Virus record (IMG/VR): IMGVR_UViG_3300025716_000049 | Location: 1-31,051 of that record | Length of the DNA stretch: 31,051 bases | From: a virus | Strand: one strand, 5' to 3' | Part shown: piece by piece, positions 1 through 31,051 of the stretch | Numbering within the stretch: the first letter of the stretch is position 1 | Layout of the letters: the number at the start of each line of letters is the position of its first letter | Notes under the pieces: generated by a model | The model's input: only the letters and a program-made list of their open reading frames with translations | The model's database searches: none | Told to the model about the DNA's origin: nothing | Program-made: the position numbers and the translations under genes

Positions 1-663
1 ATGTTAGTAAGAACATTCGCCAGTGCCGTCAACGGTATAGATGCTGTAACAGTAACAATTGAAGTTAATGTATCACGCGGGGTACAGTTTTTTCTCGTAG
101 GCTTACCTGATAGTGCAGTCAAGGAGAGCCAGCATAGAATTGCATCTGCACTCCGGGCACTCGATTATCATTGGCCGGGCAAACAGGTTGTTATCAATAT
201 GGCTCCGGCTGATATCAGGAAAGAAGGTTCTTCATACGATCTCCCTCTGGCTCTTGGTATCCTGGCTGCTGATGAAAAGGTGCTAAAGGATGAGATAGAA
301 TCATTCATCTTAATGGGAGAACTGTCTCTTGACGGTACACTTCAACCCGTAAAAGGAGTTCTTCCAATTGCACTTAAAGCAAGAGATGAAGGATTTAAAG
401 GGGTAATAGTTCCGATGAAAAATGTTAAGGAGGCCGCAGTTGTTGAAGGACTAAATGTGTACGGAATGGAAAATTTAGGAGACGTTGTAGCTTTCTTCAA
501 CAAAACAAAGGAATTTAAACCTGTAACTGTAGATTTGTTGGAGATTTTTGCCAGTGAGGCGAACAAATACGATGTTGACTTTTCAGATGTGCGCGGACAG
601 GAGAATGTTAAACGTGCATTGGAGGTTGCTGCTGCCGGCGGACATAACATAATAATAGTATGA
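1..663 (+). CDS. comM: ComM/YifB family Mg-chelatase-like protein, N-terminal fragment broken by the prophage
   Basis: ComM proteins are hexameric AAA+ helicases that help natural transformation by promoting branch migration; they are normally about 500 residues. This frame has the typical start (MLVRTFASAVNGIDA), the N-terminal ChlI-like fold with FFLVGLPDSAVKES near residue 31 and INMAPADIRKEGSSYDLPLAL near residue 65, and the entry to the ATPase core (VRGQENVKRALEVAAAGGHN, about 198-216). It then stops at residue 220 exactly where the Walker A GPPGSGKT loop should follow. The stop codon and all DNA after it are unlike comM, and an integrase follows, so the gene is cut by integration. The ATPase half is absent, so the fragment should be inactive. 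G+C is higher than in the phage genes to its right. Identification is firm; the exact last host base is not known. Confidence 0.9.
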   Translation: MLVRTFASAVNGIDAVTVTIEVNVSRGVQFFLVGLPDSAVKESQHRIASALRALDYHWPGKQVVINMAPADIRKEGSSYDLPLALGILAADEKVLKDEIESFILMGELSLDGTLQPVKGVLPIALKARDEGFKGVIVPMKNVKEAAVVEGLNVYGMENLGDVVAFFNKTKEFKPVTVDLLEIFASEANKYDVDFSDVRGQENVKRALEVAAAGGHNIIIV

Positions 664-724
664 TTTTGTTTTTACTTGTCAAGTCTTTGGTTTATATTTA
701 CACTATAAATCAAATATTTGCACA
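640..724. other. attL: host comM / prophage junction
   Basis: comM homology ends in the codons for GGHNIIIV (about 637-660) and AT-rich non-coding DNA runs up to the integrase start at 725. Large serine integrases place their gene next to one att end, so the crossover should lie in or just before 640-665. No long direct repeat is expected, because serine integrases use a very short core; the partner attR is outside the window and the core cannot be fixed from here. Confidence 0.65.
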
Positions 725-2356
725 ATGAAAACAGCAGTTATTTACTCCAGAGTTTCCACCCAGGAACAATCTTATCAGTCACAATTTGATGACCTTCAAA
801 AGTATGCAAAACTTTCCAATGTAAAAGTTGTGGAAGTCTTTGGTGAAAAAGCATCTGGGTATGACCTATCGGTTGAAAGAACAGAATATGACAATATGAA
901 GGAATATGTTCTTAAAAATAATGTTAAGAATATCCTATGTTGGGAATTATCAAGATTCGGAAGAAATACACTACATACACTTAATGAAATTGAGTTTTTT
1001 AAACAAAACGGAATTGATATATTCTTCAAAAAGGAAAATATCACTACCCTTTCTGACGAACCTACATCAAAACTTCTTTTAACTCTCCTATCATCAATTG
1101 CTGAAATGGAAAGGAATACTATTGTCAGTAGAAGCATTAGGGGTAGGACTTCAGCAGCAGAAAAAGGAAAGAGAATTGGATTTGCAATAATGCCTTATGG
1201 ATTTAGTGCAGATGATAAAGGATACATCACAATTAATGAGGAAGAAGCAAAGATTGTAAATATGATTTATGACCAATATTCAAAGGGTACTGGAACCGGA
1301 GAAATTGCTAATAAATTAAATAGTCTGGGCATTCAAACAAGAAATGCTTTAAGAGGTAGAAAAAGAACGGTAAAAGGTGGTAAAGAAATTGAAATACTTT
1401 GGAGACAAAATACACTTAGGAAAATCTTAAAATCCACATTATATAAAGGTGAAAGAACTTATAGAGAACATACAGTCATAAATATTCCTCAAATTGTAAA
1501 TGAAGAATTATGGAATAAAGTTCAGGAAAACTTCAAATCTCACGTAGGTTATGTAAATGCTACAAAATATGAATATCTTTTTAAGAGTAAAGTATTTTGT
1601 GGAGAATGTGGATTAATGTACAAAACAGAAAGCAGACAATATAAAACTTATCTGGCATCCTATTATTCTTGCTATGGTAGGAAAGACAAGGGGATTAAAT
1701 GTAAGAACGGTCAGATCAGATCAAAATTCTTAGATGAAAAAGTATATGATCTTTTGTTCCGACATAAAGATGTAATGTTAAAAGTATATAAGGATAGAGC
1801 AAAAACTTTTAAGGTTGAAGAAAAGAAATCTCAAATCACATTTTATGATGGACTGATTGAAAAGGAAGAACAGAAGAAAAAGAGATTAGTCACTTTATTC
1901 AAAGATGGTTTTATTAGTGAACCTGAATTTAATACTGACCAGAGAAAAATAAAGTCTGAAATACTTAAACATCAAGGAAGTATAAGTGCTATAAATAAAG
2001 AGATAGAAACTTTTTCAGACCTGAATCTTGCCGGAACTTTAACTTCATTATTAACTGAAACTGATTTTAATATTAAAAGGGAATTCATTCTTAAGTATGT
2101 CGATAAGATCACAGTTTCAAAAGTGAATCAAACCAATATTGATTTTACAAAGTTAAGTTATACTGAAATGAAAAATATGGTGCAGAAGCATCTACCAGCA
2201 CTCAGGAATGATGATAAATTGATGTATATAGAAATATATGCCTTTGGAAATACAAGTCCTCTCAAGTTATGCCTAAGTAGTATATCAGATATCGCTTATA
2301 CAAGTGATAAGTTAACTTATATAATGGGACATCTTTCAATTGATAAAAGATATTAA
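725..2356 (+). CDS. int: Large serine recombinase (phage integrase)
   Basis: Site-specific integrase of the resolvase/invertase superfamily, expected to recombine attP with a site inside comM. Residues 1-140 form the resolvase catalytic domain: YSRVSTQEQ places the nucleophile at Ser11, followed by ELSRFGRN and the IAEMERNTIVSRSIRGRTSAAEKG helix that leads into DNA binding. A recombinase domain follows (about 155-270), then a zinc ribbon with Cys292, Cys295, Cys316 and Cys326, and a lysine/glutamate-rich coiled coil at about 360-430. At 543 aa the length is normal for the large serine class. It lies directly inside attL and reads into the prophage. The 3' end overlaps the convergent DUF2158-like gene by 4 bp. 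A separate recombination directionality factor would be needed for excision and was not recognised. Confidence 0.95.
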   Translation: MKTAVIYSRVSTQEQSYQSQFDDLQKYAKLSNVKVVEVFGEKASGYDLSVERTEYDNMKEYVLKNNVKNILCWELSRFGRNTLHTLNEIEFFKQNGIDIFFKKENITTLSDEPTSKLLLTLLSSIAEMERNTIVSRSIRGRTSAAEKGKRIGFAIMPYGFSADDKGYITINEEEAKIVNMIYDQYSKGTGTGEIANKLNSLGIQTRNALRGRKRTVKGGKEIEILWRQNTLRKILKSTLYKGERTYREHTVINIPQIVNEELWNKVQENFKSHVGYVNATKYEYLFKSKVFCGECGLMYKTESRQYKTYLASYYSCYGRKDKGIKCKNGQIRSKFLDEKVYDLLFRHKDVMLKVYKDRAKTFKVEEKKSQITFYDGLIEKEEQKKKRLVTLFKDGFISEPEFNTDQRKIKSEILKHQGSISAINKEIETFSDLNLAGTLTSLLTETDFNIKREFILKYVDKITVSKVNQTNIDFTKLSYTEMKNMVQKHLPALRNDDKLMYIEIYAFGNTSPLKLCLSSISDIAYTSDKLTYIMGHLSIDKRY

Positions 2357-2589
2357 AGTCTTTGACTGATACGAGTCATCTGAATTTGAGGTCTATCATC
2401 TTCTTTACATAAGACATCAGGTGGAAACACTTCATTAACTGCTTTTTTATTCTTATCTCTCCAGTAACACTTAATCTTTTCATCCTTAACATCAATACTT
2501 ATTATTGACATTGCTTGACTAAAATCAGAATTAAGATACACTTTATCACCTACTTTGAAATCATTAATAGTATAAGGTTCCATATTCAA
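2353..2589 (-). CDS. DUF2158-like small protein
   Basis: This 78-aa protein begins near residue 10 with FKVGDKVYLNSDFSQAMSIISID, then IKCYWRDKNKKAVNEVFPPDVL. This matches the layout of the DUF2158 (YodC-like) family: an FxxGDxVxLxSGGPxM-type first strand, a central CxW, and a closing F-P-P-x-x-L. The glycine-rich turn is altered to DFSQA. The fold is a small beta barrel; the function of the family is not established. The gene lies between the integrase and a Trypco2-like gene on the same strand, 6 bp downstream of the latter's stop, so the two may share a transcript. It is cargo rather than a phage core gene. Confidence 0.7.
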   Translation of the reverse strand: MNMEPYTINDFKVGDKVYLNSDFSQAMSIISIDVKDEKIKCYWRDKNKKAVNEVFPPDVLCKEDDRPQIQMTRISQRL

Positions 2590-2595
2590 ATATTT

Positions 2596-2928
2596 TTAAG
2601 TTTGTGGAGGTAATACAACAATAATTGAAAATTTGATTCTACTACTAGTTGAACTTGCAAATTCCTTACTTTTTTCTCCTCCTGCACCTATACCCCAGAC
2701 ACTAATACCAGCATTAATTTTACCTTCGGTAGATTCATTCGCCATAACAGCTACATCAAATTCTATATCTTGGCCAAAAGGCCCATCAGGACTCCAATAT
2801 TTAGCTTTTTCGGAATTAAGATATGTAGGATTTATTTTGGCACCTTTTTCTTTTGCATAGGATTGAGCTTCAGCAACACCGTCAATAATTGCTCTAAGTG
2901 ACTTATTTACAAATTCATTTAATTCCAT
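2596..2928 (-). CDS. Trypco2-like (trypsin-co-occurring domain) protein
   Basis: The likely start is the ATG at 2928 (MELNEFVNKSLRAIIDGV), giving 110 aa; an in-frame upstream ATG at 2970 would add 14 hydrophobic residues that do not fit the family. Visible layout: an N-terminal helix, a linker, then a beta-rich half IEFDVAVMANESTEGKINAG...VWGIGAGGE...SSRIKFSIIVVLPP. The order E-F-x-V-x-V, a glycine-serine loop and a closing R-[IV]-K-[FL] strand with a PP end is that of the small Trypco2-type domains found beside proteases and in bacterial conflict loci. No enzymatic residue is apparent. It is transcribed away from the nuclease-methyltransferase gene, with the starts 68 bp apart. The family call is by pattern only. 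Confidence 0.55.
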   Translation of the reverse strand: MELNEFVNKSLRAIIDGVAEAQSYAKEKGAKINPTYLNSEKAKYWSPDGPFGQDIEFDVAVMANESTEGKINAGISVWGIGAGGEKSKEFASSTSSRIKFSIIVVLPPQT

Positions 2929-2996
2929 AAATATAATATTAATAACCAAAGTTACTAAAAAATTGTACATTTGGGAAAGTCAATAAAGATTAAGTA

Positions 2997-5255
2997 ATGG
3001 CAGAATCCATAAAAGATAAATTATTCCCAAGTGTTAATTTTTCTACTATTCAAGACCAACCAAATTTTAAAGAAGACAGTGTAAGAGAAGTTATTATTAT
3101 TCCATTATTAAAAGAACTTGGTTATAAAGAAGAAAACATTGATAGGAGTAAAACATTAAAAGACCCTATTTTAAAGCTTGGTAGTAATAAAAAGATTCCA
3201 ATTAAGTATATTCCCGACTACTGTTTAAAAGTTGAAAACAGTTACGCCTGGGTTTTAGATGCTAAATCACCTAATGAAAGTGTTACAAGCCAAGATAACA
3301 TAGAGCAGGTTTATTGTTACGCTTACCATAAAGAGATAAGAAGTACCTATTTTGCACTTTGTAACGGTGTCGTCTTTGCTTTATATCGCACTCAATCACC
3401 TGATGAACCTGTATTTATATTCAATTTTGTCGAAATTGATTACCATATTGAAAGGCTCAAAACATTTTTGTCTCCAGATAGTTTTCAAATAGGTAAAAAT
3501 ATTACATATGACAATACCGCTGCCATAAAGAAACCTACAGGGCAATTTGATTATTTAAATAGACCCCTTCTTGAAGATATCCCGGTCAAGAAAAGAACAA
3601 CAAAAAGACACTTTGGCATACACGGATATTTTACAAAGCAAAGTTGGAATGTAGTATCAGAGTATATTAAAACGTATACTAAACCGGATGATTTAGTTCT
3701 TGACCCATTTGGTGGTAGCGGAGTAACTGCAATTGAAGCGTTGATGTGTAATAGAAAAGGTATTAGCATTGATATAAATCCCTTGGCAATATTTATTGTT
3801 AAATCGTTAATTGCGCCTGTAGTAATAAATGATTTTGCTGAAGCATTTGATAGAGTTAAAGTCGAGTACATAAGAAAAGAACCTAAAATAGGTGACGAAA
3901 TTCAAAAAGCGTTGTTAAAATATCCTTATCCTAAAGGATTTAAATTACCTAAGGCATCTGATGTTGAAACTGTAGAACAACTTTTCAGTGACAAACAATT
4001 GGCCCAGATGGGTTTGCTGAAGTCGATTATTAAGAAAGAGAAAAATGATAATATTAGGAATACTTTACTGTTAATGTTTTCTGGTTTATTAACTAAAGTA
4101 AACTTAACTTATCACACATCAGAAATTGCCACAAAAGATGGTCAAGGTAATGCTGCCCCTTTCCTTTACTATAGATACAGAATTGCCCCCAAACCGATGG
4201 ATGTTGATGTAATGAAGTATTTTGGACTTCGTTATCAAAAAGTTCTTGCAGCAAAAAGGGAAATGTCATTTTTTATTAATGAAAAAACTATCAATGATAT
4301 TACAATACTTAAAGATACAGCCACTAATTTAAATTGGATTCCTAAAGAAAGTATTGATTACATCTATACTGACCCTCCATACGGTAATAAGATTCAATAT
4401 TTAGATTTATCAGTTATGTGGACATCTTGGCTCGATCTTGAAGTCACGCCAGATGATTATCAACAAGAAGCTATTGAAGGTGGTGAACACAATAAATCAA
4501 AATCTAGTTACAATTTACTTATTGCCCAAAGCATTAAAGAGATGTATCGAGTTTTAAAATATGACCGGTGGATGTCCTTCGTATTTGCGCATAAAGATCC
4601 TGAATTCTGGCATTTAATAATTGAAACAGCTGAAAGTTGTGGATTTGAATATGTAGGAGCTGTTCCTCAAAAGAACGGACAAACAAGTTTCAAGAAAAGA
4701 CAACACCCATTTACTGTGTTATCAGGTCAACTTATAATTAATTTCAGAAAGGTGCGAAATCCCAAATCTATTATGAAAGCTAATTTGGGTATGGATATTA
4801 CTCAGATTATTATTCAGACAATAGAAGGTATAATTGCAAAAAACACAGGTGCAAGTCTTGAACAAATTAATGATGAATTAATTATTAAAGGTCTCGAACT
4901 TGGATTTCTTGATTTGCTTAAAAAAGAGTACTCAGATTTAACTCCGTTATTAATGGAGTGCTTTGATTATAATGAAGAAACAGAATTATACACTATTAAA
5001 AAGGATAGTAAGTTTACGACACATATTGACATTAAACTTAGAATCAATTACTATTTAATTAGTTATTTGAGAAGAAAGGATCGAGAAAAATATAATCCAC
5101 ACTTTGATGAGATCATACTCTATATTATGCCTTTATTAAAGAACGGTACAACACCAGCGCACCAAACTATTCTTAGTGTACTTGAAAATATAGCAGTACA
5201 TATTGGGGACGATAGGTGGAAGTTAAGAACTGATGACCATCCAACACTGTTTTAG
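2997..5255 (+). CDS. Fused HsdR-type nuclease and DNA methyltransferase (type IIG-like restriction-modification protein)
   Basis: A single 752-aa protein. Residues about 20-165 look like the type I restriction HSDR_N nuclease domain: an early acidic helix (FKEDSVREVIIIPLLKELGY), Asp74 in IPDYCLKV, and Asp88-x-Lys90 in VLDAKSP, that is a PD-(D/E)XK site with Asp at the central position. Residues about 195-560 form an amino-methyltransferase: SAM motif I DPFGGSGVTAIEAL at 236 onward and catalytic motif IV DPPYGN at 459-464, in the order motif I before motif IV. The last 190 residues have no recognised domain and could read the target sequence or the partner. No separate specificity subunit is adjacent. 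The product could cut unmodified DNA and protect the prophage, or act only as a methylase. It sits in the cargo zone between integrase and early genes. Confidence 0.8.
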   Translation: MAESIKDKLFPSVNFSTIQDQPNFKEDSVREVIIIPLLKELGYKEENIDRSKTLKDPILKLGSNKKIPIKYIPDYCLKVENSYAWVLDAKSPNESVTSQDNIEQVYCYAYHKEIRSTYFALCNGVVFALYRTQSPDEPVFIFNFVEIDYHIERLKTFLSPDSFQIGKNITYDNTAAIKKPTGQFDYLNRPLLEDIPVKKRTTKRHFGIHGYFTKQSWNVVSEYIKTYTKPDDLVLDPFGGSGVTAIEALMCNRKGISIDINPLAIFIVKSLIAPVVINDFAEAFDRVKVEYIRKEPKIGDEIQKALLKYPYPKGFKLPKASDVETVEQLFSDKQLAQMGLLKSIIKKEKNDNIRNTLLLMFSGLLTKVNLTYHTSEIATKDGQGNAAPFLYYRYRIAPKPMDVDVMKYFGLRYQKVLAAKREMSFFINEKTINDITILKDTATNLNWIPKESIDYIYTDPPYGNKIQYLDLSVMWTSWLDLEVTPDDYQQEAIEGGEHNKSKSSYNLLIAQSIKEMYRVLKYDRWMSFVFAHKDPEFWHLIIETAESCGFEYVGAVPQKNGQTSFKKRQHPFTVLSGQLIINFRKVRNPKSIMKANLGMDITQIIIQTIEGIIAKNTGASLEQINDELIIKGLELGFLDLLKKEYSDLTPLLMECFDYNEETELYTIKKDSKFTTHIDIKLRINYYLISYLRRKDREKYNPHFDEIILYIMPLLKNGTTPAHQTILSVLENIAVHIGDDRWKLRTDDHPTLF

Positions 5256-5350
5256 GAAAGTTAGGATCTTAACACATTTTCAATCTTTGATAACACAGGT
5301 GATTCAGGTTAAATCGAAATCTAAAAGATAAAGGATACTATATAAAATAA

Positions 5351-5377
5351 AAAAAGGGTCTCAAAAAGCCCCTTTTT
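5351..5377 (-). terminator. Hairpin terminator of the 5361-5720 gene
   Basis: AAAAAGGG (5351-5358) pairs with CCCTTTTT (5370-5377) around a short loop. Read leftward it ends in a T-run after the GGG arm. It overlaps the last codons of the leftward gene that stops at 5361. It could also stop rightward transcription from the methyltransferase gene. Confidence 0.6.
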
Positions 5378-5720
5378 CATAATCATACTTATTAAGCAGA
5401 TAATGCAATACATCAATTCGATTTATTGGACCTTCTTCTCCCCGGGCTATTTTACCATACATTTCAAGAAATTTATCCAAAAGTATTTGATGAATTCTTT
5501 GAAAAGCACCTATATAACTACCTTCTAATTTATAGTAACAAGCAGATTTTGCAACCGCATCATTAGGTTCAACTTTAGTCCAAAATGCTAGGTGAACTCG
5601 TTCTTCAAGTTTATCATTCTTATGTTTCAAAACTTCGGCAAAGAATGCTGGATTATTGATGTTAGATATAATTTCTACTTCAAAATCACCAGCAATCTTT
5701 TTAGCAACATCATTTTCCAT
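5361..5720 (-). CDS. Hypothetical protein (119 aa), leftward early region
   Basis: I do not recognise this protein. It is acidic to neutral, with no signal peptide or membrane segment. The middle (about 45-90) is predicted helical with several aromatics (HLAFWTKVEP, YYKLEGSYIGAFQRIHQILLDKFLEMYGKI). The C-terminal stretch INRIDVLHYLLNKYDYEKGAF is amphipathic. The nucleotide 3' end is merged with a terminator hairpin, and the gene stands 48 bp downstream of the NUMOD3-type gene on the same strand. The compact style matches the other leftward genes of this block. Confidence 0.65.
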   Translation of the reverse strand: MENDVAKKIAGDFEVEIISNINNPAFFAEVLKHKNDKLEERVHLAFWTKVEPNDAVAKSACYYKLEGSYIGAFQRIHQILLDKFLEMYGKIARGEEGPINRIDVLHYLLNKYDYEKGAF

Positions 5721-5752
5721 ATTTTCAGAGTTTTATGCAATATAAAAAGAAA

Positions 5753-5772
5753 AAGGAGTTTATGCAACTCAT
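5753..5772 (-). terminator. Short hairpin terminator of the NUMOD3-like gene
   Basis: On the minus strand GAGTT-GCATA-AACTC is followed by CTTTTTC and further T residues. The stem is only 5 bp (plus strand GAGTT 5756-5760, AACTC 5766-5770) but the T-run is good, and the position at the stop codon at 5769 fits the one-terminator-per-gene pattern of this block. Confidence 0.45.
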
Positions 5773-6212
5773 AATTTTATATCTTTTGTTACTATATTTC
5801 TTCTCTCATTACGTGCAATTTTTTTTATAGTAGCTATTGATATACCAAACATTTGTGAAATTTCACCGTATGAATAAATTCCCTCTGGTCGTTTAGCATT
5901 TTTATCATTAGATATTAAGAATAGCATTCTTGCCTGTCCAAGTACGTATAACTGTACAATTTCTTTGTCTGATAATTTATTTCCCTTTTTACCAAGTTTG
6001 TATGTTACATTGGCTTGCTGCCTATCAGACATTTTCTTTAACTTACTGTTTGTTTTTTTAGTTTCATCTTTATTCCAAGGAATCGAACCTTTTTTGTTTC
6101 TCCACCCACCAGTACCCTTTTTGCCTTTATTCCACGGAGGTTTACCTTTAAGTTTTTCGCTTATTTTCCTTTTTGATTCTTCGCTTTTAAAATGACTTCC
6201 TTTTGCAGGCAT
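5769..6212 (-). CDS. NUMOD3-type DNA-binding protein with C-terminal helix-turn-helix, no nuclease domain
   Basis: The 147-aa product begins MPAKGSHFKSEESKRKISEKLKG, then GKPPWNKGKKG and a second related element GSIPWNKDETKK. The KGxPPWNKG signature is that of NUMOD3, a DNA-binding module usually attached to HNH or GIY-YIG homing endonucleases. The C-terminal part LSDKEIVQLYVL...YSYGEISQMFGISIATIKKIARNERR is a helix-turn-helix resembling the response modules that accompany homing enzymes and resolvases. No HNH or GIY-YIG catalytic motif is present, so it is either a transcription factor built from these parts or a homing endonuclease remnant. The N-terminal 70 residues are strongly basic. In the absence of a classical CI-like repressor in the window it is a candidate regulator. 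Confidence 0.7.
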   Translation of the reverse strand: MPAKGSHFKSEESKRKISEKLKGKPPWNKGKKGTGGWRNKKGSIPWNKDETKKTNSKLKKMSDRQQANVTYKLGKKGNKLSDKEIVQLYVLGQARMLFLISNDKNAKRPEGIYSYGEISQMFGISIATIKKIARNERRNIVTKDIKL

Positions 6213-6244
6213 ATAGCAAATCTATTAAAAGTTTGTTAAAAAAC

Positions 6245-6270
6245 AAAGGGACTTTATATAAAGTCCCTTT
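6245..6270 (-). terminator. Perfect 26-nt palindromic terminator of the 6277-6570 gene
   Basis: AAAGGGACTTTA (6245-6256) is perfectly complementary to TAAAGTCCCTTT (6259-6270). On the minus strand it is followed by GTTTTTTAAC, a good termination tail. It lies 6 bp beyond the stop of the leftward gene. Confidence 0.8.
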
Positions 6271-6276
6271 ATTGTT

Positions 6277-6570
6277 CTAAAACCTTTTAAGATTTTTAGC
6301 AGAGTATCTTCTACGTTGACTTTCATATTTATAACTTGCTATTATAATATCAAAAATACGCTCCTCAATATTATCTTCACTCAGTTCTTCTATATCTCTA
6401 CATAAATCAAATATTAATTCTTTTACATTAAAATAAGATTTTGATGTTACTACGTCTTCTCTCCCTCTATCTCTATCTTCTCCTTTAGGTATTGTATTAA
6501 GGTCAATATTCCAAAAAGTTTTTTCAAATGCAATTCTTTGTTCTTCTAATTCTTCTAAATAGTTTTTCAT
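6277..6570 (-). CDS. Hypothetical protein (97 aa), charged
   Basis: No family recognised. The protein is highly charged: an N-terminal acidic/aromatic helix (LEELEEQRIAFEKTFWNI), a middle segment GEDRDRGREDVVTSKSYF, an acidic helix IFDLCRDIEELSEDNIEERIFDIIIASYKY and a basic tail QRRRYSAKNLKRF. There is no membrane segment. Such small acidic proteins in early phage blocks often bind host proteins, but nothing here proves that. It is a single-gene unit: a promoter-like pair lies upstream on the minus strand (6664-6695) and a perfect palindromic terminator directly after it. Confidence 0.65.
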   Translation of the reverse strand: MKNYLEELEEQRIAFEKTFWNIDLNTIPKGEDRDRGREDVVTSKSYFNVKELIFDLCRDIEELSEDNIEERIFDIIIASYKYESQRRRYSAKNLKRF

Positions 6571-6663
6571 AATTTTAATTGTTTTTAGTTAATAATAGAC
6601 ATAGTTTTATCCTTAAGCTTTCGCCCTAATTTTTTTATTTTCTAATATTTCAATTTTGTATTA

Positions 6664-6695
6664 TGAATATACGTAAATAAATCGAGACTACCAAA
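6664..6695 (-). promoter_or_regulatory. Candidate Bacteroidota-type promoter for the 6277-6570 gene
   Basis: On the minus strand TTTG (plus 6692-6695) is followed after 20 bp by TATATTCA (plus 6664-6671), which matches TAnnTTTG at six of eight places. It would give a leader of roughly 85 nt. Weak on its own. Confidence 0.3.
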
Positions 6696-6701
6696 TTTTA
6701 G

Positions 6702-6723
6702 GCTGTTAAAATGCTGTTAAAAT
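6702..6723. repeat. Tandem 11-bp repeat GCTGTTAAAAT x2
   Basis: Two perfect head-to-tail copies at 6702-6712 and 6713-6723, just upstream of a leftward promoter-like pair and next to the terminator of the 6769-7074 gene. One helical turn per repeat suits a protein-binding site. No third copy was noticed. Confidence 0.5.
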
Positions 6724-6727
6724 AAAA

Positions 6728-6749
6728 AGAGGGCCGTTTCCAGCCCTCT
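6728..6749 (-). terminator. Terminator of the 6769-7074 gene
   Basis: AGAGGGC (6728-6734) pairs with GCCCTCT (6743-6749) over an 8-nt loop. On the minus strand the arm is followed by TTTTTATTTT. Confidence 0.8.
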
Positions 6750-6768
6750 AAACCAAGTCCTTTAGTAT

Positions 6769-7074
6769 CTACTTGGTTTCATCCACTTCATTCTTCTTAG
6801 CACTTTGTAATGGAGCAGGAAGACCTTCTGATAACTTATTAATTTGAACTTTCACTTCTTTCATTCTATCTTGTGTTTCTTTGATTGGTGAGTAACCAAG
6901 TTTCTTCATATAATTTTCTCCGACAGATAGTTTACGGTAATACCTTTCTAATTCATAAATCTCTTTCCTTGTAGGATTAGTAATACCTTTATTAATAAGG
7001 TTAATTAACTTCTTTTTTTCAACCTCTGATGGGTTACTTAGAAGCCATTCTGTAAGTGTTTTATAATGTTTCAT
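6769..7074 (-). CDS. Hypothetical protein (101 aa), paralogue of the next leftward gene
   Basis: Function unknown. It shares with the 7139-7561 product the N-terminal pattern W-[LI]-x-SNPSE-x-E-x-KK-x3-LINK, followed by a basic helical segment (ELERYYRKLSVGENYMKKLGY) and a coiled-coil-like stretch (ETQDRMKEVKVQINKLSEGL). It is soluble and mostly helical. The two genes are adjacent, on the same strand and each has its own terminator, so they look like an old tandem duplication that has diverged. The repeated WLxSNPSE box is the most conserved part and probably holds the function. Confidence 0.65.
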   Translation of the reverse strand: MKHYKTLTEWLLSNPSEVEKKKLINLINKGITNPTRKEIYELERYYRKLSVGENYMKKLGYSPIKETQDRMKEVKVQINKLSEGLPAPLQSAKKNEVDETK

Positions 7075-7097
7075 AATGTTATAAGTTTATGTGAACA

Positions 7098-7126
7098 AAA
7101 AACCCGGTGTGTTAGACCGGGTTTTT
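7098..7126 (-). terminator. Strong terminator of the 7139-7561 gene
   Basis: AAAAACCCGGT (7098-7108) is perfectly complementary to ACCGGGTTTTT (7116-7126) with a 7-nt loop. It works on paper in both directions; it serves the leftward gene ending at 7139. Confidence 0.85.
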
Positions 7127-7138
7127 ATGGATGTTTGA

Positions 7139-7561
7139 TTATTCTTTAGTTTCTTTTGGTCCTTTAACAGATTTGTCATTTGGACCTTGTTTTACACCTT
7201 TGGCGTTTTCTTCAACATTGAATTCTTCTTCAATTTCTTCTACTTTCTTGATCCGTTTGATTACCGGACCGATTTCTGTTTGAAGTTCCTGTATCTCATT
7301 GATAACAGTCTTGATTCTCTCTGCTATATCCTTTGCAGCTGTGTCATCTGATATTTTAAACCCCCATTCCTTTAGTTGATCTGCAAACTTTGTTAATTTG
7401 TTAAGTTCTTTACGTTTTTCCCAAAGAAGTTGTTTAAGTTCTCTTTTACCTGTTTTGTTAATCAGTTCTAAAACTTTCTTTGTTTCTTCTTCACTTGGGT
7501 TTGATTTAATCCAATCATTTACTGAAGTGAACTGTCTGGTTGTTGATGTTTTTGTTTTCAT
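7139..7561 (-). CDS. Hypothetical coiled-coil protein (140 aa), first leftward early gene
   Basis: Unknown family. After a short basic N-terminus comes the box WIKSNPSEEETKKVLELINK (about 17-36) shared with its neighbour, then a long helical region rich in K/E (KRELKQLLWEKRKELNKLTKFADQLKEWGF; AERIKTVINEIQELQTEIGPVIKRIKKVEEIEEEF) with heptad-like spacing, and a disordered, charged tail ending KGPKETKE. It is the promoter-proximal gene of the leftward block. A promoter-like pair and a copy of the GTTATGTAA repeat lie directly upstream (7586-7614), so it may be controlled by whatever binds these repeats. Confidence 0.65.
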   Translation of the reverse strand: MKTKTSTTRQFTSVNDWIKSNPSEEETKKVLELINKTGKRELKQLLWEKRKELNKLTKFADQLKEWGFKISDDTAAKDIAERIKTVINEIQELQTEIGPVIKRIKKVEEIEEEFNVEENAKGVKQGPNDKSVKGPKETKE

Positions 7562-7585
7562 TGTTTTAAGATTTAAATGAATAAT

Positions 7586-7614
7586 TAAAATTAATGTTAT
7601 GTAAATCTAACAAA
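7586..7614 (-). promoter_or_regulatory. Candidate promoter of the leftward block
   Basis: On the minus strand TTTG (plus 7611-7614), a 17-bp spacer, then TAATTTTA (plus 7586-7593), seven of eight against TAnnTTTG. The spacer contains one GTTATGTAA repeat, so a bound protein would block it. The spacing is shorter than the usual 19-21 bp. Confidence 0.35.
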
Positions 7615-7688
7615 CAACACCGATTCGATAACAATCAGATACACACTATTTTACAGCAGTTATGTAATTTATACTCATTATACATAAC
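7596..7688. repeat. Operator-like repeats GTTATGTA (two direct, one inverted)
   Basis: GTTATGTAA occurs at 7596-7604 and 7659-7667, and its inverse TACATAAC at 7681-7688. The last two form an inverted pair whose arms extend as CAGC...GCTG if one A is bulged. All three lie between the divergent leftward and rightward blocks, where a lysogeny switch would be expected. Confidence 0.45.
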
Positions 7689-7724
7689 GCTGATAATCAA
7701 AGCATTAACAAATTCTTAAATTTA

Positions 7725-7756
7725 TTTGCTTGGAATTAAAATATTTACGATATTTG
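7725..7756 (+). promoter_or_regulatory. Bacteroidota-type promoter for the candidate small RNA
   Basis: TTTG (7725-7728), exactly 20 bp, then GATATTTG (7749-7756), which fits TAnnTTTG at all fixed places but the first. Start of transcription is expected near 7761-7764, which coincides with the first base of a 12-bp long-range stem. Confidence 0.55.
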
Positions 7757-7760
7757 AGTT

Positions 7761-7844
7761 GCGGCATTTCCCTTTTTATTCCACATTTTTATTCCTTTTT
7801 AGCACAAGGAACGCAGCGAGACACGGGAAATGCCGCTTCTTTTT
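7761..7844 (+). ncRNA. Candidate structured small RNA in the early control region
   Basis: GCGGCATTTCCC (7761-7772) is perfectly complementary to GGGAAATGCCGC (7825-7836), enclosing 52 nt and followed by a T-run (TTCTTTTT, 7837-7844). Inside is a second 6-bp hairpin TTCCTT/AAGGAA (7792-7797 with 7806-7811) and a repeated TTTTTATTCC element. A good promoter ends just before the first stem base. The only open frame across it (7730-7969) reads through the stem and looks non-coding. No known RNA family was recognised. It could be a regulatory RNA, an antisense RNA or a protein-binding decoy. Confidence 0.5.
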
Positions 7845-7856
7845 ATATAAACAACG

Positions 7857-7882
7857 AAAGGGAGTCCGAACAGACTCCCTTT
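7857..7882 (+). terminator. Hairpin terminator after the candidate small RNA
   Basis: AAAGGGAGTC (7857-7866) pairs perfectly with GACTCCCTTT (7873-7882) over the loop CGAACA. It follows the first structure by about 20 nt, giving a second stop point for rightward transcripts. Confidence 0.7.
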
Positions 7883-8046
7883 GCATTTAAAGAAAATAAA
7901 ACCTGTAGTGACTATGAAGCACTCAGGAAAAAAAATATATTACTACATATTATTTATTCACTTACATAGACTGTACTTGTGAAGGTTTTTGTTCATTGAT
8001 AAATACAATAAACTAATAACAATCAACTAAAATTATCCCAAAATGA

Positions 8047-8352
8047 ATGGAAACCAAACCCTCAATTTTAGATTCTGTTAATGATTTCATATTTCTAATG
8101 AAACAAGCAGGTGCAGATGCAGACGTTGATATAGACGACAAAGGTCTTATTACAGTTCTGATACAGTCAAACCCAAATTATCAAATACTTAACAACACTA
8201 AACCTATAACTAATCACGAAGACTTTTTTGATATGGACGTACTGTTGCGTAATACCGAATCAGACTTCAACCAACTTAAAATGAACGAGTTCGACTCGGA
8301 TATGCAAAATAATGTATATCCTGGGTATGAACGAGAAACTGAAAGAATTTGA
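8047..8352 (+). CDS. Hypothetical acidic protein (101 aa)
   Basis: Unrecognised. The protein is acidic (D/E rich: GADADVDIDDKG, NHEDFFDMDVLLRNTESDF) with an N-terminal helix SVNDFIFLMKQAG and no membrane part. It is the first rightward gene after the control region. An overlapping ATG 4 bp upstream in another frame gives only a 12-codon peptide. Its 3' end overlaps the nuclease-like gene, a sign of translational coupling. Confidence 0.6.
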   Translation: METKPSILDSVNDFIFLMKQAGADADVDIDDKGLITVLIQSNPNYQILNNTKPITNHEDFFDMDVLLRNTESDFNQLKMNEFDSDMQNNVYPGYERETERI

Positions 8353-8821
8353 AATTAATGAACGGTTTCTTACATCAAGACTTCTTTCACATATACCAAC
8401 TGTTGCAAGTGTTGAATACACTAAAGGGCGCATCGCTTATGACGCAATTGTTAAGTTAACTAATCAGAAGACAGTTCTTGTAGAAGTGAAAGTTCGAAAT
8501 TGTTTTGAATCTACATATCCCGATTACATATTACAGGTAGACAAACTCGTCAATCTGTTAAAGTATAAGAAACAGAATGGATATGACTTCATCTATTATA
8601 TCAATTATTTCAAAAATCCAAGCAGTTCGGGTCTCAGAGATTGTATAATATTCAACCTCGGAGAACGAGCACAAAGATGGAAGACTGATAAACCTAAAGT
8701 AGAGAAAAAATGGATGAATAACGAAACGTGTGTCAGTACTGACTACAAGGTTATGAAGGATGTGATTATGTTGACATACGACCCGACAATTGATATGAAG
8801 GTTACATTCACTCTCAATTAA
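8327..8821 (+). CDS. Small PD-(D/E)XK nuclease-like protein
   Basis: The likely start is ATG at 8327 (MNEKLKEFEINERF); an in-frame ATG at 8312 adds five residues. In the 8312 numbering Asp44 (AYDAIVKL), Glu58-x-Lys60 (VLVEVKVR) and Gln75 (YILQVDKLVNLLKYK) follow the D...ExK...Q layout of PD-(D/E)XK nucleases, with an alpha helix after the ExK strand as in archaeal resolvase and restriction folds. The remaining C-terminal 80 residues are not recognised. It overlaps the preceding gene by 26 bp. Possible roles are junction resolution, recombination or host DNA degradation. The fold is inferred from motifs only. Confidence 0.55.
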   Translation: MNEKLKEFEINERFLTSRLLSHIPTVASVEYTKGRIAYDAIVKLTNQKTVLVEVKVRNCFESTYPDYILQVDKLVNLLKYKKQNGYDFIYYINYFKNPSSSGLRDCIIFNLGERAQRWKTDKPKVEKKWMNNETCVSTDYKVMKDVIMLTYDPTIDMKVTFTLN

Positions 8822-8856
8822 CCTTACACTAACGGCACATTTGCTGATGTTTGACT

Positions 8857-8875
8857 TTGAATATATACTATATAG
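8857..8875 (+). promoter_or_regulatory. GAATATATA box upstream of the 8967 gene
   Basis: Core GAATATATA at 8859-8867, 99 nt before the start codon, in a 145-bp gap. First and leftmost copy of the recurring box described at 18611-18630. Confidence 0.45.
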
Positions 8876-8958
8876 ATTAGATACATTAACTCAAGTTTAA
8901 CAGGCAATCTGAAAACAATAGAAGATTTGATACATATAATCTATAAACTAAACTAAAA

Positions 8959-8966
8959 CTACGACA
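8959..8966 (+). promoter_or_regulatory. CTACGACA start-adjacent element (copy 1)
   Basis: The octamer directly abuts the ATG at 8967. A second copy lies at 9243-9250, and its exact complement TGTCGTAG is the loop of the terminator at 9286-9322. With the A of the start codon the complementarity is 9 bp. Confidence 0.5.
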
Positions 8967-9227
8967 ATGAAAAAAGCAGAAAAACACGACAATCGAGTAA
9001 TTGCAACAATCAATTATCTCAAATCTAACAAAATGAAAGTTATAGGAGAATGCATCTATATGACAGATGATGCTACTTACATTCCAATTTCATTTAAGGT
9101 TCCTCACCATACAATGTATCGTACATATAAAGTTCCGTTTAACGAATCTATAGATATTGTAGGAATTGTAAGTATAAATATGAAAAACATTAATACGAAT
9201 CAAAAGCATAAAAAGACATTAGAATAA
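8967..9227 (+). CDS. Hypothetical protein (86 aa) with RNA-level control elements
   Basis: Not recognised. Basic ends (MKKAEKHDNR, NQKHKKTLE) flank a beta-rich middle (MKVIGECIYMTDDATYIPISFKVPHHTMYRTYKVPFN) that could be a small barrel or SH3-like domain. No catalytic pattern. It is a single-gene unit with its own upstream box and a strong terminator about 60 bp downstream. The eight bases before the ATG recur after the gene, and their complement forms the terminator loop, so the mRNA 3' end may base-pair with its own translation start. Confidence 0.6.
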   Translation: MKKAEKHDNRVIATINYLKSNKMKVIGECIYMTDDATYIPISFKVPHHTMYRTYKVPFNESIDIVGIVSINMKNINTNQKHKKTLE

Positions 9228-9242
9228 GCAAACACAAACCTA

Positions 9243-9250
9243 CTACGACA
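9243..9250 (+). repeat. CTACGACA element (copy 2)
   Basis: Direct repeat of 8959-8966 in the 3' untranslated region. It is followed by GGTAAACAATATA, a stretch resembling 10407 onward, and then by the terminator hairpin whose loop is its complement. Confidence 0.5.
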
Positions 9251-9285
9251 GGTAAACAATATACTAAATTTTCATAAGTATGAAC

Positions 9286-9330
9286 AACCCTGAATTCCTT
9301 TGTCGTAGGAGAATTCGGGGTTTTCTTTTT
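9286..9330 (+). terminator. Strong terminator with a loop complementary to the upstream start site
   Basis: AACCCTGAATTC (9286-9297) pairs with GAATTCGGGGTT (9311-9322), 12 bp with one G-T, followed by TTTTCTTTTT. The 13-nt loop contains TGTCGTAG (9301-9308), complementary to 8959-8966 and 9243-9250. Confidence 0.85.
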
Positions 9331-9388
9331 AGAAATACCGACAACGACTGCACCTTTGAAGAAAAACAATCGTGTATAAATAAAATAA

Positions 9389-9407
9389 ACAACTAAAAAA
9401 ATATAAA
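9389..9407 (+). repeat. Leader repeat, copy 1 (19 bp, second copy 9628-9646)
   Basis: An identical 19-bp A-rich leader lies a few bases before ATG at 9411 and again before ATG at 9650. It begins ACAACTAAAAAAA. The duplication marks where translation starts and helps to choose the start of the second gene. Confidence 0.6.
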
Positions 9408-9410
9408 CCT

Positions 9411-9593
9411 ATGAAAATACCAAAACCTTATTGCACACCTCCAGAAGAGGTAAAAGCTTTTTTAGATATGTTAGATGACATACAACTAATGGTACAATTT
9501 GATATGAATATAAATTGGGTTATGAATAAATGGGACGTGCCGGCATCTTTAATTTATAGATATATCAATGTATATAGAATAATAAAGAAATAA
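9411..9593 (+). CDS. Hypothetical small protein (60 aa)
   Basis: Unrecognised 60-aa protein. It has a proline-rich start (MKIPKPYCTPPEEVKAFLDMLDDIQLM) and a second half INWVMNKWDVPASLIYRYINVYRIIKK, whose spacing of hydrophobics, with WDVPASLIYRYINVYR as recognition-helix candidate, suggests a minimal helix-turn-helix. First gene of a four-gene run (9411, 9650, 9802, 9894) that ends before the terminator at 10440. Confidence 0.55.
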   Translation: MKIPKPYCTPPEEVKAFLDMLDDIQLMVQFDMNINWVMNKWDVPASLIYRYINVYRIIKK

Positions 9594-9627
9594 TGAGCAA
9601 TGATACAGATAGACACAGAAGCTTACA

Positions 9628-9646
9628 ACAACTAAAAAAATATAAA
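9628..9646 (+). repeat. Leader repeat, copy 2
   Basis: Identical to 9389-9407 and placed 3 nt before the ATG at 9650, supporting that codon as the real start instead of the in-frame ATG at 9593. Confidence 0.6.
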
Positions 9647-9649
9647 AAT

Positions 9650-9793
9650 ATGAAAACCAGAAGAGAAGAATTACTTGCAGACTTTGCAAAACTAAATGCA
9701 GATGTAAAGGTAGCAATAGAAGCACATCTTGCTAAAGCAAAACGTGACTTACAAGTACAACACGAAATCGCTTTACTTGAAATAAAATTATAA
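9650..9793 (+). CDS. Hypothetical small helical protein (47 aa)
   Basis: The frame is open from an ATG at 9593 (66 aa, 1-bp overlap with the previous stop), but the leader duplicated from the gene at 9411 ends just before the in-frame ATG at 9650, so the 47-aa form MKTRREELLADFAKLNADVK... is more likely. The protein is one long amphipathic, charged helix (LLADFAKLNADVKVAIEAHLAKAKRDLQ), a likely coiled coil. Function unknown. Confidence 0.5.
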   Translation: MKTRREELLADFAKLNADVKVAIEAHLAKAKRDLQVQHEIALLEIKL

Positions 9794-9801
9794 TCAAAAC
9801 T

Positions 9802-9897
9802 ATGACACTACTTGCACTTACCCTATTACTCTCATTGCTCATATTTGTAATAACGGATTATTCATCGAGAAAACAAAATAATAAATCAAGACTATGA
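9802..9897 (+). CDS. Single-span membrane peptide (31 aa)
   Basis: The short frame starts at an ATG preceded by ATCAAAACT and encodes MTLLALTLLLSLLIFVITDYSSRKQNNKSRL: one strongly hydrophobic segment (residues 2-18) and a basic tail, an N-out/C-in membrane peptide. Its stop overlaps the next start in the ATGA arrangement (9894-9897), which supports that it is translated. Too short for family assignment; possible roles include inner-membrane effector or superinfection-exclusion peptide. Confidence 0.5.
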   Translation: MTLLALTLLLSLLIFVITDYSSRKQNNKSRL

Positions 9898-10343
9898 ACC
9901 TAAGACTATACAGTTACTTAAAAATAATAGACAATTTCAAAAAGAATATGTCTCATCATCCAGCATATGTTAAAATTGTAGAAGTATCACCTATGATAAC
10001 AGACATCTATTATGAAGATATGAGTGAATATCATAGAATACGAAATGAAAAATCTGTTTTTAGTGAACTTAGGAAACAAAAAATATTAGAAGGCTTAATT
10101 AGACCTGACGATAATTATAGACCTTACATTAAAGGAGAAAGACACGTTGGAAGACCAAGAGGTGAACACTATATAAGTCACGAAAATTATAACCTTGTTA
10201 AAAAATTACATAATACCGCAATTGAATATGCATTAGAACATCCTATACGTGGACGAACTAAAGAAGAAAAAGAACATTGTGAAAAATTAAGAGAGATTTG
10301 GCATAATAAGATACAGGAAATTAGAAATGGCGAGAATGTTTGA
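9894..10343 (+). CDS. Hypothetical basic protein (149 aa) with AT-hook-like motif
   Basis: The function is unknown. N-terminal half: LYSYLKIIDNFKKNM, then a tyrosine-rich strand region and the helix EYHRIRNEKSVFSELRKQKILEGLI. At about 103-108 is GRPRG preceded by KGERHV, which resembles an AT-hook core for minor-groove binding. The C-terminal third is a long charged helical pair (YNLVKKLHNTAIEYALEH; KEEKEHCEKLREIWHNKIQEIRN). Its start overlaps the stop of the membrane peptide gene, so the two are probably co-translated. DNA or RNA binding is a guess from composition. Confidence 0.6.
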   Translation: MNLRLYSYLKIIDNFKKNMSHHPAYVKIVEVSPMITDIYYEDMSEYHRIRNEKSVFSELRKQKILEGLIRPDDNYRPYIKGERHVGRPRGEHYISHENYNLVKKLHNTAIEYALEHPIRGRTKEEKEHCEKLREIWHNKIQEIRNGENV

Positions 10344-10374
10344 CATTGAGCCAATAAAGTTCAATTTATTTCAA

Positions 10375-10390
10375 TTGATATATAATATAG
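10375..10390 (+). promoter_or_regulatory. GATATATA box before the 10440 hairpin
   Basis: TTGATATATAATATAG, 32 bp after the stop of the 9894 gene. No gene follows before the terminator at 10440-10480, so if active it would make a short RNA of about 90 nt. Confidence 0.35.
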
Positions 10391-10439
10391 AAAGATATAC
10401 CTCAGCAACAGGTAAAAAGATATAATTTGTTTCATTTTT

Positions 10440-10480
10440 AATTCCTGAGTTATGGTTGTTCGTTACTCAGGAATTGCTTT
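10440..10480 (+). terminator. Terminator of the 9411-10343 run
   Basis: AATTCCTGAGT (10440-10450) pairs perfectly with ACTCAGGAATT (10465-10475), followed by GCTTTTTG. The 14-nt loop holds GGTTGTTC (10454-10461), whose complement GAACAACC occurs at 9282-9289. Confidence 0.8.
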
Positions 10481-10510
10481 TTGTAAAAGTGTACAAAGTC
10501 GAATTTTTAA

Positions 10511-10527
10511 ATGAATATATAATTAAA
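10511..10527 (+). promoter_or_regulatory. GAATATATA box of the polymerase-like gene
   Basis: Core GAATATATA at 10513-10521. Transcription starting 6-10 nt downstream would place ACCGTGA (10527-10533) at the RNA 5' end. Confidence 0.45.
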
Positions 10528-10641
10528 CCGTGAATAAGATTATAAAGATATTTTTCAAAATAGAAAAGAGGTTCTATAGGTTTCGTCACGGTTTCCTTGA
10601 ACCTCTTTTGCTATTTAAATAAAATAATACCGTGACCAATG
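10527..10641 (+). promoter_or_regulatory. Structured leader with competing pairings before the polymerase-like gene
   Basis: AAAAGAGGTTC (10564-10574) pairs perfectly with GAACCTCTTTT (10599-10609). The 24-nt loop contains GTCACGGT (10585-10592). Its exact complement ACCGTGAC sits at 10629-10636, two bases before the ATG at 10639, and a 7-nt version ACCGTGA lies upstream at 10527-10533. The loop can therefore pair either with the 5' element or with the start region, but not both: the arrangement expected of a translational or attenuation switch. As DNA, the three elements could equally be protein-binding half sites. Confidence 0.6.
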
Positions 10642-11850
10642 AAACTAATTTCATTTACCCAAAATCAAATCAAATTATTTGATGAACTTTTATCAGATAG
10701 TTATGATAAAACAACTACAAGAGAGCATTATCTATTGTTTCTCTTAAAACTTGAAGAAAATATGGCTTACATTAAAAATGATGAGATGCCATACATCAAT
10801 AACAATAAGGAACGAATAAAATATGGACTTACTACAGTCAGTGGAAAAAGAAAATGGAGATTAGACATAATTCTCAAAACTCTTATTGATAAAAACATTC
10901 TTGTTTCAACATCATACAACAAGGAAAAAAGACTTTGTCGTAATTATTTTTATTCACCATATTTTGAATACTTACTTAGTGAACAAGAAAGCATCATTGT
11001 TCAAGAAGAAATATCAGATGAACTATATGAGAAGATTATTTCAGAACGTGAAGTTCCAACTGATCTTTACTTATTACCTCAATACAATCTTTTAAAAAGT
11101 GATAGGTTCAAAATTGATACAATTAAAGCTACAACTTGGATTAACTCACAAAATTTATCATCAAATAAATTACGTATCTATTTCAGGTATGTATTAGACC
11201 TTAATGATAAACGTATTATTTCTATAAAAGGCGATCATAGTAACAGGGTATTTACGAATTTCAATCTAATGAAGAGAGAATTACGTTCATTTTGTACTAT
11301 TGATAACAAACCTCTTATTTCAATTGACTTAAAGTCATCTCAACCATACTTGTTTGCTTCATATATGCTTTCTAAGTACAATACAGATGAAGCTAATAGA
11401 TTCTATAATATAGTTGTAGAAGATGACATATACAATTGGTTTCTCAATAAATGGAAGGAATCTGGTCAGGAATCCTATATGTGTTATGATAAAAATCAAA
11501 GCATTAAAGTAAAAAAGTTTATTAATGATAGAGAATTACACGCTAAACCAGAATTCTTAAAACTACTTTTCAAACTTGGTGGAACTGAACCACCTTTTAC
11601 AACAATATTTAGAAAAGAATTTCCAACATTATACACTATGTTACTAAATGAAAAGACAACTTTATGTGAGAGATTACAAAGACAGGAAAGCGACATATTC
11701 ATTCCAATAACAAATCAATTCTCAAATCAAGGAGCACTTTCCGTTCACGATAGTATATACTTTGTCGAGGATATTCGAAACGAGATTCTCACACAGTTAG
11801 AAGAGAAATTCACACAGTTAAAGCTCACTCAATATAAATTTAATTATTAA
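10639..11850 (+). CDS. Divergent polymerase-like protein (family A / single-subunit RNA polymerase-like palm)
   Basis: A 403-aa protein with no close family that I can name. The N-terminal 120 residues look like a winged-helix region (TREHYLLFLLKLEENM...RKWRLDIILKTLIDKNILVS). The C-terminal half has RVFTNFNLMKRELRSF leading to LISIDLKSSQPYLFASYM with Asp230, where family-A polymerases have motif A, a basic helical block around Arg298 and Lys303 (motif B candidate), and ALSVHDSIYF with His370-Asp371, like the VHDS/VHDE motif C. Spacing of 141 residues between the two aspartates is shorter than in Pol I. No 3'-5' exonuclease domain. It could be a DNA or RNA polymerase, a primase-like protein or an inactive relative. 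It has its own structured leader and upstream box, and is the largest gene of the middle region. Confidence 0.5.
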   Translation: MKLISFTQNQIKLFDELLSDSYDKTTTREHYLLFLLKLEENMAYIKNDEMPYINNNKERIKYGLTTVSGKRKWRLDIILKTLIDKNILVSTSYNKEKRLCRNYFYSPYFEYLLSEQESIIVQEEISDELYEKIISEREVPTDLYLLPQYNLLKSDRFKIDTIKATTWINSQNLSSNKLRIYFRYVLDLNDKRIISIKGDHSNRVFTNFNLMKRELRSFCTIDNKPLISIDLKSSQPYLFASYMLSKYNTDEANRFYNIVVEDDIYNWFLNKWKESGQESYMCYDKNQSIKVKKFINDRELHAKPEFLKLLFKLGGTEPPFTTIFRKEFPTLYTMLLNEKTTLCERLQRQESDIFIPITNQFSNQGALSVHDSIYFVEDIRNEILTQLEEKFTQLKLTQYKFNY

Positions 11851-12026
11851 ATATTCTATATATACCCTATTAGTAGTAACACTTGCCATCAAAGCTATAC
11901 TCAGTATTAACGTGAGACTCTACTTTGAACAAAGCCATTTCTTTAACAAAACATTAACAATCAACGTTTTATCGATTCAAATACAATGATTATATTAAAC
12001 CTAAAACCAAAATAAATTTAAAAACT

Positions 12027-12287
12027 ATGAAAACAAAAATCAAAATTATCTTAATCTCATTCTTATTATTAGGAATGTTTAACTGTACTAACCCAGTAGA
12101 CGAAACCCCTTATTGTTGGACGTGCACCTGTAATTTACAAGTAAATGGTGAAAATAGCGTTGACACAAGAGAACTATGCGATAAAACAAAAAAACAAATT
12201 AAAGAAATTGAAGATGATTGGACAGGTAAAACAACAAATTCTTGGGGTTATATTGAAAGCAGTGCTAAATGTAATATCAAACAATGA
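12027..12287 (+). CDS. Small cysteine-rich lipoprotein
   Basis: MKTKIKIILISFLLLGMFNC is a lipoprotein-type signal: basic n-region, hydrophobic core and Cys20, although MFN before the cysteine is not the textbook lipobox. The mature part of 67 residues has CWTCTC (Cys30, 33, 35) and two more cysteines (ELCDK, AKCNI). It should be lipid-anchored in the envelope. In a prophage such a gene often serves surface alteration or superinfection exclusion, but that is inference. Its stop overlaps the next start by 4 bp. The leader AAATTTAAAAACTATG resembles host-type A-rich starts. Confidence 0.7.
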   Translation: MKTKIKIILISFLLLGMFNCTNPVDETPYCWTCTCNLQVNGENSVDTRELCDKTKKQIKEIEDDWTGKTTNSWGYIESSAKCNIKQ

Positions 12288-12745
12288 ACCCACTTATAAA
12301 TTATCACTACACTCTACCCTTCAAAGAAGTCAACTCATTCTTATTCTTACCTTACGGTGTAGACGAGACTTGCTATAAAGACAGGATTCTACCACAAATA
12401 CCAAGAATAGTTGATACCTTAAATAAGTTCAGGGAGTCAAGGCAGGCAGCAATATCAGTCAATAACAATATAAACAACTCCTGTATGATGGGACTAGGAT
12501 TTCAAATAGTAAAGAATAAATTGATTGTTTGTGTTACAATGCGAAGTCAATGTAAGACGAATGGTAGACCAAGTGACACAGTTATGATTCAATACATATC
12601 AACATTAGTAATGAAAGCATTAGGATTGAAACAATATAAGGTGTATGTAACTGTATGGAACTATCATAATAATGTAGAACTTACAAAAGAGAATGATAGT
12701 AATGAAGAAGTACAAAGGAATATTAAGTTGTTAGTGAGTTCTTAG
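12284..12745 (+). CDS. Short thymidylate-synthase-like protein, possible dCMP-type specificity
   Basis: A 153-aa protein aligns by eye with the catalytic half of thymidylate synthase. Ser52-Arg53 (SRQAAI) fit the SRR element; Cys67 (NNSCMMGLGFQIV) fits the catalytic cysteine; MRSQCKTNGRPSD (86-98) aligns without gaps with the E. coli TS stretch QRSCDVFLGLPFN; and WNYHNNVEL (125 onward) fits the HLYSNH element. In that alignment the dUMP-recognising Asn (E. coli N177) is Asp98, the residue found in T4 dCMP hydroxymethylase, and the folate-side Asp169 is not conserved. The protein lacks about 100 residues of a full TS. It may act on dCMP, or be a structural relative without activity. It follows the lipoprotein gene with a 4-bp overlap. 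Confidence 0.6.
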   Translation: MNPLINYHYTLPFKEVNSFLFLPYGVDETCYKDRILPQIPRIVDTLNKFRESRQAAISVNNNINNSCMMGLGFQIVKNKLIVCVTMRSQCKTNGRPSDTVMIQYISTLVMKALGLKQYKVYVTVWNYHNNVELTKENDSNEEVQRNIKLLVSS

Positions 12746-13046
12746 ATATGAACTCTTTAAGATTAAAGGGACTCCAAACGGGTCTCTTTTTTTGTGCAGT
12801 AATGCGACTGTGACACTCTTTACATAACGACATTAAGTTGTCGTAATTGAGTGCGTTCTCAATTGTAGGCACGTCTGATATGTCGATGATGTGATGACAT
12901 TCTGTTGCAGGTTTTAGTATATCCTTCTTCAAACAATATTCACATAAAGGTTGCGACCCTATCTTTATATGTCTTAAAGTTCTCCATTCTTTAGAACGAT
13001 AGAAGAGTTGACGATCATCGTATTGGTTGAGGTTAAGTAGTCGCAT
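12723..13046 (-). CDS. HNH endonuclease
   Basis: This 107-aa protein has the full HNH zinc layout: Cys35-x2-Cys38, the catalytic His pair in ECHHIIDISD (His51-His52), Asn70 in YDNLMSLC, and Cys75-x2-Cys78-His79. The front part FYRSKEWRTLR is typical of phage HNH proteins located next to terminases, which take part in DNA packaging cleavage with the large terminase. Unusually it is on the opposite strand to the terminase genes, divergent from them. It has its own GAATATATA box (13065-13073, minus strand) and its last codons overlap the TS-like gene by 23 bp. A homing-type role is the alternative. Confidence 0.88.
   Translation of the reverse strand: MRLLNLNQYDDRQLFYRSKEWRTLRHIKIGSQPLCEYCLKKDILKPATECHHIIDISDVPTIENALNYDNLMSLCKECHSRITAQKKRPVWSPFNLKEFISKNSLTT
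12766..12792 (+). terminator. Terminator of the TS-like operon, inside the antisense HNH gene
   Basis: AAAGGGACTC (12766-12775) pairs with GGGTCTCTTT (about 12780-12789, two G-T pairs) and is followed by TTTT. It is encoded in the C-terminal codons of the opposite-strand HNH gene. Confidence 0.6.
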
Positions 13047-13064
13047 TAGTGTATGTCGTTTGTT

Positions 13065-13075
13065 TATATATTCTT
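13065..13075 (-). promoter_or_regulatory. GAATATATA box of the HNH gene (minus strand)
   Basis: Read on the minus strand: AAGAATATATAAACAAAC, with the core at plus 13065-13073, 18 nt before the HNH start codon. It is the only minus-strand copy, and it sits in front of the only leftward gene of the right part, which supports a functional promoter. Confidence 0.5.
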
Positions 13076-13260
13076 AAAAGCTAAGAATGAAACAGGCAAA
13101 TATAATGGGGCTATCTATCGATGTTATCGAACATTAAGCCAAGATATCACCTTAATATTTTCGTTCATCATATAGCATTTTTGGTCACTGAACCCTGAAC
13201 TCCCTGATGTTTAACCCTGTATACACTTGAGACTATTCCTTAATCCTTTCATTTTTTTAA

Positions 13261-13280
13261 TGGATATATACTCTAAATAA
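13261..13280 (+). promoter_or_regulatory. GATATATA box of the terminase operon
   Basis: TGGATATATACTCTAAATAA; core ends 20 nt before the small terminase ATG. It lies at the end of the 244-bp divergent gap, which otherwise shows no gene and could hold the packaging start site. Confidence 0.5.
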
Positions 13281-13290
13281 CCATTCTAAA

Positions 13291-13650
13291 ATGACATTAA
13301 GAGATAAACTGATAGAAGCATTAGGCGCAGATTACACGACTTCTGATGATTTAGCAATCGAACGAATAGAAACTTATTACGAGATATTTAAGCAAACTCA
13401 AAAAGATATTAAGAGTGAGGGTTACAGACGAAGAGTTACCGGACCAGATACTCCTGGGATTAGACCTGCAGGCACTGAAAGATACTTTCTTAATCTTGCA
13501 TTTACGGTAATGGGTGATTGTTCAAAACAAATACGTGCAGACCTTGAACTTTTAGGACTTTCTAAGAAAGGTAAGAAACTTGAAGTCACAACTAAGATTG
13601 ATACAGGCCTTTCACTCCTTGAACAAATGAATCAAATCAAAGATGAATAA
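13291..13650 (+). CDS. terS: Terminase small subunit, P27 family-like
   Basis: DNA-recognition subunit of the packaging motor. The protein is 119 aa, all helical. It shows the layout of P27-type small terminases: an N-terminal helical region, the extended basic stretch RRRVTGPDTPGIRPAGTERYFLN, a helix, and the closing LELLGLSKKGKK, equivalent to the LGLSP-type end of the family. The gene overlaps the large terminase start by 8 bp (13643), as is usual for this pair. It is the first gene of the structural block. Confidence 0.82.
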   Translation: MTLRDKLIEALGADYTTSDDLAIERIETYYEIFKQTQKDIKSEGYRRRVTGPDTPGIRPAGTERYFLNLAFTVMGDCSKQIRADLELLGLSKKGKKLEVTTKIDTGLSLLEQMNQIKDE

Positions 13651-15370
13651 GGAATCAGAAGATATTTATAAATATGTTTTTGATTGTTGGCAGAAAGTCT
13701 ATGAATATAGAGACGGTATTGAGAATGACTCAATAATAGTTAATGATTATATTAAAAGTGTAGTTAAGTGGTTCAAAGATACTCCTGAATATGAGATCAA
13801 GACCAAAAAAGTAGACCGTATATTTAGATTTCTGTCATTAGTTAACATTGCGTATGATGATAAGGGATATCAACAACTTGAGTTACTTCCTTGGCAAGCA
13901 TATCTAGTTGCAATGATATTCGGAATGTATATCAGAGGCACGAACAAACGAAGATTTTCTGAATCATTTACGTATATGGGAAGAGGAAATGGCAAAACTA
14001 CACTAGGTGTTGCACTTTCTTTATATTTCCTTTTGGGATATAAACAAATAAGTCCTCAATCAATAATTATAAGCACAGTTGAAAATAGAGCAAAAGTAAT
14101 TCAGGATTTACATAAAACTGTTATGCACAGTCCTGAACTTCATCAATTCTTACATTTCAATAATGGTGCAGTAATGTTGAACTCTTATGATTCCAATATC
14201 AAAAGAGGTGAAAGACCAATAAAGTTTGTTAATGATGTGGGTGGAATTAAAGTAGTTCCTAATGATGATAAGAAAATAGACGGACTTGAATTAGTGCTCG
14301 CATTCATAGATGAGATACACTTGTTAAAAGATGAAATGGTTTTCCGTAATGCTCAGAAAAGTGCCGCCAAAAGAAAAGACTCATTAGTAATGTTAATAAG
14401 TACGGCAGGTTTTAAGACAGATGGATTTTGTGTTGACTTAGTTGATAGAGCGAAGAAAGTTGCAATGGGTGAGATTAAAGATGATAAGTTTTTGCCATTC
14501 CTGTTTTGTCTCGATAAACGAGATGACCCTGAAGATATAAGTAATAATATCCTATGGCATAAATGTAATCCATCTCTAGGGCACACGAAGCCATTAAAAC
14601 GTATGGAAGATTTTTACAATGATGCTCAATTCTCGCCAAAGGCAAAGGCAGACTTCAAAACAAAAGACTTGAATATATTCATTGATTATAATGAAGAAGA
14701 AGTATTAAGTGTTGAACATCGTATTAGAGCGGGACAAAAAGTTGATTTAGAAAAATGGTTGGGACAAGATTGTTATTTAGGATTAGACTTAAGTAAAACA
14801 AATGACTTATCAAGTTTGGTATGTCTATTTCATACTGAAGAAGATGATAAGTGGGAAGCATATCCTTACTATTGGATTGGAAATGAATCAAAGTTCTTAA
14901 CACGTAAAGGTGGAGAGAACTTAACTAAATGGATTAAGGACGGACATATTACACGATGTAATGATGCTTACATAGATTATAAACTTATTGCTGATAGAAT
15001 TAAGGAATTATCAGATAAATATAACATAGTTGGTATTGGTTATGACCCTTATGGATGGAACGAATTCAGACGATATATTGAAGATGTTAATTGTGGTGAA
15101 CATTATAAGGTTAATCAGTGGACAAAATATATGGCAGAACCTTTAAGTAAGATACTTGTAGCCATAATTTCAGACAAACTTATTTATAGCGACAACCCAG
15201 TTATGACTTGGAACTGGAAAAATGCAAGAATACGAAGTGCAGATGCTAATGGTAATCTTAAGATATTCAGAAATGAAAGTAGAGATAGTCAAGACGGTGC
15301 AATTGCACTAAACAATGCTATGGCCCTATTTTTCCATAAAAATTATGACCCGAATATACAAGCGTTCTAA
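13643..15370 (+). CDS. terL: Terminase large subunit
   Basis: ATPase and nuclease that pumps DNA into the prohead. Walker A is MGRGNGKTT with Gly113 to Lys118; Walker B is VLAFIDEIH with Asp223-Glu224; the coupling region VMLISTAGF follows near 250. The C-terminal RNase H-like nuclease starts at CYLGLDLSKTNDLSS (Asp382) and ends with DSQDGAIALNNAM, where the last acidic residue is supplied. Length 575 aa is normal for the HK97-type Terminase_1 family. Translation is probably coupled to the small subunit. Confidence 0.96.
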   Translation: MNKESEDIYKYVFDCWQKVYEYRDGIENDSIIVNDYIKSVVKWFKDTPEYEIKTKKVDRIFRFLSLVNIAYDDKGYQQLELLPWQAYLVAMIFGMYIRGTNKRRFSESFTYMGRGNGKTTLGVALSLYFLLGYKQISPQSIIISTVENRAKVIQDLHKTVMHSPELHQFLHFNNGAVMLNSYDSNIKRGERPIKFVNDVGGIKVVPNDDKKIDGLELVLAFIDEIHLLKDEMVFRNAQKSAAKRKDSLVMLISTAGFKTDGFCVDLVDRAKKVAMGEIKDDKFLPFLFCLDKRDDPEDISNNILWHKCNPSLGHTKPLKRMEDFYNDAQFSPKAKADFKTKDLNIFIDYNEEEVLSVEHRIRAGQKVDLEKWLGQDCYLGLDLSKTNDLSSLVCLFHTEEDDKWEAYPYYWIGNESKFLTRKGGENLTKWIKDGHITRCNDAYIDYKLIADRIKELSDKYNIVGIGYDPYGWNEFRRYIEDVNCGEHYKVNQWTKYMAEPLSKILVAIISDKLIYSDNPVMTWNWKNARIRSADANGNLKIFRNESRDSQDGAIALNNAMALFFHKNYDPNIQAF

Positions 15371-15375
15371 AAAGC

Positions 15376-15404
15376 TTGAATATATAGATATATAAGTAAA
15401 ATAA
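15376..15404 (+). promoter_or_regulatory. GAATATATA box before the portal gene
   Basis: Core at 15378-15386, 27 nt before the portal ATG at 15414, followed by AAGTAAAATAAAC. Confidence 0.5.
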
Positions 15405-15413
15405 ACTTTAAAT

Positions 15414-16688
15414 ATGAGCTTTTCAGATAATGTAAAGAGATGGTTCAATCCATCATTCCAACCTACAATGTATTACGTGGGATATACACAAATGTCAAAC
15501 GGACCTTTGAATGTATTTCCAACTACATATACGTGCAATACTGCAATAGAAATATGTTCAACTATAATCGCAAATACTGTTGCAAGTATTCCAATTGGTT
15601 TATATAATGATGTAAATGATGGATTTGATGAAGTAGTTAAGAGTGACCCTCGTTATCATATGTTACATCATAATCCAAATGGATATACAAATAGATATAC
15701 GTTTTGGCATACAATGGAAAAGGTGAAGCAAACAGAAGGTGAATCATTTGCTATTATACATAAAGATCCTGAAACAGGTGCAATAGAGTTAGAATTTGTT
15801 CCATCTACATTAGTTGTTGGATTGCCTTTTTTTGAAAATGGTTATCTTAAGTACAGATTTGCAACTAATGGAGCTAAATCAATATTTGATTCAAGTGAAA
15901 TTATACACTTTAAGAGAGATACATATAATGGAATTACTGCTTTAAAACCTTATAATGTATTAAGTGAAGAAATTAAAAGAATGTATTTAGCCAATAAGAC
16001 TATTACAAACTATTATGAGAATGATGCTAAGACTACAAAATATCTTAAAACAACTGTTACATCTGGTGATGTTGCAAAACTTGAAGATGCTGCTAATAAA
16101 TTTAGAAAAGAAGCAGGAGGAACACATATAGACTCAAATAAAACTCGAGTTACGGGTAATTTCGACCAAATAGTTGCATTTCCAAGATTGCCTGGAAATA
16201 GTGAAATACAGGAATTGACAAATGACCAAAATGATGCTCTTTATTTAGCAACTATTGAAAAGGCGACATTAAATATAGCAGCATATTATCAAATTCCACC
16301 TCATTATTTGAATATAATGCAGGCACAAAAGAATTCTAATATTCAATCACTTCAACTCGATTTCAAATCAAGTACTATATCACATACATTAAATTCAAAT
16401 AGACAAGAGTTAGAAATGAAATTTTTAACAACTGATGAAATAGATAATGGAATGAGCATTAAATATAACACCAATGCAATTTTGGAATTATCAACTGAAG
16501 AAAGAATGAGAAGATATGAAGCATTGCAAAAAACTGCAGGAATGACAATGAATGAAGTTAGAGAGATTGAAAATATGTCATTTATTGAAGGTGGCGATTC
16601 TCATTATTTATTCAATCAGATGACAACAATGGAAAGTTTGAACAGTGGACCAAATACTCAGGACGCAAGTACTGGTGTAAAACTTTAA
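15414..16688 (+). CDS. Portal protein, HK97 family
   Basis: Dodecameric vertex protein through which DNA passes. The N-terminus MSFSDNVKRWFNPS, the early helical element CNTAIEICSTIIANTVASIPIGLY, the segment PNGYTNRYTFWHTMEKVKQTEGESFAIIHKD and the C-terminal half with LAAYYQIPPHYL-like text (LNIAAYYQIPPHYLNIMQ, about residue 288) and STISHTLNSNRQELEMKFLT are all typical of the HK97 portal family (PF04860). Length 424 aa is normal. The tail of the protein (GSGP-type, Thr/Ser rich) is probably disordered. It lies between terminase and protease, as expected. Confidence 0.93.
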   Translation: MSFSDNVKRWFNPSFQPTMYYVGYTQMSNGPLNVFPTTYTCNTAIEICSTIIANTVASIPIGLYNDVNDGFDEVVKSDPRYHMLHHNPNGYTNRYTFWHTMEKVKQTEGESFAIIHKDPETGAIELEFVPSTLVVGLPFFENGYLKYRFATNGAKSIFDSSEIIHFKRDTYNGITALKPYNVLSEEIKRMYLANKTITNYYENDAKTTKYLKTTVTSGDVAKLEDAANKFRKEAGGTHIDSNKTRVTGNFDQIVAFPRLPGNSEIQELTNDQNDALYLATIEKATLNIAAYYQIPPHYLNIMQAQKNSNIQSLQLDFKSSTISHTLNSNRQELEMKFLTTDEIDNGMSIKYNTNAILELSTEERMRRYEALQKTAGMTMNEVREIENMSFIEGGDSHYLFNQMTTMESLNSGPNTQDASTGVKL

Positions 16689-16704
16689 TATATACTAAAA
16701 TAAC
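16684..16704 (+). promoter_or_regulatory. AATATATA box before the protease gene
   Basis: TTTAATATATACTAAAATAAC overlaps the portal stop codon (16686-16688) and ends 18 nt (core) before the protease ATG. Placing a box across a stop codon argues for selection on the motif. Confidence 0.5.
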
Positions 16705-16712
16705 ATCAACTA

Positions 16713-17408
16713 ATGGAAAAAGAAATTAGATATTTCAATGTCGCTGATGGCATTGATTGCAGATCAATTGAAGAAGATAACAAACGTTATATCACTGGTT
16801 ATGCTGCTTTATTTAATCAAGAAAGCAGATTGCTTACTGAAAAAGGAAAAACTTTCAATGAAGTGCTTACAAGAACTGCATTCGATGAAGTTCTTAACTC
16901 ACCCAACCTTGATGTTATTTACAATTACAATCATAATAATGAAAAACTTGTTGCAAGAACTTCAAGTGGTTCATTAAAATTAAGTGTAGATGATAAAGGG
17001 TTAATGTTCAGGGCAGAAGTTCCTAACGTTTCATATGCTAATGACTTATATGTATTGGTTCAAAGGGGTGATTTATCAGCAAATTCATTCGCTTTTAATA
17101 TTGGAAATGATGGACAAAAATGGGAAAAAAGAACTGACGGTACATTCCTTAGAACTGTTTCTAAACTTAATGGTCTCTATGATGTAAGTACCGTTAATCA
17201 TCCTGCATATCCAAACACATCTGTTGCTGCACGTTCAATTGATGAAATTGAAAAAAAGGAAGCAGAAATTACTGCAGAAGAAACAAGAAAAGCAGAAGAA
17301 CTCAAAAAGATTGAGGAAACTGAACAATCTGTTAAGACTCGTAAGAAACTTAATGAAGACTTTATAACAAGAATCTATTTGAAGAGAAATTGGGAAAGAA
17401 AAAAGTAA
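16713..17408 (+). CDS. Prohead maturation protease (S78 / HK97 gp4-like)
   Basis: It cleaves the capsid N-terminal delta domain during head maturation. RYITGYAALFNQES opens the fold; His74 in YNYNHNNEKLVAR and Ser125 in GDLSANSFAF are the expected catalytic pair, and the spacing of about 50 residues is normal for U35/S78 proteases. After residue 185 the protein is a charged coiled-coil tail (EKKEAEITAEETRKAEELKKIEETEQS) that may act as internal scaffold. Length is 231 aa. Directly followed by the capsid gene. Confidence 0.93.
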   Translation: MEKEIRYFNVADGIDCRSIEEDNKRYITGYAALFNQESRLLTEKGKTFNEVLTRTAFDEVLNSPNLDVIYNYNHNNEKLVARTSSGSLKLSVDDKGLMFRAEVPNVSYANDLYVLVQRGDLSANSFAFNIGNDGQKWEKRTDGTFLRTVSKLNGLYDVSTVNHPAYPNTSVAARSIDEIEKKEAEITAEETRKAEELKKIEETEQSVKTRKKLNEDFITRIYLKRNWERKK

Positions 17409-17423
17409 AATTCCGAATTTTCA

Positions 17424-17451
17424 ATGATATATATACTAACATATAATAAAC
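17424..17451 (+). promoter_or_regulatory. GATATATATA box before the capsid gene
   Basis: Core at 17426-17435, 41 nt before the capsid ATG, with ACTAACATATAATAAAC after it. The capsid gene has both this box and a strong terminator after it, so it can be made as a separate abundant mRNA. Confidence 0.45.
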
Positions 17452-17476
17452 TAAACTTAAAATAATCAAATCAAAT

Positions 17477-18556
17477 ATGAAATTAAATGAACTTATAGAA
17501 AAACGTACTGGAATTACATCTCAGATTGACGCTATTTTAGCAGTTGATATGACTGATGAAACCAGAACTCAAGTTACAAATCTTGAAAAAGAATATACTA
17601 AACTTGGTGCTGACATTGAAACAGCAAAAAGACAAGCAGAAAGATCAAAATCTGTTGATGTACCTGCAGTTGAAGCAAGAAACGAAACTAAAACATTAGG
17701 AGTTTCTTTCAGAGATTTCCTTAACGAAGCAGTAAATGGTAGAGGTAAACTCGAATTCCGCGCAAACCCAATAATGACAACTTCAAACACGGATGTTATC
17801 AACAAAACAGTTGCTAATTCTGTAGATATTGTTTTAGCACCCGGTGAAGCATTCCTTCATTCTTTAGGAGTAACATTCTACCCAGGATTAAATGGTAACT
17901 TTGTAGTTCCTTCAATGGCAGAAGATATGGCAATTTTCCCAGGAGAAACCTTTAGAGCAGACGCTTCAATGAACGTTGAAGATTTGTTACTTGCAGCAAG
18001 ACGTCTTACACATACTCAAACAATAACGACTGAAACATTGGTTCAAACTAACCCAGCAATTTACAATGGTATCTATCAGAACCTTGTTGATGGACTTTGG
18101 AATGCAGTTGTAAAAGATGTTTTTGCTAACATTCTTACTGATGCAGCAACTCAAATCGTTACAACTGGCGCTCCTTTAACATTTGCAGATATTGTAAATG
18201 CAGAAGCATCATTAGGTGGATTGAGTATTCGTCCAGCATCTTACGTAACATCTCCTTCAATTAAAGGTTACTTAAAGAGAACTATTGCTTTAGGAACAAC
18301 TACAGGACCCGCAATTTGGGTTGGTAATGAACTTAATGGTTATCCTTCATTTTCCGCACCACAATTAGCAGCCAACAAAATTATCTTTGGAGACTTTTCT
18401 AGAGTAGCAGTTGGAACTTGGGGCGGAATAGAAGTAATAGTTGATTATCTCACAAAAGCACCAGAAGGTGAAATCGTATTAACAGCACGTATGATGGTTG
18501 ATGACGGTGTTACAAACAAAAGAGCTTTTGCAATCAGAGACGGTAGCATAGCATAA
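17477..18556 (+). CDS. Major capsid protein, HK97 fold
   Basis: The main shell protein. Residues 1-65 form a charged coiled coil (NELIEKRTGITSQIDAILAVD...LEKEYTKLGADIETAKRQ), the delta domain that serves as scaffold and is removed by the protease. The HK97 core follows from about residue 80: FRDFLNEAVNG, the N-arm, LHSLGVTFYPGLNGNFVVPSM, then WNAVVKDVFANIL (spine helix), SYVTSPSIKGYLKRT and FGDFSRVAVGTWGGIEVIVD near the end, all usual for Phage_capsid (PF05065). Length 359 aa. The codon use is somewhat richer in C-ending codons than neighbours, as expected for high expression. Confidence 0.95.
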   Translation: MKLNELIEKRTGITSQIDAILAVDMTDETRTQVTNLEKEYTKLGADIETAKRQAERSKSVDVPAVEARNETKTLGVSFRDFLNEAVNGRGKLEFRANPIMTTSNTDVINKTVANSVDIVLAPGEAFLHSLGVTFYPGLNGNFVVPSMAEDMAIFPGETFRADASMNVEDLLLAARRLTHTQTITTETLVQTNPAIYNGIYQNLVDGLWNAVVKDVFANILTDAATQIVTTGAPLTFADIVNAEASLGGLSIRPASYVTSPSIKGYLKRTIALGTTTGPAIWVGNELNGYPSFSAPQLAANKIIFGDFSRVAVGTWGGIEVIVDYLTKAPEGEIVLTARMMVDDGVTNKRAFAIRDGSIA

Positions 18557-18580
18557 TTTTAGTCAATTAAAATATTCTGA

Positions 18581-18610
18581 AAAGAGAGAGTTAAAGCTCT
18601 CTCTTTTTTT
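18581..18610 (+). terminator. Strong terminator after the capsid gene
   Basis: AAAGAGAGAG (18581-18590), loop TTAAAG, CTCTCTCTTT (18597-18606), then further T residues. Perfect 10-bp stem. Confidence 0.88.
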
Positions 18611-18630
18611 ATGAATATATACTAAAATAA
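18611..18630 (+). promoter_or_regulatory. Type copy of the GAATATATA single-box promoter candidate
   Basis: ATGAATATATACTAAAATAA directly follows the capsid terminator and precedes the connector ATG by 18 nt (core end to start), so a promoter is needed at this place. Thirteen similar copies lie before other genes from 8.8 kb rightward. There is no -35-like TTTG at a fixed distance; the single AT box recalls phage T4 late promoters (TATAAATA). Confidence 0.55.
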
Positions 18631-18639
18631 TTCATTCAA

Positions 18640-19155
18640 ATGTATATAACAAAAACAAAAATATCATACCCAGTTACATTAGCAAGTGATGAAGCACTTA
18701 TAAAAAGAACGTTTTCATTATTTTTAAATGAAAATGATGATAACGATTATATCGATTCTTTATTAATATCTGCAACAAGAGATAGAGAAGGATTTATAAA
18801 TCAGGACATTGCATATACAAGTAACATTATTACTCTTAAAGATTTTACTGGAAGTGAATTAGTTATCCCTCAAGGTAATTATAATTCAATCACAAGTATA
18901 TTAAATAATGATTCCAGTACTTTAGTAACAGCATATACAACTACAAAGAGTTATGATAATGTTATTATTTCATTTGACCCTACTTTAGATACAGATTTAT
19001 TGGCTATTAACTTTACTACAGGTTGGAATAACAATAGTGATGTTCCACAACCTATTAAACAAGCAATCATATTTAAGGCTTTGGGAATGTATGATAAAAC
19101 AGACATATATGATGATATATGTGATAGTTTATGCCAACAATACAAATTACTTTAA
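18640..19155 (+). CDS. Head-tail connector / DNA packaging adaptor (gp6/gp15-like)
   Basis: This adaptor ring sits under the portal. The 171-aa protein begins with a strand (YITKTKISYPVTLASDEALIKRTFSL) and helices of the pattern LLISATRDREGFINQDIAYTSN, has a beta-rich middle, and closes with DVPQPIKQAIIFKALGMYDKTDIY, where P-x-x-I-K-x-A-I-x-x-x-x-x-x-Y is the common end of gp6-like connectors. The position right after the capsid gene is diagnostic. The C-terminal end overlaps the next gene region closely. Confidence 0.82.
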   Translation: MYITKTKISYPVTLASDEALIKRTFSLFLNENDDNDYIDSLLISATRDREGFINQDIAYTSNIITLKDFTGSELVIPQGNYNSITSILNNDSSTLVTAYTTTKSYDNVIISFDPTLDTDLLAINFTTGWNNNSDVPQPIKQAIIFKALGMYDKTDIYDDICDSLCQQYKLL

Positions 19156-19159
19156 TGAA

Positions 19160-19486
19160 ATGCTTAAATATCCATTAAATAAACGAATTAGTATTTATCA
19201 GGGTGTTTCAGATATCACCTCGATGCTTTCAGAGAAACTTAGATATGTGGAATATTGTAACATATTTGCCGGTGTTTATGTTCGCTCAGGTGTATCGACA
19301 ATTAATATAGGTGAACAATACCTGTATACAACTGAATTCACTATTAGATGGACACTTGATACAAAAATAATTGATAATACATTTAGAATTTTGTATGATG
19401 AAAAATGGTATAACATAATTGAAGTGATTGAAACAGAACCACGCCATATACTAAAGATAATTGCGAATCATTATGGAAACAATTAA
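19160..19486 (+). CDS. Head-closure / head-tail joining protein
   Basis: The frame is open from an ATG at 19037, but that would overlap the connector by 120 bp; the ATG at 19160, 5 bp after the connector stop, gives a 108-aa product MLKYPLNKRISIYQGVSD... that fits the SPP1 gp16 / Phage_H_T_join class: short beta barrel with ISIYQ at the start, YTTEFTIRWTLDTKIID in the middle and KWYNIIEVIETEPRHILKIIANHYG at the end, where the pattern WYNI..V....R....I is conserved. It seals the head after packaging. Confidence 0.78.
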   Translation: MLKYPLNKRISIYQGVSDITSMLSEKLRYVEYCNIFAGVYVRSGVSTINIGEQYLYTTEFTIRWTLDTKIIDNTFRILYDEKWYNIIEVIETEPRHILKIIANHYGNN

Positions 19487-19967
19487 ATATGAAGTTGAAG
19501 GTCTTAAAGAAACACTGGAAATGATAGATGTTTTACCTGCAGAAATTGAAAAGAAAGTAATTGTTTCAGTTTTAGGGTCAAATGCAAACACATACATTGT
19601 TAAACCTATCAAAGTTTTGTATTCAAGTTTTTCATCAGCTGTACAATATAAATATAAAGGTAGATTATATTATCTATATCCTTTAAAAGGAGTACGTACT
19701 ATAATACATAAACACGGATCAATAGGTGTAAAAACGGGATTAGTTGGGAGAGTACCATTTTTAATTAGGTGGGAAGATGCAGGAACAAAAATAAGAACAA
19801 CAAAAAAAGGCGCAAACAGAGGTCAAATTAAAGCAAAAAATCAAATTGAACCTTTAATTGATAGACAAATTGCACCTATGGTAAAAAACATTGAAGAAAA
19901 CTTTTCAAATGATTGCAACAAAATTGTTGAACGTTTAACAAGAAAAATAAATAAAACACTATTATGA
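19473..19967 (+). CDS. HK97 gp10-like tail completion protein
   Basis: The likely start is ATG at 19473 (METIKYEVEGLKETLEMIDVLP), overlapping the joining protein by 14 bp; an in-frame ATG at 19461 adds four residues. The opening pattern [FY]-x-V-x-G-L-x-x-[TL]-L-x-x-[IL] is the hallmark of HK97 gp10-like proteins. The C-terminal half has the amphipathic helices NQIEPLIDRQIAPMVKNIEENFSNDCNKIVERLTRKIN expected of the family. About 164 aa. Next gene overlaps by 4 bp (ATGA). Confidence 0.8.
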   Translation: METIKYEVEGLKETLEMIDVLPAEIEKKVIVSVLGSNANTYIVKPIKVLYSSFSSAVQYKYKGRLYYLYPLKGVRTIIHKHGSIGVKTGLVGRVPFLIRWEDAGTKIRTTKKGANRGQIKAKNQIEPLIDRQIAPMVKNIEENFSNDCNKIVERLTRKINKTLL

Positions 19968-20356
19968 TATTCGATGATATTTTAACGTGTATTACTTCAG
20001 ATGCATCATTAAATACTTTCATTACTGGCGGTATAAGACACATTCATATTGATGATAATGTTCTTAAAACAAACAATACAAAAAATTGGATGGTTTTTGA
20101 TGAAAGTTTAGTATCATCAGAAGGTGATATGAATCATAAAGATTGTGTTCAGCACTATGATTTATCAATTCAAATTTTGTCACCGGACGATATTACAGTT
20201 GATACAATTTCTGATGAATTGTTAAGATATTTTGAAGATTACGACGATAACAAAATAAGAAACATATCTTCAATCGGCGGGGACAAAACCGCTTATGATT
20301 ATGATTATGAATTGTGGTACAAAACATTAAGCTTCGATATTCTTTATGAAAATTAA
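19964..20356 (+). CDS. Tail terminator / tail completion protein (DUF3168-like)
   Basis: A 130-aa protein opening with MIFDDILTCITSDASLNTFITGGI, matching the first helix and loop of gp17-like (DUF3168) tail completion proteins, then IQILSPDDITVDTISDELLRYFEDY and the closing strand YDYDYELWYKTLSFDILYEN. In this family the protein caps the tail tube and fixes its joint with the head. Position between gp10-like and major tail protein agrees. Confidence 0.75.
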   Translation: MIFDDILTCITSDASLNTFITGGIRHIHIDDNVLKTNNTKNWMVFDESLVSSEGDMNHKDCVQHYDLSIQILSPDDITVDTISDELLRYFEDYDDNKIRNISSIGGDKTAYDYDYELWYKTLSFDILYEN

Positions 20357-20358
20357 GA

Positions 20359-20390
20359 ATGAATATATATATTATAAAAACTTAAAATAA
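20359..20390 (+). promoter_or_regulatory. GAATATATA box before the major tail protein
   Basis: Core at 20361-20369, 30 nt before the ATG at 20400; followed by CTTAAAATAAT. Confidence 0.5.
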
Positions 20391-20399
20391 TTTAATAAA

Positions 20400-20810
20400 A
20401 TGGGAAAAATAAAAGGAATAGACTTTCAATTTTTAATGGGAGGAACACCGTTTACATATTGCAAAAATTTCAATTATAGTCTTGGAACTAATTTAGTTGA
20501 AACTACTCAACTTGCAGATGGATTAAAAAACACATACCAATCTTGTGGTGGTCACGAACTTACTGCATCACTTGAGGGTTACATTCAAGGAGACGCTGAT
20601 AGTTCATTGGGTTATGGATTTCTATTACGTACAATGAGTACTGATGCGACACTTGGTTATCAATTCAGACCTATTAATGCTTCAACAGCAGGTACTTTTG
20701 TACTTGGAACGGTAGCTATTACTGATTTGAAAGGTACAAACCCTGGAAACAAAGATTTTATGACTTTCAGTTGTGATATGAAAGGTGACTGGGACGTAAG
20801 TACTAGATAA
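20400..20810 (+). CDS. Major tail (tube) protein
   Basis: The small tail tube protein of 136 aa. It is beta-rich, with GKIKGIDFQFLMGGTPFTYCKNFNYSLGTNLVETT at the start (the usual first two strands of tube proteins that contain a G-x-P or GGTP turn) and FMTFSCDMKGDWDVSTR at the end. In the middle, HELTASLEGYIQGDAD fits the phi13/TP901-type major tail pattern where a E-x-S-x-x-G strand precedes a loop. It sits between the tail terminator and the tail chaperone, the fixed place for this gene. Confidence 0.82.
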   Translation: MGKIKGIDFQFLMGGTPFTYCKNFNYSLGTNLVETTQLADGLKNTYQSCGGHELTASLEGYIQGDADSSLGYGFLLRTMSTDATLGYQFRPINASTAGTFVLGTVAITDLKGTNPGNKDFMTFSCDMKGDWDVSTR

Positions 20811-20828
20811 AATAACATAATATAATAT

Positions 20829-21182
20829 ATGGTAGAATTTCTTGAATATGAAGGGAAAAAATATCCTATTTTCCTAAGCACATTTGTTTTTGGTAAAATT
20901 CAGATGGAAACTGGTTATGGGTTTGAAATCTTATCGGAAATTATGGGTAATGATGATGCATCATTGGGTCCAATAAAAAACTCTAAGATTTATCTTTACG
21001 AACCTCTTATTTGGCATTGCCTTGTAGAAGGACATTTAGTTGCAAGAGAAAAACTTGAGTTAAAAAGAGAAGATATGCCATTGTTTCTTTCAAATGATAA
21101 AATGTATACTGATTTCATAAGTTTGGTGCCTAAATTCTTGCCCAAATCTGCTGAAACTTCAAGTGAAGGTAAAAAAAAATAA
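20829..21182 (+). CDS. Tail assembly chaperone, short (G-type) product
   Basis: This 117-aa zero-frame product (MVEFLEYEGKKYPIFLSTFVFGKIQMETG...) ends EGKKK at an A9 run and a TAA stop. It lies between the tube and tape-measure genes, where siphoviruses encode the G/GT chaperone pair that holds the tape measure in extended form while the tube polymerises. A -1 frame opens on the A-run and continues for 106 codons. The product itself has the helical pattern YEPLIWHCLVEGHLVAREKL common in short chaperones of this phylum. Confidence 0.8.
   Translation: MVEFLEYEGKKYPIFLSTFVFGKIQMETGYGFEILSEIMGNDDASLGPIKNSKIYLYEPLIWHCLVEGHLVAREKLELKREDMPLFLSNDKMYTDFISLVPKFLPKSAETSSEGKKK
21173..21179 (+). other. 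-1 ribosomal frameshift site of the tail chaperone
   Basis: The zero-frame end reads GGT AAA AAA AAA TAA. A_AAA_AAA at 21173-21179 is a canonical slippery heptamer, and the -1 frame has a stop at 21170-21172 just before it, so entry must be by slippage. No clear stimulatory pseudoknot is seen within the next 20 nt. Confidence 0.78.
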
Positions 21183-21499
21183 GTAACCTAAGTAATACTG
21201 AATTATGCGCATTTTGTATTTACAGATTAGGAATCAGTAGAGATGATTATTACCAATTAACACTCCTTGAAATTTATCTTGCATTAAAATATAAATCAGA
21301 TGAAGAAAAAGCAAACCTAAAAATACAAAGAAATTTGATGAGAATTCAAACATTCTATCTTATGTTGCCGAATCTTAAAGAAGATGGAGAAATAACTTCA
21401 CCCTCAGATTTAACTTTAATGAATTTTTCAGATGAAATAGTAGAAAATAAAGAAGATGAACCATTAGATTGGAATTCATTGAAAAGTATCAGGGGTTAA
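21173..21499 (+). CDS. Tail assembly chaperone, -1 frameshift extension (GT-type product 20829-21499)
   Basis: In the -1 frame the text after slippage is ISNLSNTELCAFCIYRLG..., continuing through DDYYQLTLLEIYLALKYK and LPNLKEDGEITSPSDLTLMNFSDEIVENKEDEPLDWNSLKSIRG to a TAA at 21497-21499. Together with the 117 zero-frame residues it gives 223 aa. The frame has no start codon near its beginning (first in-frame ATG about 160 bp in), its composition is protein-like throughout, and the C-terminal domain includes the dyad helix typical for the T domain that binds the tape measure. Without slippage this region would be an unexplained 370-bp gap. Confidence 0.78.
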   Translation, partial: KKISNLSNTELCAFCIYRLGISRDDYYQLTLLEIYLALKYKSDEEKANLKIQRNLMRIQTFYLMLPNLKEDGEITSPSDLTLMNFSDEIVENKEDEPLDWNSLKSIRG

Positions 21500-21514
21500 T
21501 TAACCCCTTTTTTT
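21491..21514 (+). terminator. Palindromic terminator after the tail chaperone
   Basis: AGGGGTTAATTAACCCCT (21491-21508) is a perfect palindrome followed by T residues (TTTTTT). It contains the stop codon of the frameshift product. Confidence 0.78.
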
Positions 21515-21517
21515 ATT

Positions 21518-21543
21518 ATGAATATATAAGATATAAAATAATC
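21518..21543 (+). promoter_or_regulatory. GAATATATA box before the tape measure gene
   Basis: Core at 21520-21528, 22 nt before the tape measure ATG, directly after a terminator, followed by AGATATAAAATAATC. Confidence 0.52.
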
Positions 21544-21550
21544 AATCAAT

Positions 21551-23119
21551 ATGCCAGCAAATTTAAATTTAAACCTGACTGCAAATAATGCTGAACTTAT
21601 CAGAAAATTAAAAGAGTCTAAAGAACACTTAAAGGATTATGGAAAGAACACAACGGATGTTGGTACACAAGTAACATCTGCATTTATGAAGATGGGTGCT
21701 GTTGTTGGAGGGGTTGCCGGTGCACTTGATTTTGCCAAAAAAGCAATGAACTCTACAGAAGGTGGAGCAGATAAATTAGAGTTTACTGTTGCAGGTTTAG
21801 AGGGTGGATTTAAAAGTTTATTAAGAAATCTATCTACTGCAAGTTTTGGTAATATAATTTCAGGTTTTGATGAAACTTATAAAGCAGCAAAGAAATTAGC
21901 AGAGAAATTCGATGATTTAGAAGTTTTTAGTGCATTCTCTAATTGGGAAATAGCAGGTTTGAAAAGACAAAGTGCCCAGTTAAAAGAAGCTGCTTCTGAT
22001 ATGACTAAAACTAAAGTAGAACGTGCAGATATATGGAGTCAAATTGTAGTAATTGAAGAGAAAATAAATAATAAATCACAAGCACTTGCAGATAAAAAAT
22101 TAGGATTAGAAAAACAAAATTGGGTATCTATAAATAAAGTCCAAGTTGAAGCTGCTATGACAGCATATAAAACTTCATTAGATATGACAGATAAACAAAC
22201 TAGTGAAATGGGTACTATTTACGGTGTTGCAACTGCATATTATGATCACTTTAAAAAAGGTGCTCTAGAAACTCAAGAAGGAATTGCTAAAACAAGAATG
22301 TTAGAGGCAGGATTTACACAAGAACAAGTAGATTCTTATATGACTTTGCAAAAACTTGAACGTGGTGAAAAAGATAATCTTGTCTTATTATACAATTTTC
22401 AATCAACAGCTGAAGATGCTAAGTATAACGCACAAATGAGGTATAATACTGCTATAATGAAGGATTCAAGATTAGAAATTGGAGCAACTAAGGAATTGGC
22501 CAAAGAAGTTAAAGATTTAAATGATGAATATCTCAGACCTGAACTATTAGGTCGTCAAAGTAAACCATTAGATGGTGGTATATATAAACCACGTAAGGTT
22601 GATCTTACAAGTGGTTTCAAAACTCCAACTATAAACTGGCCTGCAATATATAATGAACAAACTAAATATGCAGAACTAACAAAAAATCAAATGGGAACAA
22701 TACAAGGAATGTCTGAAACTATGGTTGCTTCAATTGAGGGTGGATGGAAAGGAATGGCAAAAGCTTTTGAAGATATGTTAAAACAAATGGCAATAAAAGT
22801 TGCTGCTTATGCTGCTGTATTTATCGCATTAAAAGTTTTATTTCCTGAATCTGGCGCTGCAAAAGGACTTCTTTCTTTTGGTTCAGGCTTAAAAAGTGTT
22901 CTCGGATTTGCTAACGGAACAAACTTTGCACCAGGTGGTTTATCTATGGTTGGTGAAAATGGGCCCGAACTTGTTAATATTCCCAGAGGTTCACAAGTGT
23001 TTTCCAATAGTCAATCTGCCAGTATGATGAGTGGTGGAACAGTTTTAATTAAATTTCAAAACGGTTCTTTACAAGGTTATATGGATTATCAAAATCGAAA
23101 AATAAATAGTTATTCGTAA
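21551..23119 (+). CDS. Tape measure protein
   Basis: Sets tail length and is ejected into the host during infection. 522 aa, mostly helical. N-terminal part ANNAELIRKLKESKEHLKDYGKNTTDVG, then a glycine/alanine-rich hydrophobic stretch (MGAVVGGVAGALDFA, about 49-63), long helical stretches with repeated Lys/Glu, a second hydrophobic span (IKVAAYAAVFIALKVLF, about 414-431) and the typical C-terminal cap GFANGTNFAPGGLSMVGENGPELVNIPRGSQVFSN found in many tape measures. No lytic transglycosylase or peptidase domain. It overlaps the next start by one base (TAATG). Confidence 0.9.
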   Translation: MPANLNLNLTANNAELIRKLKESKEHLKDYGKNTTDVGTQVTSAFMKMGAVVGGVAGALDFAKKAMNSTEGGADKLEFTVAGLEGGFKSLLRNLSTASFGNIISGFDETYKAAKKLAEKFDDLEVFSAFSNWEIAGLKRQSAQLKEAASDMTKTKVERADIWSQIVVIEEKINNKSQALADKKLGLEKQNWVSINKVQVEAAMTAYKTSLDMTDKQTSEMGTIYGVATAYYDHFKKGALETQEGIAKTRMLEAGFTQEQVDSYMTLQKLERGEKDNLVLLYNFQSTAEDAKYNAQMRYNTAIMKDSRLEIGATKELAKEVKDLNDEYLRPELLGRQSKPLDGGIYKPRKVDLTSGFKTPTINWPAIYNEQTKYAELTKNQMGTIQGMSETMVASIEGGWKGMAKAFEDMLKQMAIKVAAYAAVFIALKVLFPESGAAKGLLSFGSGLKSVLGFANGTNFAPGGLSMVGENGPELVNIPRGSQVFSNSQSASMMSGGTVLIKFQNGSLQGYMDYQNRKINSYS

Positions 23120-25245
23120 TGGCTGTAAAATATCGTATAAATTATAAACGTCTTAGTCAAGGAATTACAACAATTGATATAGAAGATGCTACTTATAGTG
23201 GTGATGTTATTTATTTAACTTCTACTGGAGACCCATTAAATATTTCCTTCAATGGTGATGTAAATAATATTTATGCACCTACAACAGGTTCCGGCGCTAC
23301 TATTAAGGTAATTTCTACTCCATTAACTTTAACTGGATTATTTACTATTGACCCACAAAAATATGTGGTTAAAATATATAACGGTGTAAGTGGGGTTAAT
23401 CTAGTTTGGCAAGGATTTATAAATACCGGATTATATAGTGAAAGTTATAGTGTTGGCTATAATGTGCCTTCTCAAATTACTATAGAATGTAATGATGGAA
23501 TGGCATTACTTGATGAGTACTATTATAAACAAAGTGATGGTACTTTATATACAGGGTTTGAAACAATTGGACAAGTTCTGAATAATATTCAAAGTAAATT
23601 AATTATTGCATTCTATAATATTTACACCAATAATGATTTGAATACAAAAACATCTGACTATAATTTATTTGCAGAATTGAAAGTAAATAATGAAAACTAT
23701 GTTGATGAAAATTTAACTGCAATGTCTTGTCGAGAAGTTCTTAATTCAATATTCGGTGCACTTGGTTTATCAATGAGTTTTAGAGGTACAAATATTTATA
23801 TTATTGACCCAATAAATCTTCACAATACTGCAAAAGGTAAAGTGTATGATACAGCAATGTTTACAGAAAATGTTTTAACTCTTGGGGGTTATCTTGATAT
23901 TTCAAATAAAGATATAAATTGGTTTGAAACAGGTTCTAATTTAGATATTATTCCATCCTTTAATCAAATAAAAGTTAACTATGACCCTTATAGTTTTACA
24001 GGTTATACTTATGGGTTTACTACAGAAAATGCATCCTATGGTCCTAGTATTCCTTATACTAATAATAGTATAACATATAACATATTTAGTCCAGTTACAA
24101 TGAAAGACTGGACGTTAACTTATCCCGCAAGTTTTGAAGGAATACAAGCAAATGATTCTTTTGTAAAATTAGATGACCCTACATTTTATATAAAACAAGT
24201 TCCTGGTGCATCTGGCAGTTTCTCTTATACATTTCCTCAATCTAATATAAAACAAGACGATAATTTGCAATTACAATTGAATATGGATGTGTATGTAAAT
24301 ACAAAAAACGACTCCAATATACTTACTCCTGGTGAACGAGAAATATTTATCAATACTTTATATTTAAAAGGTATTGAAATTAAAATAGGTGATAAATGGT
24401 GGAATGGTTCAGGTTGGCAAGATACTACTGCATCCTCTAATATATACGTAAGAGAAATTGATGCAAACTATGAACTTGTATGGGTTACAAATGATATGAG
24501 TTGGGTTAGAAAAAAGGCATATTTAAAAAATGTTGATTTAAGTAGAATTGATGATAGATGGACAACTGTTATGATTTACATTCCAATTTCTGATGCAGTT
24601 GTTTCAGGAACCGGTTTATTGAGCGGTTCTATATTTATTAATATACCAGCAGATGCAGCATTTGGTGCTATAGTGCCGCCACTTATAAGACAGGAATTAG
24701 GAGATGATTGGATTTCAAATTCAACGGAAGCTTATATAAAAAATATTATTATTAAAAATATAAGTCTACAGATTGTAGATTCAAATAAAATACAAATATC
24801 AAATACAGGCATATTAAGAACTGCAGATATAAATAGTATTGTTAATATGAAGAAAAAACCTACAGATATAAAATTAACAAATGGAACCGGACCTTATGGT
24901 GTATCAAGAGGAGCATTTTCAGGCCTTGATGAAACTGTATCTGGTACTAATATAGTAGGATTATATCGTGGAACAGATGTAACAATACATAATACAATTG
25001 ACCTTTTGTCTCAGTCTTTATTATCTCAATATAAAGTTCCAAGGAGTAAATTAACAGGAACTTTAAATGTAAAAGATTTCTTACTCGGAGTAACTACAAA
25101 ATTAATTAAGGATAGTACATATTCTTATGATGAAAATGATAATCCAAAAGCATTTTATATCGCTGGTGGAACATATAATGACAGATATGAAAATATGAAT
25201 TGCGTAATGATTGAATGCGCAAGTACAAGAGAATTTCTAAGTTAA
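23119..25245 (+). CDS. Tail tip / baseplate hub protein (candidate)
   Basis: A 708-aa beta-rich protein following the tape measure. The first 110 residues (YRINYKRLSQGITTIDIEDATYSGDVIYL...DPLNISFNGDVNNIYAPTTGSGATIKVIS) have the alternate strand pattern of distal-tail or hub proteins; then IECNDGMALLDEYYY and LTAMSCREVLNSIFGALGLSMSFRGTNIYIIDP, the latter resembling hub-domain elements of phage tail proteins. A central region with FVKLDDPTFYIKQVPGASGSFSYTF could bind carbohydrate. The position fits Dit/Tal. No peptidoglycan hydrolase motif was seen. The call rests mainly on position. Confidence 0.65.
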   Translation: MAVKYRINYKRLSQGITTIDIEDATYSGDVIYLTSTGDPLNISFNGDVNNIYAPTTGSGATIKVISTPLTLTGLFTIDPQKYVVKIYNGVSGVNLVWQGFINTGLYSESYSVGYNVPSQITIECNDGMALLDEYYYKQSDGTLYTGFETIGQVLNNIQSKLIIAFYNIYTNNDLNTKTSDYNLFAELKVNNENYVDENLTAMSCREVLNSIFGALGLSMSFRGTNIYIIDPINLHNTAKGKVYDTAMFTENVLTLGGYLDISNKDINWFETGSNLDIIPSFNQIKVNYDPYSFTGYTYGFTTENASYGPSIPYTNNSITYNIFSPVTMKDWTLTYPASFEGIQANDSFVKLDDPTFYIKQVPGASGSFSYTFPQSNIKQDDNLQLQLNMDVYVNTKNDSNILTPGEREIFINTLYLKGIEIKIGDKWWNGSGWQDTTASSNIYVREIDANYELVWVTNDMSWVRKKAYLKNVDLSRIDDRWTTVMIYIPISDAVVSGTGLLSGSIFINIPADAAFGAIVPPLIRQELGDDWISNSTEAYIKNIIIKNISLQIVDSNKIQISNTGILRTADINSIVNMKKKPTDIKLTNGTGPYGVSRGAFSGLDETVSGTNIVGLYRGTDVTIHNTIDLLSQSLLSQYKVPRSKLTGTLNVKDFLLGVTTKLIKDSTYSYDENDNPKAFYIAGGTYNDRYENMNCVMIECASTREFLS

Positions 25246-25259
25246 AATAATTTGCAAAT

Positions 25260-27464
25260 ATGTCTATAAATATAACTCAATATCCACTTTTGCCAGTAAG
25301 GCGCGATGGGCAAGTAGGTTCTGGAGTCTATGGTTCAGGTGGTTCAGGCGGTGGCTCATTTGGTGGTGGTGGTTCAACTGATGTTAAACTTCCAGTATTT
25401 ACTGATTCGTCTTTAGCATTCTACTTTGAAGCTTCTACAAACTCAATCAGAACTCCATTTAGTTTTTATGCAGGTGGTGAAGTGGCTGCATTCACTTCAG
25501 CACCTTCAGCACTTCCTGATTGGAGAAATGGATTATTTAAAGAAGCTTCAATAGGAACAGGTTTAACTTGGAGTGGAGGATATTTGAATGCTTCAACAGG
25601 AGGTGTTAGCAGTTGGAATGATTTAACTGATAAACCTTCTACATTTGCACCAGCATCTCATAATAACTCAGCACATAGTGTGTATTTTATTAATAGTACT
25701 GAATTAGCAGATGGATTGGCAGGTTTAGTAGGTGCTGCTCCAAGTACATTAAATACACTTCAAGAATTAGGTGATGCTTTAGGTGATGACCCTAACTTTG
25801 CTACTACTATAGCAACTAAATTAGGACAACAAGATACTTCAATTGCTTGGTTAAATACTAATAAATTAGCATATAGAACCTTTGGAACTGCTGCAAATGC
25901 GAACATAGCAGATTACGCCCCTATAACAGACCCAATGTTTTTTGATTGTATTACTATTTTTTCTGAGAATACTGCAAATAACAATAGACTTTGGTTAAGA
26001 CCAGGCAGTAACTCACCAGCTAAGATATACACAGATTATGCTGGTACTAATACAGAATCGGCTTTAATACTTGGTACTTGGTCTAATAATGCAAATCAGT
26101 TAGTATTAGCCACAAGTGGTAATGTTGGTATTGGGACTACTACACCTTCAACAATATTACATATAAAAGCACCTACTCCAATTGTAAATATACAAACAGC
26201 AACATATGGTTCTGTAGCGACTCCTGTACATTTAAAACTTATGTTTAGTGATTTCAATAATGCTGAATCTGGAAGTATAGATGTACTTGACCAAGGTGGA
26301 GACACTTGGAGACAAGATATGATATTTAGAACCAGACACGGGGATAGTGTTGTGTATGAAGATATGAGAATTAAAGAAGGTAATATCGGCATTGGAACTA
26401 CTACACCAAGTCATAGACTTTCTATAGGTGGAGGTGGTACAAACAGTAACCCTGCAGGTTCAGAAGCAGATTATGATGGTTTAGGATTATCTTTTGATAT
26501 TATTAATTCAGCATATAATGGTGTACAGGGAATTATAAAAATGGTTCAACAATCAGGTTATTATGTTAACAATGCTGATATGGTTTTTGGTACTGCAACA
26601 GGCGCAGATGCAACGGAAAAAATGAGAATAACCAATGATGGTAATGTAGGTATTGGAACTATAACACCAGATAACGGAAAACTTACAATTTTAAAAAATA
26701 CCGCATATGCTACTGAAAATAGTTATGGTATATCAATTCAATCTAATACTGCTAATGTATATACTGAATTACAATTAGGTACGGATGATACTGTTGATTG
26801 TGGCGTTATACAAACAGCTAGTAAGAATACATCTTGGTCAACTAAAAAACTTGCATTACAGCCTAACGGTGGTAATGTAGGTATTGGAACTACAGCACCA
26901 AGTTCAAAGCTTTCTATTAACGGGGGATTACACGTTGGAGGAGATAGCGACGCTGGAAATGATAACTTAATTGTAGATGGTGCAGTTACAGTAGGAACTG
27001 TAGTTATAGCAGGTGGTTTTTCATCAGCAACTGGTGGTATTGGTGTTGGTGGTAATATATCAGCAGGTAGTTATATACACGCAGTTGGTTATATTTATTC
27101 AGGAAATAATATATATGCTGCTGGTGAAATAACAGCTTACTATTCTTCAGATGAGACCCTTAAATATGACATAAAACCATTCTCTGCTTTAGACATAATC
27201 AATAAACTAAAACCTGTTTCTTTTAAATGGAATGATAAAGCAAAAGAACTTAACTCGGCAAAAGATGAAAGAAACAACTTTGGACTTATTGCGCAAGAAG
27301 TAGAAGAGGTTCTTCCAGAATTAATTCATCCAATTTATGAGGATTATAAAGCAGTAGATTATGTGCAGTTAATCCCAGTGCTTATTCAGGCAATCAAGGA
27401 ACAACAAAAACAAATTAACGGTTTAAGAAAAGATTTAGAATATTATAAAAATAAAGAATATTAA
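25260..27464 (+). CDS. Tail fibre with C-terminal S74 intramolecular chaperone
   Basis: A 734-aa fibre. N-terminus: a short attachment segment and a glycine-rich hinge (GVYGSGGSGGGSFGGGGS, about 22-39). Middle: four copies of G-N-[VI]-G-I-G-T-x-[TA]-P at DNA about 26119, 26380, 26640 and 26872, a triple-helix or prism type repeat common in fibres. The C-terminal S74 domain: SSDETLKYDIKPFSALDIINKLKPVSFKW, FGLIAQEVEEVLPELI, YKAVDYVQLIPVLIQAIKEQ. Ser630 and Lys635 form the self-cleaving dyad, and the C-terminal coiled coil (IKEQQKQINGLRKDLEYY) trimerises. The chaperone helps the fibre fold and is then cut off. One-base overlap with the next gene. Confidence 0.9.
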   Translation: MSINITQYPLLPVRRDGQVGSGVYGSGGSGGGSFGGGGSTDVKLPVFTDSSLAFYFEASTNSIRTPFSFYAGGEVAAFTSAPSALPDWRNGLFKEASIGTGLTWSGGYLNASTGGVSSWNDLTDKPSTFAPASHNNSAHSVYFINSTELADGLAGLVGAAPSTLNTLQELGDALGDDPNFATTIATKLGQQDTSIAWLNTNKLAYRTFGTAANANIADYAPITDPMFFDCITIFSENTANNNRLWLRPGSNSPAKIYTDYAGTNTESALILGTWSNNANQLVLATSGNVGIGTTTPSTILHIKAPTPIVNIQTATYGSVATPVHLKLMFSDFNNAESGSIDVLDQGGDTWRQDMIFRTRHGDSVVYEDMRIKEGNIGIGTTTPSHRLSIGGGGTNSNPAGSEADYDGLGLSFDIINSAYNGVQGIIKMVQQSGYYVNNADMVFGTATGADATEKMRITNDGNVGIGTITPDNGKLTILKNTAYATENSYGISIQSNTANVYTELQLGTDDTVDCGVIQTASKNTSWSTKKLALQPNGGNVGIGTTAPSSKLSINGGLHVGGDSDAGNDNLIVDGAVTVGTVVIAGGFSSATGGIGVGGNISAGSYIHAVGYIYSGNNIYAAGEITAYYSSDETLKYDIKPFSALDIINKLKPVSFKWNDKAKELNSAKDERNNFGLIAQEVEEVLPELIHPIYEDYKAVDYVQLIPVLIQAIKEQQKQINGLRKDLEYYKNKEY
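26119..26905 (+). repeat. Four GNVGIGTTxP-coding repeats in the fibre gene
   Basis: Four partly conserved DNA segments that encode GNVGIGTTTP, GNIGIGTTTP, GNVGIGTITP and GNVGIGTTAP, spaced about 230-260 bp. They are candidates for recombination between fibre genes. Confidence 0.75.
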
Positions 27465-28492
27465 TGGGAAAAATAGTAACAGTTCCTACAGGTAGCAAAT
27501 ATGTACCCATATCAAGTAATCAGACGATTGGTACGATAAGTAATTGGAACGCAACAACAAAAACATTTGAAGTATCAGATATAACTATAACAAATATAAA
27601 AAATGTTTTGGGAGAAGATACTAATGTTCTATCTGAATTATGCACTAGTTCTTTAGTCAATCATAACGCTTTATTTTCCCCTAGTGGTGGAGCACCTTAT
27701 AGAATGGGAGATTTTGCAGGTTATAATAAGTATGCTTTACCTGCTGTATTCATTAAAGATTGTCCAAACAACCAACAAGGAATGATAGTTAGCGGTTCAG
27801 CCAGTCTTTATTTTAAAATTGAAAAGGGTGAAAAACCGCCTTCTAATTTACCTGCTTATGTTAAATTACAATTAACAACATCAGAAGGAACATTTTATTC
27901 ACCAGTTCACGAAGTATCAGATGACCCATCGTATGATTATAGTAGTATGAGTGGTTTTTGGAAAATTGAAGTTCCGGGTTCAACTCCAAGAACTTTAACT
28001 AGTTGTGCATTAACTGGATTATATTGTAATGGTCCTGGTACAACTGTATATGGTAGTATAGAAGGTGGTACTATTTATCCAATTACAATAGTTTTGAATA
28101 TGACATATATTGATATTGACCCTGCAACAATTAATCAAACATTTGATTCCATAAGACATTTTTATTACGGAGATAACAGATATACATATCTCACTACAGT
28201 TGCTACAATTGATAGTATGTATTCCTATCCACCGTCTTTTGGAACATTAACTGCAACATTACCTGCAACAGTAACTATAACAGGTTATACATATACAAAA
28301 GGTATATCACAAGGCAAGAGTGGTAGTTTTTATCCTTTAATGACTTTTGATTATATAAGTACCACACATTTTCAATACAAAGGAATTTGGTATAATAAAC
28401 CTAGTATATCAGGTTATTTTCACACCGTGTCAACTGATTGGAACAATGTAGGCAATTGGATAGTACCGGGTGGAACTTATGTTGCATATTAA
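27464..28492 (+). CDS. Hypothetical structural (tail/baseplate) protein
   Basis: A 342-aa beta-rich protein of unknown family. It contains NHNALFSPSGGAPYRMGDFAGYNKY (about 67-91), a pattern I associate with surface proteins of Bacteroidota phages, and long Thr/Ser/Tyr-rich strands. No signal peptide, so it is assembled in the cytoplasm like a virion protein. The start codon overlaps the fibre stop (TTAATGG), indicating coupling. A role as fibre-associated or receptor-binding protein is likely from its place. Confidence 0.6.
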   Translation: MGKIVTVPTGSKYVPISSNQTIGTISNWNATTKTFEVSDITITNIKNVLGEDTNVLSELCTSSLVNHNALFSPSGGAPYRMGDFAGYNKYALPAVFIKDCPNNQQGMIVSGSASLYFKIEKGEKPPSNLPAYVKLQLTTSEGTFYSPVHEVSDDPSYDYSSMSGFWKIEVPGSTPRTLTSCALTGLYCNGPGTTVYGSIEGGTIYPITIVLNMTYIDIDPATINQTFDSIRHFYYGDNRYTYLTTVATIDSMYSYPPSFGTLTATLPATVTITGYTYTKGISQGKSGSFYPLMTFDYISTTHFQYKGIWYNKPSISGYFHTVSTDWNNVGNWIVPGGTYVAY

Positions 28493-28495
28493 ATG

Positions 28496-28516
28496 ATGAA
28501 TATATAATAAAATAAC
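28496..28516 (+). promoter_or_regulatory. GAATATATA box before the 28526 gene
   Basis: Core 28498-28506, 19 nt before the ATG, followed by ATAAAATAAC. Confidence 0.5.
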
Positions 28517-28525
28517 TTATTCTTA

Positions 28526-29830
28526 ATGTCAGTTACTGGAACAATCACATATATCCCTAAATACGGGGAAATCAATCAATCTAAAATATTAGGTGTGATT
28601 AATAGTTCTCCTATAAGTGGTTATGTGAATAGAAGTATTATAAGTGGAAGAACTAATTTAGCACAAATATATGGGATTGTTTCAATAAGTGATGTTTACA
28701 TTGAACCAATTTTATATTGTGATGAAGCACTTGCTTTATTTGCTCGTATGAGTGTTCAACCATCAGCCTTACTTGCTGACTTGATTGATAAAACAATTAT
28801 TGACTTAAAGGTTGCTGGTGTCTGGGATAAATTAGATTGCTATTATAGATTTGATTTACATACACAACAAGCAAGTTTATTGAATTGGAAAGGAGATTTA
28901 TATAATGCTACAGCAGTAAATGGTATAGCTTGGAATACTACACTTGGTTTTACTGGTGCTGCTACCAAGTACTTAAATAGTAATTTTAATCCTTCAACTA
29001 ATGGTGTTAATTATACATTAAATTCAGCTTCTCAGGGAATAACTATGATTGACCAACAAATAGGGACTTGGGCTGGTTTAATTGGAGCTTTAAGTTCTGC
29101 AAGTGCAAAAGCAGTTTTATATGCTAGAGCCACTGATAATATGTTATTCAACTATATAAATTCAAGTTTATATATGGCTGGGGGTATTCCAAGAATTGGA
29201 ATGATGGGACAGCAAAGATTAAACATTATGATGCAAACTATGGTAAATGGAAATTCTGCTGCTAATGCATCCAGAGCGTCAGCAGAAGTTCCATCAATTA
29301 ATGTATTTATGCTTTGTACCAATAATAGTGGTACTCCAACTTATATTTCAATAGCAACAGCGTGTGACGCTTTTATTGGTGGTAATTTAGGTTATGGTGC
29401 AGGTTCAGCACATTTAGCATTGTATAACATAAATAAGTATTTTAGAGATAATATAGATAGTGTTCTACTTGGTCCTGAATTAAATCCTGACCCATATTTT
29501 AATGATGATTCACTATGGACAAGTACCACCAGCAATTGGACTATAAGTAATAATACTGCTACATTTGCTGGTGGAACAGCAGATAATCTAATCTTGAAAG
29601 CACCACCTATAAACGCTAATGTTGTAGGGGAACAATATAGAATAGTAATAACACATACTGCTGCTTTAGCAAATGTTTATATTGAGTTTAGTAGTGGTAC
29701 TGGTGGGGTAACAGGTTCGGGTACATTCACTAAAATAGTTAATTGTGGAAGTGCTACTGAATATTTCGGAATAAGGACAGGAACACCAGGAGATGTCACA
29801 TATTTTTCAATTAAAAAAGTAATAGGATAA
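28526..29830 (+). CDS. Receptor-binding or fibre-like virion protein (hypothetical)
   Basis: A 434-aa protein. The first 65 residues consist of short imperfect beta repeats (GVINSSPISGYVNRSIISGRTNLAQIYGIVS), suitable for attachment to the baseplate. A second domain (about 70-300) begins IDKTIIDLKVAGVWDKLDCYYRFDLHTQQASLLNWKGDLYNATAVNGIAWN, a pattern seen in putative tail proteins of Bacteroidota phages, and the last 120 residues (PDPYFNDDSLWTSTTSNWTISNNTATFAGG...) look like a carbohydrate-binding jelly roll. Receptor recognition is inferred from domain order and location. Confidence 0.6.
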   Translation: MSVTGTITYIPKYGEINQSKILGVINSSPISGYVNRSIISGRTNLAQIYGIVSISDVYIEPILYCDEALALFARMSVQPSALLADLIDKTIIDLKVAGVWDKLDCYYRFDLHTQQASLLNWKGDLYNATAVNGIAWNTTLGFTGAATKYLNSNFNPSTNGVNYTLNSASQGITMIDQQIGTWAGLIGALSSASAKAVLYARATDNMLFNYINSSLYMAGGIPRIGMMGQQRLNIMMQTMVNGNSAANASRASAEVPSINVFMLCTNNSGTPTYISIATACDAFIGGNLGYGAGSAHLALYNINKYFRDNIDSVLLGPELNPDPYFNDDSLWTSTTSNWTISNNTATFAGGTADNLILKAPPINANVVGEQYRIVITHTAALANVYIEFSSGTGGVTGSGTFTKIVNCGSATEYFGIRTGTPGDVTYFSIKKVIG

Positions 29831-29832
29831 TT

Positions 29833-30048
29833 ATGGAAAAAATGATTTTAATGACAGAGGAACAAGCAGACCGAGTTAAAGGTAAATACGGTTCATACTC
29901 TGCACTTGAACCAATTCAAGTTGTAGAAGGTTTTGCACTTCCTGTAGATATAATTGATAATGTTGTATTTGCAAGCGTAAAAGAATTATTAGAAAGTTGT
30001 CCGCAAGTTGAAGTGACGCTCATCGAACCTCCTGAAATAATTGAATAA
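29833..30048 (+). CDS. Small hypothetical protein (71 aa)
   Basis: Acidic 71-aa protein (MEKMILMTEEQADRVKGKYGSYSALEPIQVVEGFALPVDIIDN...). It shows a strand-helix pattern with no known domain; EQADRVKGKYGSYSALEPI is like the short accessory proteins that often follow fibre genes. It starts 2 bp after the previous stop, so it is translated in the same operon. Confidence 0.6.
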   Translation: MEKMILMTEEQADRVKGKYGSYSALEPIQVVEGFALPVDIIDNVVFASVKELLESCPQVEVTLIEPPEIIE

Positions 30049-30063
30049 TATATATAAAAATAA
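30041..30063 (+). promoter_or_regulatory. Diverged TATATA box before the 30073 gene
   Basis: TTGAATAATATATATAAAAATAAC; box ends about 17 nt before the ATG. It overlaps the stop codon of the 29833 gene, like the copy at 16684. Confidence 0.4.
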
Positions 30064-30072
30064 CAATCAATA

Positions 30073-30393
30073 ATGGCAACACAAGATAATAAAATACCAA
30101 TCTTTCAGCATAACGCATTCTCATTTGATGTTAGTGTTTATAATATAAACAACATTACAGGATATACTCCTTATTTAACAGTTAAGAAGAAAACTACTGA
30201 TGCTTCAACTGTGTTATTTAAGACAGGAACAGTTACAGATGCTTCTGGTACATTACATTTTTCTGGAACTGGAACAGATGCTTCTTTAGCAGCAGGTGAT
30301 TATATTTATGATATTACAATAGAACAAGGTGATACTAGTGTCTTTACAATAGTGAAAGATATATTTTCTATTGGTGATGGGGTTAGATATTAA
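30073..30393 (+). CDS. BppU N-terminal-like Ig-fold baseplate protein
   Basis: A single beta-sandwich domain of 106 aa: FSFDVSVYNINNITGYTPYLTVKKKTTDASTVLFKTGTVTDASGTLHFSGTGTDASLAAGDYIYDITIEQGDTSVFTIVKDIFSIGDGV. This agrees with the N-terminal domain of phage baseplate upper protein (BppU): a polar strand, an x-V-K-K strand, a G-x-[IL]-x-F strand, the DxxLxxGxYxYDI strand and the closing F-x-I-x-x strand. It probably links baseplate parts or binds a receptor-binding protein. Confidence 0.7.
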   Translation: MATQDNKIPIFQHNAFSFDVSVYNINNITGYTPYLTVKKKTTDASTVLFKTGTVTDASGTLHFSGTGTDASLAAGDYIYDITIEQGDTSVFTIVKDIFSIGDGVRY

Positions 30394-30407
30394 TACTAAA
30401 AATGTTT

Positions 30408-30430
30408 GGATATATAACATATATAATTAT
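30408..30430 (+). promoter_or_regulatory. GATATATA box before the membrane-protein pair
   Basis: Core at 30409-30416 in TTTGGATATATAACATATA, 58 nt before the 30475 start. Confidence 0.4.
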
Positions 30431-30474
30431 GTAACATTTAGACATAATTATGCAACTAAAAATATTATATAACA

Positions 30475-30879
30475 ATGATTTTAACAACAGTTGATACAAT
30501 ATTAACTACATCAAATATAATCTTTGTGATAGGATTACTTGGAAGTATCTTTGCAGTTTACTTTCACTTTAAAAAACCTCAAGAAGATAGTGAAATTAAA
30601 CAAGTAATTACTGACAAAGACTTAGGTACAAAAGCAACGATTTTGGCGCAAAAAGAAGCAGAAGGAAAAGCTCAGTTACTTGCTCAACAAGTACAAACTG
30701 AAAAAGAATTTAACAGTAAGAAATTCATAGAAATAACTGAACGATTTAATAGTACTGACCATAAAATAGAAACTCTAATTGAAACGGTAAATTCGATGAA
30801 TCTAAATATTTCAAAAGAACTTATGAGAGTTGCTACAATTGTAAGTCAACATTTAATAACAAGTGATAGTTTAAAATAA
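30475..30879 (+). CDS. Membrane-anchored coiled-coil protein
   Basis: A 134-aa protein with one N-terminal transmembrane segment (about 14-32, NIIFVIGLLGSIFAVYFHF) followed by a charged stretch and a long coiled coil (about 55-125). This architecture is common among phage proteins encoded beside holins, for example the membrane-bound lysis accessory proteins and spanin-like proteins, but sequence gives no proof. The next small membrane gene starts 1 bp after its stop. Confidence 0.6.
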   Translation: MILTTVDTILTTSNIIFVIGLLGSIFAVYFHFKKPQEDSEIKQVITDKDLGTKATILAQKEAEGKAQLLAQQVQTEKEFNSKKFIEITERFNSTDHKIETLIETVNSMNLNISKELMRVATIVSQHLITSDSLK

Positions 30880-30880
30880 A

Positions 30881-31051
30881 ATGTTTAAAAGTAAAAGATT
30901 TATAGCATTTATAATTGGAGCAGTACTATTTTGTGTAACAACTTATACTACTAAATATCCCCCAATCGAGCTCGCCGGAGCAATATCAATCATTACAAGT
31001 ATCTATATTGGAAGTGAGACAATAAGAAAAAGTGATAATTCTTCCATATAA
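30881..31051 (+). CDS. Holin-like two-span membrane protein (56 aa)
   Basis: The frame ATG 30881 to TAA 31051 encodes MFKSKRFIAFIIGAVLFC..., 56 aa. It has a basic N-terminus, a first hydrophobic span (about 7-23), a short loop TKYPPIELAG and a second span (AGAISIITSIYIGSE, about 32-46) with a polar tail. Small two-span proteins with this profile and place are frequent in phage lysis cassettes (class II-like holins). It directly follows the coiled-coil membrane gene (1 bp gap). An endolysin would be expected just beyond the window edge. The sequence ends exactly at the stop codon. Confidence 0.55.
   Translation: MFKSKRFIAFIIGAVLFCVTTYTTKYPPIELAGAISIITSIYIGSETIRKSDNSSI

Follow-up and report, generated by a model that had tools for sequence, protein, structure and literature searches.

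The DNA analyzed here, referred to below as the window, is the 31,051-nt viral record IMGVR_UViG_3300025716_000049. Its left end (1-663) carries the start of a host yifB/comM-like gene with ChlI and Mg_chelatase domains, which is cut after AAAGGHNIIIV and adjoins a gene for a large serine recombinase (725-2356). The terminase, portal, protease, and capsid genes lie further downstream. The left end of the window appears to be the left boundary of a prophage, with a probable attachment site inside yifB/comM. The phage is probably temperate, since the large serine recombinase adjoins the truncated host gene, and the A-rich leaders without Shine-Dalgarno sequences, together with the yifB fragment, point to a Bacteroidota host. 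Alignments with the terminase and the TS-like protein found no relatives in the bacterial genome collection.

The leader under study precedes a gene encoding a 403-aa protein (Table 1). The preliminary description of this locus had called the gene polymerase-like, a label that the DNA_pol_A profile (PF00476) does not support, giving no match at E ≤ 10. The protein had no relatives in phage or plasmid records, Pfam, PHROGs, NCBIfam, or PDB chains, nor among viral contigs beyond one 100% identical contig, and its AlphaFold model, computed on the single sequence, was unusable (pLDDT 31). The gene order 5' of the TS-like gene (12284-12745) is common to the window and to loci L012, L033, and L121 of related phages. 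The controlled genes of L033 and L121 matched DnaD-like phage initiators, while those of the window and of L012 (module L012b), at the same place, had no family match. By its place, the 403-aa gene may be a replication gene. The TS-like gene itself encodes a conserved protein of 150 aa, similar to just a part of thymidylate synthase (window, 12284-12745; L005, 5725-6183; L033, 2190-2642; L121, 5484-5939 on the minus strand).

Table 1. Features of the leader and of the gene behind it; positions are those of the window.
Feature	Position	Strand	Remarks
Operon terminator upstream of the module	10439-10476	+	12 bp, loop TATGGTTGTTCGTT, T-rich tail; hairpin scan
Promoter-like GAATATATAAT	10513-10523	+	Putative; motif recurrent 5' of many genes in the phage group
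5' element AAACCGTGA	10525-10533	+	Loop partner 1, candidate antiterminator strand; 9-nt perfect complement of loop 10586-10594
Linker motif AAGATATT	10545-10552	+	Conserved; AAGAYATT 3' of exactly 7 module promoters; alignment
Terminator-type hairpin	10564-10609	+	Arms 10564-10574 / 10599-10609 (11 bp), loop 10575-10598, tail TCTTTTGCTATTT
Loop segment GTCACGGTTT	10585-10594	+	Can pair with the 5' element or, alternatively, with the pre-start element
A-rich pre-start sequence with conserved TRAAATAA	10615-10627	+	Kept in 7/7 modules
Pre-start element ACCGTGAC, loop partner 2	10629-10636	+	2 nt 5' of the ATG (10639); 8 bp with the loop, -13.8 kcal/mol, unmatched by the 27 other gene leaders of the window
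Controlled gene, 403 aa	10639-11850	+	No family match; position taken by a DnaD-like replication protein in relatives

The hairpin has a loop of 24 nt (10575-10598), and in the predicted fold its stem grows from 11 perfect base pairs to 17 bp past one bulge. The probability of the hairpin in the full-length leader is 0.99. Within the loop, TCACGGTTT (10586-10594) faces the 5' element AAACCGTGA (10525-10533) over 9 nt, and GTCACGGT (10585-10592) faces the pre-start ACCGTGAC (10629-10636). The hairpin, the loop, and the pre-start complement of the preliminary description proved exact to the base. The ACCGTGA match that it had placed at 10527-10533 is also present, but the full match is two bases longer, covering 9 nt from 10525. 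ACCGTGA occurs three times in the 31-kb window, twice in direct and once in inverted orientation, and all three copies lie within the leader. Moreover, the leader region folded better than 200 of 200 shuffles (z = -3.3).

The module has a promoter-like site of its own. GAATATATA-type sites lie just 5' of many genes in the phage group, and in the window the 5' element is placed in the correct register behind such a site. An RNA 5' end had already been proposed at this element; the upstream site agrees with it, while the end itself, at about 10525-10530, is a prediction from the promoter-like GAATATATAAT. The upstream terminator insulates the module from the preceding operon, and comparable terminators lie directly 5' of the modules in L012, L121, and L018.

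Beyond this leader, the GAATATATA-type motif was seen at window positions 13262, 15378, 16686, 18613, 20361, 21520, and 28498, and in the relatives too, 15-50 nt 5' of many genes. It is often followed by TAAAATAA and often lies right after a terminator, and the two motifs together look like a phage-wide promoter plus leader signal. The terminator directly 5' of the module is preceded by a conserved TTGTTTCATT (window, 10379-10485; L012, 5744-5775; L018, 974-1056; L121, 6895-6820 on the minus strand). In the window, L018, and L121, a promoter-like site lies a short way 5' of this TTGTTTCATT-terminator unit, and the terminator loop GGTTGTTCG is kept in the window and L012 despite different stem letters. 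The unit is perhaps a separate small RNA.

When the loop was dinucleotide-shuffled, 0.2% of the shuffles gave exact matches of this length on both sides; for random segments of the window the fraction was about 3e-5. By duplex energy, each loop arm alone had a P of 0.02-0.04. Taken alone, without its relatives, the window locus is suggestive rather than decisive, its loop complementarity being moderately unlikely by chance.

Seven modules with one shared plan were found in five related phages, all of them metagenomic. The plan consists of a promoter-like ATATATA, the 5' element, AAGAYATT, the terminator-type hairpin, an A-rich sequence, and the ATG, and the hairpin loop is complementary to the 5' element over 8-14 nt across the seven modules. 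In the alignment the flanks are conserved, whereas the 5' element, stem, and loop are variable. Because these three parts have unrelated sequences across the modules, the pairing itself appears to be what is kept, and we regard the reappearance of the plan in unrelated letters as the decisive evidence that the pairing is real. Conserved complementarity missing from related phages that carry the gene had been named beforehand as a finding that would speak against a switch; at the orthologous place, 4/4 phages carry a module, and each keeps the pairing between 5' element and loop with unrelated sequences.

Four of the seven module genes lie at the replication position and three encode HNH/NUMOD3 homing endonucleases. 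The closest phage with divergent sequence is contig 3300002068_000022 (loci L005/L012), whose terminase is 92% identical. Its module L012b precedes a 204-aa gene that differs from the window's gene but occupies the same place, and it follows the plan in other letters: the 5' end carries CTACTACTC, a terminator hairpin of 15 bp presents GAGTAGTAG in its loop, and CTACTAC immediately precedes the ATG. Homing endonucleases of the HNH/NUMOD3 type follow two further modules of this phage, L012a and L012c, whose 5' elements are each perfectly complementary to the loop over 14 nt, and the module of L018 also precedes a homing endonuclease. L033 (contig 3300031673_010009) was reached via an endonuclease relative; its module, with TCCGCTAC and GTAGCGGA as partners, lies before the DnaD-like gene, and its pre-start CGCTATTA pairs with the loop through one G-U. 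L121 (contig 3300033148_007835) carries GCTACCAAACCA with a 12-nt perfect match, before the DnaD-like gene and in the same gene order.

A descriptor requiring a TATA-type box, an element of at least 8 nt, and a hairpin of at least 9 bp with the complement of the element in its loop returned exactly the seven modules from both strands of 925 kb, and no match in four passes of dinucleotide-shuffled sequence. L121 had been found by a pattern asking only for the promoter, AAGATATT, and the A-rich tail. This pattern gave 29 stretches in the viral contigs, among which, outside the known phages, only L121 had a hairpin with complementarity. Among the 68 RATATATA sites of the five phages, AAGAYATT follows exactly the 7 module sites and none of the 61 others; L121 was chosen partly by this motif, the other six modules were not. 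Since most homing-endonuclease loci in other phages carry no module, the module belongs to this phage group rather than to the endonuclease family. As a separate observation, the NUMOD3-type and HNH endonuclease genes of the window itself (5769-6212 and 12723-13046, both on the minus strand) showed no module in two-strand scans.

The three-part architecture of the preliminary description holds in part. It is strong in the window, L012b, and L033, where the hairpin segment has a complement on both sides and the pre-start pairing beats that of all 27 other gene leaders. By the same comparison the pre-start element is absent in L121, L012a, and L012c, which have the upstream complement only (L121 offers no convincing pre-start partner of the loop), and in the endonuclease module of L018 the downstream pairing is weak by energy. 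The core has two parts, the RNA 5' end versus the loop of the terminator-type hairpin. These comparisons also bear on a reading at the DNA level, in which the two direct copies and one inverted copy of ACCGTGA, flanking the leader of a possible replication gene, would be operator or origin repeats bound by a replication protein. Such a role is very improbable, given that the inverted copy always lies in the hairpin loop, that the endonuclease modules lack an exact third copy and yet keep a loop pairing of 8-14 nt, and that the positions of promoter and start codon fit an RNA.

The folding predictions were consistent among the modules. In the nascent RNA up to the loop end, the mean pair probability between 5' element and loop was 0.93-1.00 in 7/7 modules, while in the full-length leader the probability of the terminator was 0.95-0.99, again in 7/7. 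The spacer L3, which must cross the helix of 5' element and loop, measures 0-4 nt in six of the seven modules, so that by geometry both helices can hardly be complete at once. For all seven leaders, folding thus predicts terminator and antiterminator structures that exclude each other, as in an attenuator. This supports the earlier proposal of an attenuation-type RNA switch with mutually exclusive pairings, as the plan recurs and the nascent and full-length folds compete in prediction. The leader probably serves as a genuine RNA switch that turns phage replication genes and homing-endonuclease genes on or off.

The position of the element at the presumed extreme 5' end in 7/7 modules would also suit a processing or stability device, in which the short RNA or the mRNA would be shielded from 5'-end-dependent decay by base pairing between its 5' end and the terminator loop, with no switching. 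We consider this improbable: the hairpin precedes the gene rather than following it, full pairing and full hairpin would hardly coexist with such short spacers, and the pre-start copies stay unexplained. Alternative folds in a 5' leader are likewise expected of a metabolite riboswitch, which the preliminary description had kept as an option. This reading is hardly credible, as the alignment shows no conserved ligand-binding core and nothing aptamer-like; only AAGAYATT and the flanks are conserved, and the other letters differ from module to module. Searching Rfam across the window gave nothing at gathering score, and on 10350-10680 nothing convincing up to E 10.

We put a probability of roughly 55% on a self-contained RNA attenuator that would hold the replication-position gene of the prophage off or low, with terminated copies acting in trans. 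When the polymerase finishes the loop, the 5' element would pair with it and enclose the 5' arm of the terminator, which would allow read-through into the gene. If the 5' element were occupied by another partner, or too slow, the terminator would form and yield an RNA of about 90 nt. The competing partner would be supplied by terminated copies made earlier, whose loop would act in trans on newly made RNA. On the pre-start copy, the same loop would also block translation of escaping transcripts; in the three replication modules concerned it could cover the start-codon region, and structure at the translation start lowers initiation in Flavobacterium (PMC6847099). Specificity would thereby be private to each phage and each module.

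The loop of a terminated copy is the best candidate occupant of the 5' element because it is guaranteed to carry the complement, because no opposing phage-type promoter lies over 6/7 hairpins, and because the code differs from module to module, as one would expect of self-recognition. On the opposite strand from the hairpin to +300 after the ATG, no RATATATA, the only promoter type sought, was found in 6/7 modules, and L018 has one distant site; an ordinary antisense gene is therefore not seen. Since the U-tracts are weak in several modules (TCTTTTGC in the window), termination may be partial. In the full-length RNA the loop could stay on its own 5' element, above all where the spacers are longest (window and L033), which would limit trans action. 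The lack of the pre-start part in L121 and two endonuclease modules, and its weakness in L018, count against the proposed attenuator. A 9-nt match of the window loop inside the gene at 12027-12287 was considered as a target and rejected, since this coding sequence is also found in L012, whose loop differs.

The same folds might compete in cis only, with transcription speed, a bound protein (e.g., at AAGAYATT), or phage physiology deciding the outcome and no trans role for the terminated RNA. All the predicted fold competition would fit, and the kept and specific AAGAYATT suggests a bound factor. However, the private letters of every module and the extra pre-start copies would be left unexplained, and we regard a purely cis-acting device as rather unlikely. 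A further alternative is known from IncI-type plasmids, where repZ leaders use translational activation by a pseudoknot. Here, the loop complements the sequence just 5' of the start of the replication-position gene in three phages, so pairing could conceivably help initiation. Such activation is quite improbable: the predicted fold has no strong start-codon structure that would need opening, the pairing is absent in L121, the opposite strand has no phage-type promoter, and the pairing ends 0-2 nt short of the ATG, in a region in which structure reduces initiation in Flavobacterium (PMC6847099).

Returning to the trans-acting attenuator, the nearest known system is the CI RNA of phage P4, which pairs with the upstream seqA and the downstream seqC and brings about termination of replication-gene transcription (PMC4825925). 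In both cases one leader carries A upstream, B in a hairpin, and C downstream, with B complementary to both (PMC4825925). The P4 RNA has replication-gene targets and acts by premature termination; here such targets are suggested by position in four modules, with a DnaD-like gene in L033 and L121, and premature termination is predicted. The preliminary view that the leader matches no known class is right in that no Rfam family matches, but was too strong in view of this A-B-C layout. The P4 CI RNA is made by processing, whereas a terminated transcript is predicted here. Unlike in P4, A is the RNA 5' end, B is located within the terminator-type hairpin's own loop, C is optional and overlaps the start-codon region, and several modules occur per phage, also before homing endonucleases; the phage is probably of Bacteroidota type, and no sequence relation is expected. 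We file the module, by its layout, as something that would work like P4 CI and not as a member of that family. It would work most like the P4 A-B-C immunity RNA, probably acting on itself in trans, and it is by this analogy that a trans action and an immunity role of the leader RNA are suggested. A P4-like mode is favored because the sequences are private, no ligand pocket is conserved, there are almost no opposing promoters, and the phage is apparently temperate.

Other systems share single traits. In the rep leaders of pT181 and pIP501, the nascent leader chooses between preemptor pairing and a terminator, and an antisense RNA comes from the opposite strand. The choice between early pairing and terminator is the same here, but the complementary segment is the terminator loop instead of an opposite-strand RNA. 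In the C4 layout, an antisense RNA with a two-loop fold acts on the genes behind it, with an antirepressor as target. The C4 antisense RNA of phages P1 and P7 (Rfam RF01695) is co-transcribed with its target (PMC8198154). Co-transcription and action on genes behind would be shared with the module, which in contrast lacks the two-loop fold and precedes a replication-position gene; the C4 covariance model gave no gathering-score match over the window and was not among the matches to E 10 on 10350-10680. In IS10, the hairpin loop of RNA-OUT recognizes the unstructured 5' end of the RNA-IN mRNA (PMC4737173). The module would follow the same principle, but RNA-OUT is a separate antisense transcript, whereas loop and 5' end lie here on one RNA, with no phage-type opposing promoter in 6/7 modules. 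A limited literature search found no published description of such a module.

A broader reading is offered tentatively, as a possibility that we do not favor. The modules might constitute an RNA-only system of superinfection immunity and replication control in temperate Bacteroidota-type phages, with the terminated leader as repressor and the terminator loop as specificity code. The code would have diverged so that each prophage is immune only to itself, and the cassette would have been re-coded to silence resident homing endonucleases. Should the proposed mechanism of the module hold, P4-like RNA immunity, which to our knowledge is not known in this phage group, would extend to it. The modules would also be a natural source of orthogonal attenuators for hosts lacking Shine-Dalgarno control, and would supply a simple finding rule, namely a loop that is the complement of the RNA's 5' end. 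The RNA family is absent from the Rfam release searched, and ordinary sequence searches miss it because the pairing plan, not the letters, is conserved.

Other pairings of this kind were noticed elsewhere in the window. The loop CTTTGTCGTAGGA of the terminator at 9286-9322 complements CTACGACAA (8959-8967, spanning the start of gene 8967) over 9 nt, and also CTACGACA at 9243 over 8 nt. This could be a second, differently ordered case, in which the terminator loop of an operon could cover the translation start of its own operon. Furthermore, the leader of gene 8967 (8866-8950) starts with TATAGATTA, which can pair with TAATCTATA about 60-70 nt further on; these arms are 27 nt long and 74% complementary.
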